Under the pieces are notes generated by a model. It saw only the letters and a list, made by a program, of their open reading frames with translations, ran no database searches and was not told where the DNA came from. From a virus, in the IMG/VR virus record IMGVR_UViG_3300025405_000009, positions 124,001 to 188,000 of that record: 64,000 bases of DNA, one strand, 5' to 3'. A program made the translations under genes and the position numbers. Positions 1-64,000 of the stretch are shown here, piece by piece; the first letter of the stretch is position 1, and every line of letters starts with the position of its first letter.

Positions 1-2
1 TA

Positions 3-200
3 GGATTATATAAAAACGAAGTTAATAAGCCAAACCAAAATGCACTGCATTCTGGACATAAAAGAGGTATACTAATAATAGGTATTTTTGAAACTAAATT
101 GCGAACTGGTTTAAAAATTGTTGAAAAACTCCACATATATGAGACACCAAGACTCATACAAAGAAAAGATAATATTTTATCAGTAATCATTACCCAATAA
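3..200 (+). CDS. C-terminal end of an unidentified protein (5' end outside window)
   Basis: An uninterrupted reading frame enters from the left edge and ends at TAA 198-200, giving about 65 residues. The composition (GILIIGIFETKLRTG and so on) looks like a real folded C-terminus with alternating hydrophobic strands. It converges on the minus-strand fibre gene and overlaps its last 11 bases, a normal tail-to-tail arrangement in phages. I do not recognise the family. The other two plus-strand frames are interrupted within the first 100 bases, which favours this frame. Confidence 0.5.
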   Translation, partial: GLYKNEVNKPNQNALHSGHKRGILIIGIFETKLRTGLKIVEKLHIYETPRLIQRKDNILSVIITQ

Positions 201-1779
201 ATACAGCACGAATATAAGAAACATTCTTAACGCCCCATGAATTTTGTTGAATAATATTTCCATTATTATCGTATAAATTTTGCATGTCAGCAAATAGAGT
301 TGCGGCTGTAGTGTTATTATTATGAATACCAGGGTTTGTTTGTGGGTACGCTGCAGACGAACCAGGAGCTCCATTATAAAAATATGTGCCGTTTTGTGAA
401 ACAGGATCTTGTCCCCATGCATATATACCCTTATAATTAGGAAGATAATTAGGAGGTGAACCTGCTGTTGCTGAACTTGTAAATCCGAACTCATTTCTCG
501 GTCCATCTTGACCATATTTTGCTGCTCCGGTTTGCCAGCCATTTAATTCAAACCAACCATTACCAGGTGTTGCAAATAAAAATGTTTGTAACCCAAAAAC
601 TGTAGTAGTATTTGCAGGCATGTAGTAATAAGAACGTAGATACACTTCTTGACCTTGAGAATACGATGGTATTCCCTCCCACGCTGCTACATCAAGAACA
701 CTTAACGGGCGAGTTGCAGTTGTATACGCTCTGTATGGTGGAGATAATAATGGAAAAGATCCTGTAACATTAGTCCAGCTAAGTTGATCAAAGGCACTAG
801 GTGTTGTTGTAGTAAATGTACCTAATCTTGCCCAATTAGTAGTTGCGTTGGCACCCATTCTAACAAAAAGTCTGCCCTCTACATATACCATACGCGGACG
901 ACTACCAGTTGTGACAGACACTCTTAAAGGATTACTTCCTGAATCTGCCATTACGTTTTGCCACATATTAGAAAAACCTGCTGTACCTTTAGAACAATCT
1001 ACACCATAAACAAAACTCGTTTCTTTATAAAATGTTGTTCCAATATCATTTATATCATACTGAGCATTATATACACTTGACGAAAGTGTTGTAATTTGTG
1101 ATTGTAACGGTGATCCATCAATTATAAAATTATATGGATCTGATCCAATGGTAATGCCATTGGATCCACTAAGATTCATCCCTCGTACGACACTAGCCGG
1201 TACATTACTACCAAGACCAACTATTTGATTATTAAGAAGAGGTACGCTTGTAGCTTTACCTGTTTTAACAGTATCTGTATTAGCAAGAATACTACTTGGA
1301 TTAACAGCTGTTACAATCTGTGTTGTTGTATTCCAGTAGCCACTTGTAGTTGAAATTAAATTTATAGCAGAAGCTATAGAGGCAACACCACTGGATAATA
1401 AAAGTGTATTTACACTCCATATACCATTATTATTTTTTAATGTATTATTATCAGCTTGAAAGTAATTAGCAGCAGGGGACCATGTATTTGCACTTGTGTA
1501 AGTATACAATGTTTGTACTTTTGAAGCATCAAAATCAAGAACTATATCACCAACTTGAGGTGATGTAACACTATTGCGACCACTAGGTACATAATTAAAA
1601 TTTCTCACTCCAACAGGGTTACCTCCCAACGTAATACCGTCACCTACAAACAATCTAGTTGTATCAGTAGTATAGCCTAACTCACCTTGCGAAAAAATAA
1701 CATTAGTTTTTCTTTGACTATCAGTTCCATTACGAACTATAATCTTAACTACTGTGTCTGTTGTTATTGTAATTGCCAT
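190..1779 (-). CDS. Tail-fibre/tropism protein with Mtd-like N-terminal domain
   Basis: A 529-residue virion protein. Residues about 8-60 (VRNGTDSQRK, QGELGYTTDT, RLFVGDG) match the N-terminal fold of major tropism determinant and many phage fibre adaptors, which attaches the protein to the baseplate or a fibre. The middle is Ser/Thr/Asn-rich. The last 280 residues are rich in aromatic residues and Gly, as in receptor-binding tips, but I cannot assign a specific fold. It lies 3 bases after a shorter paralogue of its own N-terminus (1783-2211) and appears co-transcribed with it. No diversity-generating reverse transcriptase is visible in the window. The family is fairly sure; the receptor-binding role is inferred. 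Confidence 0.75.
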   Translation of the reverse strand: MAITITTDTVVKIIVRNGTDSQRKTNVIFSQGELGYTTDTTRLFVGDGITLGGNPVGVRNFNYVPSGRNSVTSPQVGDIVLDFDASKVQTLYTYTSANTWSPAANYFQADNNTLKNNNGIWSVNTLLLSSGVASIASAINLISTTSGYWNTTTQIVTAVNPSSILANTDTVKTGKATSVPLLNNQIVGLGSNVPASVVRGMNLSGSNGITIGSDPYNFIIDGSPLQSQITTLSSSVYNAQYDINDIGTTFYKETSFVYGVDCSKGTAGFSNMWQNVMADSGSNPLRVSVTTGSRPRMVYVEGRLFVRMGANATTNWARLGTFTTTTPSAFDQLSWTNVTGSFPLLSPPYRAYTTATRPLSVLDVAAWEGIPSYSQGQEVYLRSYYYMPANTTTVFGLQTFLFATPGNGWFELNGWQTGAAKYGQDGPRNEFGFTSSATAGSPPNYLPNYKGIYAWGQDPVSQNGTYFYNGAPGSSAAYPQTNPGIHNNNTTAATLFADMQNLYDNNGNIIQQNSWGVKNVSYIRAVFIG

Positions 1780-1782
1780 ATA

Positions 1783-2211
1783 TTATATTACACTTAATGT
1801 ATTTGGTAGAACTGATGTATTAATCCATAATGACCCTGTAGACAATCCACCAGATACTGTAGGTAAAATTGTACGAGCATTGTATTGTGTTAGTATCGGT
1901 AATATTGCGTAATTAGCAAAATTCGTACCTGGTGTACTGCTCAAATAATAAAAACAAGTAGTATTAGTATCATAAACTATATCATTTAACTGTACATACT
2001 GACATGTTTGATTAATAAAACTTTGAGATATACTATTAATAGTATAGAATTTGATAGCTGGACATATACCACCTACTGTTGAACCATCACCAACAAAGAG
2101 ACGTCCAGAGTCGATAGTAAATCCTAACTCACCCTGATCGAGGATAATTTGCTGACGTTGAGCATCAGTTCCACGTCTGACTTTAACCTTTACTATTGAT
2201 ACATTAGCCAT
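1783..2211 (-). CDS. Short Mtd-N-like fibre adaptor
   Basis: A 142-residue protein. Residues about 8-52 (VRRGTDAQRQ, DQGELGFTIDSGRLFVGDGS) are clearly paralogous to the N-terminus of the next gene downstream (190-1779). The remainder is a short Thr/Asn-rich tail without a recognisable tip. A late-promoter box (ATAAATA on the minus strand, 2218-2224) stands 6 nt before the ATG, so this is probably the first gene of a two-gene fibre transcript. It may be an adaptor, or a fibre subunit that competes with the long form. Function is inferred from the domain only. Confidence 0.7.
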   Translation of the reverse strand: MANVSIVKVKVRRGTDAQRQQIILDQGELGFTIDSGRLFVGDGSTVGGICPAIKFYTINSISQSFINQTCQYVQLNDIVYDTNTTCFYYLSSTPGTNFANYAILPILTQYNARTILPTVSGGLSTGSLWINTSVLPNTLSVI

Positions 2212-2240
2212 TGTAATTATTTATGAAGATATACTAATTA

Positions 2241-3866
2241 TCAATTAATATATATTGGGATATTTAAATCAGGTGCTACCCTAACATCTAATTGCAGTGT
2301 ATTAAAAATTGAAACTTGTGCATCAAAAATAATTTTTAAACAACGATTAAGAATAGTATTTTGAAAAATTTCATTGCAACCAATAAAGTTTATTACATTT
2401 TGATCAAATGTTGCGTCAATCATCTCTTGCGAAGTTAGATAGCGTGTACCTTGAAAAATAAGAGTACCTCTAGTATCAGGCTCGTATAAAAATTTACTAT
2501 AAATGAGATCACGAAGACGAGTATGATTAATTATTAATTTTGCGAGTGATTTATTAAACACCCAATTCTGTACATATTCATCTGTATTAATTTGCAACGA
2601 ACTTAACGGATAAACATCAAAATTGTCTGTTACAAGAACAGTATCAAGATTTATATTATCGTAGTACACGCCAAATTTACCAGCATTATTATACGTACTA
2701 AAAATAACATTATTATCATTATTCTGAGTATTAACAATAGAAGTAAACGCTTTTATATTTTCTGATACAACGTTAAATCTGTAAAATAAATAACTACCTA
2801 TTGTATCTTGTATTGAACTGTAGAATTTTTTATAAACATTTTTATTTGTCACAAGATAAAAAATATCTGCATTTGTAGTAGACGTAGTTATACTCTGATA
2901 ATACTCGCCATCAGGCAATAACGGTAATAATGTTGCAGTAGATGATGTAAAAATGCTGTTATATCCAATAAGTTTGTTATTATTGGTTAATACGTAGACA
3001 TTGCCACTATTATTAACAGATATATCAATTGGATAATTATTATTAAAATCTCTAAACAATCTATGGGTTGTTATCCAATTAAAATCAGTGTCATACTGCT
3101 TAATGCAACCATTACCCGAATCGAGTACATATAAATTTGAATTATATATTGCAAGACTTTCCGGCTTATTATACAATAAAGCATTATCATATGTACCACT
3201 ACCACCTATACTTCTTACATAGACCAATTTATTAGCTAATACATTATTATTTGTTAAAAACCCTGTTGCGTTAAATTGATGTATTAAATTAGCACTTAAG
3301 TCAACAACATACAAGTAATTTGTATTTGGATCGAGTACAATTTTATTAATACCTGTAAAATAAACATTTGAAAATAAAGCAGTAGTATTTGTACTAAGGG
3401 CAACTGATACATTTTGTAAATTTACATCACCCGTTAATGCAACAAGGTCAGTACCGGAAGAAGTAAAAAATGTATAATAGTTTGGACTAACAGATGTATT
3501 TAAACCACCAGTTATAACTGAAGTATTATCGAGATTTGAGTAACCAGTTGTTGATAACGGAGAAAATTGACTTGATGAAATAAATTGAGAAGTTGTATAC
3601 CAACTTAATTGCGTATTTGGTAGAATATTACCTACAAATCCAATGGATGAAATAGGAATAACATTTGATGCTACATTACTATAGCGATATAACTGAATAT
3701 AATTACTATATAGCTTGTTAAACGCGTTATTAATAACAGCAGTAGTTACAACATCATTTTCTGCAATAGATATTGCTTCAAATCCTGAATAAGGTAAAGT
3801 TAATGATGTATGAAGCGTACGGTCATATACTGTTCCAACTTGACTGGCTATGTCTGCTATATTCAT
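2241..3866 (-). CDS. Virion protein with NHL-type beta-propeller region
   Basis: A 541-residue protein. Roughly residues 170-330 carry repeated blades of the form (I/L)xxDPNTNYLYVVD...NLIHQF, PESLAIYNSNLYVLDSGNGCIKQY and PIDISVNNSGNVYVLTNNN, which is the NHL beta-propeller pattern used for protein or glycan binding. The N-terminal 100 residues and the C-terminal 130 residues (ending LDVRVAPDLNIPIYIN) are unassigned; the C-terminal part looks like a structural attachment region. It follows the 1232-residue gene with a 1-base gap, so the two are surely co-expressed. Probably a baseplate or fibre-associated structural protein. Confidence 0.65.
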   Translation of the reverse strand: MNIADIASQVGTVYDRTLHTSLTLPYSGFEAISIAENDVVTTAVINNAFNKLYSNYIQLYRYSNVASNVIPISSIGFVGNILPNTQLSWYTTSQFISSSQFSPLSTTGYSNLDNTSVITGGLNTSVSPNYYTFFTSSGTDLVALTGDVNLQNVSVALSTNTTALFSNVYFTGINKIVLDPNTNYLYVVDLSANLIHQFNATGFLTNNNVLANKLVYVRSIGGSGTYDNALLYNKPESLAIYNSNLYVLDSGNGCIKQYDTDFNWITTHRLFRDFNNNYPIDISVNNSGNVYVLTNNNKLIGYNSIFTSSTATLLPLLPDGEYYQSITTSTTNADIFYLVTNKNVYKKFYSSIQDTIGSYLFYRFNVVSENIKAFTSIVNTQNNDNNVIFSTYNNAGKFGVYYDNINLDTVLVTDNFDVYPLSSLQINTDEYVQNWVFNKSLAKLIINHTRLRDLIYSKFLYEPDTRGTLIFQGTRYLTSQEMIDATFDQNVINFIGCNEIFQNTILNRCLKIIFDAQVSIFNTLQLDVRVAPDLNIPIYIN

Positions 3867-3867
3867 G

Positions 3868-6800
3868 TTAATTTATCCAATTAATTTTATTAATTTGTGA
3901 ATATACAGGAGCTGTATTATTAAGCTCTGTTAAAATTCTTGTTTGAAGTGCTTGCTGTAGAGAAGGATCAGTTATACCAGTATTTATGATATTTAAATTA
4001 TATAAAGTAGATTTTGAACCCGGTACTGTTGCTTTAAAGTATCTTTCAATTTCTTCAACATAATTTCTACGACCACAAGGTATATCTACTACAAGATCCT
4101 GTATCATCATACCCTGACGGGTAAGACTCATTATATCAAAATCATTTAATGATGTATTATACAGATTATAATTAGTAATAGTTAAATTATTAACTAAATA
4201 ATTTTTATTTTTAAGGTATTTAAATAGTGGTACATTATTTTTGAATGTAGCAGTACCAAACATAAATGGTCGTTTAATTAAATTACTAAATTTATATTTT
4301 CTCGGTTGAAAATAAGTGTTACCCACTTCTTGCCCGTCAATAAAAAGTGTCATCTCACCGTGATAACTATCAAAACGTACGGCAAAATGGTGTGGCCCAG
4401 GATCGAGACCTGACAGTGAAGTAATTATTTCGGTAGTAAGTGTATCGGCACTATTATAAACATTAGTTAATACTGCTTTTACGTTTAAATTAGCGTCACC
4501 ATATACAGCATGGACATAATTCTGTATGTAATTATCGTTAGTAGTGCTATCAAAGTTAAAATTAACAGGTGTATCTACAATTGTATTCGATATAACACCA
4601 CCGGTTAACGCTATAACATTTATTTGATACCCTGATAATGATGTATTTGGATTATATCCATTACGAGCTACAACAACCGTTTGACTTAATCCTGTTGGAG
4701 TAATATCATTTAATATATTAATGGTATTATTACTATATGTATCAATAGAAATTGTTGTATTACCAGATATATTATATCCTAACCCTGGAGCTGTATTAAA
4801 AATAATTTGATTATTACCAATTGTATAATCGAGATTAGGTTTATACGTACCGCTATACTGTACTGTATCTAATGAATAGATATTTGCAGCTATAATAACA
4901 CCTTGTGAATTAATAATTGAAGATATAGCACTTAAAGTTGTTGTATATTGATAATTTAAACTGTAATCAGAAGGATTTAACGAATAACCATTACCTGTAA
5001 GAGTAAAAGTAGTTGTTATACCATCTCCAACGAAATTAAATGGTATTATTTGCGTACTATTTGGACTAAAAGAGCCGGATAATAATAATGCTCTACTAGA
5101 TGAATATGCATAATAGTTTTTTTGACTATCTAATATCCAAATATTATTATTAAAATCAAAATTGTAATCAGCAAATGCTGAATAAGATTTAAACGCAGTA
5201 GTAACCTGTAAGAGTGTAGTATCCCATTTTAAAATTGAGGTATAATCAGGTGATAGATAATATATAAATCCATTATTTAAACGTGCCTGATCACCTAATG
5301 TTAGATATAAACTATTATTATAATAGGTTATTGTATTTGCTGTATCGATATTACATCCAGGGGCATAATATATGTTATTAAACGTTGAAGTTACATCAGT
5401 TAATGTAGCGTTAATAAGGTCAGCTTGCAAAATATTTGTAGTTGTAGGTGAACTACAGAGTATATAACCCGTATCTGCTGTATAATCAAAACTAACAGCA
5501 TATTCTAATAACGGATTTGTTATAGAAATTAAAGGTATATCCGCTACATCATATCTTACAAATGTACCATCATTAAAAATACCATAATAATCACGCATTC
5601 CTTCGAGTCTCATAAACCCAAGAGGTGTTGAGGTGTAGTTAATTGTTTTTAGTGGTGTCAAACTAGTGTTTAAAATGTTAAGACTAGTTAAACCACTAAC
5701 AAATAAGGTGGGTGTAATGTTATTAGTATTAAAAATACCAAATCCATCATGCACAAAATTACCAGCTAATTGATATCCAAGAGGTTTTTGCCAATTTGTA
5801 CTATTACCGTAAAAAGATAATGTAAATTGATTAGATAAATCAATTGTAGAAAGAGAATTACTAATAGTGTATTGGTTACCATTGAATATAAACTCATTTG
5901 CTGTTAATCCAGCTGGTAGTACATTACTGTCATCGGTTTTTAAATACGCTGAAAAACTATTATCCACCAAATACGGATTAAAGGACTGAATATACTGGTT
6001 AATATAACTATTACCTATGTGTTGATATGCATAATAGGCACCGGGCTCCAGTGTTAGCTGTGATGGTATATCAAATACTGTTATATTACCTATAATACTT
6101 GAAACAGATGATAATAAAGTAGCAAATGATGTAACATAATTAACAGACGCACCGGTAAGTGCAGCTATATAACTAATAGTTGATGGATTATAATATCTAT
6201 CAACCCAAATCGGTTCGGTTATTACATTTGTACTACCTGATAACCAACTACATAAAAATGAACCATTTGTTTCATTAGAAACTGTACCAAATGGTGATGT
6301 ATACTTAGCCGATGCAAGTTTCTTAAAAATCTTATCTGACTTCATCGGGTGATCGCCTGCAATTGCACCTGCCTCAATAAATCCTGCGTTGGCAACATTT
6401 ATATTAACATAGGGATAGAGAAATTGTGGTGTATGAAAGAATGTTGTCTTATCAGCAGGTAAAATTAAGTTGGATGTATAAGCTTGATAACCTAAGCTAA
6501 TATTATCGTCGCCTTTTAACTGATTGGACCCAGTAAACAATTTTTGATACTGTCTTGAGCTAGCATCATCTTCAGTAAAATAATTTGAGCGATTGGCTTG
6601 GAAAGGATTACCGCGACCTTGATATCCTTCAGGGGTATTTGTATTTTTTAAAGATAAAAGATTAACGTTAAGTTGACCATCTGTTACAACATTATTATAT
6701 TGAGAATTAACTAAAAGATTTGAATTAACTGTTGCTATACTTCTATCAACATTAATATCTTGGGTATTAGTTTTAAAATTGCGTTGATAGCTAACCCAAG

Positions 6801-7566
6801 CATCATATAAGAGTGTATCCGTCTTTGCGCCAGGCTTGGCCATACACAACCAAGCTGCTGTTGGTGGATAGGGAGTATTGCCTCCTTGAACTGGCTTAAG
6901 GAATGCAAGGGTAGGATTTGGACCTGGAGTATAACCTACAAATTCACAAATATTATTGCCTGAAATATCCGTTAAACTTTTTGATAAAATTAATACGTTA
7001 CTATGTTGATCATATGCATAATAAAAAATTTGTGTACTATTTGGACCAAGACTATCTTGTTGACAATCAAATTGAAAAGATAAAAAAGCATCAGTAGCTG
7101 TAAGGTATCTATTTACTCCTTTATAAGAATGTAAGATTTTACAGAATAAATCATCTAAAAACAGTACTTCAAAAAAGCTTCTATTATCCAAATTATTAGA
7201 TACACCTGTTAAGGCGACATTAGCAACACTTTGAGTTATTGCAGGCTCTTCAGTTACAAGAAAACGAGTATTATTATCAATATCTGGTGTATTGTATGTT
7301 GCAAGATATGTACTAAATCCATTAACTGGTAATGGATCCAGAGATTGAATACTAACATTAGATGTTAAAGAATCATAACGTGTAAGATAGAGATTTGAAT
7401 AGTTATTTGTTGTTGTATCTTGTAAGTTACCGTATATTTCTGTTAACGGTAAATTATACCCTTGCTCTGTAAGAAAGAAGGACTGATTTAATGTCACTGT
7501 ATCGTCCGATGCATATGCAGAGGATAAACCGATAAAGTTTGTTGGATTAAATGAGACAACATCCAT
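3868..7566 (-). CDS. Giant virion protein with a LamG-like domain
   Basis: A 1232-residue protein, Asn/Thr/Tyr/Ser-rich like the other structural proteins. Residues about 1005-1125 contain a laminin-G/concanavalin-like segment (GLDPGPHHFAVRFDSYHGEM, TLFIDGQEVGNTYF, RPFMFG), the typical 'calculated area then ligand strand' pattern of LamG_3 folds. Around residues 680-830 there are propeller-like strands resembling those in the downstream NHL protein. A late-promoter box (7576-7582, minus strand) lies 9 nt before the ATG, making this the head of a transcript that continues into 2241-3866. A role in the baseplate or long fibres is inferred; no enzymatic motif is seen. Confidence 0.65.
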   Translation of the reverse strand: MDVVSFNPTNFIGLSSAYASDDTVTLNQSFFLTEQGYNLPLTEIYGNLQDTTTNNYSNLYLTRYDSLTSNVSIQSLDPLPVNGFSTYLATYNTPDIDNNTRFLVTEEPAITQSVANVALTGVSNNLDNRSFFEVLFLDDLFCKILHSYKGVNRYLTATDAFLSFQFDCQQDSLGPNSTQIFYYAYDQHSNVLILSKSLTDISGNNICEFVGYTPGPNPTLAFLKPVQGGNTPYPPTAAWLCMAKPGAKTDTLLYDAWVSYQRNFKTNTQDINVDRSIATVNSNLLVNSQYNNVVTDGQLNVNLLSLKNTNTPEGYQGRGNPFQANRSNYFTEDDASSRQYQKLFTGSNQLKGDDNISLGYQAYTSNLILPADKTTFFHTPQFLYPYVNINVANAGFIEAGAIAGDHPMKSDKIFKKLASAKYTSPFGTVSNETNGSFLCSWLSGSTNVITEPIWVDRYYNPSTISYIAALTGASVNYVTSFATLLSSVSSIIGNITVFDIPSQLTLEPGAYYAYQHIGNSYINQYIQSFNPYLVDNSFSAYLKTDDSNVLPAGLTANEFIFNGNQYTISNSLSTIDLSNQFTLSFYGNSTNWQKPLGYQLAGNFVHDGFGIFNTNNITPTLFVSGLTSLNILNTSLTPLKTINYTSTPLGFMRLEGMRDYYGIFNDGTFVRYDVADIPLISITNPLLEYAVSFDYTADTGYILCSSPTTTNILQADLINATLTDVTSTFNNIYYAPGCNIDTANTITYYNNSLYLTLGDQARLNNGFIYYLSPDYTSILKWDTTLLQVTTAFKSYSAFADYNFDFNNNIWILDSQKNYYAYSSSRALLLSGSFSPNSTQIIPFNFVGDGITTTFTLTGNGYSLNPSDYSLNYQYTTTLSAISSIINSQGVIIAANIYSLDTVQYSGTYKPNLDYTIGNNQIIFNTAPGLGYNISGNTTISIDTYSNNTINILNDITPTGLSQTVVVARNGYNPNTSLSGYQINVIALTGGVISNTIVDTPVNFNFDSTTNDNYIQNYVHAVYGDANLNVKAVLTNVYNSADTLTTEIITSLSGLDPGPHHFAVRFDSYHGEMTLFIDGQEVGNTYFQPRKYKFSNLIKRPFMFGTATFKNNVPLFKYLKNKNYLVNNLTITNYNLYNTSLNDFDIMSLTRQGMMIQDLVVDIPCGRRNYVEEIERYFKATVPGSKSTLYNLNIINTGITDPSLQQALQTRILTELNNTAPVYSQINKINWIN

Positions 7567-7600
7567 GATTACTATTATTTATCAACAAAATAGTGCGCTG

Positions 7601-8245
7601 CTATGCACTTAAAGTTAATGCATGCGTAATATAATTAGGCGAACAAGTTTCAAAAATATTAAGCAACTCATTTGAACTTACACCAACTGATATACTATTT
7701 AAAAGATGTGTATCAGATATCTCGTAAATTGATGACGGAAAGAAAGAAGCTGATATATTGTATATAAAGCTTACGAGATTGCCGTTAATAACAGTAATTG
7801 AGGGTGTATAAGTAGTACCGCTAAGACTCAATGGGTAATAATCGTGACTTATGTTTGTATTACCTGGAGTTTCAAGTAAAGCAACACCAGCAAAACTTTT
7901 ACCTATTGGATAATTTACAGTTTGTTTAGTACCATCACCAAAATTATAAAATATTTTAAAAATACCAAAAAGTGAAGTATCTAATCCTGACGTTGAAAAT
8001 ATAAGTGTATATGGACCTTTTAATGGATTAAGAATTATATTAGTAGTAAAACTTTGAATTATAAATTCCCAAGGAAAAAAAGATCCATCATTATATTGCT
8101 GTAGATATGTGGGAGTTGAACCAAATGAACCACCATCAGCTGCGGCTGAAAGAGTAGAGAGTGGTGTATTAAACGTTAATGAATCAGCAAGACCAGGAAC
8201 GCCTATAAATTGATTACTTGAAAGATTGACAGTGTATGTTCTCAC
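7601..8245 (-). CDS. Small virion protein with PKD-like strand motif
   Basis: A 214-residue protein starting at GTG 8245. This start is supported by a variant late box (GTAAATA, minus strand 8252-8258) 6 nt upstream. Residues about 100-115 (FKIFYNFGDGTKQTVNYP) resemble the FGDGT strand-turn motif of PKD/Ig-like folds. The rest is unrecognised. It sits between the beta-roll fibre and the LamG giant, so a structural or connector role is likely. No signal peptide or transmembrane segment is seen. Confidence 0.6.
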   Translation of the reverse strand: MRTYTVNLSSNQFIGVPGLADSLTFNTPLSTLSAAADGGSFGSTPTYLQQYNDGSFFPWEFIIQSFTTNIILNPLKGPYTLIFSTSGLDTSLFGIFKIFYNFGDGTKQTVNYPIGKSFAGVALLETPGNTNISHDYYPLSLSGTTYTPSITVINGNLVSFIYNISASFFPSSIYEISDTHLLNSISVGVSSNELLNIFETCSPNYITHALTLSA

Positions 8246-8257
8246 TGTTTATATTTA

Positions 8258-10666
8258 CTATAGATATACAGGTATATACCCTATATAAGTTCCATTAGCA
8301 TCATAAGCTGATATACGTTTAGAGAAAGTACCGAGAGCACCAGTACCTGTAGTACTAAATGCAGGTTTAGCCATGACGACGGTACCTTGCGAGCTAAGAT
8401 TATTTACAAATGTATAATTAGCCGTTTTTGATACAAGATTTGATCCAAGAGCAAAACTATTAGCTCCACAAACATTATTACCGGATCCACCTGCTACGAA
8501 GGAATTTAATCCGCAAGCATAATTGTAATACCCACCTGCTATAGTTGCGTTAGCAATATTTGTTGGAATAACATTAAAGCTACCACCTGCAATGGTACCG
8601 TAATTACCAGAAGCTGTGTTACAAATACCACCACCAACAAATGATGAATATCCAGAAGCTGTGTTATTGAGACCACCACCTATTATTGAATAACATCCTT
8701 GAGCGTAGTTAGAAGAACCACCAACTACTGCAGAATATGCACTTAATGCAACATTATTTAATCCACCACCTATAAATGAATATATTCCAGAAGTAGAATT
8801 GCTCCAACCACCACCAGTAAATGAATAATTTGCATAAGCATTATTGCTTTGACCACCTACAACTGTAGCACAATTTGCATTAACAAAGTTACATATTCCA
8901 CCACCTATAAAAGATTTTAATCCACCCGCTATATTTTGTATACCACCACCAATCGTTGAAGTATTTGAAGCAGCATTACAGACACCACCAGCTATAGTAC
9001 TATAACAACCGGAAGCTGTATTCAATACTCCACCTCCTATAGTATTAAACGCTCCACAGCACGCAATATTTTGATCATAAACCCATGCAGTTGAGTTTCC
9101 ACCAAAACTTGTAAAATTACCAGGTACAACTACACTCGCACAACTACTATTACATGTAATATTTTGTATAAAAGCAGTAAATGTTTTTGTACTTGATAAG
9201 GCGGGAGCTGCAGTCGTACTTAAAAAAATAGTAGCAATATCATTTTGATTAAAATTACTGCACACTGATGGAGTATTAAAAATAAATGCTGTACAACAAC
9301 CACTACTATGGGCAGATAATTTTGCAGCGTAACTAATAGGATAAGCACCAGCTGCATTAAAGCTGCCACCTCCAATATAAGAAAAGCTTGTATTAACAAT
9401 ATTTGAATTACCGCCACCAATAAAAGAATTACAGCCATTGGATGTATTAAGTGTACCACCTACAATAGCTGAACCATTTAAAGCTGCATTACATAACCCA
9501 CCCCCCACAGTACCGTAATTGCCTGAAGAGGTATTTAAGATACCGCCTCCAATAGTATTACCTATAACAGCTTGATTTAAAGATTGATCATAAATGTATA
9601 AACTATTGGCACTTAAACTTGCAGTATTACCTGATCCTTGGGTACAATAACTAAAATCAGTAGTGCCTGTTGAACCTCCAATTATAAGACAACCTGCAGA
9701 AGCACCTGATCCACTTATTACAGATATAACGGTTGCACAAGTTGAATATAATGCAGATCCTAAATTGTTTATTGAAGTTAAAGAGGGGTTATTTGTAGTA
9801 GTGTAAATTACACCCACAGTATCACCTGTTTTGAATTTTGTAGTAAGACCTGCCCCTTGATTATCAATAATACCGGTACATTTACCATTACCAGATAATG
9901 TACCAATAACTGAGCCTGCATTACTACGGGTTTTAATATTATTAACAAATGCTATAGCAGCACCACCAATATGATTATAACCACCTGTGCCGATAAAATT
10001 ATAACATCCACCAGATATATAATTACCAATACCACCACCTAAAACATTATAGTTACCGCTGTTTGTATTGTTTATACCACCGAGAGTAGTACTGTAATTT
10101 CCACCATATCCATACGGTACACTACTAACAGGAATAATTGTACTAGTATTAATAACAGAATACGGTCCGCGATAACCACCTATGTTAGGATTCCAAGATC
10201 CTGAGTTTAGATAAACCGTTGTTTCTGTGTTTGTCCAACCTGCACTGTTTGTAATAACAGTTGTATTAGCATTTCCAGTAGCGTTCCATGTAGTTAAATT
10301 TGTTGTTACAGTATTATATGTATACTGCCAATTAGCACTGTTGCTGCTTAAAGTTGTAAGTGTGTTATTCCAATTGCCACTTAATGAGGAAAGTGTATAG
10401 TATGTTGAATTCCAAGTACCACTATTGCCACTTAACGTAGTTCCAAGGTTAACAATAGATTTAGTCCAATACGCACTTGTTGAATAAACAGTTGAGTAAG
10501 TAGATTGCCAATTAGCACTATTTGCTGTAAGGGATGTTAGAGCTGCTTGTCCGTAATATGCACTAAAATTTGATATTTGACTTACAATAGTGTTAATGGT
10601 AGCATTAGCAACTAAACCTGTAATTGCAGGTACATTAAGTGTTAGGGTAGCGGCTACTGTAGGCAT
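8258..10666 (-). CDS. Fibre with coiled-coil stalk and YadA-like beta-roll repeats
   Basis: An 802-residue protein. Residues about 40-160 contain repeats spaced by 14 residues (SANW..TY.TV), a two-heptad coiled-coil pattern with Trp, Tyr and Val at core positions. Residues about 165-760 are stacked repeats of the type (I/V)GGG.(N/L)N.ASG.YS(S/T)(I/V), the YadA/trimeric-adhesin left-handed roll. Many repeats carry Cys (GGGICN, GGGVCN). The C-terminus (FALGSNL...NYTFVNNLSSQG, then a short beta tail) is the same cap seen in 29948-33481, 35205-38726 and 59266-60906. There is no YadA membrane anchor, as expected for a virion fibre rather than an adhesin. Likely a trimeric long tail fibre. Confidence 0.8.
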   Translation of the reverse strand: MPTVAATLTLNVPAITGLVANATINTIVSQISNFSAYYGQAALTSLTANSANWQSTYSTVYSTSAYWTKSIVNLGTTLSGNSGTWNSTYYTLSSLSGNWNNTLTTLSSNSANWQYTYNTVTTNLTTWNATGNANTTVITNSAGWTNTETTVYLNSGSWNPNIGGYRGPYSVINTSTIIPVSSVPYGYGGNYSTTLGGINNTNSGNYNVLGGGIGNYISGGCYNFIGTGGYNHIGGAAIAFVNNIKTRSNAGSVIGTLSGNGKCTGIIDNQGAGLTTKFKTGDTVGVIYTTTNNPSLTSINNLGSALYSTCATVISVISGSGASAGCLIIGGSTGTTDFSYCTQGSGNTASLSANSLYIYDQSLNQAVIGNTIGGGILNTSSGNYGTVGGGLCNAALNGSAIVGGTLNTSNGCNSFIGGGNSNIVNTSFSYIGGGSFNAAGAYPISYAAKLSAHSSGCCTAFIFNTPSVCSNFNQNDIATIFLSTTAAPALSSTKTFTAFIQNITCNSSCASVVVPGNFTSFGGNSTAWVYDQNIACCGAFNTIGGGVLNTASGCYSTIAGGVCNAASNTSTIGGGIQNIAGGLKSFIGGGICNFVNANCATVVGGQSNNAYANYSFTGGGWSNSTSGIYSFIGGGLNNVALSAYSAVVGGSSNYAQGCYSIIGGGLNNTASGYSSFVGGGICNTASGNYGTIAGGSFNVIPTNIANATIAGGYYNYACGLNSFVAGGSGNNVCGANSFALGSNLVSKTANYTFVNNLSSQGTVVMAKPAFSTTGTGALGTFSKRISAYDANGTYIGYIPVYL

Positions 10667-10710
10667 GGTGTATTAATATTTACGTTAAAAGACATTTTTT
10701 CCATTAAGAA

Positions 10711-11670
10711 TTAGCGAATGAGGATATAATTATCACCTGAAACTAATCCTGCAGTTCCACCAGAAGTTGCTATTATAAGTGGTAATGCACTGAGATATTG
10801 ATTATTAGTAATACTATTAACTGTTGTTATAGTATCACCTACATTTAGGTATGATGACAGTGATGTTAAATTTGATGTGAAAGTAAAATATGAACCTGTA
10901 AGTGTTGTTTGATCTAAACCATAATTCCAAGTTCTATATCCGCTTAAAAATACACCATTAACATTTAAGTTTTGTATTTTAAACTCTGTTACATCTTCAC
11001 CTGTTGCAAATCCTAAGCAACAATAAACACTATCCGGCCACCAAGCAGTAGTCGGTAAAATATAATTTACAAAATTAGAAAATAAGTTATCCGTTGGGCG
11101 CTTCATATCAACGACAACACGTTGACCAAAGTCAGTTAAACGCACACGGATTCTATTATATGTAACAGTGTTTGTATTACCAAAAGAACCAGTATTTGTA
11201 TAAAAAACTGTACTAAAGGGAAATGAGCTACCTGAGACATCACCACTATTATACAAGAAATTATAATTATTGTCGAATGAGTCACGGATTGTTATTGAAT
11301 TCGGTACTGGTACATTCAAACCATTAACTCCAAAATTATTTGTACCAAAATTTCCTGTTATATCAAAGCCAATACCAAGCGCTCCTCGATATACACCAGG
11401 AAATGAACTTAAAGATGCACCACTCAAAGCACTTACACCTTGTACTGGACTATAACATAACCCTGGACCTGGTCCACCCCCAGATATTGCACTCAATGTA
11501 CTAGTAAAGAATACACTAAACCCTTCACCACCGGCAGTACCAGGTCCATAACATGCATAATCAAAAGTTACAACAATATCTTTTGATATATCGAATCCCT
11601 GATTAAGGAATACAACACCTGCATTAGCATTCGGTTCTAACAAATAATTATATGGTAGAGATGTTGGCAT
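10711..11670 (-). CDS. L-type-lectin-like virion protein
   Basis: A 319-residue protein. Residues about 25-250 resemble a legume/L-type lectin jelly-roll: DIVVTFDYACYGPG, GGEGFSVFF, GALGIGFDITGNFG and a late IRVRLTDFGQRVVVDMKRP strand. The GGEGF(S/A)(V/F) and GxLGxxFD motifs are the usual landmarks. No signal peptide is present, consistent with a virion component. It is the first gene of the minus-strand fibre module and is divergent from the membrane gene at 11724; a late box (11690-11696, minus strand) lies 19 nt upstream. A sugar-binding role during adsorption is inferred. Confidence 0.65.
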   Translation of the reverse strand: MPTSLPYNYLLEPNANAGVVFLNQGFDISKDIVVTFDYACYGPGTAGGEGFSVFFTSTLSAISGGGPGPGLCYSPVQGVSALSGASLSSFPGVYRGALGIGFDITGNFGTNNFGVNGLNVPVPNSITIRDSFDNNYNFLYNSGDVSGSSFPFSTVFYTNTGSFGNTNTVTYNRIRVRLTDFGQRVVVDMKRPTDNLFSNFVNYILPTTAWWPDSVYCCLGFATGEDVTEFKIQNLNVNGVFLSGYRTWNYGLDQTTLTGSYFTFTSNLTSLSSYLNVGDTITTVNSITNNQYLSALPLIIATSGGTAGLVSGDNYILIR

Positions 11671-11723
11671 TACATGAAGTATTTATGAATTAAGTTCAAG
11701 GATCCTACAGATTAAATATCTAT

Positions 11724-12851
11724 GTGGATTTAAATCATTTATTTAAAAAAGAACCTATTACAGAAAACAATAAACAGCCTGAATATTTGACAATATTTGG
11801 ATTTCCTACCTTTAGTAAGGTAGCAGCTATTGCTATTGACGTGGTTTATTGGTTTATTATCTTTGTTGCTTATTGTTTTGCATTCCATGCATTGAATAAC
11901 ATTTTAATTACATGGAATTGGTTGTTAGTAGGACTTGCAAGCTTTGCTGTTGTCGGATTACCTTATTGTGTTAAGATTATTCTATTTGGACGCAAGGAAT
12001 TTCCATTAAAAGCAGCATTATTGTGTTTATTCTTGAGTCTCTTACCTACTATCTTTGATTTTACAGGATTTTATTCAGAAACTGGTCTTCAAGATAGTTT
12101 ACAACAAAGTAAAGTACAGATATCTGAATCAATTTCATCGTTTGAGATACAAAGTAAGAAATCTGCTCAAGATAAAGAACTTGAAATACAAAATACCGGT
12201 AGAGATAAGAAGACAGTAGCAGAACAAACTTTATTGCAGTCATCTTCAGACATACAAAAACAGGTAGAGGATGCAAATCAAGCTGTTTTAGATGAAAAGG
12301 AAGGTGTTAAGGGGAAAGCTGGAGATGGACCTAAAGCTAAAGAACTTCAAGCACGGGTTCGTAAGCTAAAAGCACAATCTGATATTGATAATCAACAATC
12401 TAAAGCAGAACTCAAACGTCAAAATGATGTTATTGACCAAGAAACAAATGAAAAACTTCAAGCACTTAAACAATCAAATGTTTTATTGGGAGATAAACTT
12501 TTAAACTGTAAAAAAGAAGTCAATAATGCAGGAAACTTTAAAGCTTTAGAGTTGTCAGTAATAGATGCCAACAGTCTATTATCTTCGATCGCCTCTAATC
12601 TCAGTGTGTCTTATATCCCCGTGCGGATTATAGGATCTGACAACATTATTAAAGTATCTTTCGGGTCTTTAACAACTGGAGATATTACAGCTATCATATG
12701 TTTCTTGTTAGCCTTTCTTATGGAAATAGGTGATATTATTATAACGTTTGTAATGCGTTATGAAAAGAAAATACCTACACCAATTATTAAATCATCGTCA
12801 GATGATACTCTTCGTCATGTAAAATATACTAAAAGTTACGATGGGTATTAA
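11724..12851 (+). CDS. Membrane protein with long coiled coil
   Basis: A 375-residue protein with hydrophobic segments near residues 32-60, 66-88 and 95-115, then a charged Gln/Lys/Glu-rich coiled coil (about 125-270), then one more hydrophobic segment (about 315-338). This suggests a multi-pass membrane protein with a large soluble helical domain. I do not recognise the family. The GTG start is chosen because a TTAAATA late box ends exactly 5 nt before it (11712-11718), the same spacing as at many genes here. It converges on and overlaps the basic protein 12848-13474 by 4 bases. A role in lysis control, superinfection exclusion or membrane remodelling is possible but unproven. Confidence 0.65.
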   Translation: MDLNHLFKKEPITENNKQPEYLTIFGFPTFSKVAAIAIDVVYWFIIFVAYCFAFHALNNILITWNWLLVGLASFAVVGLPYCVKIILFGRKEFPLKAALLCLFLSLLPTIFDFTGFYSETGLQDSLQQSKVQISESISSFEIQSKKSAQDKELEIQNTGRDKKTVAEQTLLQSSSDIQKQVEDANQAVLDEKEGVKGKAGDGPKAKELQARVRKLKAQSDIDNQQSKAELKRQNDVIDQETNEKLQALKQSNVLLGDKLLNCKKEVNNAGNFKALELSVIDANSLLSSIASNLSVSYIPVRIIGSDNIIKVSFGSLTTGDITAIICFLLAFLMEIGDIIITFVMRYEKKIPTPIIKSSSDDTLRHVKYTKSYDGY

Positions 12852-13474
12852 CCCTTGTACTTTTTTGAGAATGTCTTAGCTGTAGAAAGACAGTGCTTAG
12901 TGTATTTACATTGATCACAAACTCGATCTGAATTAAGATAAAGTTGTGGAGCAATACAGGAGCCATTCTTTGTATTTTCTACAACATACTCTGTTAAATT
13001 TGAATATGTACGCGGTTCTTTTGGAATCCATTTTACTGAAATTTGACGTACTTCTTCTAAGCTCATTCGTTTATTTGTTTTTGGCTTCTTAAGGAGTTTA
13101 AGTCGTGCCAGTACTTGTTTATTTATGGAGAAAGGCTTTATATTAACAGGGCGTAATTGTTTTTGAACTTCCTCAGGAGAAATTCTTTGACGAAGTAATC
13201 TCTTTGCTTCATTAGATACATAATGTTCAGCAAACGGAACTGGTCCTCCAAATTTTTTATTTCCCTTAGCAATTCCTGCCTTTGACACTCTTCGCTCTAA
13301 CCCTGTAACAATACAGGTCATAACTTTACTCTTAATAATACTTTCATCAACGACTTTTACTTTAACAGGTTTAGTCTTAATAGGTTTTACTTTTTTTATC
13401 TTCTTAGATACAGCCTTTACCTTGACCTTTTTAACGGTCTTTTTAAGTGGTTTTTTGACTTTTTTGCCTTTCAT
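12848..13474 (-). CDS. Lys-rich protein with TCIVTG domain and Cys cluster
   Basis: A 208-residue protein in three parts. The N-terminal 45 residues are almost entirely Lys/Val/Pro repeats, histone-tail-like and probably nucleic-acid binding. A middle region (about 50-110: MTCIVTG, KKFGG, HYVSNEAKRLL) is clearly paralogous to the 99-residue protein at 14166-14465. The C-terminus contains four Cys (SCIAPQ, DRVCDQCKYTKHC) that could bind zinc. TATAAT lies about 17 nt upstream of the ATG on the minus strand. The function is unknown; DNA binding is inferred from composition. Confidence 0.65.
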   Translation of the reverse strand: MKGKKVKKPLKKTVKKVKVKAVSKKIKKVKPIKTKPVKVKVVDESIIKSKVMTCIVTGLERRVSKAGIAKGNKKFGGPVPFAEHYVSNEAKRLLRQRISPEEVQKQLRPVNIKPFSINKQVLARLKLLKKPKTNKRMSLEEVRQISVKWIPKEPRTYSNLTEYVVENTKNGSCIAPQLYLNSDRVCDQCKYTKHCLSTAKTFSKKYKG

Positions 13475-13514
13475 GTGCTGGTTATATTATAGAGTTAAAA
13501 AAATAATTCAAGAG

Positions 13515-13543
13515 TTGATTTATTGAAATATATAGTCTAGTAT
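13515..13543 (+). promoter_or_regulatory. Sigma70-like promoter for 13550 gene
   Basis: TTGATT, 17-base spacer, TAGTAT. The -10 element ends 6 nt before the ATG at 13550, so the transcript should be leaderless or nearly so. Confidence 0.55.
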
Positions 13544-13549
13544 GCTGTC

Positions 13550-13801
13550 ATGCCTTACATTACACAAGAAAAAAGAGACAACTTTATGACTGGAAACGGT
13601 ACTATAGAGAATCCTGGTGACCTAAATTTTGTACTTACCAAGGTGTGTTTAGAGTACTTGGAAAACAAAACAGAGAGCTATCAATCCTATAATGATATTG
13701 TCGGAGCTTTAGAATGTTGTAAGCTCGAGATGTATCGTCGTGCTGTTTCTCCTTACGAAGATGCAAAGATTGCTGCTAATGGAGATGTTTATTCAAAGTA
13801 A
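13550..13801 (+). CDS. Conserved small phage protein
   Basis: An 83-residue soluble protein. The pattern PGDLNFVLTKVCLEYL...SYNDIVGALECCKLEMYRR then PYEDAKIAANGDVY is one I have seen in small uncharacterised proteins across many tailed phages (a DUF-type family; I will not give a number). It has its own sigma70-like promoter directly abutting the start codon and is monocistronic. The function is unknown. The start is fixed by the promoter position. Confidence 0.7.
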   Translation: MPYITQEKRDNFMTGNGTIENPGDLNFVLTKVCLEYLENKTESYQSYNDIVGALECCKLEMYRRAVSPYEDAKIAANGDVYSK

Positions 13802-13830
13802 TTCTTGCAATAATCTAAAATCACTATAAT
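13802..13830 (+). promoter_or_regulatory. Sigma70-like promoter for 13866 gene
   Basis: TTCTTG, 17 bases, perfect TATAAT (13825-13830). Unlike other promoters in the window it is followed by a leader of about 30 nt carrying a strong Shine-Dalgarno (GGAGG at 13851-13855). Confidence 0.5.
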
Positions 13831-13865
13831 ATCAAATTTATGAAACAAAAGGAGGTGAAATAACA

Positions 13866-14060
13866 ATGATCGATTACACAAATAAGAATCTCCGTCCAAA
13901 GACGTTTTTCGTCAAGATGGAGCGTAACCGTGACGGTAGTTTTACCGTTAAGCGCGCTAAGGTCCTCGAGAAGACCAATCAGTTCGAGCGCAGCACACGT
14001 CAGGTTGATGCACGCGACTTCACTCGCGCCATCCGCACAAACGATATTACCGTTGCTTAA
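13866..14060 (+). CDS. Highly expressed 64-residue basic protein
   Basis: A 64-residue protein, unrecognised, with alternating basic and acidic patches (FFVKMERNRDGSFTVKRAKV). It is the only gene in the window with a near-perfect Shine-Dalgarno, AAAGGAGGTGA, placed 10 bases before the ATG. It has a TATAAT promoter upstream and a strong hairpin terminator downstream, so it is a self-contained monocistronic unit. Its codons are visibly richer in G and C at third positions than the neighbours (CGC, GAC, AAG, CTC). Together these indicate very high expression. A DNA- or RNA-binding accessory protein or a host-takeover factor is plausible; nothing more can be said. Confidence 0.75.
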   Translation: MIDYTNKNLRPKTFFVKMERNRDGSFTVKRAKVLEKTNQFERSTRQVDARDFTRAIRTNDITVA

Positions 14061-14078
14061 TTCGGTATAACAATGAGA

Positions 14079-14115
14079 AGACCGGCTGTTACTACTTAGC
14101 AGCCGGTCTTTTTTT
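14079..14115 (+). terminator. Rho-independent terminator
   Basis: A 10-bp GC-rich stem (AGACCGGCTG with CAGCCGGTCT) and an 11-base loop, followed by an uninterrupted T run. It closes the 13866-14060 unit. Confidence 0.9.
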
Positions 14116-14128
14116 GTCAACTATTTTA

Positions 14129-14157
14129 TTGCCTTTCTTTTTTAAATTTCCTATTAT
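14129..14157 (+). promoter_or_regulatory. Sigma70-like promoter for 14166 gene
   Basis: TTGCCT, 17-base spacer, TATTAT. The -10 ends 8 nt before the ATG, again leaving almost no leader. Confidence 0.6.
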
Positions 14158-14165
14158 TATCACTA

Positions 14166-14465
14166 ATGAATGCTGCAGAAATTAACGCTAGATTTAAGAA
14201 AAGTATCTCAAACGATCCTTCCGTTCTTACTTGTATTGTAACAGGAAAGACGAGACCTACTAACAGTGCATATTTGGAAGAGAAATCAAAGAAACTCGGT
14301 TCAAAAGAAGAGTTTATTAACCATTATATATGTCGTGAGGCATTAACAATGCTTAAACAAGGGAGAACAGTGTATGATGTTCGATCTGCACTCGGTGTCT
14401 CTACAGCTATCCTACCTCCGGATGAGAAAAAACTTCTCCGTGCCTTAAAAATAAACGGAAAATAA
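14166..14465 (+). CDS. Small TCIVTG-domain phage protein
   Basis: A 99-residue protein. Its core (SVLTCIVTGKTRPTN, KKLGSKEEFINHYICREAL, VYDVRSALGV) is paralogous to the middle of the 12848-13474 protein: both share TCIVTG, a Lys-rich stretch, F..HY and EA..(L)L. The family is one I associate with large phages but has no function known to me. It has its own promoter and lies just upstream of the RadA-like gene. No cofactor-binding Cys cluster is present, unlike the longer paralogue. Confidence 0.65.
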   Translation: MNAAEINARFKKSISNDPSVLTCIVTGKTRPTNSAYLEEKSKKLGSKEEFINHYICREALTMLKQGRTVYDVRSALGVSTAILPPDEKKLLRALKINGK

Positions 14466-14467
14466 GC

Positions 14468-14496
14468 TTTTAATTCCTTTTGAATTCCCATATACT
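14468..14496 (+). promoter_or_regulatory. Promoter for RadA-like gene
   Basis: TTTTAA, 17 bases, TATACT. The -10 ends 6 nt before the ATG at 14503. The -35 is weak but the -10 and its position match the other genes. Confidence 0.45.
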
Positions 14497-14502
14497 AATA
14501 GT

Positions 14503-15411
14503 ATGAAAATTAACCTACAGAGTACGTCGTTTACAGCAGTCAAAGATGTTCAGATTCCTGACATTTACAATCGTCGCGTCAAGTCGGGTATTCCCGAGGT
14601 TGACGAAATGTTCGGAGGTGGAATGCTTCCGGGTTCAGTTACTACAATCTCATCAAAGGCAGGTGTTGGTAAGTCGACGATGGTTCTTCAGATTCTTAAC
14701 GGTATAACAAAGAACGGTCATAGGGTTGGATTTGTATCGGCGGAGGAGTCTATTCATCAGGTTGCCTTTGCCTGTAAGCGTCTTGGTATTGAAGATGTTG
14801 GTATTTGTAACGAGTCTAATGCTAAGAAGATTATCGGGTTTATGAACGACGTTGACGTTATCGTCATTGATTCGTTCCATGCTGTCGATAAGAGCAATAT
14901 GGAAGAGAAGGAGTTCATTGAGACTCTTATTAACCGTGCTAAGGAGACAGAGTGTGTTGTTCTTATTATCTGTCATCTTACTAAGGGTGGTGTTATTAAG
15001 GGTACAAACCTGTTGACGTACGCTGTTGATGTCAATGTTTTTGTTGAACTCTCAGAGGAAGAGCCTGGTCATCGTCGGATTTACTTCGCTAAGAATCGCT
15101 TCGGTCCTGGTATTGACTATACCTGTGCGTTTACTAGTCGTGGTTATGACTTTACTCCGGTTAAGATAACCGAGGGTGCTGGTAAGACTACTAAGTCTGA
15201 TAAGAAGGAAGAAGCTCGTAAGCAAATTCTTAGTATGAACGGTAAGTTCTCAGTCTCTGACGTTTGTACAGCTCTTAAGGTTGATGCCTCCAGGGCTGGA
15301 TGGCTTCTTCGGGAGCTTACGACTGAGGGCAAGCTTACTAAGAATGATCTCCGTGGCAATAAGTGCCGGTGGAGGGTAAATAAAGTCGAAGCAATCATAA
15401 CCAAACACTAA
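14503..15411 (+). CDS. RadA-like RecA-fold ATPase
   Basis: A 302-residue protein. It has the RadA/Sms ATPase core: SGIPEVDEMFGGGMLPGS at the N-terminus, Walker A GVGKST (54-59), Walker B VIVIDSF (118-124) and the RadA hallmark KNRFG (197-201). It lacks the N-terminal C4 zinc finger and the C-terminal Lon-like domain of bacterial RadA. Instead it ends in a basic winged-helix-like segment (about 225-295). RadA drives branch migration and strand transfer in recombination; here it may support phage replication and recombination or act as a helicase-like loader. Codons are enriched in C/G-ending forms, suggesting high expression. It is followed at 1 base by a tiny gene and then 15538, probably one operon. 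Confidence 0.8.
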   Translation: MKINLQSTSFTAVKDVQIPDIYNRRVKSGIPEVDEMFGGGMLPGSVTTISSKAGVGKSTMVLQILNGITKNGHRVGFVSAEESIHQVAFACKRLGIEDVGICNESNAKKIIGFMNDVDVIVIDSFHAVDKSNMEEKEFIETLINRAKETECVVLIICHLTKGGVIKGTNLLTYAVDVNVFVELSEEEPGHRRIYFAKNRFGPGIDYTCAFTSRGYDFTPVKITEGAGKTTKSDKKEEARKQILSMNGKFSVSDVCTALKVDASRAGWLLRELTTEGKLTKNDLRGNKCRWRVNKVEAIITKH

Positions 15412-15412
15412 T

Positions 15413-15538
15413 ATGGCAGGCAAAGGATCAAAATCACGCGTAAGCGACACAAAAAAATACAAGGAAAACTTTCCTAAGGCATCAGGCAAGGTTGAAGGCT
15501 TTGTAAAGATCAAGGGAAAGCTTGTAAAGAAATACTAA
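15413..15538 (+). CDS. 41-residue Lys/Gly-rich protein
   Basis: A short basic frame (MAGKGSKSRVSDTKKY, ending KLVKKY) lying 1 base after the RadA-like stop. It overlaps the next ATG by one base (TAATG at 15536-15540), the coupling used repeatedly in this genome. Codon use matches its neighbours. Unrecognised; a nucleic-acid-binding peptide is possible. Confidence 0.55.
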   Translation: MAGKGSKSRVSDTKKYKENFPKASGKVEGFVKIKGKLVKKY

Positions 15539-16176
15539 TGACACCAGAAAAATTCCAAGCACGCAATCATGCTTTACGGTGTGATTTTGCTGACCTTGAG
15601 ACCTATAAAAAGTCTTTTAGTCGTAAGTTTTGGAACTTTATGGACGATAAGTTTAGTATTCGTAGTGTATGGGATGTACTTCCATTCCGTTGGAAGCTAC
15701 GATACTACGATAAGATTCGTCCAATCTTTGCTCCAGAAAATAATCGTATTCGTAAGGCAATTCCACGTACCTGGACAGACACATCTCACCTTATTGAGAT
15801 TATAAATTTTGAGTTTATTAAGAGTTTTTATGAAACAGAATACCTTCATGGTCACACTGATTGGGAGGGTACAGGTGAGCACGCTGTAGCGTTCGCTAAA
15901 TGGCTTGAATCTGCTTACAATTATATTACTATTGAACGACCACAGCTAGAAAAAGATATGGATAATGCCTATCCACCTCATCAACCACTCAAGGAAATGT
16001 TTGTACCGTGTGAGACAGATGATAAGGGTAAGGTTAAGATGTTTAAGATGACACCACGAGAAGAGTCATACGAAGAACTCTATGGAGAGGTTAATCGTCT
16101 TGAGCAACTTATTCAAGATAAAGATAGTGATATTCTAACACAACTTGTTAAATATCGTTACTTCTTTTGGTCATAA
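15538..16176 (+). CDS. Conserved phage hypothetical protein
   Basis: A 212-residue soluble, Trp/Tyr/Phe-rich protein (SRKFWNFMDDKFS, SVWDVLPFRWKLRYYDKIRP, WTDTSHLIEIINFEFIKSFYE). This pattern recurs in uncharacterised proteins of large phages, but I know no function. The C-terminus has a coiled-coil-like segment (ELYGEVNRLEQLIQDKDSD). It is translationally coupled to the small gene upstream, and the tRNA-Tyr gene begins 8 bases after its stop. Confidence 0.65.
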   Translation: MTPEKFQARNHALRCDFADLETYKKSFSRKFWNFMDDKFSIRSVWDVLPFRWKLRYYDKIRPIFAPENNRIRKAIPRTWTDTSHLIEIINFEFIKSFYETEYLHGHTDWEGTGEHAVAFAKWLESAYNYITIERPQLEKDMDNAYPPHQPLKEMFVPCETDDKGKVKMFKMTPREESYEELYGEVNRLEQLIQDKDSDILTQLVKYRYFFWS

Positions 16177-16184
16177 AATTTAAT

Positions 16185-16268
16185 GGGTAGATACCGAAGC
16201 TGGACAAACGGGGAAGACTGTAAATCTTCTGGCTATTGCCTTCAGTGGTTCGAATCCACTTCTGCCCA
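16185..16268 (+). tRNA. tRNA-Tyr (GTA)
   Basis: The acceptor GGGTAGA/TCTGCCC pairs over 7 bp. The anticodon stem GAAGA/TCTTC has loop CTGTAAA, giving anticodon GTA. The class II variable arm is as expected for Tyr. The T-loop TTCGAAT is canonical. CCA is not encoded. Confidence 0.93.
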
Positions 16269-16286
16269 GACTAAATAATATATGCT

Positions 16287-16526
16287 ATGACTCTTATGGA
16301 TCACAATCCACCACATAATACAGCACCTATAATAGATCGCAATACCATTAAATGGAGTGGGTATTTTTCAACGTCAGAGCAGGCAGATGAGCATTTAAAA
16401 GAACAGACTAAGCATCATGCAGAAAACGAAAATAAATTGGTCGTAAGTGCTAAGAAAGAGTTTGTAAACAGACATTTTAAAGGATATTTTCTTTATCGCT
16501 TTGTTGTAATATTAACAAATAAATGA
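16287..16526 (+). CDS. 79-residue hypothetical protein
   Basis: A small soluble protein (NTIKWSGYFSTSEQADEHLKEQTKHHAENENKL), possibly helical and charged in the middle, ending in hydrophobic aromatic residues. Its stop overlaps the next ATG (ATGA at 16523-16526), so it is translationally coupled to the HiPIP-like gene. Unrecognised. Confidence 0.55.
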   Translation: MTLMDHNPPHNTAPIIDRNTIKWSGYFSTSEQADEHLKEQTKHHAENENKLVVSAKKEFVNRHFKGYFLYRFVVILTNK

Positions 16527-16735
16527 ACTTTAAAAAGATATTTGAATCATTATTAACCGAACACATGCACTCTAAACAGAAGGCAGGCTATGTGGCTCAT
16601 CCTGTTGATGGTCATCGCTGTGATGTATGTACGATGTGGAGACCTCCAAATAAGTGTTCTGCCGTATTCGGTGTTATTAAACCTGATGGTTGGTGTAAGT
16701 GGTGGAAGAGAACACATAGAAAGGATAGAAAATAA
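16523..16735 (+). CDS. HiPIP-like four-cysteine small protein
   Basis: A 70-residue protein. Cys33, Cys36, Cys45 and Cys58 sit in the pattern CxxC-x8-C-x12-C with GWCKWW at the end, resembling high-potential iron-sulfur proteins and a set of small cyanophage proteins of this type. The N-terminus MNFKKIFESLLTE looks like the T4 capsid-targeting leader followed by an LxE protease site, so it could be packaged in the head. Metal binding (Fe-S or Zn) is inferred. It is coupled on both sides by overlapping start/stop codons. Confidence 0.65.
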   Translation: MNFKKIFESLLTEHMHSKQKAGYVAHPVDGHRCDVCTMWRPPNKCSAVFGVIKPDGWCKWWKRTHRKDRK

Positions 16736-17370
16736 TGAAGGTATACCTCGACATGGATGGGTTACTTGCTAACCTTTTTGATACAGTTTCCATGGGAATG
16801 ATTGGTAAGCATTATAAAGCACTAACGGAACCTGAAAAAGAACATACACGTCAAATTTGGACAGATAGAGAAGGTAAAGCTAAAGAGTTCTTTCAAAAAC
16901 AGGGTGGAGTTAAGAAGTTTTTTGCCGATCTTCCTACTTTTGGCCCTCTAACTGACGCTATTATTAACACAGTTGTGAAAGAGGTAGGAGGTTATAGTAT
17001 TTGCTCCTGTCCTGCTGGTATTGATGAACAGGCTTCAGAAGCTGGAAAGAGAATTTGGATTCATAAGCACCTTAACCCACTTCCTGATGAAATGTCCTTT
17101 GTTAGAGATAAAACTATTAACGCAATTAATAAAGAAACAGGTAAGCCCAATGTTCTTATTGATGATTTTCCAAAATATATTAAAGAATGGAAAGCAGCTG
17201 GTGGTATTCCAATAGAAATGCGTACAGATAGCTTGAATAGTCCAGAAGAAGTAAGAGCATTTCTCACTAAGAAACTTAATGCAGCTAAAGAACAAATTGA
17301 TGGTGTACAACCTGAACCTAAAATACCAACGTTTGAGCAATACGTAAGAAAAGTGTTGCATTCTCTCTAA
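16735..17370 (+). CDS. 5'(3')-deoxyribonucleotidase-like HAD phosphatase
   Basis: A 211-residue protein. The N-terminal YLDMDGLLANLFD (catalytic D6 and D8) is the HAD motif I of the deoxyribonucleotidase (NT5C) family. SICSCPAG follows near motif II, and LIDDFPKYIKEWKAAGG is motif IV with the usual continuation. The family removes phosphate from deoxynucleoside monophosphates and would tune the dNTP pool with the nearby NrdA/NrdB and dCMP deaminase. Odd feature: the C-terminal tail (PTFEQYVRKVLHSL) resembles the capsid-targeting leader seen at the N-termini of neighbours, and might be a C-terminal packaging signal. Confidence 0.75.
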   Translation: MKVYLDMDGLLANLFDTVSMGMIGKHYKALTEPEKEHTRQIWTDREGKAKEFFQKQGGVKKFFADLPTFGPLTDAIINTVVKEVGGYSICSCPAGIDEQASEAGKRIWIHKHLNPLPDEMSFVRDKTINAINKETGKPNVLIDDFPKYIKEWKAAGGIPIEMRTDSLNSPEEVRAFLTKKLNAAKEQIDGVQPEPKIPTFEQYVRKVLHSL

Positions 17371-17390
17371 ATGCATCCATAATTATTTGT

Positions 17391-18011
17391 ATGGGTATGT
17401 TTGATATAATTTTTATAAAGAAAGCACTTCCTCTTAATAAAGAGCTTAAAGCTCTAAAAGATATTAAGTGGGAAGAATGTGACTTTCAGACTAAAGATCT
17501 TGAAAATTCTCTCTCTATCTACGAAGTTACTAAGACCGGTAAACTTCGCTACCAAAAAGTAGAGAGGGAGTGGGTAGATGATGAAGGGGCTTTTTTTAAG
17601 GGGTATATGAAAGAGGTATCTTCTAAGTGGGTTGATACCAAGCATACAGGTACAGTAAGATTTTATCATAATTTTTCTACTAATAAATCAAACGTTAATA
17701 TTTTTTCAGATGTAATTGAAGATGATACCGATCTTGATGGATATGATTGGTGGGTGGAGTTTGAAGCTGAATTCGTAAAAGGTAAGCTTACTGAAATTAC
17801 TCTTACTGAAGCAAAGAAAGAACCTGCTAAGATTCGTATTATTCAAAATATTGAATGGGCTAAGGATCTTAAGAAAAAGGAATCAACTCTTCATCGTCGT
17901 ATTATAAAATTTTTACGTAAGTCAAAGATTTACCGCAAATTGATTAGTAGTTTATTAAAGCTTAATTCAATTATCTCTAGTAAGATTAGTTGGGTTCTTT
18001 ATAGACTCTAA
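17391..18011 (+). CDS. MGMFD-type conserved phage protein
   Basis: A 206-residue protein. The N-terminal MGMFD and the later DFQTKDLENSLSIYEVTKTGKL match a family of uncharacterised phage proteins that I recognise by this pattern. The first 130 residues are acidic and beta-rich; the last 50 are basic and hydrophobic (HRRIIKFLRKSKIYRKLISSLLK). No catalytic motif is visible. The tmRNA begins 22 bases after its stop. Confidence 0.65.
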   Translation: MGMFDIIFIKKALPLNKELKALKDIKWEECDFQTKDLENSLSIYEVTKTGKLRYQKVEREWVDDEGAFFKGYMKEVSSKWVDTKHTGTVRFYHNFSTNKSNVNIFSDVIEDDTDLDGYDWWVEFEAEFVKGKLTEITLTEAKKEPAKIRIIQNIEWAKDLKKKESTLHRRIIKFLRKSKIYRKLISSLLKLNSIISSKISWVLYRL

Positions 18012-18021
18012 TTGTTCTTTG

Positions 18022-18028
18022 ATAAATA
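18022..18028 (+). promoter_or_regulatory. Late box in front of tmRNA
   Basis: The sequence is GATAAATA. With the T4 geometry (+1 six bases after the last A) transcription would start at 18034, exactly the first base of the mature tmRNA. Confidence 0.6.
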
Positions 18029-18033
18029 ATTTT

Positions 18034-18484
18034 GGGGGCGTACTGGTTTCGACTTATACTCGAAGTTTGTATGGCACGTAGTGGTTAATCAGTTGGCCAC
18101 TTTAAAAAGCTGATTAAAAACATAAATGCAGAAGATAACTCTGACGCTATCCTTGCGGAAGCATTGTATTGTCTCGAGAACGCTGACGAAATCCTCGCCA
18201 GCTTTGAAGAGCCAGCACTCCTAGCTGCCTAAGGAACCAAAAGATAATCCTATTAAAGCTTTTGGAAATAAAAATAGGTTTAGAAGGTCTTGTGATTCTT
18301 AGAAAATTGAGTGCAAGCGGTGGTATGTGGTCGTTAATCACACATACAGGTAGGACTCTAAACATGGATAGGTCGCTAGTGCCTGGTTACCTTTAGTCAA
18401 CCAAAGTACGAAAGCTAGCTAAGCGTGTAGAAGTATAAATAGAAAAGTATAAACACAGGGGTTCGACTCCCCTCGCCTCCACCA
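18034..18484 (+). ncRNA. ssrA: Transfer-messenger RNA (tmRNA)
   Basis: A complete one-piece tmRNA of 451 nt. The 5' end GGGGGCG pairs with CGCCTCC before the encoded CCA (18482-18484). The T-arm is GGGG-TTCGACT-CCCC, and the 5' segment TACTGGTTTCGAC is the conserved tmRNA start. The tag reading frame ends at TAA 18230-18232. If resumption is at GCA 18128 the tag has 34 codons, beginning AEDNSDAIL and ending EEPALLAA. The terminal ALLAA resembles the LAA-type ClpXP degron. The tag is much longer than the common 10-15 residues. tmRNA rescues stalled ribosomes; here it may help when late transcripts are cut or leaderless. Confidence 0.93.
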
Positions 18485-18495
18485 TTTTATTTTAC

Positions 18496-18569
18496 GGGGA
18501 ATTAGCTCAGTTGGTAGTAGCGATAGCTTTGCAAGCTATAGGTCAGCGGTTCGATCCCGCTATTCTCCA
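18496..18569 (+). tRNA. tRNA-Ala (TGC)
   Basis: Acceptor GGGGAAT/ATTCTCC. The anticodon stem ATAGC/GCTAT has loop TTTGCAA, giving TGC. It lies 11 bases after the tmRNA, so the two are likely co-transcribed. Confidence 0.93.
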
Positions 18570-18578
18570 CAATTTTTA

Positions 18579-18585
18579 TTAAATA
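18579..18585 (+). promoter_or_regulatory. Late box for HNH gene 18591
   Basis: TTAAATA ending exactly 5 nt before the ATG. Confidence 0.5.
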
Positions 18586-18590
18586 TATAC

Positions 18591-18953
18591 ATGGCTTCTA
18601 CACGTTTAAGCGCAGCTCGCGATATAGCACATGGTAAATTTCCAGCAACAGGAGTGAAACGATCTCCTAAATGGGCTGCTGTACGCAAGGAACATCTTAA
18701 GAATAATCCAAAATGTGCAATTTGTGAAGGTACAGAAAAACTTAATGTACATCATATTAAACCATTTCATTTACATCCGGAATTAGAACTCGATCCAAGT
18801 AACTTTATTACTCTTTGTGAAAGTGCAAGTTATGGTATTATCTGTCATATTCTTGTTGGTCATTTAGGTGATTATAAAAACATAAATCCAAATTCTGTAG
18901 AAGATGCTAAAATTTGGAACGCTAAATTAAAAGAAGATCATTTTCAGAAATAG
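18591..18953 (+). CDS. HNH endonuclease
   Basis: A 120-residue protein. RSPKWAAVRKEHL, PKCAICEGTEKLNVHHIKPFHLHP, the NFITLCE Asn/Cys segment and GHLGDYKNINPN form an HNH core with HH as the catalytic pair. The arrangement is that of small phage HNH proteins. It is inserted between tRNA-Ala and tRNA-Thr, a common position for homing-type nucleases. The late box with 5-nt spacing supports the ATG. The role (homing, packaging nick or DNA processing) cannot be resolved here. Confidence 0.75.
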   Translation: MASTRLSAARDIAHGKFPATGVKRSPKWAAVRKEHLKNNPKCAICEGTEKLNVHHIKPFHLHPELELDPSNFITLCESASYGIICHILVGHLGDYKNINPNSVEDAKIWNAKLKEDHFQK

Positions 18954-18954
18954 C

Positions 18955-18992
18955 TTGCAGGAACCAATACTTGGTATTAATATAGATAAATA
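18955..18992 (+). promoter_or_regulatory. Tandem sigma70-like and late promoters for tRNA-Thr
   Basis: TTGCAG (18955-18960), 17 bases, TAATAT (18978-18983), then a late box ATAAATA at 18986-18992. The late +1 would fall at 18998, two bases before the tRNA. Confidence 0.5.
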
Positions 18993-18999
18993 AATTAAC

Positions 19000-19073
19000 G
19001 CCCGGTTAGTTCAATGGTAAAACGAGGGTTTTGTAAACCTTAGTCGTGAGTTCGATTCTCACACTGGGCTCCA
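19000..19073 (+). tRNA. tRNA-Thr (TGT)
   Basis: Acceptor GCCCGGT/ACTGGGC. Anticodon loop TTTGTAA gives TGT. CCA is encoded. Confidence 0.93.
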
Positions 19074-19093
19074 TACTTGATCTTTTACATTTT

Positions 19094-19168
19094 ACGTCGG
19101 TGGTACATTGGCTGTGCAGCAGTCTCCAAAACTGCCTTAGGTAGGTTCGATTCCTACCCGGCGTGCCA
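19094..19168 (+). tRNA. tRNA-Trp (CCA)
   Basis: Acceptor ACGTCGG/CCGGCGT. Anticodon stem GCAGT/ACTGC with loop CTCCAAA gives CCA. The 3' CCA is encoded. Confidence 0.92.
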
Positions 19169-19203
19169 TAAATAGAATTATAGTAATCGGCAAAACCCTC
19201 TCT

Positions 19204-19307
19204 ACAACTGTTCGAAGAGTTGTATGCATGGAACCGGTTCTTCGTAAGTTCATACAAAACTAGAACATAATCAAGGACGCTTGAGGTTTTTAGGACAAAG
19301 GAACTTA
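19204..19307 (+). other. Structured spacer between tRNA-Trp and tRNA-Met
   Basis: No plausible gene. It folds by eye: ACAACT/AGTTGT hairpin (19204-19223) and an outer TAAGTTC/GAACTTA helix (19245-19251 with 19301-19307) enclosing a TCAAG-GACG-CTTGA hairpin (19271-19284). It could be a small RNA element or a decayed tRNA. Confidence 0.35.
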
Positions 19308-19317
19308 CATTAATTTC

Positions 19318-19389
19318 CGCAGAGTAGAGAACTGGTATCTCGTCACGCTCATAACGTGAAGGCAGTGGGTTCGATTCCCACCTCTGCCA
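19318..19389 (+). tRNA. tRNA-Met (CAT), initiator-like
   Basis: The anticodon loop is CTCATAA (CAT). Position 1 is C and position 72 is C, so the 1:72 pair is absent while pairs 2-7 are intact; a missing 1:72 pair is the initiator hallmark. The run TGGTATCTCGTCACG, then CTCATAA, follows bacterial initiator tRNA closely. However, the three consecutive G:C pairs of the anticodon stem are only partly kept (A:U, C:G, G:C). CCA is not encoded. Confidence 0.85.
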
Positions 19390-19398
19390 ATTTTTTAG

Positions 19399-19427
19399 TT
19401 GCCACTTCCTTATTCAGGCATTATATT
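19399..19427 (+). promoter_or_regulatory. Sigma70-like promoter for large RNA
   Basis: TTGCCA, 17 bases, TATATT; predicted +1 near 19434. Confidence 0.6.
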
Positions 19428-19433
19428 AAAAGA

Positions 19434-19950
19434 ATAAGAATTGATCTTTGATAGTACATTTTGAAATTTGACTAGGCGCAAGTCTTAAAAGCTAAAAGAC
19501 TCCCGCGATAGGTGATAGCGAAGCATTCGGCCGAGTGAACGTGTAGCCTATAAGATAAATCTCCGTGAAAGCGAATGAGGTTTTCTAGTCATACAAATTA
19601 AGTTCCCACGTTGTAGGTATAATCCGTGGGAGAGATACGTTGAGTTGTCTGTTGGTATGTTAGTAGACGTATTTTCATAGGAGGAGCCAAAAACTTACAT
19701 ACAGCTACGATCCCTTGCTTTAATAAACACAGACTGGTCGACGAGCTGGCTCCATGCCGGCACTCGATGAGGAGAGAACAAAATCCGGAACAAAAGCTTT
19801 TCAAACACCACAAATTTTCATATAATGCTACCATGATGTCGGTCTCAAGTCCGAGCGATAGGAGATGGCCTCTCCTACGAAACGCAGAGAGAATGAAAAC
19901 ATAGACTGCAGTCTGCCCCTATTACCCTGATCAGGTAGTAGGGGTTTTCT
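19434..19950 (+). ncRNA. Large structured non-coding RNA (ROOL/GOLLD-like candidate)
   Basis: About 517 nt with its own promoter and terminator and no convincing reading frame. Helices seen by eye: TGACTAG/CTAGTCA (19469-19475/19585-19591) closing a domain that holds AGTCTT/AAGACT, ATAGG/CCTAT, CATTC/GAGTG and AATCTC/GAGGTT. Then come TCCCACG/CGTGGGA (19604-19610/19625-19631), ATACGT/ACGTAT (19635/19667), GGAGCCA/TGGCTCC (19683/19747) and TAGGAGA/TCTCCTA (19859/19871). Its size and position beside phage tRNAs recall the ornate RNAs ROOL and GOLLD. I cannot recall their consensus well enough to assign it; a new class is equally possible. Confidence 0.7.
19916..19948 (+). terminator. Rho-independent terminator of the large RNA
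   Basis: An 11-bp stem (CCCCTATTACC with GGTAGTAGGGG), a 7-base loop, then TTTT. Confidence 0.9.
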
Positions 19951-19976
19951 GTGTTCTAGAATGATTAAATAATTAT

Positions 19977-20105
19977 ATGCTCGATCCACTGGAAGCTGCT
20001 ATGGTGGGTTTATTTACTTTAGGTTTTATAACAGCTTATGCTATAATGTATTCTACTAAGTTGGTAACTTTACTTGCAAAGTATTTTAAGGGAATCAAAA
20101 AATAA
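19977..20105 (+). CDS. 42-residue single-pass membrane peptide
   Basis: The frame begins MLDPLEAAMVGLFTLGF, continues ITAYAIMYSTKLVTLLA and ends in Lys. The middle is one hydrophobic helix of about 22 residues with a positively charged C-terminus. It lies between the RNA terminator and the 20147 promoter. It could be a holin-like or inhibitory membrane peptide; unproven. Confidence 0.5.
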   Translation: MLDPLEAAMVGLFTLGFITAYAIMYSTKLVTLLAKYFKGIKK

Positions 20106-20108
20106 TTC

Positions 20109-20137
20109 TTGAATTCCTTTTCGAGTGCCCATATTAT
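20109..20137 (+). promoter_or_regulatory. Sigma70-like promoter for 20147 gene
   Basis: TTGAAT, 17 bases, TATTAT; only 9 bases lie between the -10 and the ATG. Confidence 0.65.
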
Positions 20138-20146
20138 AAAGGGGTA

Positions 20147-21250
20147 ATGAGCACAACAAACACACTAGACAAGTTCGTCGCCAAGAGCAACGATATTCGC
20201 CAGACGCTGCAAGGTTATACCCTCGCTCCTCTGGATATTGAGTCCATCGAGAAGAACGGAAATAACTTCTCTTACAATAACAACCGCCTATCCAGTACAT
20301 CTCTTAAGAGTCTCCTTGGAGTTCTTGGAGTTAAGGATCAGCTCGTTAACGAGATTAAGGATGACAGCTCTCAGTGGGCTCCTCTCCATAATGCTCTTAC
20401 GAACATTAAGAAGAACAAGCGTGTAACCGCGATTGTTAATAACCACAACAATGAGATTGTTAATCTCTTCGATCGCCCTATCAAGGAAGAGCGTCAGATT
20501 GACCTCTCAGCTGGTCTCCGTTATACAGAGGCCTTCTTGAAGGACAACGAGAATAATCTCGAACTTCGTGACTTTAACTTTGATCCTACTAACATTAGTA
20601 TTGGAATTAACTTCAAGAACCCTGATTCTGATATTGACGTATTCGGAGATGGTCATGATATGTGGAAGGGTGGTTTTGGAATGAACTTCTCTCTCAACAA
20701 GTCTCAGTTCTATCCCTATCTCCTCCGTTTGGTTTGCTCCAATGGAATGACCGCTGTTCATCGTATGGCCCAGCGTTTCATCGATAGTGCTGACTTCAGT
20801 CAGAAGACCTTCGATACTCAGGTTCGTAAGTTCCTAACTGGTGACGCTCTTCGTCAGGAGATTACGTCAAGTGCTAATCGCCTTAGGGATAACAATGCCT
20901 CCCTTAGAGAATTCAATGCTGCTCGTAGTATTACGATGAAGTATGATAAGGAGCTAGCAGTAACTGCTTTCTCTGATCACGAGATTCGTTCACGGTATAA
21001 AGAGGTCGGTATTGATCTTAATAAATCGAAGGGTACTCGTTGGCAGTCAACGGCTAACTCGAACGTTAATGCTTACGATCTCTTTAATAAGATCACAAAC
21101 GTTGCTACTCACAGTGTCTCTGACGAGAACGTAGCATTCAGGATGGAGCTCAACCGACTTGCCTCTGAGTTGTTCTTCAAGGGACCAGACTTCGCTTCAA
21201 TCGCACCGGATCCATTCCGTGAGGTTGCACCAGCAAATCTTAACGCCTAA
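20147..21250 (+). CDS. DUF932-like phage protein, highly expressed
   Basis: A 367-residue soluble protein. The arrangement with WAPLHNALTNI early, FGMNFSLNKSQFYPYLLRLVCSNGMTAVHR in the middle and a helical C-terminus recalls the phage/plasmid DUF932 family, where a Cys-Ser-Asn-Gly element is typical; the biochemical role of that family is not known to me. Codons are strongly biased to C/G-ending forms (CTC, AAC, AAG, GAC), like 13866 and 14503, implying high expression. It has a consensus-like promoter and a strong terminator, so it is a monocistronic unit. The early-gene assignment is inferred from promoter type. Confidence 0.6.
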   Translation: MSTTNTLDKFVAKSNDIRQTLQGYTLAPLDIESIEKNGNNFSYNNNRLSSTSLKSLLGVLGVKDQLVNEIKDDSSQWAPLHNALTNIKKNKRVTAIVNNHNNEIVNLFDRPIKEERQIDLSAGLRYTEAFLKDNENNLELRDFNFDPTNISIGINFKNPDSDIDVFGDGHDMWKGGFGMNFSLNKSQFYPYLLRLVCSNGMTAVHRMAQRFIDSADFSQKTFDTQVRKFLTGDALRQEITSSANRLRDNNASLREFNAARSITMKYDKELAVTAFSDHEIRSRYKEVGIDLNKSKGTRWQSTANSNVNAYDLFNKITNVATHSVSDENVAFRMELNRLASELFFKGPDFASIAPDPFREVAPANLNA

Positions 21251-21263
21251 GTAAATAAAGTAA

Positions 21264-21311
21264 ACCGGGCGGGCCTCTGCACATGCAAGCTATCTCACGC
21301 CCGGTCTTTAT
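21264..21311 (+). terminator. Rho-independent terminator
   Basis: An 8-bp stem ACCGGGCG (21264-21271) with CGCCCGGT (21298-21305), a 26-base loop, then a T-rich CTTTATTT tail. Confidence 0.75.
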
Positions 21312-21313
21312 TT

Positions 21314-21388
21314 GGAGATGTAGCATAATGGCAATGCACTTCTTTGCCAAAGAAGATACTGCCGGTTCGAGCCCGGTCATCTCCTCCA
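21314..21388 (+). tRNA. tRNA-Gly (GCC)
   Basis: Acceptor GGAGATG/CATCTCC. Anticodon stem CTTCT/AGAAG with loop TTGCCAA gives GCC. CCA is encoded. Confidence 0.93.
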
Positions 21389-21391
21389 TAC

Positions 21392-21466
21392 GGTCTCATC
21401 GTCTAACGGCTAGGACACGCGGTTTTCATCCGCGTAATCGGAGTTCGAGTCTCCGTGAGACTGCCA
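21392..21466 (+). tRNA. tRNA-Glu (TTC)
   Basis: Acceptor GGTCTCA/TGAGACT (first pair G-U). Anticodon stem CGCGG/CCGCG with loop TTTTCAT gives TTC. CCA is encoded. Confidence 0.93.
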
Positions 21467-21473
21467 GGAAACA

Positions 21474-21480
21474 ATAAATA
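21474..21480 (+). promoter_or_regulatory. Late box for M14-like gene
   Basis: ATAAATA ending 6 nt before the ATG at 21487. Confidence 0.5.
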
Positions 21481-21486
21481 ATACTG

Positions 21487-22062
21487 ATGTTAACGTTTGA
21501 ACAGTATTTTAATCAATCTGAATCACCAGTTGTTATAGTTGGTGGTATTCATGGTGATGAACCAGCTGGTAATATAGCTGCTAAAAAATATCAAGGTAGA
21601 GAAGGTATTATTGTAATAGCTGACGTTAATACAACTGGAGAGAGAAGACTAGATGGAGTAGATCCAAATAGACATTTTGACAAAAAAGATTCTCTCCCAA
21701 TTGAGGATGAAATCTTAGCTAAAATTGAAGAGTTAAAACCAAGGTTAGTTATCGCACTTCATGAAGATGATATAACAGATGAAGTTTATGCGTATTGTTC
21801 TCCAGGTATGAAAGATAAAGTTCAAGCTGTTTTAGCTGAATTAGGAGTACCGTTAGCAAAAACGGCAATAGGAGACAAAGCAGATAAGGGTGTTATTGCC
21901 CGTGGTCATTTACCAACAGCAGGAACACTTGAGAAAGCATTGAGAAAACGTGATATCCCTAGTGTAACCATAGAGACACCTATTAAGTCATATAGCTTAG
22001 AGGATAGAGTGAAGTTACAAATACAAATAGTAAACGGATTACTTAAATCTGTTAATAGATAA
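21487..22062 (+). CDS. M14/aspartoacylase-type zinc hydrolase
   Basis: A 191-residue protein. GGIHGDEPAG supplies the zinc pair His22 and Glu25, DPNRHF resembles the DxNRxF motif, IALHED supplies the third ligand His92, and VTIETP near residue 168 carries the likely catalytic Glu. This is the fold of M14 carboxypeptidases and the AstE/AspA deacylases. At 191 residues it is compact. Substrate is unknown; peptidoglycan or a peptide is plausible for a phage enzyme. The first residues MLTFEQYF resemble the capsid-targeting leader of T4 internal proteins, so it might be packaged. The late box supports the start. Confidence 0.75.
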   Translation: MLTFEQYFNQSESPVVIVGGIHGDEPAGNIAAKKYQGREGIIVIADVNTTGERRLDGVDPNRHFDKKDSLPIEDEILAKIEELKPRLVIALHEDDITDEVYAYCSPGMKDKVQAVLAELGVPLAKTAIGDKADKGVIARGHLPTAGTLEKALRKRDIPSVTIETPIKSYSLEDRVKLQIQIVNGLLKSVNR

Positions 22063-22210
22063 GCCTTCTTAAATCTAATAGCTTAAAGTCTACTTCCTTA
22101 CCGTAACGCTCTTCAAGTTTTTTTATAGCATCTTCTTTTGAGATAGCCGTAACATTAAGAATTACAGGATTCTTATCTGTTATTACCTCAAAAATATATT
22201 CCGTTAGCAT
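22052..22210 (-). CDS. 52-residue small protein
   Basis: A minus-strand frame (MLTEYIFEVITDKNPVILN, then AISKEDAIKKLEERYGKE) with a plausible beta-alpha pattern. It converges on the M14-like gene, overlapping its last 11 bases. It fills an otherwise empty interval and its codon use looks like a gene. Unrecognised. Confidence 0.5.
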   Translation of the reverse strand: MLTEYIFEVITDKNPVILNVTAISKEDAIKKLEERYGKEVDFKLLDLRRLIY

Positions 22211-22214
22211 ATGA

Positions 22215-22221
22215 TTAAATA
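22215..22221 (+). promoter_or_regulatory. Late box variant for SemiSWEET gene
   Basis: TTAAATA ending 6 nt before the GTG at 22228. Confidence 0.4.
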
Positions 22222-22227
22222 TTTAAT

Positions 22228-22500
22228 GTGCAGATTACGAAAAATGCCATTGAAATTTGTGGGTTCCTTATGTCTTTATGTTGGTCAATAAGTTGGTTTC
22301 CTCAGCTCTATAAGCTTTTTAAAACAAAATCAGCACATGATTTTTCTCCATGGATGTTATTTTTAGTTCTCACAGGGTATATCTTTGCAATGCTTTACCT
22401 GTTCAATACAAGCTTTCAACTCTGGTTATTTGTAAATTATTGTTTTGGCATTATTTGTTATATTATTACATTATTTTTTTATTTTCGTTATAAAAAATAA
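22228..22500 (+). CDS. SemiSWEET/PQ-loop small transporter
   Basis: A 90-residue protein with three hydrophobic helices. The first helix ends with WFPQLYKLFKTKSAHDFS, the PQ-loop signature of SemiSWEET sugar transporters, which are about 85-95 residues with three helices and work as dimers. The GTG start is supported by a late-type box 6 nt upstream. A role in host sugar flux or in membrane modification is inferred; a PQ-loop protein transporting another small solute cannot be excluded. An unusual phage cargo gene. Confidence 0.7.
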   Translation: MQITKNAIEICGFLMSLCWSISWFPQLYKLFKTKSAHDFSPWMLFLVLTGYIFAMLYLFNTSFQLWLFVNYCFGIICYIITLFFYFRYKK

Positions 22501-22528
22501 TTGATTTATACAATATTATCTATATACT
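22501..22528 (+). promoter_or_regulatory. Sigma70-like promoter for secreted protein gene
   Basis: TTGATT, 16 bases, TATACT; the -10 ends 6 nt before the ATG. Confidence 0.5.
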
Positions 22529-22534
22529 TTATAT

Positions 22535-23146
22535 ATGAAGTGGTTACTAATCTTGTTGCTAAGCCTAGCATCACTTAAAGCACAGACCTCTGTAGCGTAT
22601 TCTCCAGTCTATGGATATGATACAATGTCCTTTCCTGGTGGATGGTGTCTAGTAACTAACCCGTTTATTAATCCTCCTATCTATAGTGGCAATGCTATAG
22701 TAGATGGAGAGACATTTACAATTAATAATGTCATAACAAATAATATTATAGACATTCCTCATTATATAGAAGTTACAAGTACAAACTATAATGGATATGT
22801 TTTTGATATAACTACAAATACACAAAACATTATTACAGCTACAAATGTACCAGCTGAGCTTCAAGGACAAACTTTAGCAATTAGTATTAGACAACATACT
22901 ACTCTTCAACAGTTTGTTTCTAATTCTACAGGATTTCAAGACTACTCTGATGCTCTCTCTACCCCTGATGGTAATGGAGGGTGTGTAACGTACATTTATA
23001 TTTCAAACGGAATAGTAGCTGGAGACTTTGTAACACCAGCTGATAATACTATTCTCTATCCAGGGGAAGGACTAATTATCAATAATAGTGGAAATATTAG
23101 CTTTACCTTTTGTGGAGAGCTAGTATATACTAATGATATCAAATAA
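22535..23146 (+). CDS. Secreted beta-rich protein, possible TIGR02597-like
   Basis: A 203-residue protein with a clear signal peptide (MKWLLILLLSLASLKAQ, cleavage probably after KAQ). The mature part is beta-rich. The order of elements (YSPVYGYDTMSFPGG...NPF, a DG.TFTINN strand, then LYPGEGLIINNSG..SFTFCGEL near the end) recalls a secreted family I know from Verrucomicrobia (TIGR02597), but this is memory-based. It has its own promoter. A secreted or periplasmic phage protein expressed early could modify the cell surface. Possibly acquired from the host. Confidence 0.6.
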   Translation: MKWLLILLLSLASLKAQTSVAYSPVYGYDTMSFPGGWCLVTNPFINPPIYSGNAIVDGETFTINNVITNNIIDIPHYIEVTSTNYNGYVFDITTNTQNIITATNVPAELQGQTLAISIRQHTTLQQFVSNSTGFQDYSDALSTPDGNGGCVTYIYISNGIVAGDFVTPADNTILYPGEGLIINNSGNISFTFCGELVYTNDIK

Positions 23147-23154
23147 CGGATAAA

Positions 23155-23194
23155 GGTTTATTGCACACATAAATAATAACGGATGCAATAAACC
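23155..23194 (+). promoter_or_regulatory. Hairpin with late box in its loop, upstream of HNH gene
   Basis: A perfect 11-bp inverted repeat GGTTTATTGCA (23155-23165) and TGCAATAAACC (23184-23194). The 18-base loop holds ATAAATA (23169-23175). The 3' arm ends 3 nt before the ATG at 23198, so read-through transcripts would hide the start, whereas a transcript begun at the late box would lack the 5' arm. Confidence 0.7.
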
Positions 23195-23197
23195 ACT

Positions 23198-23710
23198 ATG
23201 AAATCTAAACTAGAACCTTTTAAAGAAGATGTAATAAAAATGTATGTTGATGAAAAATTAACATGCAAACAAATAGGATTAAAATTTAAAATAAGACCAG
23301 GGCCTGTTTCAAGTTTTCTTATTAAAAATAATGTAAAGCTACGTAATGCTGGTCAACAGAAAGGTAGACCCGGTACGAATAAAGGAAAGAAATTTGTAGA
23401 ACGTACATTGGCATACAATACACAACTTATTGAAAGCGGTGAATATAAAAAACTTCACGAAGCAGGTATAAGGAGCCGTATACGTAAATATCTAATTAAC
23501 AAATATGGACATAAATGTCAAATATGTGGTCTGTCTGAATGGAGAGGACATGCTATACCTCTTGTATGCGATCACATAGACGGATCTGCTAAAAATTGTG
23601 AATTAGAGAATTTTAGAGTGATTTGTAATAATTGCGACTCTATACTACCTACATATAAAGGTAAAAATAGAGGCAGAGGTAGAAAACTTAACGGGAGCGT
23701 GACTGAGTGA
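23198..23710 (+). CDS. HNH homing-type endonuclease
   Basis: A 170-residue protein. The N-terminal 50 residues (DVIKMYVDEKLTCKQIGLKF...SFLIKNNVKLR) are a helix-turn-helix-like DNA-binding region. The C-terminal half is an HNH with zinc-type Cys pairs: HKCQICGLSEWRGHAIPLVCDHIDG, then NFRVICNNCDSILPTYKG. This is the architecture of phage homing HNH enzymes. Its last 18 bases overlap the start of tRNA-Ser(ACT), and its start lies behind a hairpin like those regulating T4 homing enzymes. Cleavage target unknown. Confidence 0.8.
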   Translation: MKSKLEPFKEDVIKMYVDEKLTCKQIGLKFKIRPGPVSSFLIKNNVKLRNAGQQKGRPGTNKGKKFVERTLAYNTQLIESGEYKKLHEAGIRSRIRKYLINKYGHKCQICGLSEWRGHAIPLVCDHIDGSAKNCELENFRVICNNCDSILPTYKGKNRGRGRKLNGSVTE

Positions 23711-23783
23711 TTTAAAGTGATCGATTACTAATCGATTGAACCCTAATAAGGTTCCGTGGGTTTGAATCCCACCGCTCCTTCCA
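23693..23783 (+). tRNA. tRNA-Ser (ACT)
   Basis: Acceptor GGGAGCG/CGCTCCT (first pair G-U). Anticodon stem ATCGA/TCGAT with loop TTACTAA gives ACT, with A at position 34 where GCT is normal. The long class II variable arm fits Ser. The D-loop has GA instead of GG and the T-loop is TTTGAAT instead of TTCGAAT, so the 19-56 tertiary pair has changed from G-C to A-U. CCA is encoded. It overlaps the HNH gene end. Confidence 0.8.
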
Positions 23784-23792
23784 TTTTTTTTC

Positions 23793-23820
23793 TTGACTTA
23801 ATACTTAAATACTCTAATAT
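23793..23820 (+). promoter_or_regulatory. Sigma70-like promoter for tRNA-Ser/tRNA-Cys
   Basis: TTGACT, 16 bases, TAATAT; +1 near 23827, just before the tRNA at 23829. Confidence 0.6.
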
Positions 23821-23828
23821 AAATGAAT

Positions 23829-23919
23829 GGACAGGTGGCAGAGTTGGTCTATTGCATCTGACTTGAAATCAGAAGTACCCGAAAGGGTACCGTGGGTTCG
23901 AATCCTACCCTGTCCGCCA
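23829..23919 (+). tRNA. tRNA-Ser (TGA)
   Basis: Acceptor GGACAGG/CCTGTCC. Anticodon stem TCTGA/TCAGA with loop CTTGAAA gives TGA. The class II variable arm has a GTACCC/GGGTAC stem. CCA is encoded. Confidence 0.94.
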
Positions 23920-23927
23920 ATTTTAAC

Positions 23928-24005
23928 GCGTAGATGGCTGAGTGGTCAAAGGCAATCCTCTGCAAAAGGATAAAATCGCCAGTTCAAATCTGGCTCTACG
24001 CTCCA
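23928..24005 (+). tRNA. tRNA-Cys (GCA)
   Basis: Acceptor GCGTAGA/TCTACGC. Anticodon stem ATCCT/AGGAT with loop CTGCAAA gives GCA. The T-loop TTCAAAT is normal. CCA is encoded. Confidence 0.92.
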
Positions 24006-24011
24006 TAAATA
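24005..24011 (+). promoter_or_regulatory. Late box for 24017 gene
   Basis: ATAAATA, overlapping the last base of tRNA-Cys and ending exactly 5 nt before the ATG. Confidence 0.55.
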
Positions 24012-24016
24012 CTATT

Positions 24017-24190
24017 ATGACATTTAAAGAATACGTGACAGAAAAGAATATAGATAAACCACGTCATCCCGGTATTCTCAAACGCCAGGTTAAGGGCAAA
24101 TTAACCTGTTCAAAGGCTCGTAAATTAGAAGGTAAGGGCGGTCTAACCGCTAAAGCAGCTCGTCGCTATCAAAATTATCACTGCCAATAA
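24017..24190 (+). CDS. 57-residue basic protein with capsid-targeting-like leader
   Basis: The frame starts MTFKEYVTEK, close to the T4 internal-protein leader and followed by a VxE site. The rest is Lys/Arg-rich (HPGILKRQVKGKLTCSKARK, KAARRYQNYHCQ). An upstream in-frame ATG exists but falls inside the tRNA-Cys gene; the late box 5 nt upstream fixes the start at 24017. Likely a packaged DNA-associated protein; inferred. Confidence 0.65.
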   Translation: MTFKEYVTEKNIDKPRHPGILKRQVKGKLTCSKARKLEGKGGLTAKAARRYQNYHCQ

Positions 24191-24197
24191 TATACAT

Positions 24198-24419
24198 ATG
24201 AAACAAAAATACTACACCTTACTTGCATACTTTTTTTATTACCTTGGAGATGTATTGTGGAAGATAATCTGTTGGACGGATTGGAATGAAATTACACGTA
24301 AGCTTATTTGCGGAGCGTGTTGGTCAGGATATCAAAAATCTATGAATATTTCATTAGATTATGATGAAAAAGCGGGTTACGTTGTGTGGAAAGAGTCAGA
24401 AAATAACCTTGATAATTAG
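24198..24419 (+). CDS. 73-residue aromatic small phage protein
   Basis: The N-terminal half is hydrophobic and aromatic (YYTLLAYFFYYLGDVLWKIICW), one amphipathic or membrane-associated helix, followed by YQKSMNISLDYDEKAGYVVWKES. I have seen similar small 'GD.(V/L)...YQK.M..S.D.D' proteins in cyanophage-type genomes; the function is unknown. It lies 7 bases after the previous stop, so it is likely co-transcribed. Confidence 0.6.
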   Translation: MKQKYYTLLAYFFYYLGDVLWKIICWTDWNEITRKLICGACWSGYQKSMNISLDYDEKAGYVVWKESENNLDN

Positions 24420-24480
24420 GGGTATTTAGTCTATAATTCTATTTAGAAAATATAAATTTTTCCTGTGATATCCTTCGAGA

Positions 24481-24509
24481 TTATCACTAAAATTTTAATA
24501 AATTATACT
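24481..24509 (+). promoter_or_regulatory. Promoter of nrdB with inverted repeat
   Basis: TTATCA, 17 bases, TATACT; the -10 ends 7 nt before the ATG. The -35 overlaps the right arm of a GTGATA/TATCAC inverted repeat (24464-24469 and 24481-24486) that could be an operator. Confidence 0.5.
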
Positions 24510-24516
24510 GACACAT

Positions 24517-25491
24517 ATGGCAATCTTCGACGAACAAATATCACGCAAACCTAACAACTATAAATGGACAGAGGAATTCATCGAAGCTATGCATAATGGC
24601 TTCTGGACTGATAAGGAATTCAGTTTTAAATCCGATATACAACAATTTAAAGTAAATTTATCAGACCAAGAAAGAGAAGCTATTATTAGAGTATTATCGG
24701 CTATTGGTCAGATTGAAGTATCAATTAAGACTTTCTGGGCACGCTTAGGAGATAATCTACCACATCCCTCAATTTACGATCTTGGTTATGTGATGGCTAA
24801 TACTGAAGTTATTCATAATAATGCTTATGAACGTTTGCTTTCAGTACTTGGTTTAGAAGATATATTTGAAAAAAACTTAGAGCTCCCTTGGATTCAAGGT
24901 CGAGTGAAGTATCTTAAGAAGTATACAAAACGCTGTTTTAAGGATTCCAAGAAACAGTATCTTTATGCTATAACTCTTTTTACTCTTCTTCTTGAGAATG
25001 TATCTCTCTTTAGTCAGTTCTACGTCATTAATTGGTTTGCACGTTTTAAGAACGTTCTTAAGGATACCGATCAACAGGTAAAATACACAAGAAATGAAGA
25101 AAATATTCACGGTCTTGTTGGTACAAAGATTATTAATACAATCAGAGAAGAATATCCTGAGCTTTTTGATAAGGAATTAGAGGATAAGATTCTACATGAA
25201 GCCCATGAAGCATTTAAAGCAGAAGCTGAGATTGTAGATTGGATGCTTAACGGTATTGATGAAGAGAATCTTAATGCTCCTCTTCTTAAAGAGTTTATTA
25301 AGAACAGAATTAATCATTCTTTAGAAGGTATTGGCTTTCATAAACCATTCGAGGTTGATACAGAGTTATTAAAAGCATCAACATGGTTTGAGGAAGAACT
25401 TCACGGTAATAATATGGTCGACTTTTTTCATAGTAGGCCCACGGAATACGCAAAGAAAAATCAATCATTTTCAGAAGACGACCTATTCTAG
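24517..25491 (+). CDS. nrdB: Ribonucleotide reductase class I beta subunit
   Basis: A 324-residue protein. It supplies the metal cofactor and radical for NrdA. Ligands can be read in order: Glu67 (GQIEVSIKTFW) in the place of the usual Asp, Glu97 and His100 (NTEVIHNNAY), Glu160 (LLENVSLF), Glu195 and His198 (NEENIHG). Tyr104 is in the radical Tyr position. The Glu first ligand is found in several phage and Bacteroidetes-type NrdB lineages. The C-terminus (NQSFSEDDLF) is the acidic aromatic tail that docks on NrdA. It lies 36 bases before nrdA. Confidence 0.93.
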   Translation: MAIFDEQISRKPNNYKWTEEFIEAMHNGFWTDKEFSFKSDIQQFKVNLSDQEREAIIRVLSAIGQIEVSIKTFWARLGDNLPHPSIYDLGYVMANTEVIHNNAYERLLSVLGLEDIFEKNLELPWIQGRVKYLKKYTKRCFKDSKKQYLYAITLFTLLLENVSLFSQFYVINWFARFKNVLKDTDQQVKYTRNEENIHGLVGTKIINTIREEYPELFDKELEDKILHEAHEAFKAEAEIVDWMLNGIDEENLNAPLLKEFIKNRINHSLEGIGFHKPFEVDTELLKASTWFEEELHGNNMVDFFHSRPTEYAKKNQSFSEDDLF

Positions 25492-25527
25492 TTGTTATCT
25501 ATAAACTAGCTATTAATATAAAACTAT

Positions 25528-27177
25528 ATGCATAAGGATATCTATTGGCTTAATAAGGATTCAAGAAAGTTTCTTGAAAGGGGTTACCTTCTAGAAGGAG
25601 AAACTGCTGAACAACGTATTACTGACATTGCCAAGACAGCTGAAAAGCTTCTTAAGAAAAAAGGCTTTGCTCATAAATTTGAGGACTATATGCATAAGGG
25701 ATTTTATTCCTTATCATCTCCTATCTGGTCCAATTTTGGTCGTGATCGCGGATTACCAATCTCGTGCTTTGGTTCATATGTAGATGATGATATGGATGAT
25801 ATTCTTTATAAGATGTCCGAAGTAGGTGTTATGTCAAAAGTGGGTGGTGGTACATCAGGATACTTTGGAGCAATTCGACCAAGAGGGGCTAAGATTTCTT
25901 CAGGTGGTGAAGCAACAGGCGTACATCATCAGTTATCTGTCTTTGAGTCATTAACGAATTATATCTCTCAAGGTAATGTTCGTCGTGGGTCGTTTGCAGC
26001 TTACCTTCCTATTGATCATCCAGATATTGAAGAATTTCTTAAGATTAGAGGAGAAGGAGATGATATTCAGAATCTTTCAATTGGTGTCTGTATCACTGAT
26101 AAGTGGATGAAAGCTATGATGGAAGGTGATAAGGAGAAGCGTGCCATCTGGGGATTAGTTATTAAGAAGCGTTTTGAATCTGGATATCCTTATATCTTCT
26201 TTTCTGATAATGCTAACAATCAAGCACCTCAAGTCTATAAGGATAAGAAATTAAAGATTCATCATAGCAATTTGTGTTCAGAGATTATGCTCTCCAATGG
26301 AAAAGACGAATCATTTGTTTGTGATTTATCTTCGTTAAATCTTGAGCGTTGGGAAGAGTGGAAGGAAACAGATGCTGTTGAAACGTTAGTTTATTTTCTC
26401 GATGCTGTAATGACAGAATTCATTAATAAGACCGAAGGAATGAAGTTCATGGATCACCCTAGAAACTTCGCTATTAATCAACGAGCAATTGGTGTTGGTG
26501 TTCTCGGATGGCATTCTCTTCTCCAACAGAAGATGGTAGCATTTGAATCCATGCAAGCAAAGCTTCTTAATACTCAAATTTGGAAAACAATTAGAGATAA
26601 AGCAGATAAAGCTTCTGTAGAACTTGCTAAGGAATTTGGTGAACCACCTATTCTTAAGGGGTACGGTCGTAGGAATACAACAACACTTGCTGTAGCTCCA
26701 ACCACTTCTAGTTCATTCATTCTCGGTCAAGTAAGTCCATCTATTGAACCACAGAATTCAAATTATTATGTCAAGGATTTGGCTAAAGGTAAGTTTACTT
26801 TTAAGAACCCTTACCTCAAACATCTTCTTAAAGAGAAAGGAAAGCATGATGATGAGACATGGATGTCTATCTTAAAGAAAGGCGGTTCTGTTCAACATTT
26901 AGATTTCTTAACGCAACATGAAAAAGATGTCTTTAAGACGTTTGGTGAGATTAGTCAAAAAGAAGTCATTATTCAAGCTGCTGGTCGTCAGAAATACATT
27001 GATCAGGGTCAGTCATTAAATGTAATGATTCCACCGAATACCAAACCTAAGGACGTTAATGAACTTATGATATTTGCCTGGGAACAGGGAATTAAAGCTT
27101 TGTATTATCAGCGTTCAGCCAATCCTGCACAAGAATTAGCTCGTTCTATTCTAGCTTGTGCAAATTGTGAAGCATAA
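25528..27177 (+). CDS. nrdA: Ribonucleotide reductase class I alpha subunit (compact)
   Basis: A 549-residue protein, shorter than the usual 700-850 because the ATP-cone is absent. Catalytic residues are present: Cys80 (PISCF), Asn248/Cys250/Glu252 (SNLCSEI), Cys265 (FVCDLSSLNL), the Tyr526-Tyr527 radical relay (LYYQ) and the C-terminal redox pair Cys544/Cys547 (CANCEA). It reduces ribonucleoside diphosphates to deoxy forms with NrdB. Without a cone, allosteric activity control by dATP should be lost, as expected in a phage. The spacing to nrdB and shared direction indicate one operon. No intein or intron is seen. Confidence 0.93.
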   Translation: MHKDIYWLNKDSRKFLERGYLLEGETAEQRITDIAKTAEKLLKKKGFAHKFEDYMHKGFYSLSSPIWSNFGRDRGLPISCFGSYVDDDMDDILYKMSEVGVMSKVGGGTSGYFGAIRPRGAKISSGGEATGVHHQLSVFESLTNYISQGNVRRGSFAAYLPIDHPDIEEFLKIRGEGDDIQNLSIGVCITDKWMKAMMEGDKEKRAIWGLVIKKRFESGYPYIFFSDNANNQAPQVYKDKKLKIHHSNLCSEIMLSNGKDESFVCDLSSLNLERWEEWKETDAVETLVYFLDAVMTEFINKTEGMKFMDHPRNFAINQRAIGVGVLGWHSLLQQKMVAFESMQAKLLNTQIWKTIRDKADKASVELAKEFGEPPILKGYGRRNTTTLAVAPTTSSSFILGQVSPSIEPQNSNYYVKDLAKGKFTFKNPYLKHLLKEKGKHDDETWMSILKKGGSVQHLDFLTQHEKDVFKTFGEISQKEVIIQAAGRQKYIDQGQSLNVMIPPNTKPKDVNELMIFAWEQGIKALYYQRSANPAQELARSILACANCEA

Positions 27178-27180
27178 ATA
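27174..27180 (+). promoter_or_regulatory. Late box overlapping nrdA stop
   Basis: ATAAATA that includes the nrdA TAA and ends exactly 5 nt before the ATG at 27186. Confidence 0.5.
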
Positions 27181-27185
27181 ATTCT

Positions 27186-27557
27186 ATGAGATTAGAAGCA
27201 TTAATGGAAGCAGTTAAGTCGGGATTGAATACAGCAGAAAGCTTTTTAGAGTTTCTCCATAAGCGTTTAGCTGGAGCTATTAAGATTGAAAAAATGACTC
27301 GTAAGAAAGGTGGATATAGTTTACTTACAGCAATTCATTACAAGGCAAAATTTGCTCCATATAAAGATGCTATTAGACATGCTAAAAAAGATAATAAAGA
27401 ATCTCATTATAAAGCAATGGCTGATGAGACCTATAGAAAGCTTAAGAATTGGGATAAGATGTCTCAACGTGAATTTCAAGCTGCTATGGGTGTTTTAGAG
27501 GTATACGGTGAAGTTTATATTCGTTCTACAAAACCTGAAAGTATTCGCTTGAATTAA
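27186..27557 (+). CDS. 123-residue hypothetical protein, late-box gene
   Basis: A soluble, Lys-rich helical protein (FLEFLHKRLAGAIKIEKM, YKDAIRHAKKDNKESHYKAM, MSQREFQAAMGVLEVYG). The N-terminus MRLEALMEAVKSG contains an LxE (LME) site but only weak leader similarity. It is driven by a late box embedded in the end of nrdA, so it is likely expressed apart from the nrd genes. Unrecognised. Confidence 0.6.
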   Translation: MRLEALMEAVKSGLNTAESFLEFLHKRLAGAIKIEKMTRKKGGYSLLTAIHYKAKFAPYKDAIRHAKKDNKESHYKAMADETYRKLKNWDKMSQREFQAAMGVLEVYGEVYIRSTKPESIRLN

Positions 27558-27576
27558 TTTATAATATCGCTATTAT
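27549..27576 (+). promoter_or_regulatory. Sigma70-like promoter for 27584 gene
   Basis: TTGAAT, 16 bases, TATTAT; the -10 ends 7 nt before the ATG. Confidence 0.55.
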
Positions 27577-27583
27577 AGGTGGT

Positions 27584-27817
27584 ATGGCAAAACAAGCTAC
27601 TAAAGCAAAAAAACCAGTTAAGAACGAAAAGTCATATACGAGGACAATTGTCTTTAAATATGAACCTACCTACGAGGAGCGAGAATCAATTATAAATCGT
27701 GCTATTTACGTTGAGCAAGAGCAGTATAAAAATAAGCCATTCCGTTTTATTGTAACTGAAAAAACAATGGAGCTAGTTAAGATTAAATTTTTTGTTAAAG
27801 GAAATGGACGACAATAA
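27584..27817 (+). CDS. 77-residue basic hypothetical protein
   Basis: The N-terminal 18 residues are Lys/Ala-rich (AKQATKAKKPVKNEK), followed by a compact mixed fold (RTIVFKYEPTYEERESIINR, FRFIVTEKTMELVKIKFF). It has its own promoter. It overlaps the next gene by 14 bases. Unrecognised. Confidence 0.55.
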   Translation: MAKQATKAKKPVKNEKSYTRTIVFKYEPTYEERESIINRAIYVEQEQYKNKPFRFIVTEKTMELVKIKFFVKGNGRQ

Positions 27818-28100
27818 TGATTTTGATATACTAGCGTACTTTTACGCAGATACTTTTGCAGGTCATGTTTATCAATGGTACAAGAATGAGTGTATGGTAG
27901 GTAATGCTACACTACTTTTAGCTGAGAAACGAGGCGGACGACGACATTATATTAAACAAAATTTTGATGATCTAAATGAAATACCAAAATTTATAAGAGA
28001 CGGTAAAAAGAGGGAAGCTCTTTCATGGATTTCAAATGTCCTATCAGAGGAGGCAAGGAAGCAAGTAACTCCAGATATTTATGAGTATTTACAAAATTGA
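27804..28100 (+). CDS. 98-residue hypothetical protein
   Basis: I choose the ATG at 27804 (MDDNNDFDILAYFYADTFAG) over an in-frame ATG 12 bases earlier because AAAGGAAATGG gives a weak Shine-Dalgarno-like context. The protein is soluble and helical (WYKNECMVGNATLLLAEKRG, EALSWISNVLSEEARKQV). It overlaps 27584-27817. Unrecognised. Confidence 0.55.
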   Translation: MDDNNDFDILAYFYADTFAGHVYQWYKNECMVGNATLLLAEKRGGRRHYIKQNFDDLNEIPKFIRDGKKREALSWISNVLSEEARKQVTPDIYEYLQN

Positions 28101-28113
28101 TGGTTATGTAAAT

Positions 28114-28224
28114 ATGACTCCAGAAGATAGAAAGTACTATCAAGAGGTACGTAAAAAATATTATCCACCAGAGTATGTACCTCATTTAAGACATTTTAAA
28201 AAAAATAAATATAAGAAGAAATGA
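28114..28224 (+). CDS. 36-residue Tyr/Lys-rich peptide
   Basis: MTPEDRKYYQEVRKKYYPPE followed by a very basic tail. It lies 13 bases after the previous stop, and its TGA overlaps the next ATG (ATGA at 28221-28224), the coupling common here. Unrecognised. Confidence 0.5.
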   Translation: MTPEDRKYYQEVRKKYYPPEYVPHLRHFKKNKYKKK

Positions 28225-28451
28225 AAACATTATTATTGTTTTTAATTCTATGTACTGTATGTTTTGCTGATACTAATAATACTACATCACCTACAAATTA
28301 CCCTTATCTCAATCAATACGATATTATTAACAAATATACTGAAGAGAATTTTTATCTTAAAAAGAATAATATTATTATAACTGGCGAATTTCTTAAAGAT
28401 TATACCTTGAATCGTATAACATCTTTTACTACACTTAAAATACAATTTTAA
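28221..28451 (+). CDS. Small secreted protein
   Basis: A 76-residue protein with a signal peptide (MKTLLLFLILCTVCFADT; cleavage likely after CFA). The mature part of about 58 residues is Asn/Thr/Tyr-rich with no Cys. Probably periplasmic. Unrecognised; coupled to the upstream peptide and 3 bases before the HNH gene. Confidence 0.6.
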   Translation: MKTLLLFLILCTVCFADTNNTTSPTNYPYLNQYDIINKYTEENFYLKKNNIIITGEFLKDYTLNRITSFTTLKIQF

Positions 28452-28454
28452 TTT

Positions 28455-29036
28455 ATGACTAACTTAAACTGCGCATCCGTTCTTATTTTAAACCGAAATT
28501 GGCAAGCAATTCATGTAAAATCAGCGGCAGAGGCTCTTTCTATGATGTATGTAGGTAACGCTACAGGCTTAGATATCGCCGGCTTTGATAATATGGTACC
28601 ATACAAGTGGGAGAATTGGGTCTCTCTACCTTTTGATGAAAAGGCTGAATATGTCAGCACCATACGTGGTCAAATAAAGGTCCCCAAGGTTATTGTGTTA
28701 TGTGAATATGATAAAGTTCCAAAGAGAAGACCGAAATTTTCATCTAAAGCTATTTGGAATAGAGATGAAGGTACCTGTCAATATACTGGTAAGAAGCTAA
28801 CACCGAATGAAGCAAATATCGATCATGTTTTACCAAGAAGTAAGGGAGGTAGGACAACATGGACAAATTGTGTTCTCTCCCACAAAGAAGTAAATCATAA
28901 GAAAGGTAATAGAACACCTGAAGAAGCTGGACTCAAACTCATCCGTCAACCATATGAGCCTAGAGCAGTTCCAACAATGCTTTATATTAACAATCACCAG
29001 AATATTCCTGAATGGGATATCTTTTTAAAGCTATGA
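28455..29036 (+). CDS. HNH endonuclease (bacterial stand-alone type)
   Basis: A 193-residue protein. It begins with the domain typical of these enzymes (CASVLILNRNWQAIHVKSAAEAL). The HNH core follows: RPKFSSKAIWNRDEGTCQYT, then NIDHVLPRSKGGRTTWTNCV and NHKKGNRTPEEAGL. This differs from the two zinc-type HNH proteins at 18591 and 23198 and matches a widespread bacterial/phage form. It lies in the nucleotide-metabolism block and its TGA overlaps the next ATG. A role in DNA processing is likely; a specific target is unknown. Confidence 0.8.
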   Translation: MTNLNCASVLILNRNWQAIHVKSAAEALSMMYVGNATGLDIAGFDNMVPYKWENWVSLPFDEKAEYVSTIRGQIKVPKVIVLCEYDKVPKRRPKFSSKAIWNRDEGTCQYTGKKLTPNEANIDHVLPRSKGGRTTWTNCVLSHKEVNHKKGNRTPEEAGLKLIRQPYEPRAVPTMLYINNHQNIPEWDIFLKL

Positions 29037-29467
29037 GTAGACCTTCATGGGATGAATACGCCATGCAACTTGCAATGGTGGCAGCATTAAGATCAGAAGA
29101 TCCAAGAACTAAAGTTGGTTGTTGTCTTTTACGATATGATCATACAGTAGCAAGTTTAGGGTATAATGGAGCTCCATCAGGAGTAGAAATTGAGTGGCAC
29201 AATCGAGTGGAAAAACATAAAAGAGTAATTCACGCTGAGGTTAATGCTTGTAGAATGATAAAGCCTGGAGAGTGTTATCTTGCTGCTATAACTCACGCTC
29301 CTTGTAATGATTGTCTAAAAACATTAGCAGCTTACGGAATTAAAAAGATAGTTTATGTAGAGTCATATAAATTTGATGAATCATATTCACCTGAAAACAT
29401 TGCAAAAGATTATGGAATTGAAATAATACAGCTATCTGCATCATTGAAATCTGTTTTTATGTCTTAA
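29033..29467 (+). CDS. dCMP deaminase
   Basis: A 144-residue protein. Zinc site: His67-Ala-Glu69 (VIHAEVNAC) and PCNDC with Cys91 and Cys94. GYNGAPSG is the substrate-loop motif of the ComEB/dCMP deaminase family. It converts dCMP to dUMP, feeding dTMP synthesis. The ATG at 29033 overlaps the HNH stop (ATGA), which I prefer over an earlier in-frame start inside the HNH gene. It works with NrdA/NrdB and the deoxyribonucleotidase in remodelling the dNTP pool. Confidence 0.9.
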   Translation: MSRPSWDEYAMQLAMVAALRSEDPRTKVGCCLLRYDHTVASLGYNGAPSGVEIEWHNRVEKHKRVIHAEVNACRMIKPGECYLAAITHAPCNDCLKTLAAYGIKKIVYVESYKFDESYSPENIAKDYGIEIIQLSASLKSVFMS

Positions 29468-29470
29468 ATA
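29464..29470 (+). promoter_or_regulatory. Late box variant for 29476 gene
   Basis: TTAAATA ending exactly 5 nt before the GTG at 29476. Confidence 0.45.
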
Positions 29471-29475
29471 TTCAT

Positions 29476-29919
29476 GTGCTTAATGATATTTTAATAAACA
29501 ATAATACAACATGTAAGTTTGTAGATATAGAAGGTGCGGAAAATGTAATTTATTGTAGACCTTTTGAAGAGAGTCTTGATAATGTTGCTGTAATTGTTAC
29601 TAATGGTAGTGAATTTGTTCATAAAATTATTACTGAGTCAACAGGTGATAATTATCTAGTGACAAGTGTGCAGCTATCTGATGGCGAAGTTTTCGATAAT
29701 GTAAAATTTAAATTAGCAGTTTGTGAAGAGGTAGAGTTACCTCATTCAACTATAGATACATTAGCATTTGATTTACCCTCAGATTTTCATGAAATATCTG
29801 CACCACCTGCTCTTATTCGTGAAAGTAATTCTAATTATGCTGCTACCACAGCTCCTATAAATTATACTAAACATTTAAGAAGTTATCTAAATAAGATAAT
29901 AAAGTCTAAAGCACTATAA
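29476..29919 (+). CDS. 147-residue hypothetical protein, probably virion-associated
   Basis: A soluble, acidic, beta-rich protein (CKFVDIEGAENVIYCRPFEE, VTSVQLSDGEVFDNVKF). The last 40 residues end with KHLRSYLNKIIKSKAL. The GTG start is chosen from the late-box spacing. It immediately precedes the second virion module and has the same promoter type, so a structural or head-related role is likely. Unrecognised. Confidence 0.55.
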   Translation: MLNDILINNNTTCKFVDIEGAENVIYCRPFEESLDNVAVIVTNGSEFVHKIITESTGDNYLVTSVQLSDGEVFDNVKFKLAVCEEVELPHSTIDTLAFDLPSDFHEISAPPALIRESNSNYAATTAPINYTKHLRSYLNKIIKSKAL

Positions 29920-29935
29920 TTTAAGGGTTTTTACT

Positions 29936-29942
29936 TTAAATA
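29936..29942 (+). promoter_or_regulatory. Late box variant for 29948 gene
   Basis: TTAAATA ending exactly 5 nt before the GTG at 29948. Confidence 0.45.
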
Positions 29943-29947
29943 ATGAC

Positions 29948-32900
29948 GTGGAACAGGATCCGTTAATAAACTTTCTATCTAATCTTTCCCAAAAGATTAA
30001 TGTAGAGAAAGAGCACAAGGCCATTATGGAAGGACTTGAGGCTCCGGAAACTGTTACTCCTCTTGCTGTTACCTTAGCTAATTTACAAGAAAAAATTGCT
30101 AAACAAGTTCAGGCTCACCTTCCTTCTACTGAAGCTACTGTAGAACAACCAGTAATAGCTATAGAAGAGTCTGAAGAGATTTTAGAAGATAAAGACAATT
30201 TTGGTGATTTTTTAGGTAAATTAAAGGATATATTGGCAAACCCAAAAGATCCTACTGTCCCTGAAGTTAAAGTACCGATTGTAGAAGAGATTGAAGAAGA
30301 AATACCGGTAGAAGTACCAAAAGCTCCTATTGTTACTGCTACACCAAAGAACGATTATATTCAGGAACTGGAGAGACAATCTAAACCGCCTGCTGCTAAA
30401 AAAACAGCTAATGATTATACATTAGAACTTGATAAACTTAGTACTGATATTATTAGCGAAACCGAACCTGTTAAAATGGAGAGTATTAAGAAACTTCTTG
30501 AGGAGTACATGGAGAAGTATCTTAAGAAGGCTGCTGTCATGGCTGAGTACGCAGGAGGTGGAGGCTCAGTAGCTCAACAATTTGCTAATGGCGGTACAAT
30601 GAACGGTACCTTAAACGTCACTGGTCAATACCTCTCCGGTGGTGTAGATATTGCTACATTGTTCTCAACAGGGAGCGGTAGCGGTGGAAGCGGAAATGCA
30701 GCTGTTAATAGTGTAGTCATTTCAAGTTCTGCTAACTGGAATAATACCTATACAACCGTACAAGGCAATAGCGCTAGTTGGGGTGCAGGTGGTACACCGC
30801 AAACTCTTTCCTTCAACTCTAATACCGCGGCTTTATCTATTAGTAATGGTAACACAGTTAGTCTCTCGGCTTTAAGTGCAACAAGTACATCTGCCAATCT
30901 CGGTCAAATACCTACATTAAGTGCTAACTGGAATAGTAGTTATACAACTTTAACAGCAAATAGTGCTAGCTGGAATAGTGTATATAGCTATGTAAATTCA
31001 ACTTCTGCTACAAATAATCCAGGCTATAATGCAACAACATTTAGTAAGTTATCTAGTCAAGCCTTTACGTATATCCCGTCTACATCGTCTGTCAATACAG
31101 TAATTGGTAATAATATTTTATCCGGATATGGTATTGTTACACCTAATCAAAATCACCCTAACTATGGATATATTTGTAATTCGTCTATTTTAGGGGGATG
31201 TAATAATGCTCTTTATGCCGTTGGTACCGACGCTAACGATAGTGGATGTAGTGATGGAGCCGGGACATCTTGTATTACAAATTCTATAATTTTAGGTGGT
31301 GTACAAAATCAAATTTGTAATACAGCATCTGGCTATTATAGTAGTGTTGCTTTTGGTAATAGTTATTCCAACGTTTATAATTCTGTTATTTTAACCGGTA
31401 ATCAAAATTTAATACGAGCTACTAATTGTGGTTTACCTAATTCTTGTACAGGTAGCGCTACAATTTTAGGAGGTAGTAATAATACTATATCTAGTAGTTA
31501 TGGCCGTGCATCTTGTAGTACAATTACTAATGGTGTTTCAGGGTATATTGGAGCAGCTTTATCGTTTATTGGTAATGGTTCATGTAATACTGTTAATAGT
31601 GGTTTAACATTTATTGGTACAGGTTGTAATAATACTATTAACGGTGGTGGTACTTCTGCTTTATTAAATGGTATTTGTAACTCAATAACTGGTGCTGGTT
31701 TATTAATTGGTAATGGTTGTGGTAATAATTTACAGGCAAATTATAGTACTATTTTAAATGGAACGTGTAATGTAAATTTTTGTAATTTCTCTAATGTATT
31801 AAATGGTTCACTAAATTGTGCAACTGCATTGAGTGTAGCAATTAATAACGGATTTTGTAATACTGCCAGTAGTCAATATTCTACTATTGTTAATGGTAAA
31901 CAAAATACAGCTACATATGGCTTAGGTCCATACCCTAGAATATTATTACATTTTGATTCATTTATCGGAATTGCTGATTCTTCAATATATGGGCTTACAG
32001 TCACTAATCCGAGTAATTTAACAGTAGGTGTATCAGGTAAATTTAATAATGGAATTTATTTTCCAGGATCAGCTTTCCTAGCTATTAATACAAACTCCCC
32101 AATAGGAACTGGTAATTTTTCAGTCGACTTATGGTTCAATAATAGTGGTAATAATACTGGATTTATACTTGGAAACTATACTACTGGTAGTGCTGGAAAT
32201 CCTCGTATATACGTAAATAACGGAAATATAAGTTATCGCACAACATCTACTGGTAGTGATCTAATAATATCTAGCTTTACACCAAATGTTTGGAATCACG
32301 TTGCTTTAAGTCGAGTTAGTGGTACTACAACACTCTATTTAAATGGTGTTAGTGTTGGTACATATGCTGACAGTGCTAATTACAGTAATAACTGGAATTT
32401 TAGATTAGGTATAGGTAATTCTGGTGGAGGTAGTTTTTATACAGGCTATATTGATGAGGTAAGAGTGTTTAACGGTTATTCTCCTTATTCAGGTAATTTT
32501 ACTCCTCCTACAGCTCCCTATTCGTTAGGTTCATCGAGTGTTCTCGGTGGTGTGTATAATAGCGTATATGGAGATAATTCTTCTATTATCGGTGGCACTA
32601 ATAATACATTAAGTGCTAATAATTCATTTATCTTAGGATCTAATATTTTTGTTAGTGCTGTTAATAACTTTACATTTGTTAACAATATCTCTTCACAGGG
32701 ATTAGTTTATGATGGTACAGGTAATAGTAGTCAATGGAATAGTACATTTACAACGGTATCAGCTAATAGTGCTAATTGGAATACTGCTTATACATTAGCT
32801 ACTGGATTAACCTCTCTAAGTAGTAATTGGCAATCAACCTATACAACTGTTAGTTCAAATAGTGCTAATTGGAATACTTCTTATACCCTGGTTCAAAATA

Positions 32901-33481
32901 ATTCTGCAGGATGGAATAATCCATTAAGCGCTTACTCTTTTATTACCAATGGCAGTACATCTATTTTTAATCTTAGCACAACAGCGCCATTCACGAATGC
33001 TGCAGCGTATATTGTATCTCTAAATGGAGCTATTCAAACTCCTACTACAGACTTTACAATAACATATAGTGGAACGAATTATCTTAACCTTAATTTTACC
33101 CCTAGAGCTGGAGCTTTAATCGATGTCCAGGTTCTTGGTAATGGTGTTATAACAAACAGTAGTGTAGTAACGGTTAGTTCGAGTACCTATAACCCGTTAT
33201 ATGCTTACGTAAATAGTAATTTCTCTGTCAATGTACCAACTGGTAATTATATGGTAGATACTACAACTTCTGGAGTTACTGGCGTATTACCTACAACACC
33301 GACCATTGGAACAGTAATTGGATTTATGGACCCCTATTATACCTGGGCTACTAATAATTTTACTCTATCTGCTTCTACTAACATAGAGAATCAAAATCAA
33401 ACAGTTGCTATGAATATTGCAGGTTTTTCTCTAAAAGCTATCTATGTTGGTGGTACATACGGATGGAGGCTTGTACAATAA
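29948..33481 (+). CDS. Beta-roll fibre with an inserted LamG domain
   Basis: A 1177-residue virion protein. Residues 1-185 are acidic with Pro/Val/Glu linkers. Residues about 185-225 (EEYMEKYLKKAAVMAEYAGG, VAQQFANGGTMNGTLNVTG) match the N-terminal attachment region seen in cyanophage-type fibres. Short 14-residue stalk repeats follow, then Cys-containing YadA-like roll repeats (about 400-650). At about 660-855 a complete LamG-like jelly-roll (ILLHFDSFIG, FSVDLWFNNSG, NVWNHVALSRVSGTTTLYLN) interrupts the roll, which then resumes. The C-terminus has another stalk and a beta cap. The GTG start is supported by late-box spacing. Probably a trimeric fibre presenting a lectin domain. Confidence 0.8.
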   Translation: MEQDPLINFLSNLSQKINVEKEHKAIMEGLEAPETVTPLAVTLANLQEKIAKQVQAHLPSTEATVEQPVIAIEESEEILEDKDNFGDFLGKLKDILANPKDPTVPEVKVPIVEEIEEEIPVEVPKAPIVTATPKNDYIQELERQSKPPAAKKTANDYTLELDKLSTDIISETEPVKMESIKKLLEEYMEKYLKKAAVMAEYAGGGGSVAQQFANGGTMNGTLNVTGQYLSGGVDIATLFSTGSGSGGSGNAAVNSVVISSSANWNNTYTTVQGNSASWGAGGTPQTLSFNSNTAALSISNGNTVSLSALSATSTSANLGQIPTLSANWNSSYTTLTANSASWNSVYSYVNSTSATNNPGYNATTFSKLSSQAFTYIPSTSSVNTVIGNNILSGYGIVTPNQNHPNYGYICNSSILGGCNNALYAVGTDANDSGCSDGAGTSCITNSIILGGVQNQICNTASGYYSSVAFGNSYSNVYNSVILTGNQNLIRATNCGLPNSCTGSATILGGSNNTISSSYGRASCSTITNGVSGYIGAALSFIGNGSCNTVNSGLTFIGTGCNNTINGGGTSALLNGICNSITGAGLLIGNGCGNNLQANYSTILNGTCNVNFCNFSNVLNGSLNCATALSVAINNGFCNTASSQYSTIVNGKQNTATYGLGPYPRILLHFDSFIGIADSSIYGLTVTNPSNLTVGVSGKFNNGIYFPGSAFLAINTNSPIGTGNFSVDLWFNNSGNNTGFILGNYTTGSAGNPRIYVNNGNISYRTTSTGSDLIISSFTPNVWNHVALSRVSGTTTLYLNGVSVGTYADSANYSNNWNFRLGIGNSGGGSFYTGYIDEVRVFNGYSPYSGNFTPPTAPYSLGSSSVLGGVYNSVYGDNSSIIGGTNNTLSANNSFILGSNIFVSAVNNFTFVNNISSQGLVYDGTGNSSQWNSTFTTVSANSANWNTAYTLATGLTSLSSNWQSTYTTVSSNSANWNTSYTLVQNNSAGWNNPLSAYSFITNGSTSIFNLSTTAPFTNAAAYIVSLNGAIQTPTTDFTITYSGTNYLNLNFTPRAGALIDVQVLGNGVITNSSVVTVSSSTYNPLYAYVNSNFSVNVPTGNYMVDTTTSGVTGVLPTTPTIGTVIGFMDPYYTWATNNFTLSASTNIENQNQTVAMNIAGFSLKAIYVGGTYGWRLVQ

Positions 33482-33484
33482 CGA

Positions 33485-33491
33485 ATAAATA
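33485..33491 (+). promoter_or_regulatory. Late box for 33501 gene
   Basis: ATAAATA, 9 nt before the ATG. Confidence 0.5.
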
Positions 33492-33500
33492 AACACGACG

Positions 33501-35198
33501 ATGATCTACTTAACCTCATTATTAAATCCGACTAGTAGTTACGTACTACCACAGCCCCTTTCGGTTACTACAACAAACCCTGTAACCTCATTAAGTGCTA
33601 CGATAACAAATGCTGTTTCAACAATACCATCTGGTATTCAGTTAGTAAGTAACGCACCAGGTTATCAGCTTGATCAAACCGGTCGTGCAAGAACTGCTAT
33701 ACTCGGTCAACAATGGTGGTATAATTCAACAACTGATAAGGATGGAGATTATCGAATGATTGAATCCTTTACGTCGACGGCAACTAGTATCTATGTTCAG
33801 AATTATGCTAGTACATTGATGACATCAGGGACGGCAAATGGAGCTACAGCAATTAGAACAAGTCGTCGTAGACATAAACTACGTCCCGGTGTAGGTATGC
33901 AGTATTTTGGTACCTGGTGCTGGGATGGTTATGATACAAATGTTGTAAAGCGTAAGGGTTGGTTTACTGGCTTTAATGGTTTCTTCTTTGAATTATCAGG
34001 CGGGGACATGAACGCGGTTGTTCGTATGAGATTAATGGATGGATCTCTACTGGAAACAAGAGTACCAAGAAGTCAATTTAATGGTGATAAAATAGATGGT
34101 AATGGACCGAGTGGAGAGAACTGGAATTTACCTGCCTTATCTGCTTATACTACTAATACAATAACTCCAACAGTTACTGCTGTTTCCGTTGGTAGTACTA
34201 CAGTTTGGAATGTACGATATAGTGTAACAAATGCTGCTCAGGCTAGTGCCTTCCCTATTGGTTCTAAAGTTACTGTAAATGGATTTACTCCGTTTACGCT
34301 TAACGGACCTGCTATTGTTCAGTCCTATAATACGGCTACTCCTTCTATTACTCTAACCTACCCATTAAGTGTTGGTAATTATAGTTCAGGGGCTAGTACT
34401 GGAAATATAATACAAACTGCCTTCCACGGAACCCATACCTATTGGTTAGATATTATTGGTAATAGAACTAATCAAGTTCGTTTCGGTAAGGTAACCGATA
34501 AGGGTGAAGTCATTCTACATACAATGGCCTTTGACGGTCAATTTGGTTCTCCTTATGCTAATGCTCCAGCAATGCCAGTTAGAAAAGAAATTTATAATAC
34601 AGGAACTGTTAATTATAACCCAACAATATCTATGTTCGGTTGTTCTATTAACGTTGAAGCAAATGTTGAGCTTAATCCTTATTTTTCTTCCGTATATAAT
34701 AATACAATAATTAACTGTAATTTAAACCAAGAAGTAGTTATTCTAGGAGTCGGTCAGAGATTTGGTGAACCATGGCAGAGAGGAGACATTCAGGTTCAGA
34801 GTATTGGTATTCAAGATACTGCTAATGGACCAGGCAAAAATTCGAGTCAATCACTCATCTTTTGGCGGCTCTTATTAAACCCAGGATTAAGTGGATTACC
34901 AACTCCTGTTAATACAGGTAAGTCAATTCAGTATTGGCCCTGTACTTCAACAACTGGACTAACAGGTAGTCAACCTAGTGGCTATGCTAATATGGGTGGA
35001 GGTTGGGAGTTATTAACAGGATATGCATCATCAGGTGATACAATTAACGTTAATACTCAGTTAAACTTCCTTAACCTCGGATCTAATATTCAATATACAG
35101 ATGCTGACAAGATTTTCTTAACAGCTAAAATAATAGCAGCAGGTGGTGCAACTCCAGCAACTCTAGTTGGTAACATGAATGTCATTGAATCACTATAA
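33501..35198 (+). CDS. Conserved virion structural protein (cyanophage-type)
   Basis: A 565-residue protein. It carries a domain I recognise from T4-like cyanophage virion proteins: an RRRHKLRPGVGMQYFG segment, RVPRSQFNGDKIDGNGPSG, a DIIGNRTNQVRFGKV strand and an HTMAFDGQ segment leading to MPVRKEI. The same series occurs in the 977-residue protein 60936-63869 (SQWNLDKMDGTGPSG, YSWYGAGFIRWG, NLPARYEE), so they are paralogues. An insert of about 90 residues (about 215-305) separates the two halves here. Exact location in the particle is unknown. A late box precedes it, and the Cys-rich fibre follows 6 bases later. Confidence 0.75.
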   Translation: MIYLTSLLNPTSSYVLPQPLSVTTTNPVTSLSATITNAVSTIPSGIQLVSNAPGYQLDQTGRARTAILGQQWWYNSTTDKDGDYRMIESFTSTATSIYVQNYASTLMTSGTANGATAIRTSRRRHKLRPGVGMQYFGTWCWDGYDTNVVKRKGWFTGFNGFFFELSGGDMNAVVRMRLMDGSLLETRVPRSQFNGDKIDGNGPSGENWNLPALSAYTTNTITPTVTAVSVGSTTVWNVRYSVTNAAQASAFPIGSKVTVNGFTPFTLNGPAIVQSYNTATPSITLTYPLSVGNYSSGASTGNIIQTAFHGTHTYWLDIIGNRTNQVRFGKVTDKGEVILHTMAFDGQFGSPYANAPAMPVRKEIYNTGTVNYNPTISMFGCSINVEANVELNPYFSSVYNNTIINCNLNQEVVILGVGQRFGEPWQRGDIQVQSIGIQDTANGPGKNSSQSLIFWRLLLNPGLSGLPTPVNTGKSIQYWPCTSTTGLTGSQPSGYANMGGGWELLTGYASSGDTINVNTQLNFLNLGSNIQYTDADKIFLTAKIIAAGGATPATLVGNMNVIESL

Positions 35199-35204
35199 AA
35201 TAAA

Positions 35205-38200
35205 ATGCCAAACTTAATTAATAGTTATTCTCTTTCTTCTGTAATTGGAATCGGTACCGATACTCCAAATCAGAATCTTACTGTTGTCGGTGGTATTAGT
35301 GGTAATGCTTTGGTTTATGATCAAACCGGAAACAGTAGTCAATGGAATAGTGTTTATACTAGTGTAAAAGCTAATTCCGGTTCTTATGCTACAACAAGCT
35401 ATGTACAATCAAATTACCTTAATTTAACTGGCGGTACAGTAAGAGGCAGTGTAACATTTACTGGGAATATCTCAGCACAAGGTAGCGCATATTTTGCCAA
35501 CACTTTCTTTACAACAACAAGTGCTTTGTGTGCTGTAGTTAACAGTCAGGGACCTGGTTTATACATTATACAAAAAGGATCTGGCGACATTGCTTCTTTC
35601 TATGATGGTAATACCAATGGTGAAGTAATGCATATTGGTGCTTCATTAGGTTTACCTGGTGTTGGAATTTATACTTCAAATCCTGTTCCGGGTATTGCGT
35701 TAACTGTTAACGGTAGCATTTCATCAAATAAAGTAATATACGCAAGCGGTGGTAATAGTAATTTATGGAATAGTGCTTATAATTATGTAAATTCTACTTC
35801 AGCCACAAATAATCCAACATATAACGCAACCACATTTAGTAAACTTTCTAGTCAAGCCTATACATTAATACCTTCTACATCTTCTATTTTACCAACTATT
35901 GGTAACAATCAATCCATAGGTTCAGTTTGTTCTTATGTAGGTAGCGGTCAGAATAATAATATTTGCGCTACTAATACTTCTATATATGCTGGTGCTTGTA
36001 ATTATAATGTATCAATTTTTTCCGGTTGTAATAATACTGTATTTGTATGTTCTCAAGGCGTTGGTCTAGATACAGGAGCTTGTATCTGTAATACTTTTAT
36101 TGGTGGTGGTGTTGGTAATAGTGTTATTGCTAATACAGGTTATGATGATGGTCATATACAAAATAGCACAATTTTAAATGGATGTAACAATTCTATTTGC
36201 CAAAACGGATGGGATGGGGGCGGTGCTGGTAGTATATGTACATCAACAATTGTTGGTGGAACGTGTAATGCTCTATCAGGATTTTGTATAACAGATTCTG
36301 TTATCGGTGGTGGTGTGCGTAATAGAATTATTTCCAGCTCTAATAGCAATTATCTCATAGAGGGTACTGTTATAGCTGGCGGTTATAATAATGTAGCTCT
36401 TGGATGCTATGTAAGTAATGCTGTAATTGGAGGTGGTTTAAATAACTGTAATTTAGGCAATTATGGTGTAATAGTAGGTGGTAATACTAATAAAATAACA
36501 AGCTGTTGTGGAGGTAATTTTATTGGTGGCGGTACATACAATACTGAAAGTGGATATAACGGAAGTAGTTTTATAGGTGGCGGGTATTGTAATACAACAT
36601 CTGGTTATAGCGGAACCGACGTTATTGTCGGTGGTGCTCATAACACGTCATCAGCTTATAATGGTAATAATTTTATTGGTGCAGGTTATTGTAACTGTAT
36701 TGACGGTACAAGTTCAGAATGTAATACTGGATCGTCGGTAATAGTTGGAGGAGGTAGCAATTATGTATTGGGTGCTAATAGCTCTATTGTAGGCGGTGCA
36801 CATAACTCACTAAGTGCCAGCCAGGCATTTATTGGCGGTGGTTTTTATAACTGCGGATGTGGTGACTATTCTATAATCGGTGCCGGTAGTTACAATTGTA
36901 TTAGTTTAGGTTCAACAGATAGTAGCTATGCTGCCTGTTTAATTGCTGCATTTATAGGATCCGGTAACTTAAATGTAATTTGCTCTTACAATTACGGTTA
37001 TATTAATTCTCATAGTTGTATAACAAACGCTTCTATTATAAACGGTTGCAGTAATACAATTAATACAGTAGGTTGTAGTAGTCAGTTCGGTTGCAATACG
37101 TGTGCAATAATTAACAACACCGTAATTGGATCAGGTAATAGTAATTGTGTTACTGCCTGCTCGTATGATTGTGCGTCAGCAATAATAGATAATGTGGGTA
37201 TTCTGAACGGGTATGGTAATGTAGTTTGTATGACCGCAGATGGTATTAACGAAAATACCGGTGCTAGTACTTGTACTCAAAGTTCTCTTAAAGATTCCAC
37301 TATCATAGGTGGAAGAAGTAATGTAATATCTAGTCGAGCTTGCATTAATGCTAATTTTGCTGGTATATCTGCATCTACTATTGTCGGTGGTTATAAGAAT
37401 TGTATACAGAATTTCAATTCAACAAGTCCTCTTGGTTCTATGTCATTTATAGCAGGTGGTTGCTGTAATACAATTAGTGGTGCATGTAATGTGTTCGTGT
37501 TGGGATCAAATATTAATGCACCTACAAATGATTACACATATACAAATAATATTTGCTCTGGTATTATTATTGGCTCTGATATATGTGTAACCGGAATTCC
37601 TGCGTGTAGTAATCAATGGACTAGCGCGTATACAATGACAAAATCTAATAGCGCTAACTGGAATACAGCATATCAAACTGTTTCTACTATTCCTTATACA
37701 TTAATCAATGCTACAAGTTCCATACGACCAATAAGAGGTAATAATACAGCATCAGGTACATACTCATCTATCGCAGGTGGTGCTTATAACATATCTTCTG
37801 GATTAAGATCGTTTATTGCAGCAGGATCCGGTAATGATACAAAAGGATTTGCTAATACATTTATTCTTGGTACCGGGTTAAGTGCTACAGCTGCTAACTA
37901 TACTTACGTTAATAATATTTCATCACAAGGAGCAATAGCAGCTGCTGGTATAATAACATCTAATTATTCTGGAGCTACAGATTCATCCTTACTCTTTACA
38001 GGTAGAAATGATAAGGGTGGAGGAGGTGCAGGAAATTATTATAATGACTTTATTAGAGTAGTTGGTGGTAACGGTATAGCTAGTATGTACCTTAGAGCTA
38101 ACTATACTGGTGGTATTGAGTTTCTTAATAGTCCCTATACAGCAACAACACTCACTGTATCTCAATCAGGTATGATTGGTCTCAAACAGACAACAGTACA

Positions 38201-38726
38201 GACTAATAATATTCCAAGTAATAATGCTATATCATTTAACGGTCATAGTTATATAAACGATGATGGTAATTTACATATTACGGCATCAGACGGTTCAATC
38301 TGGATTAATACAAATAGTAGTAGTGATATTGTCTTAAATGGACAGAACTCTTCTGGAGGTGTACAGGCATTTGGTACCTTCCGAATGAATTCCGGTTACG
38401 GTTCTGTAGCTCCAGTTTATGGGGTACGAGCATGGATAAATTTTAGTGTTAATACATCTAATGGTGCTATAACGACGAATGGAAGCGGTAATTTAAGTGT
38501 ATCTCGATCAGGTACTGGTACCTATGTCTTTACGTTTGGTACAGCTATGCCAGATGCAAATTACAGTGTAACGGCAACAGCACAAACCCCAAATAGTAAC
38601 TCTGACGTTGCTTGTAATATAGCTAATGGTGTATCACTGTCAACAACAGGATTCACTTTACAAACAGCGCGTTACGGTACAGGTAATGAAGACGCGACAC
38701 TGGTGTGTGTACAGGTTGTAAGATAA
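35205..38726 (+). CDS. Cysteine-studded YadA-like beta-roll fibre
   Basis: A 1173-residue protein. The N-terminal 220 residues carry fibre-attachment modules, including IGIGTDTPNQNLTVVGGISG. Residues about 235-790 are stacked (I/V)(I/V)GGG..N.C-type repeats with about forty Cys, mostly in the positions N-C or G-C that would line up on successive coils. A cap follows (FVLGSNI...DYTYTNN), then a second roll, then a C-terminal domain of about 200 residues. The end (GVRAWINFSV, GTYVFTFGTAMPDANYSVTA) matches phage fibre tip domains. This tip makes it the best candidate for a host-contacting fibre in this module. Confidence 0.8.
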   Translation: MPNLINSYSLSSVIGIGTDTPNQNLTVVGGISGNALVYDQTGNSSQWNSVYTSVKANSGSYATTSYVQSNYLNLTGGTVRGSVTFTGNISAQGSAYFANTFFTTTSALCAVVNSQGPGLYIIQKGSGDIASFYDGNTNGEVMHIGASLGLPGVGIYTSNPVPGIALTVNGSISSNKVIYASGGNSNLWNSAYNYVNSTSATNNPTYNATTFSKLSSQAYTLIPSTSSILPTIGNNQSIGSVCSYVGSGQNNNICATNTSIYAGACNYNVSIFSGCNNTVFVCSQGVGLDTGACICNTFIGGGVGNSVIANTGYDDGHIQNSTILNGCNNSICQNGWDGGGAGSICTSTIVGGTCNALSGFCITDSVIGGGVRNRIISSSNSNYLIEGTVIAGGYNNVALGCYVSNAVIGGGLNNCNLGNYGVIVGGNTNKITSCCGGNFIGGGTYNTESGYNGSSFIGGGYCNTTSGYSGTDVIVGGAHNTSSAYNGNNFIGAGYCNCIDGTSSECNTGSSVIVGGGSNYVLGANSSIVGGAHNSLSASQAFIGGGFYNCGCGDYSIIGAGSYNCISLGSTDSSYAACLIAAFIGSGNLNVICSYNYGYINSHSCITNASIINGCSNTINTVGCSSQFGCNTCAIINNTVIGSGNSNCVTACSYDCASAIIDNVGILNGYGNVVCMTADGINENTGASTCTQSSLKDSTIIGGRSNVISSRACINANFAGISASTIVGGYKNCIQNFNSTSPLGSMSFIAGGCCNTISGACNVFVLGSNINAPTNDYTYTNNICSGIIIGSDICVTGIPACSNQWTSAYTMTKSNSANWNTAYQTVSTIPYTLINATSSIRPIRGNNTASGTYSSIAGGAYNISSGLRSFIAAGSGNDTKGFANTFILGTGLSATAANYTYVNNISSQGAIAAAGIITSNYSGATDSSLLFTGRNDKGGGGAGNYYNDFIRVVGGNGIASMYLRANYTGGIEFLNSPYTATTLTVSQSGMIGLKQTTVQTNNIPSNNAISFNGHSYINDDGNLHITASDGSIWINTNSSSDIVLNGQNSSGGVQAFGTFRMNSGYGSVAPVYGVRAWINFSVNTSNGAITTNGSGNLSVSRSGTGTYVFTFGTAMPDANYSVTATAQTPNSNSDVACNIANGVSLSTTGFTLQTARYGTGNEDATLVCVQVVR

Positions 38727-38750
38727 TATCTTTTAATTTTAAAATTTTAA

Positions 38751-38758
38751 TATAAATA
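38751..38758 (+). promoter_or_regulatory. Perfect T4-type late box for 38765 gene
   Basis: TATAAATA ending 6 nt before the ATG. Confidence 0.6.
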
Positions 38759-38764
38759 AAATAT

Positions 38765-39004
38765 ATGGACATTATATTGCAGCCTGAACAAATTATAACT
38801 CTACCTGACCCTATCGTAATACAAGCTATCAGAGATCAATTTATTCAAAAGAGAATTATTGCTAGAATTAAAGGTTTACCGCAAGCTGTTATTCTTTGGG
38901 ATGGACCTGATCAATATGCTGCTGCTGGAAATTGGACAAATGATACAGTTCTTGCTCAGGCTTCTGCAGTTCTTGCTCTTTCTTCTATTCCTTGGGCTAT
39001 TTAG
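38765..39004 (+). CDS. Small fibre-associated protein
   Basis: A 79-residue protein. The pattern IARIKGLPQAVILWDGPDQYAAAGNWT with a following short helix is one I have seen in small proteins next to phage tail-fibre genes, possibly chaperones or minor structural subunits. It follows the Cys-rich fibre and has the only perfect TATAAATA box of this module. Its last 8 bases overlap the convergent sulfotransferase gene. Confidence 0.6.
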   Translation: MDIILQPEQIITLPDPIVIQAIRDQFIQKRIIARIKGLPQAVILWDGPDQYAAAGNWTNDTVLAQASAVLALSSIPWAI

Positions 39005-39815
39005 TATACCCGAATCCCTGTTGATACCAAGCAAAATTATTATCTATCCAATCACATACCTGTTTTCCTAAAATTGTATTGTAGTCAGGTGTAAGAGGTT
39101 GAACAGATTGACGGATAGTATGAAGATCGGATGTTAAACCGTAAACAGAGTCATCTTCCTTAATTGACTGCTCAACATTATTAAAGTCGTGCTTAAAGGG
39201 ATTCAATCCAAGATATTGATAGATCTTATTCATCTCTCTTTCAGGATACGATGTAAGATCCTCAGCCCTAATATAAAGAACCTCCTTATTAATGCCTTCT
39301 AGCATTGTTTGCTGAAGACGTTCTAAAGCAAGACCTACTGGAGGCCCTGCAACCCATGCGTCAATACGTTTTGCCGTTGATGTTCCTCTCATCTCCGCGT
39401 GATTCTGTATAGCTTGATGGTGTTCTGGACTATTTCTATAAATCTTCTCCATCGAAGAAAATACACTTTTTAAATTTCTTACCATACAAATCATTTTTGG
39501 CTTATAAGGCATCATATGCTCAAACCAACGGTAATGAATTGTACCACCTCTTGTCTTAATACAGAGATTAGGCTTATCTGAGTAACTATTAGCATACCCC
39601 TCTAATCCACCCCAGCAAAACCCTTTCCATGCCTTAGCAGCAATTTCTGGATCTATAGCTTTAACTTCCGGTGTACTTGTATAGTTCATTCTAGCTCCAT
39701 ACAAGTATTCTAATACAGGGTCAGTTGGTGTAGCTGCAATTTCAGGATTTTGATTGAGAATACACTGCAGAAGTGTACTCATACTACGAGGCATAGAGGA
39801 GTTAAAGAATATCAT
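38997..39815 (-). CDS. Sulfotransferase
   Basis: A 272-residue protein. The N-terminal FFNSSMPRSMSTLLQCILNQNP is the PAPS 5'-phosphosulfate-binding loop of the sulfotransferase fold (the usual PRSGST is PRSMST). The later MICMVRNLKSVFSSMEK carries the 3'-phosphate-binding Arg/Ser motif. It would transfer sulfate to a sugar or protein. The start at 39815 lies 1 base after the stop of the glycosyltransferase gene; a longer frame would overlap it. It belongs to a two-gene minus-strand operon placed right after the fibre module. Confidence 0.85.
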   Translation of the reverse strand: MIFFNSSMPRSMSTLLQCILNQNPEIAATPTDPVLEYLYGARMNYTSTPEVKAIDPEIAAKAWKGFCWGGLEGYANSYSDKPNLCIKTRGGTIHYRWFEHMMPYKPKMICMVRNLKSVFSSMEKIYRNSPEHHQAIQNHAEMRGTSTAKRIDAWVAGPPVGLALERLQQTMLEGINKEVLYIRAEDLTSYPEREMNKIYQYLGLNPFKHDFNNVEQSIKEDDSVYGLTSDLHTIRQSVQPLTPDYNTILGKQVCDWIDNNFAWYQQGFGYTK

Positions 39816-39816
39816 A

Positions 39817-40758
39817 TTACATGGTAATTGTATTAACAGTTTTCGGCATATCAAATAATAATTCACCTGTTTTTGAACCTAATAGAGATTCAACAAACTG
39901 ATCCTTATCAAACATCTTATTAATATTATCATATGGACATTCATGGAATCTACCACCAGTCCAGTCATCTGATTCAAGATAACTATCTATACGGTGACGG
40001 AAAGTCTCAGCTCCAGTAGCAACAATATTAGTATGAATATCGTGACCGAATACAACAGGTGAGTTAGAAATCCACCCTACTGTTGCTGACTTATTAAAAG
40101 CTGCTGCTGCATGCTGAGCAAAAGAATCAATACAAAGAAACTTATCAGAGAGAGCAATATAACAGAAAAGATTTCTAAAGCTATCTGTTATTTTAATTGT
40201 ACCACCAATATCTGGTTGATTGTCTCTACGGATATGAAGAATCTTACTAAAATTACCGCGAACGGCATCAACAACTTCTTGAGCAAATACTGGTGGTAAA
40301 TCTCTTGACCATGAATATGGATGACCCTGTTGCTCAGCACCTCCACTAGATTGAATGAGAAGAACAGGACCATCTTTCTGCATCTGTTGTTGAGCAAAGA
40401 TAATTTCACGCTCTGTTAGGAAAATATTTGGCTTGTCATCAATACAAGGTATACCGAATGTATCACACCAAATACCAGCTAAGGACTTCCTCCGATAAAG
40501 TAAGTCTTCGGTATGATAAGGCTCCATTCTAAAAATCTTTGTTTCCTTTTTATCAATATAGTCGTCGTAAAAATATGGTATATTGCCAAATTTATACACT
40601 CGGTAGATATTTGGATTATGAATGAATACCTCAGGGTACGCACATACTACAATAATTTTATGTTCAGGGTAGGCAGCTTTAATAGATTTAACTACAGCCG
40701 TACCTACAATATTTTTTCCACAACCACCGTCAATGTGAAAGATAGCAAATTTATCCAT
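39817..40758 (-). CDS. GT9/heptosyltransferase-like glycosyltransferase
   Basis: A 313-residue protein. The N-terminus FHIDGGCGKNIVGTAVVKSIKAAYPEHKIIVVCAYPEVF follows the GT-B plan of ADP-heptose:LPS heptosyltransferases (G.(G)...T.....(L/I)...P...I). The C-terminal part has the nucleotide-sugar side pattern CIDSFAQHAAAAFNKSATVGW. It probably transfers a sugar to an outer-membrane glycan or to virion proteins. It is co-transcribed with the sulfotransferase, so sulfated glycan modification is a reasonable joint role. Substrate unknown. Confidence 0.7.
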   Translation of the reverse strand: MDKFAIFHIDGGCGKNIVGTAVVKSIKAAYPEHKIIVVCAYPEVFIHNPNIYRVYKFGNIPYFYDDYIDKKETKIFRMEPYHTEDLLYRRKSLAGIWCDTFGIPCIDDKPNIFLTEREIIFAQQQMQKDGPVLLIQSSGGAEQQGHPYSWSRDLPPVFAQEVVDAVRGNFSKILHIRRDNQPDIGGTIKITDSFRNLFCYIALSDKFLCIDSFAQHAAAAFNKSATVGWISNSPVVFGHDIHTNIVATGAETFRHRIDSYLESDDWTGGRFHECPYDNINKMFDKDQFVESLLGSKTGELLFDMPKTVNTITM

Positions 40759-40809
40759 ATCTTAAATTTAGACCGCTTTAATAGATAATCAATAGAGAAA
40801 TTAAAAGAG

Positions 40810-40838
40810 TTGCATATTCTTTTGCTTTAATCTATAAC
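40810..40838 (+). promoter_or_regulatory. Sigma70-like promoter for 40846 gene
   Basis: TTGCAT, 17 bases, TATAAC; the -10 ends 7 nt before the ATG. Confidence 0.55.
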
Positions 40839-40845
40839 TAGAAAT

Positions 40846-41226
40846 ATGACAAACATGATTGATTCCATTATTAACTATACCCTTCGTTCAAAGTATAATA
40901 CTCTGAATAAGATCGGTAATACTCTTTATGTTAACAGGCAGATGATTATTAATAGGGAGAAATTTGTTACTGAGAGTATTGTCGGTAGTGATACAATGAG
41001 AGATATTCTTATGGAGATGAAGCTTCTTCTCAATGGTCGATATGCTGGTAATAAGGATTATCTCTTTGAGCGTATGGAATATCTTATTACGTGTGGTTTT
41101 AAGTTACAGCCAAAACCTACATTTATTGTTAATAAAAAGAAAGTATCAGAACTCCGTAAGCCAAAGAAACAACTCCGTTGTAAGAAGAGCGGTAAGTTTA
41201 TTGCTAAGGCTAAGAATAAGAAGTAA
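40846..41226 (+). CDS. 126-residue basic hypothetical protein
   Basis: The N-terminal two thirds are helical (SIINYTLRSKYNTLNKIG, DILMEMKLLLNGRYAG). The C-terminal 40 residues are Lys/Arg-rich (KKVSELRKPKKQLRCKKSGK), suggesting nucleic-acid binding. Driven by its own sigma70-like promoter. Unrecognised. Confidence 0.6.
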   Translation: MTNMIDSIINYTLRSKYNTLNKIGNTLYVNRQMIINREKFVTESIVGSDTMRDILMEMKLLLNGRYAGNKDYLFERMEYLITCGFKLQPKPTFIVNKKKVSELRKPKKQLRCKKSGKFIAKAKNKK

Positions 41227-41241
41227 TATAAACTAGCATAC

Positions 41242-41248
41242 ATAAATA
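41242..41248 (+). promoter_or_regulatory. Late box for 41254 gene
   Basis: ATAAATA ending exactly 5 nt before the ATG. Confidence 0.55.
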
Positions 41249-41253
41249 CTTGT

Positions 41254-41508
41254 ATGCTTAGCTTTAAAGACTTTCATAAAAAAACTCCTACTCAATTTCG
41301 AGTAGGAGACAGGGTACGCAACTGTAATCCAGAATGTGAGCACTATGGTAGTACAGGACTTATAACTAAAATTTTAGATTTAGTTGATAAGAAAATTCCA
41401 GGTAATGTTGTCGGTAAAGCCGTTAAATATAAGTGTGATTGTTGCGGTAATAACTGGAATGAAGGTGATGAGTTAGAAAAAACAATTGATCAAGTAGAAA
41501 AAATCTAA
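41254..41508 (+). CDS. 84-residue SH3-like, Cys-containing protein with leader
   Basis: Begins MLSFKDFHKK, similar to the capsid-targeting leaders here, though without an (I/L)xE site. Then FRVGDRVRNCNPECEHYGSTGLITKIL looks like an SH3/KOW-type barrel, with Cys in C-N-P-E-C and CDCC (KYKCDCCGNNW) that could bind zinc. A packaged small binding protein is possible. The late box fixes the start. Confidence 0.6.
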   Translation: MLSFKDFHKKTPTQFRVGDRVRNCNPECEHYGSTGLITKILDLVDKKIPGNVVGKAVKYKCDCCGNNWNEGDELEKTIDQVEKI

Positions 41509-41530
41509 ATCTTTAATAAGATATACTAAT

Positions 41531-41752
41531 ATGACTATAGATGAATTAAAAAAGGACTTGAGATTACTTGCTCAGGCTCAGGATGCTTTTACAGAAGAGG
41601 GTTGGGTTCGTGTTGAATCAATACAAAAAGAAAGTAAAAGTAATTCTACAGCATATGGTACTGTTTACATGAAGGATGATAAAAAGTTTTATTTAAATCT
41701 CACAACAGCTGTTAAAGCCTTACAACTCCTTAATCAAAATTATATTCCATAA
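41531..41752 (+). CDS. 73-residue hypothetical protein
   Basis: A soluble alpha/beta protein (MTIDELKKDLRLLAQAQDAF, TAYGTVYMKDDKKFYLNLTT). A TATACT box ends 3 nt before the ATG, closer than elsewhere, so promoter assignment is weak. Unrecognised. Confidence 0.55.
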   Translation: MTIDELKKDLRLLAQAQDAFTEEGWVRVESIQKESKSNSTAYGTVYMKDDKKFYLNLTTAVKALQLLNQNYIP

Positions 41753-41787
41753 ATTTGATTAAATATCTATAGAAAGATTGCAATTTT

Positions 41788-41973
41788 ATGATGAAGTCAT
41801 TTGATATAGATTTTAAGGGTATTAGTTATAAAATTGATGTTGTTGAAGAAGACGATGATGTAGAAATTTTTGTAGAACGTGATAAAGATGAAGAAGATAT
41901 CCCCGATAATGAACTTCTAGCTATTGTAGAATATCTTGTTCATGAAGGGTTTGTAAAACCACCAGCGGAATAA
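41788..41973 (+). CDS. 61-residue acidic hypothetical protein
   Basis: Very acidic in the middle (VVEEDDDVEIFVERDKDEED), possibly a DNA mimic, but the size alone does not prove that. It has two adjacent Met codons at the start. It ends just before a strong bidirectional terminator facing the Hc1-like gene. Unrecognised. Confidence 0.55.
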   Translation: MMKSFDIDFKGISYKIDVVEEDDDVEIFVERDKDEEDIPDNELLAIVEYLVHEGFVKPPAE

Positions 41974-41978
41974 AAAAA

Positions 41979-42002
41979 GCTCTATCTAATTAAAGATAGA
42001 GC
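41979..42002. terminator. Bidirectional terminator
   Basis: A perfect 9-bp stem GCTCTATCT/AGATAGAGC with a 6-base loop between two convergent genes. A run of seven A on the left gives a T run for minus-strand transcripts; the right side is moderately T-rich (CTTCCTTT). Confidence 0.8.
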
Positions 42003-42024
42003 CTTCCTTTAGCACCAACAAATT

Positions 42025-42213
42025 TTACTTAGCTTCTTTTCTAGCAGTCTTTTCTTCTTGAATAGATTTACGCTCAGTACGTGCAAACTTAATAAGCTCT
42101 TGAAGAGCCTTGCGTGCACGAGTCCCGGCGGAATTATTACCACTTCTAAACTTTGTGACCTCTGTTACAAATGTTTCTGTTATTGTTTTGAATGTTTCGA
42201 TTGAGTCTGACAT
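42025..42213 (-). CDS. Histone H1-like Hc1-type protein
   Basis: A 62-residue protein. FRSGNNSAGTRARKALQELIKFAR followed by a Lys/Arg/Glu helix matches the Hc1 histone-like family (typical GNKAAGTRARKALQELKKLA), known from Chlamydiae, Bacteroidetes and relatives. These condense DNA or associate with the nucleoid. It begins MSDSIETFKTITETFVTEVTK. A TATAAATC box (42219-42226, minus strand) ends 5 nt before the ATG, so late expression and a role in genome packing or host nucleoid control are plausible. Confidence 0.75.
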   Translation of the reverse strand: MSDSIETFKTITETFVTEVTKFRSGNNSAGTRARKALQELIKFARTERKSIQEEKTARKEAK

Positions 42214-42218
42214 ATAAG

Positions 42219-42226
42219 GATTTATA
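42219..42226 (-). promoter_or_regulatory. Late box variant for Hc1-like gene
   Basis: TATAAATC on the minus strand, ending exactly 5 nt before the ATG at 42213. Confidence 0.5.
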
Positions 42227-42249
42227 TTAATGATATATTAATGCAACTC

Positions 42250-42531
42250 CTAGTGACGGTGATCGAGTTCTTTTGCCTTATCATCCTCACGTTCACGTTC
42301 AGCAAGTCTCTCTACAGAACCATCGATAAACGCTCTCCATGCAATTAAAGCTTGTACAAAGAAGTTTAAAAATATTGTGATCCAGCGAATAGGTGTAATA
42401 TCACTCCAATGATCATGAGAACATGTATAATGGGAGAGATCACTTAGAAGAGAAGAAAATGATGCAATAGAAATATATAAAAATAATTTTGCAGGTACAC
42501 CGGAAATATATGGGTATTCTTTAAGTTTCAT
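42250..42531 (-). CDS. 93-residue membrane protein
   Basis: Two hydrophobic helices (about 13-33 and 48-68: AKLFLYISIASFSSLL and WITIFLNFFVQALIAWRAFI), then a charged C-terminal tail rich in Arg/Glu/Asp/His. The second-helix pattern (W.TIFLNF..Q.LIAWRAFIDGS) is familiar from small uncharacterised phage membrane proteins. It could be a holin or antiholin by size and topology, but the context does not show a lysin nearby. It is divergent from 42558 with a shared promoter palindrome. Confidence 0.6.
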   Translation of the reverse strand: MKLKEYPYISGVPAKLFLYISIASFSSLLSDLSHYTCSHDHWSDITPIRWITIFLNFFVQALIAWRAFIDGSVERLAEREREDDKAKELDHRH

Positions 42532-42537
42532 TTATAA

Positions 42538-42549
42538 TATTTATAAATA
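42538..42549. promoter_or_regulatory. Palindromic bidirectional late promoter
   Basis: TATTTATAAATA is a 12-bp perfect palindrome giving a TATAAATA box on each strand: minus box 42538-42545 ends 6 nt before the ATG at 42531, and plus box 42542-42549 ends 8 nt before the ATG at 42558. Confidence 0.65.
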
Positions 42550-42557
42550 TTTAATAT

Positions 42558-43043
42558 ATGAATAACGACCAACACTTAATTGCTGAAGCTTATAAGCGTG
42601 TTTATCTTGAATCCGATAATGATTACATTAGTGATGAATTACGTGCTGGTGCTTTAGAGCATGAAGATAAGGAAGCAGCTCAAGCTGATATCAAGAAATA
42701 CGATGCAAGTCAATTAGGTAAAGATATACTCTGGCAAAAATTCTTAAGTGTACCAAAACAAATAGGAAGAAGCAAAGCAGCAATAGAAAAACATAAGCTT
42801 GATTATGATATTTATAGAGTTGTAACCCGTGCTTACCTTGACGCAGTTGATGCAACTAAACATAGAGAAGAAGGATCGTATGATCCGAATATAGTTAATG
42901 AATATTTCGATAAGGCACTTAGCGAAATTAAAAAATATTATATTACTACCCCAGAACAGGATGCAAAATTAAAGGATGCTTGGCTTCATTGGTATGGTTC
43001 AGAAAAAGCACGTAGAGAATCTTTTTTTCCAAAACGTAAGTAA
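42558..43043 (+). CDS. 161-residue hypothetical protein, possible packaged protein
   Basis: The N-terminus MNNDQHLIAEAYKRVYLES contains an IAE site and a second LES near it, like the cleavage sites of T4 internal proteins. The rest is charged and helical (DKEAAQADIKKYDASQLGKD, AIEKHKLDYDIYRVV). Late box upstream. Unrecognised beyond the leader. Confidence 0.6.
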   Translation: MNNDQHLIAEAYKRVYLESDNDYISDELRAGALEHEDKEAAQADIKKYDASQLGKDILWQKFLSVPKQIGRSKAAIEKHKLDYDIYRVVTRAYLDAVDATKHREEGSYDPNIVNEYFDKALSEIKKYYITTPEQDAKLKDAWLHWYGSEKARRESFFPKRK

Positions 43044-43045
43044 TC

Positions 43046-43228
43046 ATGCATTCAGTAATTCCAAGAAAAGGAGAGGATATTGATCGTACTCTCAAAAGAT
43101 TAAAAAATAAAATGGATGTTGATTATATTTTGGATACAGTTAGAGCTAAAAGATACTTTGAAACACCAAAACAAAAATATAAGCGTAAACAGAAAGCACT
43201 AGATAAAAGGATTAAGTTTAGTAGATAA
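43046..43228 (+). CDS. 60-residue very basic protein
   Basis: Lys/Arg-rich throughout (PRKGEDIDRTLKRLKNKMDV, KQKYKRKQKALDKRIKFSR). It starts 2 bases after the previous stop, so it is co-transcribed. The architecture of Lys/Arg-rich ends and a central helix resembles phage-encoded small ribosomal-protein S21-like proteins (TLKRLKNKMD...YFETPKQKYKRK), which would bear on translation initiation; this is a tentative reading. Confidence 0.55.
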   Translation: MHSVIPRKGEDIDRTLKRLKNKMDVDYILDTVRAKRYFETPKQKYKRKQKALDKRIKFSR

Positions 43229-43231
43229 ATA
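43225..43231 (+). promoter_or_regulatory. Late box for metalloprotease gene
   Basis: ATAAATA ending exactly 5 nt before the ATG at 43237; it overlaps the preceding stop codon. Confidence 0.55.
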
Positions 43232-43236
43232 ATTTA

Positions 43237-44001
43237 ATGCTATCGTTTAAACAATATATTTCTGAACGTACCTATAGACTATCAGGTATTGAGCAACAGA
43301 GTGTAAACGATATTGTAGATTTCTATATGAATCTCTTTGATCCAAAGAGATTAAAAATGCCAATGGTTAAAATTATTAGCCTTGGACCTGAAAGAGTATA
43401 TAAAGATTATATTAACAAGAAAGGATTTGTTACTATAGGGATTGTTAAGTTTCATGATGATGAGGATGATGAAGATAAAGAGATTCCTGTTTATGTAGGA
43501 TTTGATAAAAATTCAGCAGATAAGGGTACATATATCTATGATGCTGAAACTAATGAAGAGTATATTGTATTACATTATTATAAGATAAAACACGATAGAG
43601 CATTTGTCAAAGATGCTTTAGTTCATGAACTCTATCATGCTAAACAACCATATAAGATTATTGGAAAACATTACGGTAGAAGTACGTTAGATTATTATAC
43701 TGATCCTGTTGAGCTTAATAATTATATTACAAATGTACTTGATGCTATTCAAGAGGATTACTCAGAAGCTGAAACCTCAGAAGAACGACAAGAGATATTA
43801 AATGAACTAGAGGAATTTGCTCGCGGAGGCAGATTACCAAATAATACACTAGGTAATAAAATTAAGAAAATAGGTAAACATGAATTTGTTGAAACTCTTT
43901 TTAATAATAAAGACAATCCAAAAATTACTAAAGCATATCACAAATTTATTAATAAACTTCACTGGCTATATTCAAATCTAAAAGATTACGAAAACAGATA
44001 A
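43237..44001 (+). CDS. Putative zinc metalloprotease with capsid-targeting-like leader
   Basis: A 254-residue protein. HELYH at residues 130-134 is a zincin HExxH motif, followed about 25 residues later by DPVELNNYITNV, where the Glu could be the third ligand. Before it lie beta strands and an acidic loop (HDDEDDEDKE). The N-terminus MLSFKQYISER is very close to T4 internal-protein leaders (MKTYQEFI.E) with an ISE cleavage site. It may therefore be packaged and injected to cut host proteins; this is inferred. It shares a one-base start/stop overlap with 44001. Confidence 0.7.
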   Translation: MLSFKQYISERTYRLSGIEQQSVNDIVDFYMNLFDPKRLKMPMVKIISLGPERVYKDYINKKGFVTIGIVKFHDDEDDEDKEIPVYVGFDKNSADKGTYIYDAETNEEYIVLHYYKIKHDRAFVKDALVHELYHAKQPYKIIGKHYGRSTLDYYTDPVELNNYITNVLDAIQEDYSEAETSEERQEILNELEEFARGGRLPNNTLGNKIKKIGKHEFVETLFNNKDNPKITKAYHKFINKLHWLYSNLKDYENR

Positions 44002-44243
44002 TGGAAACAATAAAAAAGATAGTTGATATCTATAAGAATCTAGACTGGATACAGGATAGAATGGATGAGTTATCTGAGAAGATTAATGACTATATCTTTA
44101 TGAGTGGATGTGATATAAATTTAACAAAGCCTAATATTAAGAAGCTTAAAGAGTTTAATAGAGAGTGTGACGAACTTAAAGCGCGTCATGACCTAGAGAT
44201 GAAGGAGTTAAAAAATTTACTTGACTCAGCTGAAGAAGAATAA
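44001..44243 (+). CDS. 80-residue coiled-coil protein
   Basis: Heptad-like, highly charged helices (METIKKIVDIYKNLDWIQDR, KKLKEFNRECDELKARHDLE). Its ATG overlaps the metalloprotease stop by one base, so it is translationally coupled and may be its partner or inhibitor; unproven. Confidence 0.6.
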   Translation: METIKKIVDIYKNLDWIQDRMDELSEKINDYIFMSGCDINLTKPNIKKLKEFNRECDELKARHDLEMKELKNLLDSAEEE

Positions 44244-44255
44244 TATCATAAACAT

Positions 44256-44372
44256 ATGATTAGATTTAACCCAATTAAAATCTTCTTACAAAACATCTGG
44301 AATAGTTGGGTAATAAGTTTTTTCTTTTTTCTCTTGCTTATTGGTGAGATATTGTATATTATGTCTTGGTAA
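44256..44372 (+). CDS. 38-residue membrane peptide
   Basis: MIRFNPIKIFLQNIWNSW then VISFFFFLLLIGEILYI: one membrane helix of about 20 residues after a basic N-terminus. Its stop shares one base with the next ATG (TAATG). Could be a small holin-like or membrane anchor. Confidence 0.5.
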   Translation: MIRFNPIKIFLQNIWNSWVISFFFFLLLIGEILYIMSW

Positions 44373-44533
44373 TGAATGATGATTTTAAACCCTGGCCTGT
44401 TGAAGAGCTCTACAGTCTAAGAGAAGAAAATATTCGTCTTAAAGAATTGCTTCAAATAGCTCAAAACGATCTCATTGAATGTACTCGTCAACGAGATGAA
44501 TATAAGGAACAACTCGATCATCTAGATAGATAA
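44372..44533 (+). CDS. 53-residue coiled-coil peptide
   Basis: MNDDFKPWPVEELYSLREEN then heptads (RLKELLQIAQNDLIECTRQR, DEYKEQLDHLDR). Coupled to the membrane peptide by TAATG. The pair (membrane helix plus soluble coiled coil) resembles small two-gene membrane-associated modules; no function is assigned. Confidence 0.5.
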   Translation: MNDDFKPWPVEELYSLREENIRLKELLQIAQNDLIECTRQRDEYKEQLDHLDR

Positions 44534-44587
44534 TTTTAACGGAGGGTTAATGTAATTGGAAGCAAGATAAAATTTATTAGAATTAAA

Positions 44588-44680
44588 CCGCCTATAGTTT
44601 AATGGTAGAACCCTTGTTTTATACACAAGAAGCTGGGAGACTCTGGCGCAGTGCAGGTTCGAATCCTGCTAGGCGGACCA
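44588..44680 (+). tRNA. tRNA-Ile-like (TAT) with long variable region
   Basis: Acceptor CCGCCTA/TAGGCGG (7 bp), anticodon stem CTTGT/ACAAG with loop TTTATAC (TAT), T-arm GCAGG-TTCGAAT-CCTGC and encoded CCA. Between the anticodon and T arms lie about 23 bases, where Ile normally has 5. The body is sound, so it may be a real but unusual tRNA, or one carrying an insertion. Confidence 0.75.
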
Positions 44681-44689
44681 TTCTAAAAA

Positions 44690-44742
44690 CTTCTGAAGTT
44701 CAAGCATAACCTTACCAGGTTCGAATCCTGGTAGGCCCACTA
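44690..44742 (+). pseudogene. 3' tRNA remnant
   Basis: A complete T-arm (ACCAGG-TTCGAAT-CCTGGT) and 3' acceptor strand GGCCCAC, but no matching 5' GTGGGCC or D-arm within the preceding 100 bases, and the anticodon region is collapsed (AACTTCTGAAGTT). Confidence 0.6.
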
Positions 44743-44748
44743 CTTTAA

Positions 44749-45072
44749 ATGAAACAATACATTCTAAACGACGTATCTGATAAAGCTAAAGATCTCGAAC
44801 GTTCTCTTAAGAGAATGCATCGAGTTATCGAACGCGCTCAGAAGAAAGTATCACGAACTGGTAAGGATAAATCTCTTCTTAAAGCAGCTTGTGAACTAGG
44901 GTTTATTGTTAATGCTAATCCTATTACCCGTGATGGAAAACGATATGTTAATCCTATGACATCTGGAGATAAACTATTCCTAGAAGAGATGGGAACGTTT
45001 AAGTATGTAGAGTTTAAACAAAATGAATTTCTTAATTGCAAAGGTGAACCAGTTCATTTAAAATGGTATTAA
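44749..45072 (+). CDS. 107-residue hypothetical protein
   Basis: The N-terminal half is helical and basic (DKAKDLERSLKRMHRVIERA, KKVSRTGKDKSLLKAACELG); the C-terminal half is beta-like (GEPVHLKWY). Unrecognised. It sits between two tRNAs with no obvious promoter box. Confidence 0.55.
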   Translation: MKQYILNDVSDKAKDLERSLKRMHRVIERAQKKVSRTGKDKSLLKAACELGFIVNANPITRDGKRYVNPMTSGDKLFLEEMGTFKYVEFKQNEFLNCKGEPVHLKWY

Positions 45073-45079
45073 TAATTAT

Positions 45080-45155
45080 GCTCCAGTAGTCCAACGGCAG
45101 AGACAAGGGACTTAAAATCCCTCAAGTATCGGTTCGAATCCGATCTGGAGTACCA
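45080..45155 (+). tRNA. tRNA-Leu (TAA), short variable arm
   Basis: Acceptor GCTCCAG/CTGGAGT (first pair G-U), anticodon stem AGGGA/TCCCT with loop CTTAAAA (TAA), T-arm ATCGG-TTCGAAT-CCGAT, CCA encoded. The variable region is only 5 bases (CAAGT), whereas standard tRNA-Leu is class II. Confidence 0.85.
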
Positions 45156-45160
45156 TTTTT

Positions 45161-45340
45161 ATGAAACTAGAACAACAACCAACTCTAATTCAGACTCTCA
45201 AAATGAAGCTTGTATTTAGCTTTTCTATAGTTATACTCATAGTATCAGCAAGTCTTATCTTTAGTAATCCTATTAAGAATTTTATTCGATCCTATCGACC
45301 TCTACCTACTACAGAACTTCATGGAAAATCCAGACTTTAA
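45161..45340 (+). CDS. 59-residue single-pass membrane protein
   Basis: MKLEQQPTLIQTLKMKLVFS then a membrane helix (FSIVILIVSASLIF) and a short basic tail. The topology would fit an inner-membrane spanin-like or regulatory peptide; no conserved motif. It overlaps the start of 45321 by 20 bases. Confidence 0.5.
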   Translation: MKLEQQPTLIQTLKMKLVFSFSIVILIVSASLIFSNPIKNFIRSYRPLPTTELHGKSRL

Positions 45341-45533
45341 TTACGTATTACAGATTGAGTATAAAGGACAGAAGTTTGTCTGTGAGGTGGAGGGTACAAA
45401 GGTAGCTATTATCTCTAAAGGATGGCCATCAGATAGATTGTTTGAATCTCTTCGTTATTATCTAGAGGAGGAAGGTTTTATACCTGCTCTAGATGATAGT
45501 AAAGGGATCTTAAGTATGTTTAAAGATCTTTAA
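45321..45533 (+). CDS. 70-residue hypothetical protein
   Basis: A small soluble beta-alpha fold (NPDFNYVLQIEYKGQKFVCE, LFESLRYYLEEEGFIPALDD). It resembles in length and the (L.YYLEEEGF) ending the acidic protein at 41788 (IVEYLVHEGFVKPP), perhaps a distant paralogue. Unrecognised. Confidence 0.55.
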   Translation: MENPDFNYVLQIEYKGQKFVCEVEGTKVAIISKGWPSDRLFESLRYYLEEEGFIPALDDSKGILSMFKDL

Positions 45534-45538
45534 TTTAC

Positions 45539-45613
45539 GCGTCGTTCGTTCAACGGATAGGACAGGGCTCTTCTAAAGCCTTAATGGTAGTTCGATTCTA
45601 CCACGACGCACCA
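45539..45613 (+). tRNA. tRNA-Arg (TCT)
   Basis: Acceptor GCGTCGT/ACGACGC; anticodon stem GGGCT/AGCCT with loop CTTCTAA gives TCT; CCA encoded. Confidence 0.92.
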
Positions 45614-45615
45614 TT

Positions 45616-46074
45616 TTAAACTGAACCTGTATTTCTCTTTTTTATTTCTTGTACTAATTCAGCTAAGATTTCCTTTAATTCTTCGTGATCAGATTTTAAT
45701 TTCTTGTGATCCTTAAGTGCACGTTTATCGAGCTTAATATCTTCGTGAAGCTCAGTAAGTATCGTTTTTAAATCAGCTATTATAATATGATCCTCTTCAT
45801 CTATCTTTAAATCCTTAAGCATATGCTCTCTATCACGTTCTGATTGTCTATTGGAGGACATAAGGATAAGGGGTGTAGCATATGCAGCTTCAAAAGAGAG
45901 AAAAAGATTAAGAAGAATAAATGGATAAGGATCAAATTTTGTCCAATTCATAATATTTACAAATATCCAAATTGTTAATAAAGTAGATTGAATAATAATA
46001 AATGTCCAAGAACCAATGAACGATGCAATTATATCTGCAAGTCTAATACCTATACTTTTATTATCGTTTACCAT
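45616..46074 (-). CDS. DUF1003-type membrane protein
   Basis: A 152-residue protein. Two membrane helices (about 13-41 and 52-72). The signature ADIIASFIGSWTFIIIQS, then the FDPYPFILLNLFLSFEAAYATPLILMSSNRQSERDREH stretch, is the DUF1003 pattern. A coiled-coil tail (EDIKLDKRALKDHKKLKSDH) follows. The family is of unknown function. A minus-strand TTAAATA box (46080-46086) ends exactly 5 nt before the ATG. It lies among tRNAs on the opposite strand. Confidence 0.8.
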   Translation of the reverse strand: MVNDNKSIGIRLADIIASFIGSWTFIIIQSTLLTIWIFVNIMNWTKFDPYPFILLNLFLSFEAAYATPLILMSSNRQSERDREHMLKDLKIDEEDHIIIADLKTILTELHEDIKLDKRALKDHKKLKSDHEELKEILAELVQEIKKRNTGSV

Positions 46075-46079
46075 AAAGA

Positions 46080-46086
46080 TATTTAA
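46080..46086 (-). promoter_or_regulatory. Late box variant for DUF1003 gene
   Basis: TTAAATA on the minus strand ending exactly 5 nt before the ATG at 46074. Confidence 0.5.
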
Positions 46087-46094
46087 TTTTATAC

Positions 46095-46122
46095 TTGCTC
46101 TATACTGAATAGCCTATATATT
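46095..46122 (+). promoter_or_regulatory. Sigma70-like promoter for tRNA-Val/Ile/Pro/Asp array
   Basis: TTGCTC, 16 bases, TATATT; +1 near 46129, 3 bases before tRNA-Val. Confidence 0.6.
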
Positions 46123-46131
46123 AACAATATT

Positions 46132-46207
46132 GCACGAGTAGCTCAGTGGTAGTAGCGCTTCGCTTACACCGAAGATGTCGGGGGTTCAAATCCCTCCTCG
46201 TGTACCA
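46132..46207 (+). tRNA. tRNA-Val (TAC)
   Basis: Acceptor GCACGAG/CTCGTGT (first pair G-U); anticodon stem CTTCG/CGAAG with loop CTTACAC gives TAC; CCA encoded. Confidence 0.93.
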
Positions 46208-46212
46208 TTTTC

Positions 46213-46286
46213 AGGCTTATAGCTCAGCTGGTTAGAGCGCATTCTTGATAAGGATGATGTCGCAGGTTCGAATCCTGCTAAGCCTA
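46213..46286 (+). tRNA. tRNA-Ile (GAT)
   Basis: Acceptor AGGCTTA/TAAGCCT; anticodon stem CATTC/GGATG with loop TTGATAA gives GAT; CCA not encoded. Confidence 0.93.
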
Positions 46287-46299
46287 AATTATAATTTAA

Positions 46300-46373
46300 C
46301 GGGATGTAGCTCAGCTTGGTAGAGCGCTTGGTTTGGGACCAAGAAGTCGCAGGTTCGAATCCTGTCATCCCGA
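46300..46373 (+). tRNA. tRNA-Pro (TGG)
   Basis: Acceptor CGGGATG/CATCCCG; anticodon stem CTTGG/CCAAG with loop TTTGGGA gives TGG; CCA not encoded. Confidence 0.93.
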
Positions 46374-46378
46374 GAAAA

Positions 46379-46454
46379 GGAGTTGTAGCTTAATGGTTAA
46401 AGCACTAGACTGTCACTTTAGTGAGTGCGGGTTCGAGTCCCGTCAACTCCGCCA
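46379..46454 (+). tRNA. tRNA-Asp (GTC)
   Basis: Acceptor GGAGTTG/CAACTCC; anticodon stem CTAGA/TTTAG with loop CTGTCAC gives GTC; CCA encoded. Confidence 0.93.
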
Positions 46455-46463
46455 ATTTTTCAC

Positions 46464-46491
46464 TTGCCGTTTTCTTAAATGCCTATATTAT
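46464..46491 (+). promoter_or_regulatory. Sigma70-like promoter for lipoprotein gene
   Basis: TTGCCG, 16 bases, TATTAT; the -10 ends 8 nt before the ATG at 46500, which excludes the upstream in-frame ATG at 46479. Confidence 0.6.
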
Positions 46492-46499
46492 TAAAAAAT

Positions 46500-46736
46500 A
46501 TGAATAAGACATCACTAATTACAATTCTAGCAATCCTTGCCCTTTCTACTGGGTGTGTTAACTGTGTTAATCAATCAATTCATGGAAACGGTAAAGCTGT
46601 TGTTATTAAAGCAGATTCAAAAGCTGTTGTTATACCAAATAAGCAACCATTAAAGAAGACCGCTGCTGACACTGAAGATTATATTCTTGTATCAAAAACA
46701 ACTGAGGTTGTATCTTCAACACCTATTCTTTTTTAA
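46500..46736 (+). CDS. Small lipoprotein
   Basis: A 78-residue protein. The signal peptide MNKTSLITILAILALSTGC ends in a lipobox (LSTGC), so the mature N-terminal Cys should be lipidated. The remainder is short, Lys/Val-rich and acidic at the end. Phage lipoproteins of this size serve as outer-membrane spanins or superinfection-exclusion factors; no overlapping inner spanin gene is visible, so neither can be chosen. The start is set by the promoter. Confidence 0.7.
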   Translation: MNKTSLITILAILALSTGCVNCVNQSIHGNGKAVVIKADSKAVVIPNKQPLKKTAADTEDYILVSKTTEVVSSTPILF

Positions 46737-46738
46737 TA

Positions 46739-46885
46739 ATGCCTAAGACTAAAGTTATTACCGGTAGTAAGCGTCGGTATGAGACTGCAGCTTTTCTTCG
46801 TCGTCAGCTTAATGCAGGTCTTCCTAAGAGCTGTAAAACAAAGTATCGAGCTCAGCGTTCGGATGCTGGTAAGAAGCGAAAATAA
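46739..46885 (+). CDS. 48-residue very basic protein
   Basis: MPKTKVITGSKRRYETAAFL then RRQLNAGLPKSCKTKYRAQR and a Lys/Arg tail. It starts 2 bases after the lipoprotein stop and shares one base with the next ATG (TAATG). A nucleic-acid-binding peptide is likely; unrecognised. Confidence 0.55.
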   Translation: MPKTKVITGSKRRYETAAFLRRQLNAGLPKSCKTKYRAQRSDAGKKRK

Positions 46886-47118
46886 TGTCATACGTAATTG
46901 AACGATGGTCGGGTAAGGCTTGGTATGCTTCAATGTGTTCTCCTTATAAGACAATGGGAGAGGTTAATAAATACCTTAAAGAGTATTGGTGGCATTATAC
47001 TAATGAATATCCTTATCGTATTAAAGATTACAAACCTAAAAAGAAAGTTCAAACATATTCACCAAAATACAATTTTCAAGACTGGAATTCCGATAAAGGA
47101 ATGATGGTAAAGTTATAA
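46885..47118 (+). CDS. 77-residue hypothetical protein
   Basis: Aromatic N-terminal half (YVIERWSGKAWYASMCSPY, YLKEYWWHYTNEYPYRI) with a Lys-rich tail. Coupled to the basic gene upstream and 1 base before the ThiS/MoaD-like gene, so possibly functionally linked to it. Unrecognised. Confidence 0.55.
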   Translation: MSYVIERWSGKAWYASMCSPYKTMGEVNKYLKEYWWHYTNEYPYRIKDYKPKKKVQTYSPKYNFQDWNSDKGMMVKL

Positions 47119-47119
47119 T

Positions 47120-47392
47120 ATGGCAACTATAAGAATACCAGTACCTTTAAGAAAACTCGTTGGAGGTAGTGAAGAGATTAACACATTTGGTACAGATATT
47201 GATGAATGCTTAAAACTTCTTTGTTTATCATATCCTGAGATAAAAGAAAGAATTTTTGATGCTGATGGTATTGTGCGTAGATTTATTAATATCTATAAGA
47301 ATGATGAAGATGTTCGTTTTCTCCAACAAGGAAAAACAATTATTCAGGAGAATGATATTATTTCTATAGTACCAGCAATTGCTGGAGGTTAA
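47120..47392 (+). CDS. ThiS/MoaD-family sulfur-carrier-like (beta-grasp) protein
   Basis: A 90-residue protein. IRIPVPLRKLVGGSEEINTF, ECLKLLCLSYPEIKERIFD, DGIVRRFINIYKNDEDVRFL and finally IISIVPAIAGG follow the MoaD/ThiS/CysO ubiquitin-like plan, including the C-terminal Gly-Gly that is adenylated and thiocarboxylated. Such carriers donate sulfur in cofactor or amino-acid synthesis, or tag proteins. No E1-like or JAMM partner is visible in the window. Placed directly before the third virion module. Confidence 0.8.
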   Translation: MATIRIPVPLRKLVGGSEEINTFGTDIDECLKLLCLSYPEIKERIFDADGIVRRFINIYKNDEDVRFLQQGKTIIQENDIISIVPAIAGG

Positions 47393-47408
47393 TAATACCA
47401 TACTGGAG

Positions 47409-47434
47409 ACTATAGCCATAAATATGGTTATAGT
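47409..47434 (+). promoter_or_regulatory. Late box within inverted repeat
   Basis: An 11-bp inverted repeat ACTATAGCCAT/ATGGTTATAGT (one G-U pair) with a 4-base loop. The late box ATAAATA (47418-47424) straddles the loop. It stands 2 nt before the ATG at 47437. Confidence 0.6.
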
Positions 47435-47436
47435 AT

Positions 47437-49002
47437 ATGTCTAATCTAAGGATTACAGATCTTCCAGTAGTAAAAACCCTATCAGCAACTGACGTACTTG
47501 CTGTTGTTAATTCATTTAATTTTAATAATGTACCAACAACAGCTCAGATTACTGTATCTGGATTAGCTATAGCTGTTGGTAATGTAATTGGAACATCACA
47601 AACTACGTTAAGTAGTATTGCCGGTAGTATTGTTAATTGGAATAATACCTACAATACTGTTACGGCAAATTCAGCTAATTGGAGTAGTGTTTATACAACT
47701 GTATGCGCATATAGTGCTATTTGGAGCGGTATAACAAATTTTGTTAATTTAACTGCTAATTGGAATAATAGCTATACTACATTAACCTCATATAGTGCTA
47801 CCTGGGTCAATACAACAAGTATTGTAAACAATAATAGCGCCAATTGGAATAATAGCTATACTACACTTTCCAGTAATTCAGCCTTTTGGACAAGTACATA
47901 TAATACAGTATGTGCAAATTCCGGAGCGTGGAGTTCAGCGGTAACCTTTGGACTTGCAAATGCCCTTACTGCTCAATGGACAAATACTTCTAATACTGTT
48001 TCAGCTAATTCTGCTAGTTGGAGTAGTGCTTATACAACTGTATGTGCGTATAGTGCTCTATGGACAGCTGGAGGTAATACAGCCGGGGTTTATACAACGG
48101 TAAATGCTAATTCTGCTTCATGGGGTGTTGGTGGTAAGATGCCCTATCAAATTAATGTTAGTACTAATATTGGTTTGTATGCAAGTGGTAATACTGTTGT
48201 CGCTAATACCCCTCTCTCGGCAATACTCCTAAACATACTTCAAACAGTAACTCACCCTACCTACACCCAACCCACTCTTACAATAAGTGAGAGCTTTACC
48301 TCAGCTTATGAAATTGGTACACAAATAACAAATCCTCAACTTACTCTTAATTGGGTTCAGAATGATGCGGGTACTGGAGTAGGGTATGCTTTCCTTTCAA
48401 GTGCCGATAGTATAAATTATACAAGTATATACTCCCAACAATTTAGCTTACCTTCTACTCTTAATACCTCACAAACGTTTCCATCTTATTATTTGACGAG
48501 TACAGTATATTATGAAGCTTCATCTTATTATCCTACAGGTATAGCAAAAACTAACAATCTCGGTCAAACAGATACTGTTGGACAGATATCAGCTAATTCA
48601 ATTACAAGCACATTTACCCTTTCTCCTTGGTACTCTATCTATGTTACATATGATAACATACACTCTACACCTGCTACCTCTTCAGATATAAGATCGGTGT
48701 TTACAAATACATATCAAAGTAATCAATACAATCCTAACTCTACTATTACATTAAATCAAAACGGTACGTTTACTCGTATTGCTTTTGCATACCCTGCTTC
48801 TATATACGGTAATACCAATTCAATTGCTGTATATGATAATAACCTTGGACATTATATAACACCTAGCTTTACTTCAGGTAGTGCTTTAATATCTATACCC
48901 GGACAAAACAATTTAGGTTCTACTCCTTATTATGTATGGACATTCTTATTACCTAATAATGCATCATATACTAATCCTAATTTAACTATTACTATACCTT
49001 AA
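47437..49002 (+). CDS. Fibre protein with coiled-coil stalk
   Basis: A 521-residue protein. The N-terminus MSNLRITDLPVVKTLSATDVLAVV is a common phage fibre attachment head, also present in 59266-60906. Residues about 60-235 are the most regular run of 14-residue SANW..(S/T)YTT(V/L) repeats in the window, forming the stalk. The C-terminal 280 residues are beta-rich and may be the tip. Co-transcribed with 49004 (1-base gap). Confidence 0.75.
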   Translation: MSNLRITDLPVVKTLSATDVLAVVNSFNFNNVPTTAQITVSGLAIAVGNVIGTSQTTLSSIAGSIVNWNNTYNTVTANSANWSSVYTTVCAYSAIWSGITNFVNLTANWNNSYTTLTSYSATWVNTTSIVNNNSANWNNSYTTLSSNSAFWTSTYNTVCANSGAWSSAVTFGLANALTAQWTNTSNTVSANSASWSSAYTTVCAYSALWTAGGNTAGVYTTVNANSASWGVGGKMPYQINVSTNIGLYASGNTVVANTPLSAILLNILQTVTHPTYTQPTLTISESFTSAYEIGTQITNPQLTLNWVQNDAGTGVGYAFLSSADSINYTSIYSQQFSLPSTLNTSQTFPSYYLTSTVYYEASSYYPTGIAKTNNLGQTDTVGQISANSITSTFTLSPWYSIYVTYDNIHSTPATSSDIRSVFTNTYQSNQYNPNSTITLNQNGTFTRIAFAYPASIYGNTNSIAVYDNNLGHYITPSFTSGSALISIPGQNNLGSTPYYVWTFLLPNNASYTNPNLTITIP

Positions 49003-49003
49003 T

Positions 49004-49861
49004 ATGTCATATTACACATATACATTACCATATGGATTTCAAAGAGTCTCTTCTGGACCTCTTGACTCTACTTCTGTATATAGTAGTTTAACAGCGTTAA
49101 CCTCATATGCAGCAACTAATGGAACTGCCTACCCCGGTCAAATTTTAGCTTTAAGCGGATTACCAACAACAATTTATACTGTTAATAGTGACTTGACTGT
49201 TACAGCTATCTCCGGAGGTAGTGTATCAGGCGGTGGAAGTCAGACTTTGAGTTTTGTTGATACTACATCTGCTTATAATCTTACGCTCTCAAATGGTAAT
49301 ACAGTTTCACTTTCAGCTTTAGGTTATCAAAATCTTTCAGCATCAAATACATATCTAACAATTCAAAGTTATGTTAATAATTACATAGCACCGAATAATA
49401 TTCAGATTCCTAAAGGATATACAGTTTCCCTTTATAATAATCGAATGTATATATTTGCTGGAACTAATCCATCAGATCCTAATCAATATTTACAGGTCAA
49501 TCTCAATCCGCATTTACCGATCTATGTAGCTATTCCGTTATCAGGAAGTGGAGGTACAATAATTGATACGTTCTCATTCAATAGCTTTAAAACTGCAAAA
49601 TATACTCTACAGGTTGAAGCAAGCTGGAGTCAAGATGTTTATTACTCAGAAGTAAACTTATTAGCTACCCTAGCACCAAGTGTATATTGTAGTGAATACG
49701 GGCAGATTGCGTCAGCGAATTTGATTAATGGCTATACAGCTGACGTTGATAACCAAGCGACACCTACTGTTGTTAATTTAAGTGCTGTATATACTCCAAT
49801 ACCAGGATCTAATAAAGTAATTTATATAAAAGGTTTAAGAACAAATCATTTCCTTATATAA
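49004..49861 (+). CDS. Fibre-associated virion protein
   Basis: A 285-residue protein. The N-terminal segment PYGFQRVSSGPLDSTSVYSS...YAATNGTAYPGQILAL is a module I have seen at phage fibre/baseplate N-termini. A linker QTLSFVDTTSAYNLTLSNGN repeats a segment in 29948-33481. The C-terminal 140 residues form a beta-rich tip (KGYTVSLYNNRMYIFAG, KTAKYTLQVEASWSQDVYYS), resembling gp-type jelly-roll tips. Probably a short fibre. Confidence 0.65.
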   Translation: MSYYTYTLPYGFQRVSSGPLDSTSVYSSLTALTSYAATNGTAYPGQILALSGLPTTIYTVNSDLTVTAISGGSVSGGGSQTLSFVDTTSAYNLTLSNGNTVSLSALGYQNLSASNTYLTIQSYVNNYIAPNNIQIPKGYTVSLYNNRMYIFAGTNPSDPNQYLQVNLNPHLPIYVAIPLSGSGGTIIDTFSFNSFKTAKYTLQVEASWSQDVYYSEVNLLATLAPSVYCSEYGQIASANLINGYTADVDNQATPTVVNLSAVYTPIPGSNKVIYIKGLRTNHFLI

Positions 49862-49875
49862 ACGATACCTATAGC

Positions 49876-49883
49876 TATAAATA
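49876..49883 (+). promoter_or_regulatory. Late box within imperfect inverted repeat
   Basis: TATAAATA flanked by CTATA/TATAG arms; 12 nt before the ATG at 49896. Confidence 0.5.
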
Positions 49884-49895
49884 TACGTATAGAAT

Positions 49896-52800
49896 ATGGC
49901 AATTAATAATACATGCTTTACAATTAAAGGCAGTTCTAATACTACAGGACAAATTTTATCAGGTGGAGTTGATTTAGCTACATTATTTGCTTTATCTGCT
50001 AATTCAACATATTGTTATGCAGGTACACCAACAAATAATAGTATTTTACCTATCTATGGGTCTAATACAATAAATTCTAATACAACTTGTGCTAGTATAG
50101 CTGGTGGTACTAGTAATATTATTGGTCCTAACGGAAATGGTGCTTTTATTGGTGGTGGTACTCTTAATAATGTAATTAGTGGATGTGCAGTTGTAGCTGG
50201 AGGTTGTAAGAATTGTGCTAATGGAGTACTTGCATTTGTCGGTGCTGGTTATAATAACTGTGCATTAAGTCAAAATACTGTTAATGTTGGTGGTAATACA
50301 AATAGTGTGTACGGTACTGCCGCATTTAACGGTGGCGGTCAAAGCAATGTTGTTAACGGTAATTGGTCTGTAAATGTTGGTGGTTATAATAATACATTAT
50401 CAGCTGCAGCATGTTCATTTATTGGTGGTGGTCAAAATAATTGTATTCAAAATGCCTTAAATAGTGCAATTCTCGGTGGATGTAAAAATTATACATGTGC
50501 TAATAATACTTTTATTCTTGGAACTAACTTAAGTGCATCTGTAGTTAATTACACATACGTTAACAATCTTAGTACACAAAGCGGTAATGGAACAATTTGT
50601 GGTACTTTTTATGGTGATGGTTCAAATATCACAAATTTACCTGCAGCAATTTATCAACAAGGTCCAGGTGCATCTTCAATTCAACCTTTATCAGGTAGTA
50701 ACACTGCTTCAGGATCTGGTTCTAATATTGGAGGTGGTGGTAGTAACTGTTTATGTGCAAATGCTTGTTATAGTCATATAGGAGGCGGTTTATCTAATAC
50801 TAATGATAGTTGCCTTGGTGTTATTGGTGGTGGCTCTAATAACTGTATATTAGTATCATATAGTTCTATTATTGGTGGTGGTAGTGGTAATAAGATTGGA
50901 AGTGGATTTTATAGTGCTATTGTTGGTGGTTCTCAAAATTATACTGGCGGTCAAGGTAATTTTATCGGTGGTGGTGCTAGTAATTGTAATTGCGGCGTTG
51001 GAGGTTGTAACGTCATTGTTGGTGGTGCTAGTAATTGTATTTATAATACAGTTTCACAAAGTGTAATTGTTGGTGGTAATAGTAATTCTCTTTCAGCAGG
51101 TAATGGTTATTATAACTTTATCGGCAGTGGAACTACTAACTGTATTATTTGTAATACAAGTAATACATCAATTATCGGTGGCAGACAAAATACAGCATCT
51201 GCTTGTTATTCTGTAATTCTTAATGGTTATAATAACATTAACTGTACAACTGGTCAATACAATATTATTGGCGGTTGTAATAATAATGATCAAGGTTATA
51301 GTTGTGTTGTTATTCTTGGTAATGGTCTTAATGCATCAAAAAGTAATTTTACATATGTAAACAACCTTAGTACACCAGGTAGTATCTTAACTCAGACTCT
51401 TACTGCTGGTAGTACGCTTACAACTGTTCCAGCTAACTTACCTTTTAATTTTGCTCCTATTACAAACGTAGCTGCAGCTTCTGGCTCTGTATTTTATTCA
51501 GTAACAAATTTAGCAGCTGGATTGAGTTCAAGTTCTGATCTCGCAGCTTATAATGATCAGGGTAATTATATTGACTTAGGTATTAATAGTTCAAAGTATA
51601 ATGGTAATTTATACACTCCTAAGTTTAATATTGTTGGACCACAGGATTCATATTTTTATAATACATCAGCTAACTTAGCAATTGGAACTTCAACCGCTGG
51701 TGATGTATTATTCTTTACTGGTGGTACACTTTCAGGAACCGCAGCTGTAGGCAGTGGTAATGAAAGACTACGTATTAACTCAGGTGGTTGTACGATTGTT
51801 CAAAATATTAGTGCTATTTGTGGTACTATTGATAATACAATAATAGGAAATACTATACCTGCTGCAGGTTGTTTTACAAATTTATCAGGCGGTACGATAT
51901 GTGCTACAACAGGTTTTTATGGTAATGGTGCTAACATAACCAATATAACTGCAGCAAACGGTTGGTGCTATTATCAATGTTGTTTAAATAGTAATTTAAC
52001 CTATAATTTAATTGGTGGTGGTAATAATGGTATTTGTAGTGTTCGTAATGGTCAAGGTGGTCCGTTTGCTGATTATAATAGATGCAATACTATTATAAAT
52101 GGTAGTAATAACAATATAAATTCAGCTTCAAACTATATTTGTTATAACTTTATTGCTGGTGGTCAAAATAACTATACAGGTCAATGTAATACATTTATTC
52201 TTGGTAGTGGATTGAGTGCAACTCAGAATAATTATACATACGTTAATAATATTAGTTCACAAGGTGCCGTTTGTGGTGCATCAGTTTGTGGTTCAACATC
52301 TGTTTGTGGTGGTGCATTATGTTCTACAGGTAATATAAACGCCTCCTCTTGTATTGTAGCAAGTAATTGTGTACAGGGTGGTACCTTAATTTCAACCGGT
52401 AATATTACTACAACTTCAGGTAACATTTGTACCTCTTCAGGTAACATTTGTACATCTTCAGGTAATATTAATACTATAACTGGTACTGTTAGTGGTGCAT
52501 CAGTTTGTTCTAATTTAGTATGTTCAACAAATAATATATACACTACTAATTGTATACAAGGTAGTACAGTATGTGGTACATCGGCAATTTGTGGTGGTGC
52601 TGGTTATTTCTCTACAGTTAATACAACAGGTAATGTCGCAATTGGTGGTAGTTTAACTGTAGCTGGTTCTTCATATCAAACAAATGCTCAATCATTAATC
52701 GTAGGTGATCCAATCATCTATATGGGTCTTGATAATACAACCGATCTTTATGATATCGGTGTAATGGGTTTCTATAATGCTCTGTCGGCATTAAGCGCTT

Positions 52801-53480
52801 CAGGATTACCTTATGGTGGTCTTGCTTCTGGTCTTCTACGATCACGTAGTTTATCGGGTCAAGGTATCAATAATGGCGATGTATGGACACTCTTTAATGC
52901 TCTATCAGTAACAGCGAGTGTTCTTTCAGCAGTTAACGTTCCTATATCAAATGCAACAATCAGTACACTTGTTGCAAATACTAGTGGTATTGTATATGGC
53001 AATACAGGTAGTAAATTTAACGGTACAACCACGTTTAATACTGCAACTGTAACCGGTAATCTTAGTTCTGGTAATACATGGATTAGTGGAACTTCACCAG
53101 TTCAAACACTTGTCAATACAGGTGCAAGTCCTAGTACATACGTACAGAATCAATTATTTACAATAACAGCAGCAGGTGGTTCTTATATTACATTACCAAC
53201 ATTTAGTTTAGCCGGGTTAGGTGCACCGGGTACAATAAAGTTTCTTACACGAGGCAAACAAGCATCTACAAATTATACAATTGCTTTTGAAATGCTTGCT
53301 CACTATGATGATGCTAGTACAAATTGGAACTATACGGTTACAAATTTTGTTGATCCTAATAACCAATTAAACGTTGTATCCCTTTCGGCAGGTTCCGCTA
53401 TTGATTTATATTTAAATTTTAGTAATTCTAATTCAAATAACTGGACTATTAATAGTTACGGAACAGCAATTAGTGATTAA
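49896..53480 (+). CDS. Cys-rich beta-roll fibre with collar module
   Basis: A 1194-residue protein. Residues about 45-210 and 255-480 are YadA-like roll repeats with Cys (IGGG.SNC), each closed by a cap (FILGTNLSASVVNYTYVNN). A 110-residue module (about 525-635: SDLAAYNDQGNYIDLGINSS) also occurs twice in 54781-59217. Residues about 780-910 are a tight Cys ladder of short repeats (SGNICTSSGNICTSSGNI). Then comes DPIIYMGLDNTTDLYDIGVM, a domain shared with cyanophage fibres, and a beta tip. A G(D/N)GSNITNL motif is repeated, as in other fibres. Confidence 0.8.
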   Translation: MAINNTCFTIKGSSNTTGQILSGGVDLATLFALSANSTYCYAGTPTNNSILPIYGSNTINSNTTCASIAGGTSNIIGPNGNGAFIGGGTLNNVISGCAVVAGGCKNCANGVLAFVGAGYNNCALSQNTVNVGGNTNSVYGTAAFNGGGQSNVVNGNWSVNVGGYNNTLSAAACSFIGGGQNNCIQNALNSAILGGCKNYTCANNTFILGTNLSASVVNYTYVNNLSTQSGNGTICGTFYGDGSNITNLPAAIYQQGPGASSIQPLSGSNTASGSGSNIGGGGSNCLCANACYSHIGGGLSNTNDSCLGVIGGGSNNCILVSYSSIIGGGSGNKIGSGFYSAIVGGSQNYTGGQGNFIGGGASNCNCGVGGCNVIVGGASNCIYNTVSQSVIVGGNSNSLSAGNGYYNFIGSGTTNCIICNTSNTSIIGGRQNTASACYSVILNGYNNINCTTGQYNIIGGCNNNDQGYSCVVILGNGLNASKSNFTYVNNLSTPGSILTQTLTAGSTLTTVPANLPFNFAPITNVAAASGSVFYSVTNLAAGLSSSSDLAAYNDQGNYIDLGINSSKYNGNLYTPKFNIVGPQDSYFYNTSANLAIGTSTAGDVLFFTGGTLSGTAAVGSGNERLRINSGGCTIVQNISAICGTIDNTIIGNTIPAAGCFTNLSGGTICATTGFYGNGANITNITAANGWCYYQCCLNSNLTYNLIGGGNNGICSVRNGQGGPFADYNRCNTIINGSNNNINSASNYICYNFIAGGQNNYTGQCNTFILGSGLSATQNNYTYVNNISSQGAVCGASVCGSTSVCGGALCSTGNINASSCIVASNCVQGGTLISTGNITTTSGNICTSSGNICTSSGNINTITGTVSGASVCSNLVCSTNNIYTTNCIQGSTVCGTSAICGGAGYFSTVNTTGNVAIGGSLTVAGSSYQTNAQSLIVGDPIIYMGLDNTTDLYDIGVMGFYNALSALSASGLPYGGLASGLLRSRSLSGQGINNGDVWTLFNALSVTASVLSAVNVPISNATISTLVANTSGIVYGNTGSKFNGTTTFNTATVTGNLSSGNTWISGTSPVQTLVNTGASPSTYVQNQLFTITAAGGSYITLPTFSLAGLGAPGTIKFLTRGKQASTNYTIAFEMLAHYDDASTNWNYTVTNFVDPNNQLNVVSLSAGSAIDLYLNFSNSNSNNWTINSYGTAISD

Positions 53481-53509
53481 TTTTTAGATAGATAAATTTA
53501 ATGCAACAG

Positions 53510-53516
53510 TTAAATA
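53510..53516 (+). promoter_or_regulatory. Late box variant for 53524 gene
   Basis: TTAAATA, 7 nt before the ATG. Confidence 0.4.
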
Positions 53517-53523
53517 TGTGTAG

Positions 53524-53859
53524 ATGAGTATTATACCTACACCATTTAAAGTTACTACAAGTGCCGTTGTTTCAGGTAACTTAACGGTATATGGCACGAT
53601 ATCTGCTTCGACAGCTGTTTATGCAAATGGTGTATTATTAGGAAGTGGTAGTAGTACAGGGGGATTATATCTGCCATTAAGTGGCGGTCAATTGACCGGT
53701 CCGGTAACTTCATTATCATCTCTATCTGCTCAAGGTACACTTACTGGTCTTAATATTGCTACAAATAATCAAATACAATTTTTGACTGGAGGCAATTTTG
53801 TTAAAGCTTATCAATTTTATAATTCTACAACAAACAGTATAGATACTGTTTTTAACTAA
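53524..53859 (+). CDS. Short fibre-module protein
   Basis: A 111-residue protein made of fibre parts: SGNLTVYGTISASTAVYANG and VLLGSGSST (found again in 54781-59217) plus LYLPLSGGQLTGPVTSLSSL, the 'LSGG.(L/M)(T/S)G' fibre repeat. Possibly an adaptor or a fibre fragment acting as attachment for the LamG protein 1 base downstream. Confidence 0.65.
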   Translation: MSIIPTPFKVTTSAVVSGNLTVYGTISASTAVYANGVLLGSGSSTGGLYLPLSGGQLTGPVTSLSSLSAQGTLTGLNIATNNQIQFLTGGNFVKAYQFYNSTTNSIDTVFN

Positions 53860-53860
53860 A

Positions 53861-54754
53861 ATGGCAACAACAGTCGCAAGATTATCATCTAACGGTGTAT
53901 ATTTTACTAATACATATTTTGATGAAATAGCGTATACGAATAATAAAATCTCTACTACAGCTATGTATAGTGGAGGGTTTGATGAGGTTGCTATTAAAGG
54001 AGGTAGTGTAGCTAAAAGAGAAACATCCGATGGCCGGGTTCTTGTATCTGGATACTTTGATGAAATAACTGGTATAGCTAACGTAATAACAAGTGGTTTA
54101 ATACTCTTTTTAGATGCCGGTAATCCTGCTAGCTATCCAGGTGCAGGTAGTACATGGACGGATTTATCTATTTATGGAAATAGCGCTACTCTGGTTAATA
54201 GTCCGACTTTCAGTACAACTAATGGAGGTATTATAAATCTTAACGGTAGTAACCAATATACAGTATCAAATAATCTTGTTTCGCAATTAGGTGCATCATC
54301 ATCAATATCTGAATTTATATGGGTACGTCCAACGGCTCAAGGTCAAATTGTTGTAGAGCTTGGATCAACAACACCTAGCAGTGGATGGCATGATTCGAAT
54401 ATAGAAATTAATTCATCAGGAGCTATAAGCATGTCTATATGGCAAGGAAGTTTAAATAATAGAGTTACAACATCAAACTTATCATTTAATAACTGGTATT
54501 ATGTTGGATTTACTTATGATGGAGCTACACTGACTGGTTACTTAAACGGTACTGCTATCGGAACAACAACATTCAGTAGACAGGTTAATGGATCTAACTA
54601 CTATTATGCTATTGGACCTGCTGATAGCACAAATATGGGAACAAATGCTTACTTAACAGGCTCTGTCGCTGTATTTCAAATGTATAATAGAGCTATACAG
54701 GCAGGTGAAGTTTCACAAAATTTTAATGCTCAAAGAAACAGATTTGGTATTTAA
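53861..54754 (+). CDS. LamG-type lectin virion protein
   Basis: A 297-residue protein. The N-terminal 85 residues contain two tandem 'F-D-E-(I/V)' beta units (FDEIAYTNNK, FDEVAIKGGS, FDEITGIANV). Residues about 88-285 form a LamG_3 concanavalin-like domain: LILFLDAGNPASYPG, TWTDLSIYGN, then FNNWYYVGFTYDGATLTGYL and SVAVFQMYNRAIQAGEV. The fold usually binds sugars or proteins. Starts 1 base after 53524-53859; likely one transcript and one structure. Confidence 0.8.
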   Translation: MATTVARLSSNGVYFTNTYFDEIAYTNNKISTTAMYSGGFDEVAIKGGSVAKRETSDGRVLVSGYFDEITGIANVITSGLILFLDAGNPASYPGAGSTWTDLSIYGNSATLVNSPTFSTTNGGIINLNGSNQYTVSNNLVSQLGASSSISEFIWVRPTAQGQIVVELGSTTPSSGWHDSNIEINSSGAISMSIWQGSLNNRVTTSNLSFNNWYYVGFTYDGATLTGYLNGTAIGTTTFSRQVNGSNYYYAIGPADSTNMGTNAYLTGSVAVFQMYNRAIQAGEVSQNFNAQRNRFGI

Positions 54755-54764
54755 AGAATATTAG

Positions 54765-54771
54765 ATAAATA
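54765..54771 (+). promoter_or_regulatory. Late box for 54781 gene
   Basis: ATAAATA, 9 nt before the ATG. Confidence 0.5.
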
Positions 54772-54780
54772 TAAAAGACC

Positions 54781-57700
54781 ATGGCAAAATTATTAGGAGG
54801 AACGACAGTTTATGGATTACTAAGTACTACCGGTACTGTGTATGCCTCTGCTGCACAAATAGGCTCTACCACACCTATTGCCGCTCTTAATATATCGCCC
54901 TTAACAATTACAGCAGCAGCTTCTGGCTCTGTATTCAATCAAATACAAAATACGGTTGCCGGGGTGAGCGCGAGTACTGACGTAGCTCTTTATAATGATT
55001 TATTAACAAACTATGTAGACATAGGTATTAATAGTTCAAAATATAATGGTAATATATATTTTCCAGCATTCAATATAATTGGACCAAATGATTCGTATTT
55101 CTTTGCTACAACTGGTAATATAAGTGTCGGTAATACAGGATCAACAGGAGATTTAATATTTCATACAGGTGGTTCATTAAGTGGTACATCTGGTAATAGT
55201 GGTAATGAAAGAATGCGTATTGTTAACGTTAATACTGCAACTAATGGTGGATTTGTTGGTATTAATACTTCAACACCTAACCAGCAATTAACTGTAGCTG
55301 GTACCATTTCAGCATCTACGGCTGTTTATGCAAATGGTGTATTATTAGGAAGTGGTGGTGGTACAATAGATACAGGAGTCAGAGCAATAACTGGTAATTG
55401 GCAAAATACCTATACAACAGTTAGCTCATTTAGTGCTAACTGGAATAATTCTTATTCAACGTTAACTGCTAATTCAGCGTTTTGGTCTAATGTTTATACA
55501 ACAGTATGTGCTTATAGTGCTAACTGGAGTAGTGCTTATACAAATTTGACCGCTAATTCAGCTACTTGGCAAAATACCTATACAACTGTTAGTTCTAATA
55601 GTGCTAATTGGCAAAACACTTATACAACATTATCAACTAATAGTGGTACTTGGGTAACATATAGTAATTTAAATACAGGTTCATTTGTAAAATATACAGA
55701 TATTAATACTGTATCTGGTACATGGAATAATGCTTATACAACGTTAACTGCTAATTCAGCTTATTGGTCAAACGCTTATACAACAGTATGTGCTTATAGT
55801 GCAGGTTGGGGCTCTAGCGGTAGTACAGTAGATACAGGCGTAAGAGCGCTTACAGGTAATTGGCAAAATACCTACACAACAGTATCTGCTAATTCAGCTA
55901 AATGGTCATCTGCCTATACTCTTCTCAATACTTCAACAGCTACTACTTTTAGGGTTAATAATTTAAGTGCTGATGGTAATATATGTGCACCTTATTTTTA
56001 TGGTGGTTATTTTAGTGGCGATGGTTCTGGATTAACAAATATACAACCACAAGGTCCATATTATTGTAATGTTGTTAATCATAATATATGTACATTAGAT
56101 AATAATTTTGCTACCGGTGGATATTCCGCTATATTAGGTGGTTGTAATAATAATACATCTGCAGGTTGCTCTACTATTTTAGGTGGTACATTTAATAATG
56201 TTACTAGTGGATATTCTACAATTCTAGGTGGTAATCATAATACGATATTATCAGGCGGTTATAATACAATTGTTAGTGGTTTGAGTAACGTAGTTTCAGG
56301 TCCTTATTCAAGTATTGTTAGTGGGTTGAGTAACGTAGTTTTAGGGCCCTATTCAAGCGTTATTAATGGTATATGCAACGCTATCTATACATCTAATAAT
56401 ACTAACAGTACTTATAATACTATTATTAATGGCTGTCAGAATAATATTTGTGTAGTTGGTGACTCGACCGCTTATATTTCATTTGCTAAAATGGCAGGAT
56501 TTAAAAATACAATTTTATTGAAAAATAATACTGTTAATCCGGTATTACCGGTTAGAATTAATGATGCGAACATCGACGGTATTAATAATTGTGTCAAACA
56601 GTGCGGTGATTCTAGCTTTATTGATACTGTATCTATTAGAGGTTGTTCAAATTTTATAACGTTATCAGCATGTTGTGCTTCTTTGTATGATAGTCATATC
56701 ATTGGTAGTGCTTATAGCGGTACAACAAATTCAGCGTATTATAGTAACATTTGTGATTCAAATATTATTGGTAGTAATGGTAGTGGTATACACTTATTGA
56801 CACCGTGCTCCAATATTCAAGATTCAAATATTATTGGAAGTCGAAGCAGCAATATTTGTCAAGGTTTAACAAATAGTGGTCAATATGGGTCAATTACCGG
56901 AACCAGTATTTTAGGAGGTTTTTTTAATACAGTTGTTACCGATGGTGGCGGTGCTGTAAACTTTACAGCGATAATTACAGGACAAGTTAATAATATTACT
57001 AATTCTGGATATAATTCAGTTGTAAATGCATCGACTGTAACCGGCTTTGGAAACAACATTACCATATCCGGGCAATATGCAAATGTTTCGCAGGTATATG
57101 CGACCGGTGCGTATAATTTATTAAAAACATGCTGCGATAGAACTAATATCTCTTACGCTACAATAAATGGTTGTAATAACTGTATTAACGCAATAAATTG
57201 TTGTGCCGCTATATGCTATAGCACCATTACAAATGGTAATAATAATACTATTACTAATAGTGGTTATTATAACTATAATGGTAATAACTATACCTTTATT
57301 AATAATGGGTGTAACAATTTAATTTGTACGCAAACATATGGGTGTTTAGATAGTGTTGGTATAGCTAGTGGTTGTTTGAATAACATTACGGCGAGTGGTT
57401 ATTGTCAAGTAAGTCATTTAGCACACTGCGGTCTTATTAAAAATGCTACTATAGCTAATGGTAATAATAATAGGTTATTTTCATGTGGCTGTTGTGTTAA
57501 CGCTACCCTTTCTGGTGCTTTTGTTACTGGTACAAATAACGCAATATGTAATACTGCTAGTTGTTATTATGCTTCTAATATCTATGATGTTACTTTATTA
57601 GGCGGTCAATCCAATTGTATTTCATCTTTAGGTGGAGGCTCCGGTACCGGGGTATCTCAAGTTTGTTATTCATCAATATTTGGTGGTACCAATAACTGTA

Positions 57701-59217
57701 TCATTACAACTGCTGGAGCTCAAGTCTGTTATTCAGCCATTTTAGGTGGATGCAATAATACCTTAAATAGACCAGGCAACTTCTTAACAAATGTGTTTGT
57801 TATAGGTTCAAATATAAACCCAACTACATCGAATTACACATATGTTAATAATTTAAGCGTTGCTGGTCAGGCATATGCAAATGGCGTATTATTAGGAAGC
57901 GGTGGAGGTAGTAACGTATCAGGATTAACTGGAAACTGGCAAAATACATATACTACAGTATCAGCTAATTCAGCTAATTGGACAAGCGCGTATACTCTTC
58001 TCAATACCACGACAGCTACTACGTTTAATGTTAACGTCTTGAGTGCAAAGAGCGCTTTCTTAGGTACAACGTCAGTAATAGCAGCTTTAAATTCCGCTCC
58101 CTTAACAATAACAAGTGCAGCTAGTGGTTCGGTCTTTAATGCTATACAAAATACGTTTGCCGGTGTTAGTGCAAGTACAGACGTTTCTCTATACAATGAC
58201 GATAGTATTAACTACCTTGATTTAGGTATAGCGAGTACAAAGTATAATGGTAATCTTTACAGTCCAGTGTTTAATGTTGTAAGGGGCGGTGATTCATATG
58301 CATACGCTACAAGTGGTAACTTCGTATTAGGTGCAGCTAATGCAAATGGTAACTTAACGTTCTTCACTGGTGGTACTCTAAGCGGTGCTGCTGGTAATGA
58401 GAGAATGAGAATCACTAATACCGGTTTTGTTGGTGTCAGTACATTATCTCCTAATCAAGCTCTAACTGTTGTTGGCAATATTAGTGCAACCGGTAATACA
58501 ATCCATGCTGGGTCATGGAATAATAGTGTATATACAGGGGTCAGTGGTGATGGTGTTATTATTGATTACCTTCAAGGCTCTCCTGGTTTAGGTAGAATTA
58601 GTGTTGGTAATGGAACAGGAGCTGACTCATTAGCTTTTTATAATAACGGACCCGGTCAGTCAACACCGACAGCTACAATGTATCTGTCAACTAATGGATT
58701 TGTTGGTATCGGTACAACAACACCTAATACTAATTTAACAGTTAATGGTAGTATAAGTGCTGCGCAGGTCTATGCTAATTTAAATGGAGGAAATGCAACA
58801 ACAGTAGGCTTTGGAACAACAGCATTAAATGGATTTAATTTTAAAGGTGCTTTCGGATCATCGACAGGTGTTCTATTCACTGTACCTGCTGGTAAGATAT
58901 TTTTCCCAGATTCAATAGTCTATATTATAGATACAAAGACTGGTGGAACAGGAATTGGTGACACGATGACAGTAATGCGTGTATATTGGGCTGATGGAAC
59001 AACACAAGTTTCTAATCAATACGCACCTCCTGTTCTAACAGGACAAGTTAATGCAGGTGATTACTTTAGAGGTTCCTTAGTTATATCTGCCGCATCAAAG
59101 AGCTATGTACCAGGAGGAACAAGTGTAATAGCTAAGATTGATGCTGCTTATGTTAATGGCGGTACACCAACAACAACTCTATCTGGTAGAGTGTTTATTA
59201 CAGGTACATTAATTTAA
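54781..59217 (+). CDS. Largest fibre protein: stalks, beta-roll and duplicated module
   Basis: A 1478-residue protein. Order: 110-residue NERMRI module (about 30-145), SANW-type 14-residue coiled-coil repeats (about 195-390), Cys-rich YadA-like roll (about 435-1020), cap (FVIGSNINPTTSNYTYVNN), short stalk, second copy of the NERMRI module (about 1095-1220), and fibre motifs (TPNTNLTVNGSISAAQVYAN). The C-terminal domain of about 140 residues (LFTVPAGKIFFPDSIVYIID) is beta-rich and probably the tip. The roll repeats carry many Cys in N-C positions. Probably the main long fibre of the third module. Confidence 0.8.
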   Translation: MAKLLGGTTVYGLLSTTGTVYASAAQIGSTTPIAALNISPLTITAAASGSVFNQIQNTVAGVSASTDVALYNDLLTNYVDIGINSSKYNGNIYFPAFNIIGPNDSYFFATTGNISVGNTGSTGDLIFHTGGSLSGTSGNSGNERMRIVNVNTATNGGFVGINTSTPNQQLTVAGTISASTAVYANGVLLGSGGGTIDTGVRAITGNWQNTYTTVSSFSANWNNSYSTLTANSAFWSNVYTTVCAYSANWSSAYTNLTANSATWQNTYTTVSSNSANWQNTYTTLSTNSGTWVTYSNLNTGSFVKYTDINTVSGTWNNAYTTLTANSAYWSNAYTTVCAYSAGWGSSGSTVDTGVRALTGNWQNTYTTVSANSAKWSSAYTLLNTSTATTFRVNNLSADGNICAPYFYGGYFSGDGSGLTNIQPQGPYYCNVVNHNICTLDNNFATGGYSAILGGCNNNTSAGCSTILGGTFNNVTSGYSTILGGNHNTILSGGYNTIVSGLSNVVSGPYSSIVSGLSNVVLGPYSSVINGICNAIYTSNNTNSTYNTIINGCQNNICVVGDSTAYISFAKMAGFKNTILLKNNTVNPVLPVRINDANIDGINNCVKQCGDSSFIDTVSIRGCSNFITLSACCASLYDSHIIGSAYSGTTNSAYYSNICDSNIIGSNGSGIHLLTPCSNIQDSNIIGSRSSNICQGLTNSGQYGSITGTSILGGFFNTVVTDGGGAVNFTAIITGQVNNITNSGYNSVVNASTVTGFGNNITISGQYANVSQVYATGAYNLLKTCCDRTNISYATINGCNNCINAINCCAAICYSTITNGNNNTITNSGYYNYNGNNYTFINNGCNNLICTQTYGCLDSVGIASGCLNNITASGYCQVSHLAHCGLIKNATIANGNNNRLFSCGCCVNATLSGAFVTGTNNAICNTASCYYASNIYDVTLLGGQSNCISSLGGGSGTGVSQVCYSSIFGGTNNCIITTAGAQVCYSAILGGCNNTLNRPGNFLTNVFVIGSNINPTTSNYTYVNNLSVAGQAYANGVLLGSGGGSNVSGLTGNWQNTYTTVSANSANWTSAYTLLNTTTATTFNVNVLSAKSAFLGTTSVIAALNSAPLTITSAASGSVFNAIQNTFAGVSASTDVSLYNDDSINYLDLGIASTKYNGNLYSPVFNVVRGGDSYAYATSGNFVLGAANANGNLTFFTGGTLSGAAGNERMRITNTGFVGVSTLSPNQALTVVGNISATGNTIHAGSWNNSVYTGVSGDGVIIDYLQGSPGLGRISVGNGTGADSLAFYNNGPGQSTPTATMYLSTNGFVGIGTTTPNTNLTVNGSISAAQVYANLNGGNATTVGFGTTALNGFNFKGAFGSSTGVLFTVPAGKIFFPDSIVYIIDTKTGGTGIGDTMTVMRVYWADGTTQVSNQYAPPVLTGQVNAGDYFRGSLVISAASKSYVPGGTSVIAKIDAAYVNGGTPTTTLSGRVFITGTLI

Positions 59218-59251
59218 AAATACATAATTAATAGTTAGTAAGCAGTTTGAC

Positions 59252-59258
59252 ATAAATA
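59252..59258 (+). promoter_or_regulatory. Late box for 59266 gene
   Basis: ATAAATA, 7 nt before the ATG. Confidence 0.5.
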
Positions 59259-59265
59259 TTAATAC

Positions 59266-60906
59266 ATGTCAAACCTTAGAATTTCTGAATTAGCTATATG
59301 TAATAATCCAGCAGCATGTGATCTTATACCTGTTGTAACTGGTAATTGTAGTACGACATCAAGAGTTTCCATCTCTGCTGCAGCTATAGCAATTGGGAGT
59401 ATATTAGGAACTCCAACTTTAGTACAGAGTGTTAGTGGATTTGTACCTGTTTTAGGTAATAATACATCATCAGGTTATTTTTCTAATGTTTTAGGTGGTA
59501 GATTAAACAGTGTTGGTGGTAATATATCAACAATTGTTAGCGGATTGAGTAATACTAATACCGGTCAATGTGCTACTATTGTTGGTGGTTGTTGTAACTA
59601 TGTCTCTTCAAATCTTTCTTTTGTAGCTGGTGGTAATAATAATTGTATTACAGCTTCAGGTGTTGGTAATATAATTGGATCAGGTGCTAGTAATTGTATT
59701 TACGGTGGTTCAGGATGCAGTGTTATTGGTGGTGGTACTTCAAACTGTATTAATACAAATGGTAATATTGTTGTAGCAGGCGGTAATTTAAATGTAGGTA
59801 CAGGTATAGCTGCTGCAATTCATGGTGGTGGACGTAATACAGTTTCTGGTAATTACTCATCCATAGGTGGTGGTAGTTGTAGTAATGTTTCCGGATGTTG
59901 TTCTAGTATTGTCGGTGGTCAGTGTAATGCAGTTACAAATAATGAATCATTTGTAGGTGGTGGTTGCTGTAATTGTATTACTTCTTTATATTCCGTTATA
60001 AACGGAGGTAATAATAATTTTGTTAATTCTAATAATTCAGTTATTGGTGGTGGTGCTAGTAATTGTGCATGCAATGTCTATACTTTTATTGGTGGTGGAT
60101 CTACAAATTGTGCTGTAGGTGCTTGTAATATTATCGTAGGTGGTAGCTCTAACTGTAGTAGTGGAGCACATTCTGTTATCCTAGGTGGTACTAACAATTG
60201 TAATACAAATAATTGTAGCTTTATTGTCGGTGCCAATATTCGCTCATCAGCTGATAACTTTACATTTGTAAATAACCTTTCCAGTCAAGGCAAAGTATAT
60301 GATGGTACAGGTTGTTCCACTAATTGGAATAATGTTTATACTACAGTGGCTGGTAATAGTGGTAATTGGTTAGCAAGTGAAGTTTACAGTATTGTAAATA
60401 CAAATAATATACAACCTGTATCTGGAGGTAATTCCGCTTCCGGTGGATATGCAAATATAGCTGGTGGACAGAACAATGTTATTAATTCTGGAGGTAGTTA
60501 TAATGTAATTACTGGTGGTTTAAATAATTACATTTGTGGTAACATATCTACTGTAGGCTCTACCTTCATAGGTGGTGGTTATAATAATTATATTGGTGGA
60601 TTTGGATCATATTCAAGTATAGTCAATGGTTATAATAATTGTATTTGTGGTACTAATGGTAACGTACAATATTCCGCTATTCTTGGTGGGCAAAATAATC
60701 TTAATACAAATGCTAATAGTAATATTTTAGGATCTAATATTAAAACATCAGCTGATAATTACACATATGTTAATAATCTTTCAACAAGTGGTGGTGGTAT
60801 AATTTCAACTAATAATATAACAACTACTAACCTTTCTGCCACTTGTGTTATATCTGCTAACTTAAATCAAAATATCGCAATCTCTGCACTCATCTTCGGT
60901 GGATAA
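59266..60906 (+). CDS. Beta-roll fibre with MSNLRI head
   Basis: A 546-residue protein. N-terminal fibre head MSNLRISELA...CDLIPVVTGNCSTTSRVS. Residues about 65-335 and 380-500 are YadA-like roll repeats with Cys (VGGGCCNCI, IGGGASNCAC), each ended by a cap (FIVGANIRSSADNFTFVNN, NILGSNIKTSADNYTYVNN). A very short C-terminus (about 35 residues) replaces a tip, so it may be a spacer subunit that docks onto another fibre. Late box upstream. Confidence 0.78.
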   Translation: MSNLRISELAICNNPAACDLIPVVTGNCSTTSRVSISAAAIAIGSILGTPTLVQSVSGFVPVLGNNTSSGYFSNVLGGRLNSVGGNISTIVSGLSNTNTGQCATIVGGCCNYVSSNLSFVAGGNNNCITASGVGNIIGSGASNCIYGGSGCSVIGGGTSNCINTNGNIVVAGGNLNVGTGIAAAIHGGGRNTVSGNYSSIGGGSCSNVSGCCSSIVGGQCNAVTNNESFVGGGCCNCITSLYSVINGGNNNFVNSNNSVIGGGASNCACNVYTFIGGGSTNCAVGACNIIVGGSSNCSSGAHSVILGGTNNCNTNNCSFIVGANIRSSADNFTFVNNLSSQGKVYDGTGCSTNWNNVYTTVAGNSGNWLASEVYSIVNTNNIQPVSGGNSASGGYANIAGGQNNVINSGGSYNVITGGLNNYICGNISTVGSTFIGGGYNNYIGGFGSYSSIVNGYNNCICGTNGNVQYSAILGGQNNLNTNANSNILGSNIKTSADNYTYVNNLSTSGGGIISTNNITTTNLSATCVISANLNQNIAISALIFGG

Positions 60907-60918
60907 AGTAAACAATCT

Positions 60919-60926
60919 TATAAATA
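60919..60926 (+). promoter_or_regulatory. Perfect late box for 60936 gene
   Basis: TATAAATA, 9 nt before the GTG at 60936. Confidence 0.6.
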
Positions 60927-60935
60927 TAATAAACT

Positions 60936-63869
60936 GTGAAAACCGTTCTAGCCTCTAATTACTCTCCTATTTTTACACCTGGTGCTGCTAATGCCGGCAC
61001 AATTAACTTCTCAGGTATACCTGGATTTGCTAATAATCGTTTAATGGCGATTATGGATCAAACACAGAATATTCTCATCTATGGAGAAGGTTTAACAGGT
61101 TACGGTGGTACTTGGGATACAACAGGAAAAATTTTAACCCTCACTGCTAGTACAGTATCATGTGCCTCTTCTGACTTACTTCAAGTAATTTTTGATTCAC
61201 CCGCAATAACAACAACACCTGCTGAAGCACAATTTGATGCAATTAATAAACAGCGTGTAATCCAACCCCAATCATTAATTGATACTGACTTTGAATACGG
61301 TTTACAGCCAGCAAAATGGGAATTTTTAAATTTAAACAATAATCGCCCAACTGCGTTCTTTAATGCAGCTCTGCCATTAACAGTAGGTGTCCTCTCAGCA
61401 AACAACACACGTACAGTTACAGTTTCAACTAATACATATCCAGGTTCTGGTGTACCTATTTTCGTACAAGAATCATACGATCCGAACGCTAATGGTTGGT
61501 TTTTAACAGATAGTGTTGGCGGTCAAGGAAATTGGTTTACCTATACTACAACAAATCAAACAACCGTAAGTGGCAATATTTTAAATGGTAGCAGAACGTA
61601 TATTTATCCCGGTAATTTCTATACACAATCTGCAATACCTGTATCGCAAGCTGCTGGTGGCTTCTTAACATATACCTCAGGTACAACAACTTTAACAGGA
61701 ACTACGTTATCAGCTCACGGCTTATCTGTTAATTCACCTATCTATATTGTCAATTGTACAACTGCAGCAGCTTATATATCTGCAATTAACGGATCATTTA
61801 ATGTTCTTACTACACCAACAGCTAATACATTTACATTTAATATTAGCTCTATCTTTAATGGTACAACAATTACAGCAACAGCAGGTTTAACAGGAGCATT
61901 ATTTGCTAGACCAAATGGATATGCTATTCACCGTTCTTATGATGGTGGTGTATTTTTTACCTGTGGTGCAGTCGCACCTAATACACAAGCTATTAGACAG
62001 ACCCGTCGTTATTTCAGATATCAAGCTGGCAAGGGAATATCATTTAGCACAGGTACTATTCTTAAGCCTGCAATGTTTGTTGATTCATTGACAGCTAATG
62101 TACCCGGTGGTTCATTAACAAATTCTATAACAGCTACAGTTAAGTTTCCATCAGGCGTTACTACTTACGATAATGTTCTTATTAATGTTAGTGGTGTAAC
62201 AAATGATCCTAATTATAACGGTACAAACTTACCTGTAACAGCTACTATTAATCCAAATGTATTTGTCTATACAGCACCATCAATACCAACTATTTCATAT
62301 GGTGTAGGTACACCAATTACCATTACACCTAATTCTTGGTATGGTCAAACATCTAGAATTGGAATGTTTGATTCACAGAATGGAGTATTTTTTGAACATG
62401 ATGGTCAGACTCTTTCCGTAGTACGTCGTAGTAGTACAACTATTTTACAAGGAACAGGTATCCTTACACAAAATACCAATATACTCTCAGGCGTAGGTAC
62501 TTACTTCACTCAACAATTAGTCCCAGGTTCGTTTATTGTATTAAGAGGACAGAGTTATAGAGTACTATCTATTCCTAGTGATACCCAGCTTACAATGTCA
62601 CCTGAGTATAGAGGTGTAAGTGAAACAGGTGGAGTTATTATTGCAAAGACAATTGATTTAAAGATTCCTCAAAGTCAATGGAATCTCGATAAAATGGATG
62701 GTACGGGTCCTAGTGGATATACTATTGACTTAACGAAAATGCAAATGTTCTGTATTGATTATTCTTGGTATGGTGCAGGATTTATTCGATGGGGATTACG
62801 TGCTGCTGACGGTAGTTATACCTATTGTCATAAAATGTTAAACAATAATGTTAATACAGTCGCGTACATGCGTGCTGGTAATCTACCTGCACGTTATGAA
62901 GAGAATACAATTCAACCAATTACAACAATCACAGGTACAGTTAACTCCAGCGACACAGTAGTCAATGTAGCAAATGTTTCTGGATTTCCTCCCTCTGGAA
63001 CAGCACGCATTATGGCACCTGGGTCCACTGGTGTAATAGAATATATTACATATGGTAGTACACAAAGTAGCGGTGGTTTAACAGCATTGAAATCAGTAAC
63101 AAGAGGCGTATTCGGTGGTAGCCAAGCTACAACATTTACATACAACGCCGCAGCCCCTATAGCTGTTGAATTAGCTGGAGCACCACCAGCAGCAGCTCTT
63201 AGCCATTGGGGCTCAAGTGTTATCATGGAAGGTCAGTATCAAACAGATCTTGTCTATTCTTTTAATACAGGCTCTCAGGATGCTGGTACAGCATCCTTAT
63301 CAGCAATTACAACAGTAGCACCTAACGTAACAGTTCCATTATTGAGTATTCGACTTGCACCTAGTGTTGATTCAGGTAAGACCGGTCTTCTTGGAGCCAA
63401 GGAAGTCATTAACAGAATGCAGCTCAAGTTACAGAGCATGGATGCAATAACAAACGGATTATTTAGATTGAGTCTAGTTCTCAACGGTAATATATATACC
63501 AATCAACCTTGGGTACCAGTAACAAATCCTGGTACTACTATTAACTCAAGTTTAGCTCAGGTTTGTTATCATTCTAATAATGTTTTTGGTACTTCAATAA
63601 AAGATACATTATCAGGTGGTGAATCAATCTTTGGTTTCTATACTGCTTCTAACTCAAATACAGGTTATAATGAAACAACATACGATCTTACATCAGTAAG
63701 AGATCTCGGAACATCTGCTATCGGTGGCGGTACTAACTCCATACCATCAAATAATGGCTATAATGTATATCCGGATGGACCTGACGTTGTAACTGTTCTT
63801 GCTACAAATCTCGGTACAACCACTCAGGGTATTGGTGTAAGATTATCTTGGGCTGAATCACAGTCTTAA
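60936..63869 (+). CDS. Conserved virion structural protein, long paralogue
   Basis: A 977-residue protein starting at GTG (supported by the TATAAATA box). It holds the same domain series as 33501-35198: RQTRRYFRYQAGKGISFSTG, FFEHDGQTLSVVRRS, IPQSQWNLDKMDGTGPSG, DYSWYGAGFIRWGLRAADG and AGNLPARYEENT, the pattern of T4-like cyanophage structural proteins. It has extra N-terminal beta modules (about 1-330), a middle insert (about 375-460) and a C-terminal region of about 320 residues that appears Ig-like (VNVANVSGFPPSGTARIM). Probably a large baseplate or neck component. Last gene of the third virion module. Confidence 0.75.
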   Translation: MKTVLASNYSPIFTPGAANAGTINFSGIPGFANNRLMAIMDQTQNILIYGEGLTGYGGTWDTTGKILTLTASTVSCASSDLLQVIFDSPAITTTPAEAQFDAINKQRVIQPQSLIDTDFEYGLQPAKWEFLNLNNNRPTAFFNAALPLTVGVLSANNTRTVTVSTNTYPGSGVPIFVQESYDPNANGWFLTDSVGGQGNWFTYTTTNQTTVSGNILNGSRTYIYPGNFYTQSAIPVSQAAGGFLTYTSGTTTLTGTTLSAHGLSVNSPIYIVNCTTAAAYISAINGSFNVLTTPTANTFTFNISSIFNGTTITATAGLTGALFARPNGYAIHRSYDGGVFFTCGAVAPNTQAIRQTRRYFRYQAGKGISFSTGTILKPAMFVDSLTANVPGGSLTNSITATVKFPSGVTTYDNVLINVSGVTNDPNYNGTNLPVTATINPNVFVYTAPSIPTISYGVGTPITITPNSWYGQTSRIGMFDSQNGVFFEHDGQTLSVVRRSSTTILQGTGILTQNTNILSGVGTYFTQQLVPGSFIVLRGQSYRVLSIPSDTQLTMSPEYRGVSETGGVIIAKTIDLKIPQSQWNLDKMDGTGPSGYTIDLTKMQMFCIDYSWYGAGFIRWGLRAADGSYTYCHKMLNNNVNTVAYMRAGNLPARYEENTIQPITTITGTVNSSDTVVNVANVSGFPPSGTARIMAPGSTGVIEYITYGSTQSSGGLTALKSVTRGVFGGSQATTFTYNAAAPIAVELAGAPPAAALSHWGSSVIMEGQYQTDLVYSFNTGSQDAGTASLSAITTVAPNVTVPLLSIRLAPSVDSGKTGLLGAKEVINRMQLKLQSMDAITNGLFRLSLVLNGNIYTNQPWVPVTNPGTTINSSLAQVCYHSNNVFGTSIKDTLSGGESIFGFYTASNSNTGYNETTYDLTSVRDLGTSAIGGGTNSIPSNNGYNVYPDGPDVVTVLATNLGTTTQGIGVRLSWAESQS

Positions 63870-63877
63870 TTTTCTTC

Positions 63878-63905
63878 TTGCAGTATTTTTAGATTCCTAT
63901 ATTAT
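63878..63905 (+). promoter_or_regulatory. Sigma70-like promoter for zinc-finger gene
   Basis: TTGCAG, 16 bases, TATTAT; the -10 ends 6 nt before the ATG. Confidence 0.55.
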
Positions 63906-63911
63906 TGTGGA

Positions 63912-64000
63912 ATGATTAATACCTGCCGTACCTGTGATAATACAATTGAAGCCGAGCGTCTAGAAATTCTTCCTAATACCCTATTCTGCGCAGCTTGTGC
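63912..64000 (+). CDS. DksA/TraR-type zinc-finger protein (5' part)
   Basis: The first 29 residues, cut by the window end. MINTCRTCDNTIEAERLEIL then PNTLFCAAC gives the CxxC...CxxC finger with the RLE.LP.T spacer of the DksA/TraR family. These act on RNA polymerase or are small phage regulators. The whole finger lies at the very N-terminus, so it lacks the usual DksA coiled coil before it and would be a short TraR-like or finger-only protein. The sigma70-like promoter abuts the ATG. Confidence 0.7.
   Translation, partial: MINTCRTCDNTIEAERLEILPNTLFCAAC

Follow-up and report, generated by a model that had tools for sequence, protein, structure and literature searches.

ROOL and GOLLD are phage RNAs that assemble without protein, and both form nanocages, that of GOLLD being a 14-mer. 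According to published descriptions, GOLLD resides in phages near tRNA-Met, combines a universally conserved 3′ region with a less conserved 5′ region, sometimes carries tRNAs in a linker, and in many cases exceeds 800 nucleotides (PMC12286853). OLE, from Gram-positive extremophiles, is a large structured RNA that dimerises. Theta ribozymes, which are HDV-like, cleave RNA transcribed from the tRNA regions of phages (PMC10879173).

We analysed a 64,000-nucleotide stretch of DNA (hereafter 'the window') taken from a virus record of 198,847 bp that represents a large, probably freshwater-type phage. Between a tRNA-Met gene (19318-19389) and a 367-amino-acid open reading frame (20147-21250) without Pfam or PHROG match, the window holds no credible gene, save a possible 42-amino-acid frame (19977-20105). 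A sequence-only reading had proposed that positions 19434-19950 encode a half-kilobase structured RNA with its own promoter and terminator, and had noted, while leaving family membership unconfirmed, that its size and tRNA-side location match those of ROOL and GOLLD. Elsewhere in the window (~30000-63900, plus 8258-10666 on the minus strand), several very long open reading frames carry repeated SxxIGGGxxN-type motifs that resemble tail-fibre or adhesin head repeats.

The setting is that of GOLLD and ROOL, namely a phage genome near tRNAs. With GOLLD the RNA also shares a tRNA-Met neighbourhood, a conserved 3′ and a variable 5′ part, a tRNA that is sometimes inside the transcript, and homo-oligomerisation through loop contacts, which is here a prediction; with ROOL it shares a pseudoknotted fold. 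However, scans of the window stretch (E<=10) and of stretches from homologues with the ROOL, GOLLD, OLE and HEARO covariance models found no match, and the RNA is therefore not a detectable member of these families. It could still be argued that it is a distant, unrecognised member of GOLLD or ROOL, since the published GOLLD outline (PMC12286853) fits in its phage origin, tRNA-Met, conserved 3′ region and linker tRNAs. We regard this as very unlikely, given the silent models and a ~206-nucleotide core, about four times smaller than GOLLD, that also stands alone at that size, whereas many GOLLD RNAs surpass 800 nucleotides by that account. A ribozyme and a boxA-like leader, both found here, are absent from the GOLLD passages considered (PMC12286853). 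ROOL further differs in having a set of quaternary contacts instead of a single self-complementary loop, and OLE, whose dimer has only a predicted counterpart here, is a bacterial chromosomal rather than a phage RNA. The structured RNA is absent from Rfam 15, and searches of open papers, judged by title and abstract, yielded no description of it. Its closest analogues are GOLLD and ROOL, which it resembles in setting and probably in oligomerisation, together with theta ribozymes for the use of a ribozyme within a phage tRNA region, although the ribozyme here is twister-like.

We consider it probable that this RNA represents a new family of phage structured noncoding RNA, protected by a boxA-like element, trimmed by a ribozyme to ~390 nucleotides and joined into a homodimer or larger assembly. 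Comparison of homologues demonstrates its core, the palindrome in its Pe loop, a swappable 5′ module and a twister-like ribozyme 5-8 nucleotides 3′ of composite cores. The sequence-only reading had recognised the structure and its boundaries. The likeness to ROOL and GOLLD that it pointed out did not extend to a match with their models, or with those of OLE and HEARO, and the reading made no mention of the ribozyme, the leader with its boxA-like element or the modularity.

Transcript boundaries and modular composition

The promoter and intrinsic terminator are both where that reading placed them (Table 1), with the terminator now counted as 12 pairs, and the 3′ end of the tRNA-Met lies 10 nucleotides upstream of the promoter in the window. 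In a scan, shuffled sequences give promoter-like sites about as often, and the weight of the promoter therefore lies in its conservation: TTGCC...TATATTAA is retained across the homologues of alignment A1. Another promoter-like site (19798-19826), which overlaps the ribozyme, was taken as chance. Neither Rfam nor ARAGORN matched a tRNA, tmRNA or group I intron within 19400-19950.

Table 1. Features of the structured RNA locus and of the tmRNA upstream of it, by position in the window
Feature	Position	Strand	Remarks
Phage tmRNA	18034-18484		boxA-like TGTTCTTTGATAA directly 5′, at 18013-18025
Sigma-70-type promoter TTGCCA-17-TATATT	19399-19427	+	10/12 match; transcription would start at ~19434
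boxA-like antitermination element TGATCTTTGATAG (predicted)	19442-19454	+	In leader
Swappable 5′ module C2 (GACTAG...CTAGTC)	19470-19590	+	Hairpin loop UCGGCCGA; replaced by C1 in other phages
Conserved structured core D (model R1)	19602-19807	+	Also stand-alone in two other phages
Hairpin Pa	19603-19632 (19603-19610/19625-19632)	+	From alignment
K1 loop-loop contact, GUAGG/CUUAC	19613-19617 (Pa loop)/19694-19698	+	
Helix Pb	19633-19674 (19633-19640/19667-19674)	+	From alignment
K2 pseudoknot, GUCUGU/ACAGAC	19647-19652 (Pb loop)/19729-19734	+	
Helix Pc	19680-19714 (19680-19683/19711-19714)	+	From alignment
Helix Pd	19737-19768 (19737-19741/19764-19768)	+	From alignment
Inner hairpin Ph, GGC-UCCAU-GCC	19748-19758	+	Within Pd
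Hairpin Pe	19772-19801 (19772-19777/19796-19801)	+	From alignment
Palindrome UCCGGA	19784-19789	+	Pe apical loop; predicted self-kissing (homodimer) contact
Type-P1 twister-like ribozyme	19815-19899	+	P1 19815-19821/19893-19899; extra hairpin ~19860-19878
Intrinsic terminator	19915-19945	+	12 pairs, then T-rich tail

Homologues were gathered from IMG/VR by synteny and motif scans; exact-motif search returned identical copies only, while synteny with the neighbouring 367-amino-acid protein gave divergent ones. There are 16 distinct core sequences, comprising the fourteen of alignment A5 and two stand-alone ~210-nucleotide copies (L079 and L086), about half-identical, in the tRNA arrays of other phages. 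The set also includes a truncated copy (L045) as well as several identical sequences. Apart from the stand-alone copies, the set comes from related phages or shares most of its sequence. tRNAs reside in or near most homologues, but not L019.

Phage and plasmid collections gave no useful match; the one hit from one of these searches is the neighbouring tRNA-Met. The core motif found 10 matches in species genomes, in none of which model R1 gave anything better than E 0.45, and the two of them that were inspected look coding-like. A second short motif led to 112 stretches, and among the matches listed the 69 new loci (574 kb) yielded no R1 match below E 6. In L022, L027, L042 and L047 the motif is present by chance, and L084 has the loop motif without the core; the L039 group was examined by model search alone.

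The composite transcript reads promoter, boxA-like leader, swappable module, core, twister-like ribozyme and terminator, an order that the window follows. The half-kilobase RNA proposed for it is real structured RNA, but the 517 nucleotides comprise several units rather than one domain. The 5′ position is occupied by either of two unrelated ~110-120-nucleotide modules closed by GAC...GTC: C2 in the window, L009, L024, L038, L045 and L048, and C1 in L010, L011, L013, L015, L018, L019 and L055. A third, optional module (C3), structured-looking and ~110-140 nucleotides long (TTTGATTACTGCGTA...GGCCAGTAATCAT), lies between the first module and the core in L009, L013, L015, L018 and L055 and occurs as an all-or-none unit. 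A tRNA-Met is inside the transcript, directly 3′ of the leader, in L015, L017 and L029, and behind a variant leader in L048.

This arrangement permits another reading, wherein the locus is a string of independent small RNAs that, as in a tRNA operon, are processed apart and have no joint function. The core is constant, and also exists alone, whereas the presence of C1, C2, C3 and tRNA-Met differs between relatives, as this reading would predict. Module and core, however, are only about a dozen nucleotides apart, and no processing site was recognised in that linker. We hold the reading to be possible but doubtful, and it differs from our main explanation solely in the size of the mature RNA.

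A second structured RNA lies between tRNA-Trp and tRNA-Met in the window (19178-19312), with helices including GTAAGTT...AACTTAC. It is present in nine phages at 77-92% identity, shows compensatory change in 12 of 33 predicted pairs, and has no Rfam match at E<=10.

A conserved, pseudoknotted core

Covariation among homologues demonstrates a core of 206 nucleotides with six helices and the pseudoknot K2, to which the K1 loop-loop contact is added with weaker support. Scored over helices Pa, Pb, Pc, Pd, Ph and Pe together with K1, K2 and the palindrome (48 pairs), the fourteen-sequence alignment A5 has 97.6% of its cells paired; 21 pairs show compensatory change, and none of 500 shuffles is as good, whereas in slid controls only 32-52% are paired. 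When the diverged L079 is included (15 sequences), 96.8% of cells are paired, and compensatory change is seen at 29 of the 40 pairs (0/500 shuffles). This count omits K1 and Ph, which the model left unaligned; the alignment, being fitted to nested helices, favours those and not K2 or the palindrome.

K2 appears in A5 as GUCUGU/ACAGAC, GUCCGU/ACGGAU, GCUUGU/ACAAGC and GCUCGU/ACGAGC, and in the stand-alone copies as GCUGAU/AUUAGC or GCUCAU/AUGAGC. K1 shows one-sided changes only in A5, and its compensatory change (GUAGC/GCUAC) is seen in L079 and L086 alone, where it was placed by eye; Ph is invariant in A5. A further GGAGCC/GGCUCC pairing that spans the core does not vary apart from L048, where two of its pairs fail, and was left out of the structure on that account.

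In the stand-alone copies, K1, K2, Pa and Pc are altered in sequence with pairing kept. L079 was recovered by a search of the 121.6-kb L037 record with R1, a covariance model built from the nested part of the core (44.6 bits, E 5e-12), and L086, in a 163-kb record, was reached through the loop motif and scores 47.6 bits with R1. Each has promoter-like sequence just 5′, a T run just 3′ and tRNAs around it.

The stretch folds at -140.2 kcal/mol, a stability moderately above that of shuffles (0/100 equal), and the corresponding z-score, by itself just -2.03, could accommodate a protein-coding or chance structure. Homologues, however, share no reading frame (composite RNAs carry 3-18 stops per forward frame) and keep base pairs rather than frames. 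With the dense compensatory change in the core, these observations make a coding or chance origin vanishingly improbable for the stretch, and for the core it is refuted by the covariation, which the sequence-only reading had named as a check. The picture drawn there, in which a large structured RNA of a phage sits next to tRNAs and has a promoter and a terminator to itself, is upheld.

The boxA-like leader and the twister-like ribozyme

The boxA consensus of gamma-proteobacterial rRNA leaders is GYTCTTTAANA (PMC5725501), and the box in the leader matches it if A is allowed for Y and G for A. The window contains two TG[AT]TCTTT[GA]A[TCA]A sites compared with 0.48 expected, the other (18013-18024) directly preceding the tmRNA; as the pattern was made after seeing the leader, only the enrichment before tmRNA counts as independent. 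One box before the tmRNA and another before the structured RNA were present in 9 of the 9 tmRNA-bearing loci checked, the window included, with the tmRNA in L017, L024 and L045 recognised solely from its conserved 5′ sequence. The box is missing from L019 and variant in L048. Like the rRNA boxA, which is the NusB/NusE site, the element places TGNTCTTTRANA in the untranslated leader of a stable RNA; unlike it, the element belongs to a phage and lies upstream of a tmRNA and a novel noncoding RNA. These resemblances suggest Nus-factor antitermination at the leader.

Group I introns were encountered in several of these records (L010 4260-4492, L017 1695-1899, L018 5756-5988 and L024 3301-3525), and that of L010 overlaps the end of a tmRNA match and may interrupt the tmRNA gene.

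At the other end of the transcript, cmscan of 19150-20000 reports a type-P1 twister at 19819-19895 (25.8 bits, E 0.0043). This is the best Rfam match at the ribozyme site in the short stretches scanned (25.8-30.2 bits, E 1.4e-4 to 4.3e-3), including L015 (28.3 bits, E 7e-4) and L037 (30.2 bits, E 1.4e-4), with matches also in L038, L017 and L048; no scanned copy reaches the gathering score of 67.2 bits for this family (RF03160). Nevertheless, element order, conserved nucleotides and both pseudoknots are those of type-P1 twisters. Fourteen copies parse as P1, UAA, P2, T2, P4, CAAG loop, AAA and GAGAG, with the U of UAA changed to C in L017 and to A in L037, and pseudoknots T1 and T2 are paired in all 14. 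Compensatory change affects 7 of 16 pairs (0/500 shuffles), and P1 (UUUUCAU/AUGAAAA, CUUUA/UAAAG and, in L037, UAGUUG/CAACUA) and P4 (UCG/CGA, CCG/CGG, CUG/CAG, CAC/GUG, CAU/GUG and CAG/CUG, with one mismatch copy, L015) covary. T1 and T2 are nearly invariant within the set, and relative to the Rfam consensus both sides have changed, from CCC/GGG to CUC/GAG in T1 and from GC/GC to AC/GU in T2. Departures include an A.A adjoining P1 and a mismatch in P2.

Each record has one strong twister match, which in most composites lies 5-8 nucleotides 3′ of the core, so that the ribozyme is at the 3′ end of a structured noncoding RNA instead of a tRNA. Cores without an adjacent twister occur in L019/L032, L079 and L086, and twisters apart from a core in the L019, L032 and L037 records, the twister of the last heading a different RNA; the ribozyme is therefore a separable part of a combination and not an obligate unit. 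Cleavage is expected at U19823^A19824. The 3′ end at this predicted cut (CAAACACCACAAAUUUUCAUAU^ in the window) can be compared with that of the stand-alone copies, CAAACACCACG-U8.

Structured-looking RNAs also lie directly 3′ of twisters in L037 (~8555-8860, minus strand), L055 (after 3866) and L036 (~1-190, minus strand), with common motifs GTCGGAGG or CTCGACGGAG; in L037 a promoter-like site sets the transcript start at the ribozyme. The 40-kb viral contig L036 has a Twister-P5 ribozyme over the Rfam threshold (189-264, minus strand).

The palindromic Pe loop and predicted assembly

The Pe apical loop follows the pattern ACAAA-N-[6]-A-Y-AAA, in which the six central bases have been rewritten several times (UCCGGA, UCUAGA, ACUAGU and UGCGCA) with self-complementarity kept. 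Among 117 gap-free six-column windows of the alignment, this is the only one that is palindromic in all variants (4/4), and every other has at most one palindromic variant. Since each version is self-complementary, we predict homodimerisation through a self-kissing loop (UCCGGA:UCCGGA). Independently of any likeness to ROOL and GOLLD, the conserved loop supports homo-oligomerisation. It cannot close on itself and an intramolecular partner fails, which leaves pairing of one copy with another as the simplest interpretation.

The partner in question is CUGG/CUAG at 19734-19737, to which the Pe loop might pair within its own RNA rather than between copies. The two sites are correlated (CUGG/CCGG and CUAG/CUAG) in 13 of 14 close relatives, but the pairing breaks in L029 (CUAG versus CCGG) and in L079/L086 (CUAU versus GCGC) while the palindrome is intact throughout, and the partner overlaps K2 and Pd. 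We consider such in-cis pairing unlikely. The palindrome could also be bound to something other than a second copy, and the loop is large and A-rich whereas known dimer loops are compact.

The hairpin loop of module C2 is likewise a palindrome, either UCGGCCGA or, in L045/L048, GUGCAC. As a second self-pairing contact it is suggestive only, because a longer stem is an alternative reading of the UCGGCCGA version. A bolder and tentative proposal, which may well be wrong, is that the RNA, with no relationship to ROOL or GOLLD, is a building block whose self-assembly runs through both palindromic loops: monomers would form chains or closed multimers, display the swappable 5′ module or tRNA-Met as cargo, and obtain their 3′ end from the twister ribozyme.

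Under our main explanation, host RNA polymerase would initiate at ~19434, and the boxA-like leader would load NusB/NusE as in rRNA, allowing a long untranslated RNA to escape Rho. The transcript would fold into its compact pseudoknotted core, and ribozyme cleavage would free a ~390-nucleotide RNA from the terminator hairpin, leaving a tail nearly the same as that of the stand-alone form (CAAACACCAC). Two copies might then pair by their Pe loops into a homodimer, and the palindromic loop in C2 might extend this to larger assemblies. Candidate roles for the assembly are scaffold, compartment, tRNA or ribosome partner, and decoy.

If this explanation is true, the RNA would be a third family of phage RNA assemblies, unrelated to ROOL and GOLLD. 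Its small stand-alone form of ~210 nucleotides would be a tractable model for the role of protein-free phage RNA assemblies, and its self-kissing loop would be a six-base handle at which a point mutation should switch assembly on or off. Furthermore, the boxA-like leader and the twister-like 3′ end suggest that a long untranslated phage RNA may receive rRNA-like protection and then be trimmed by a built-in ribozyme.
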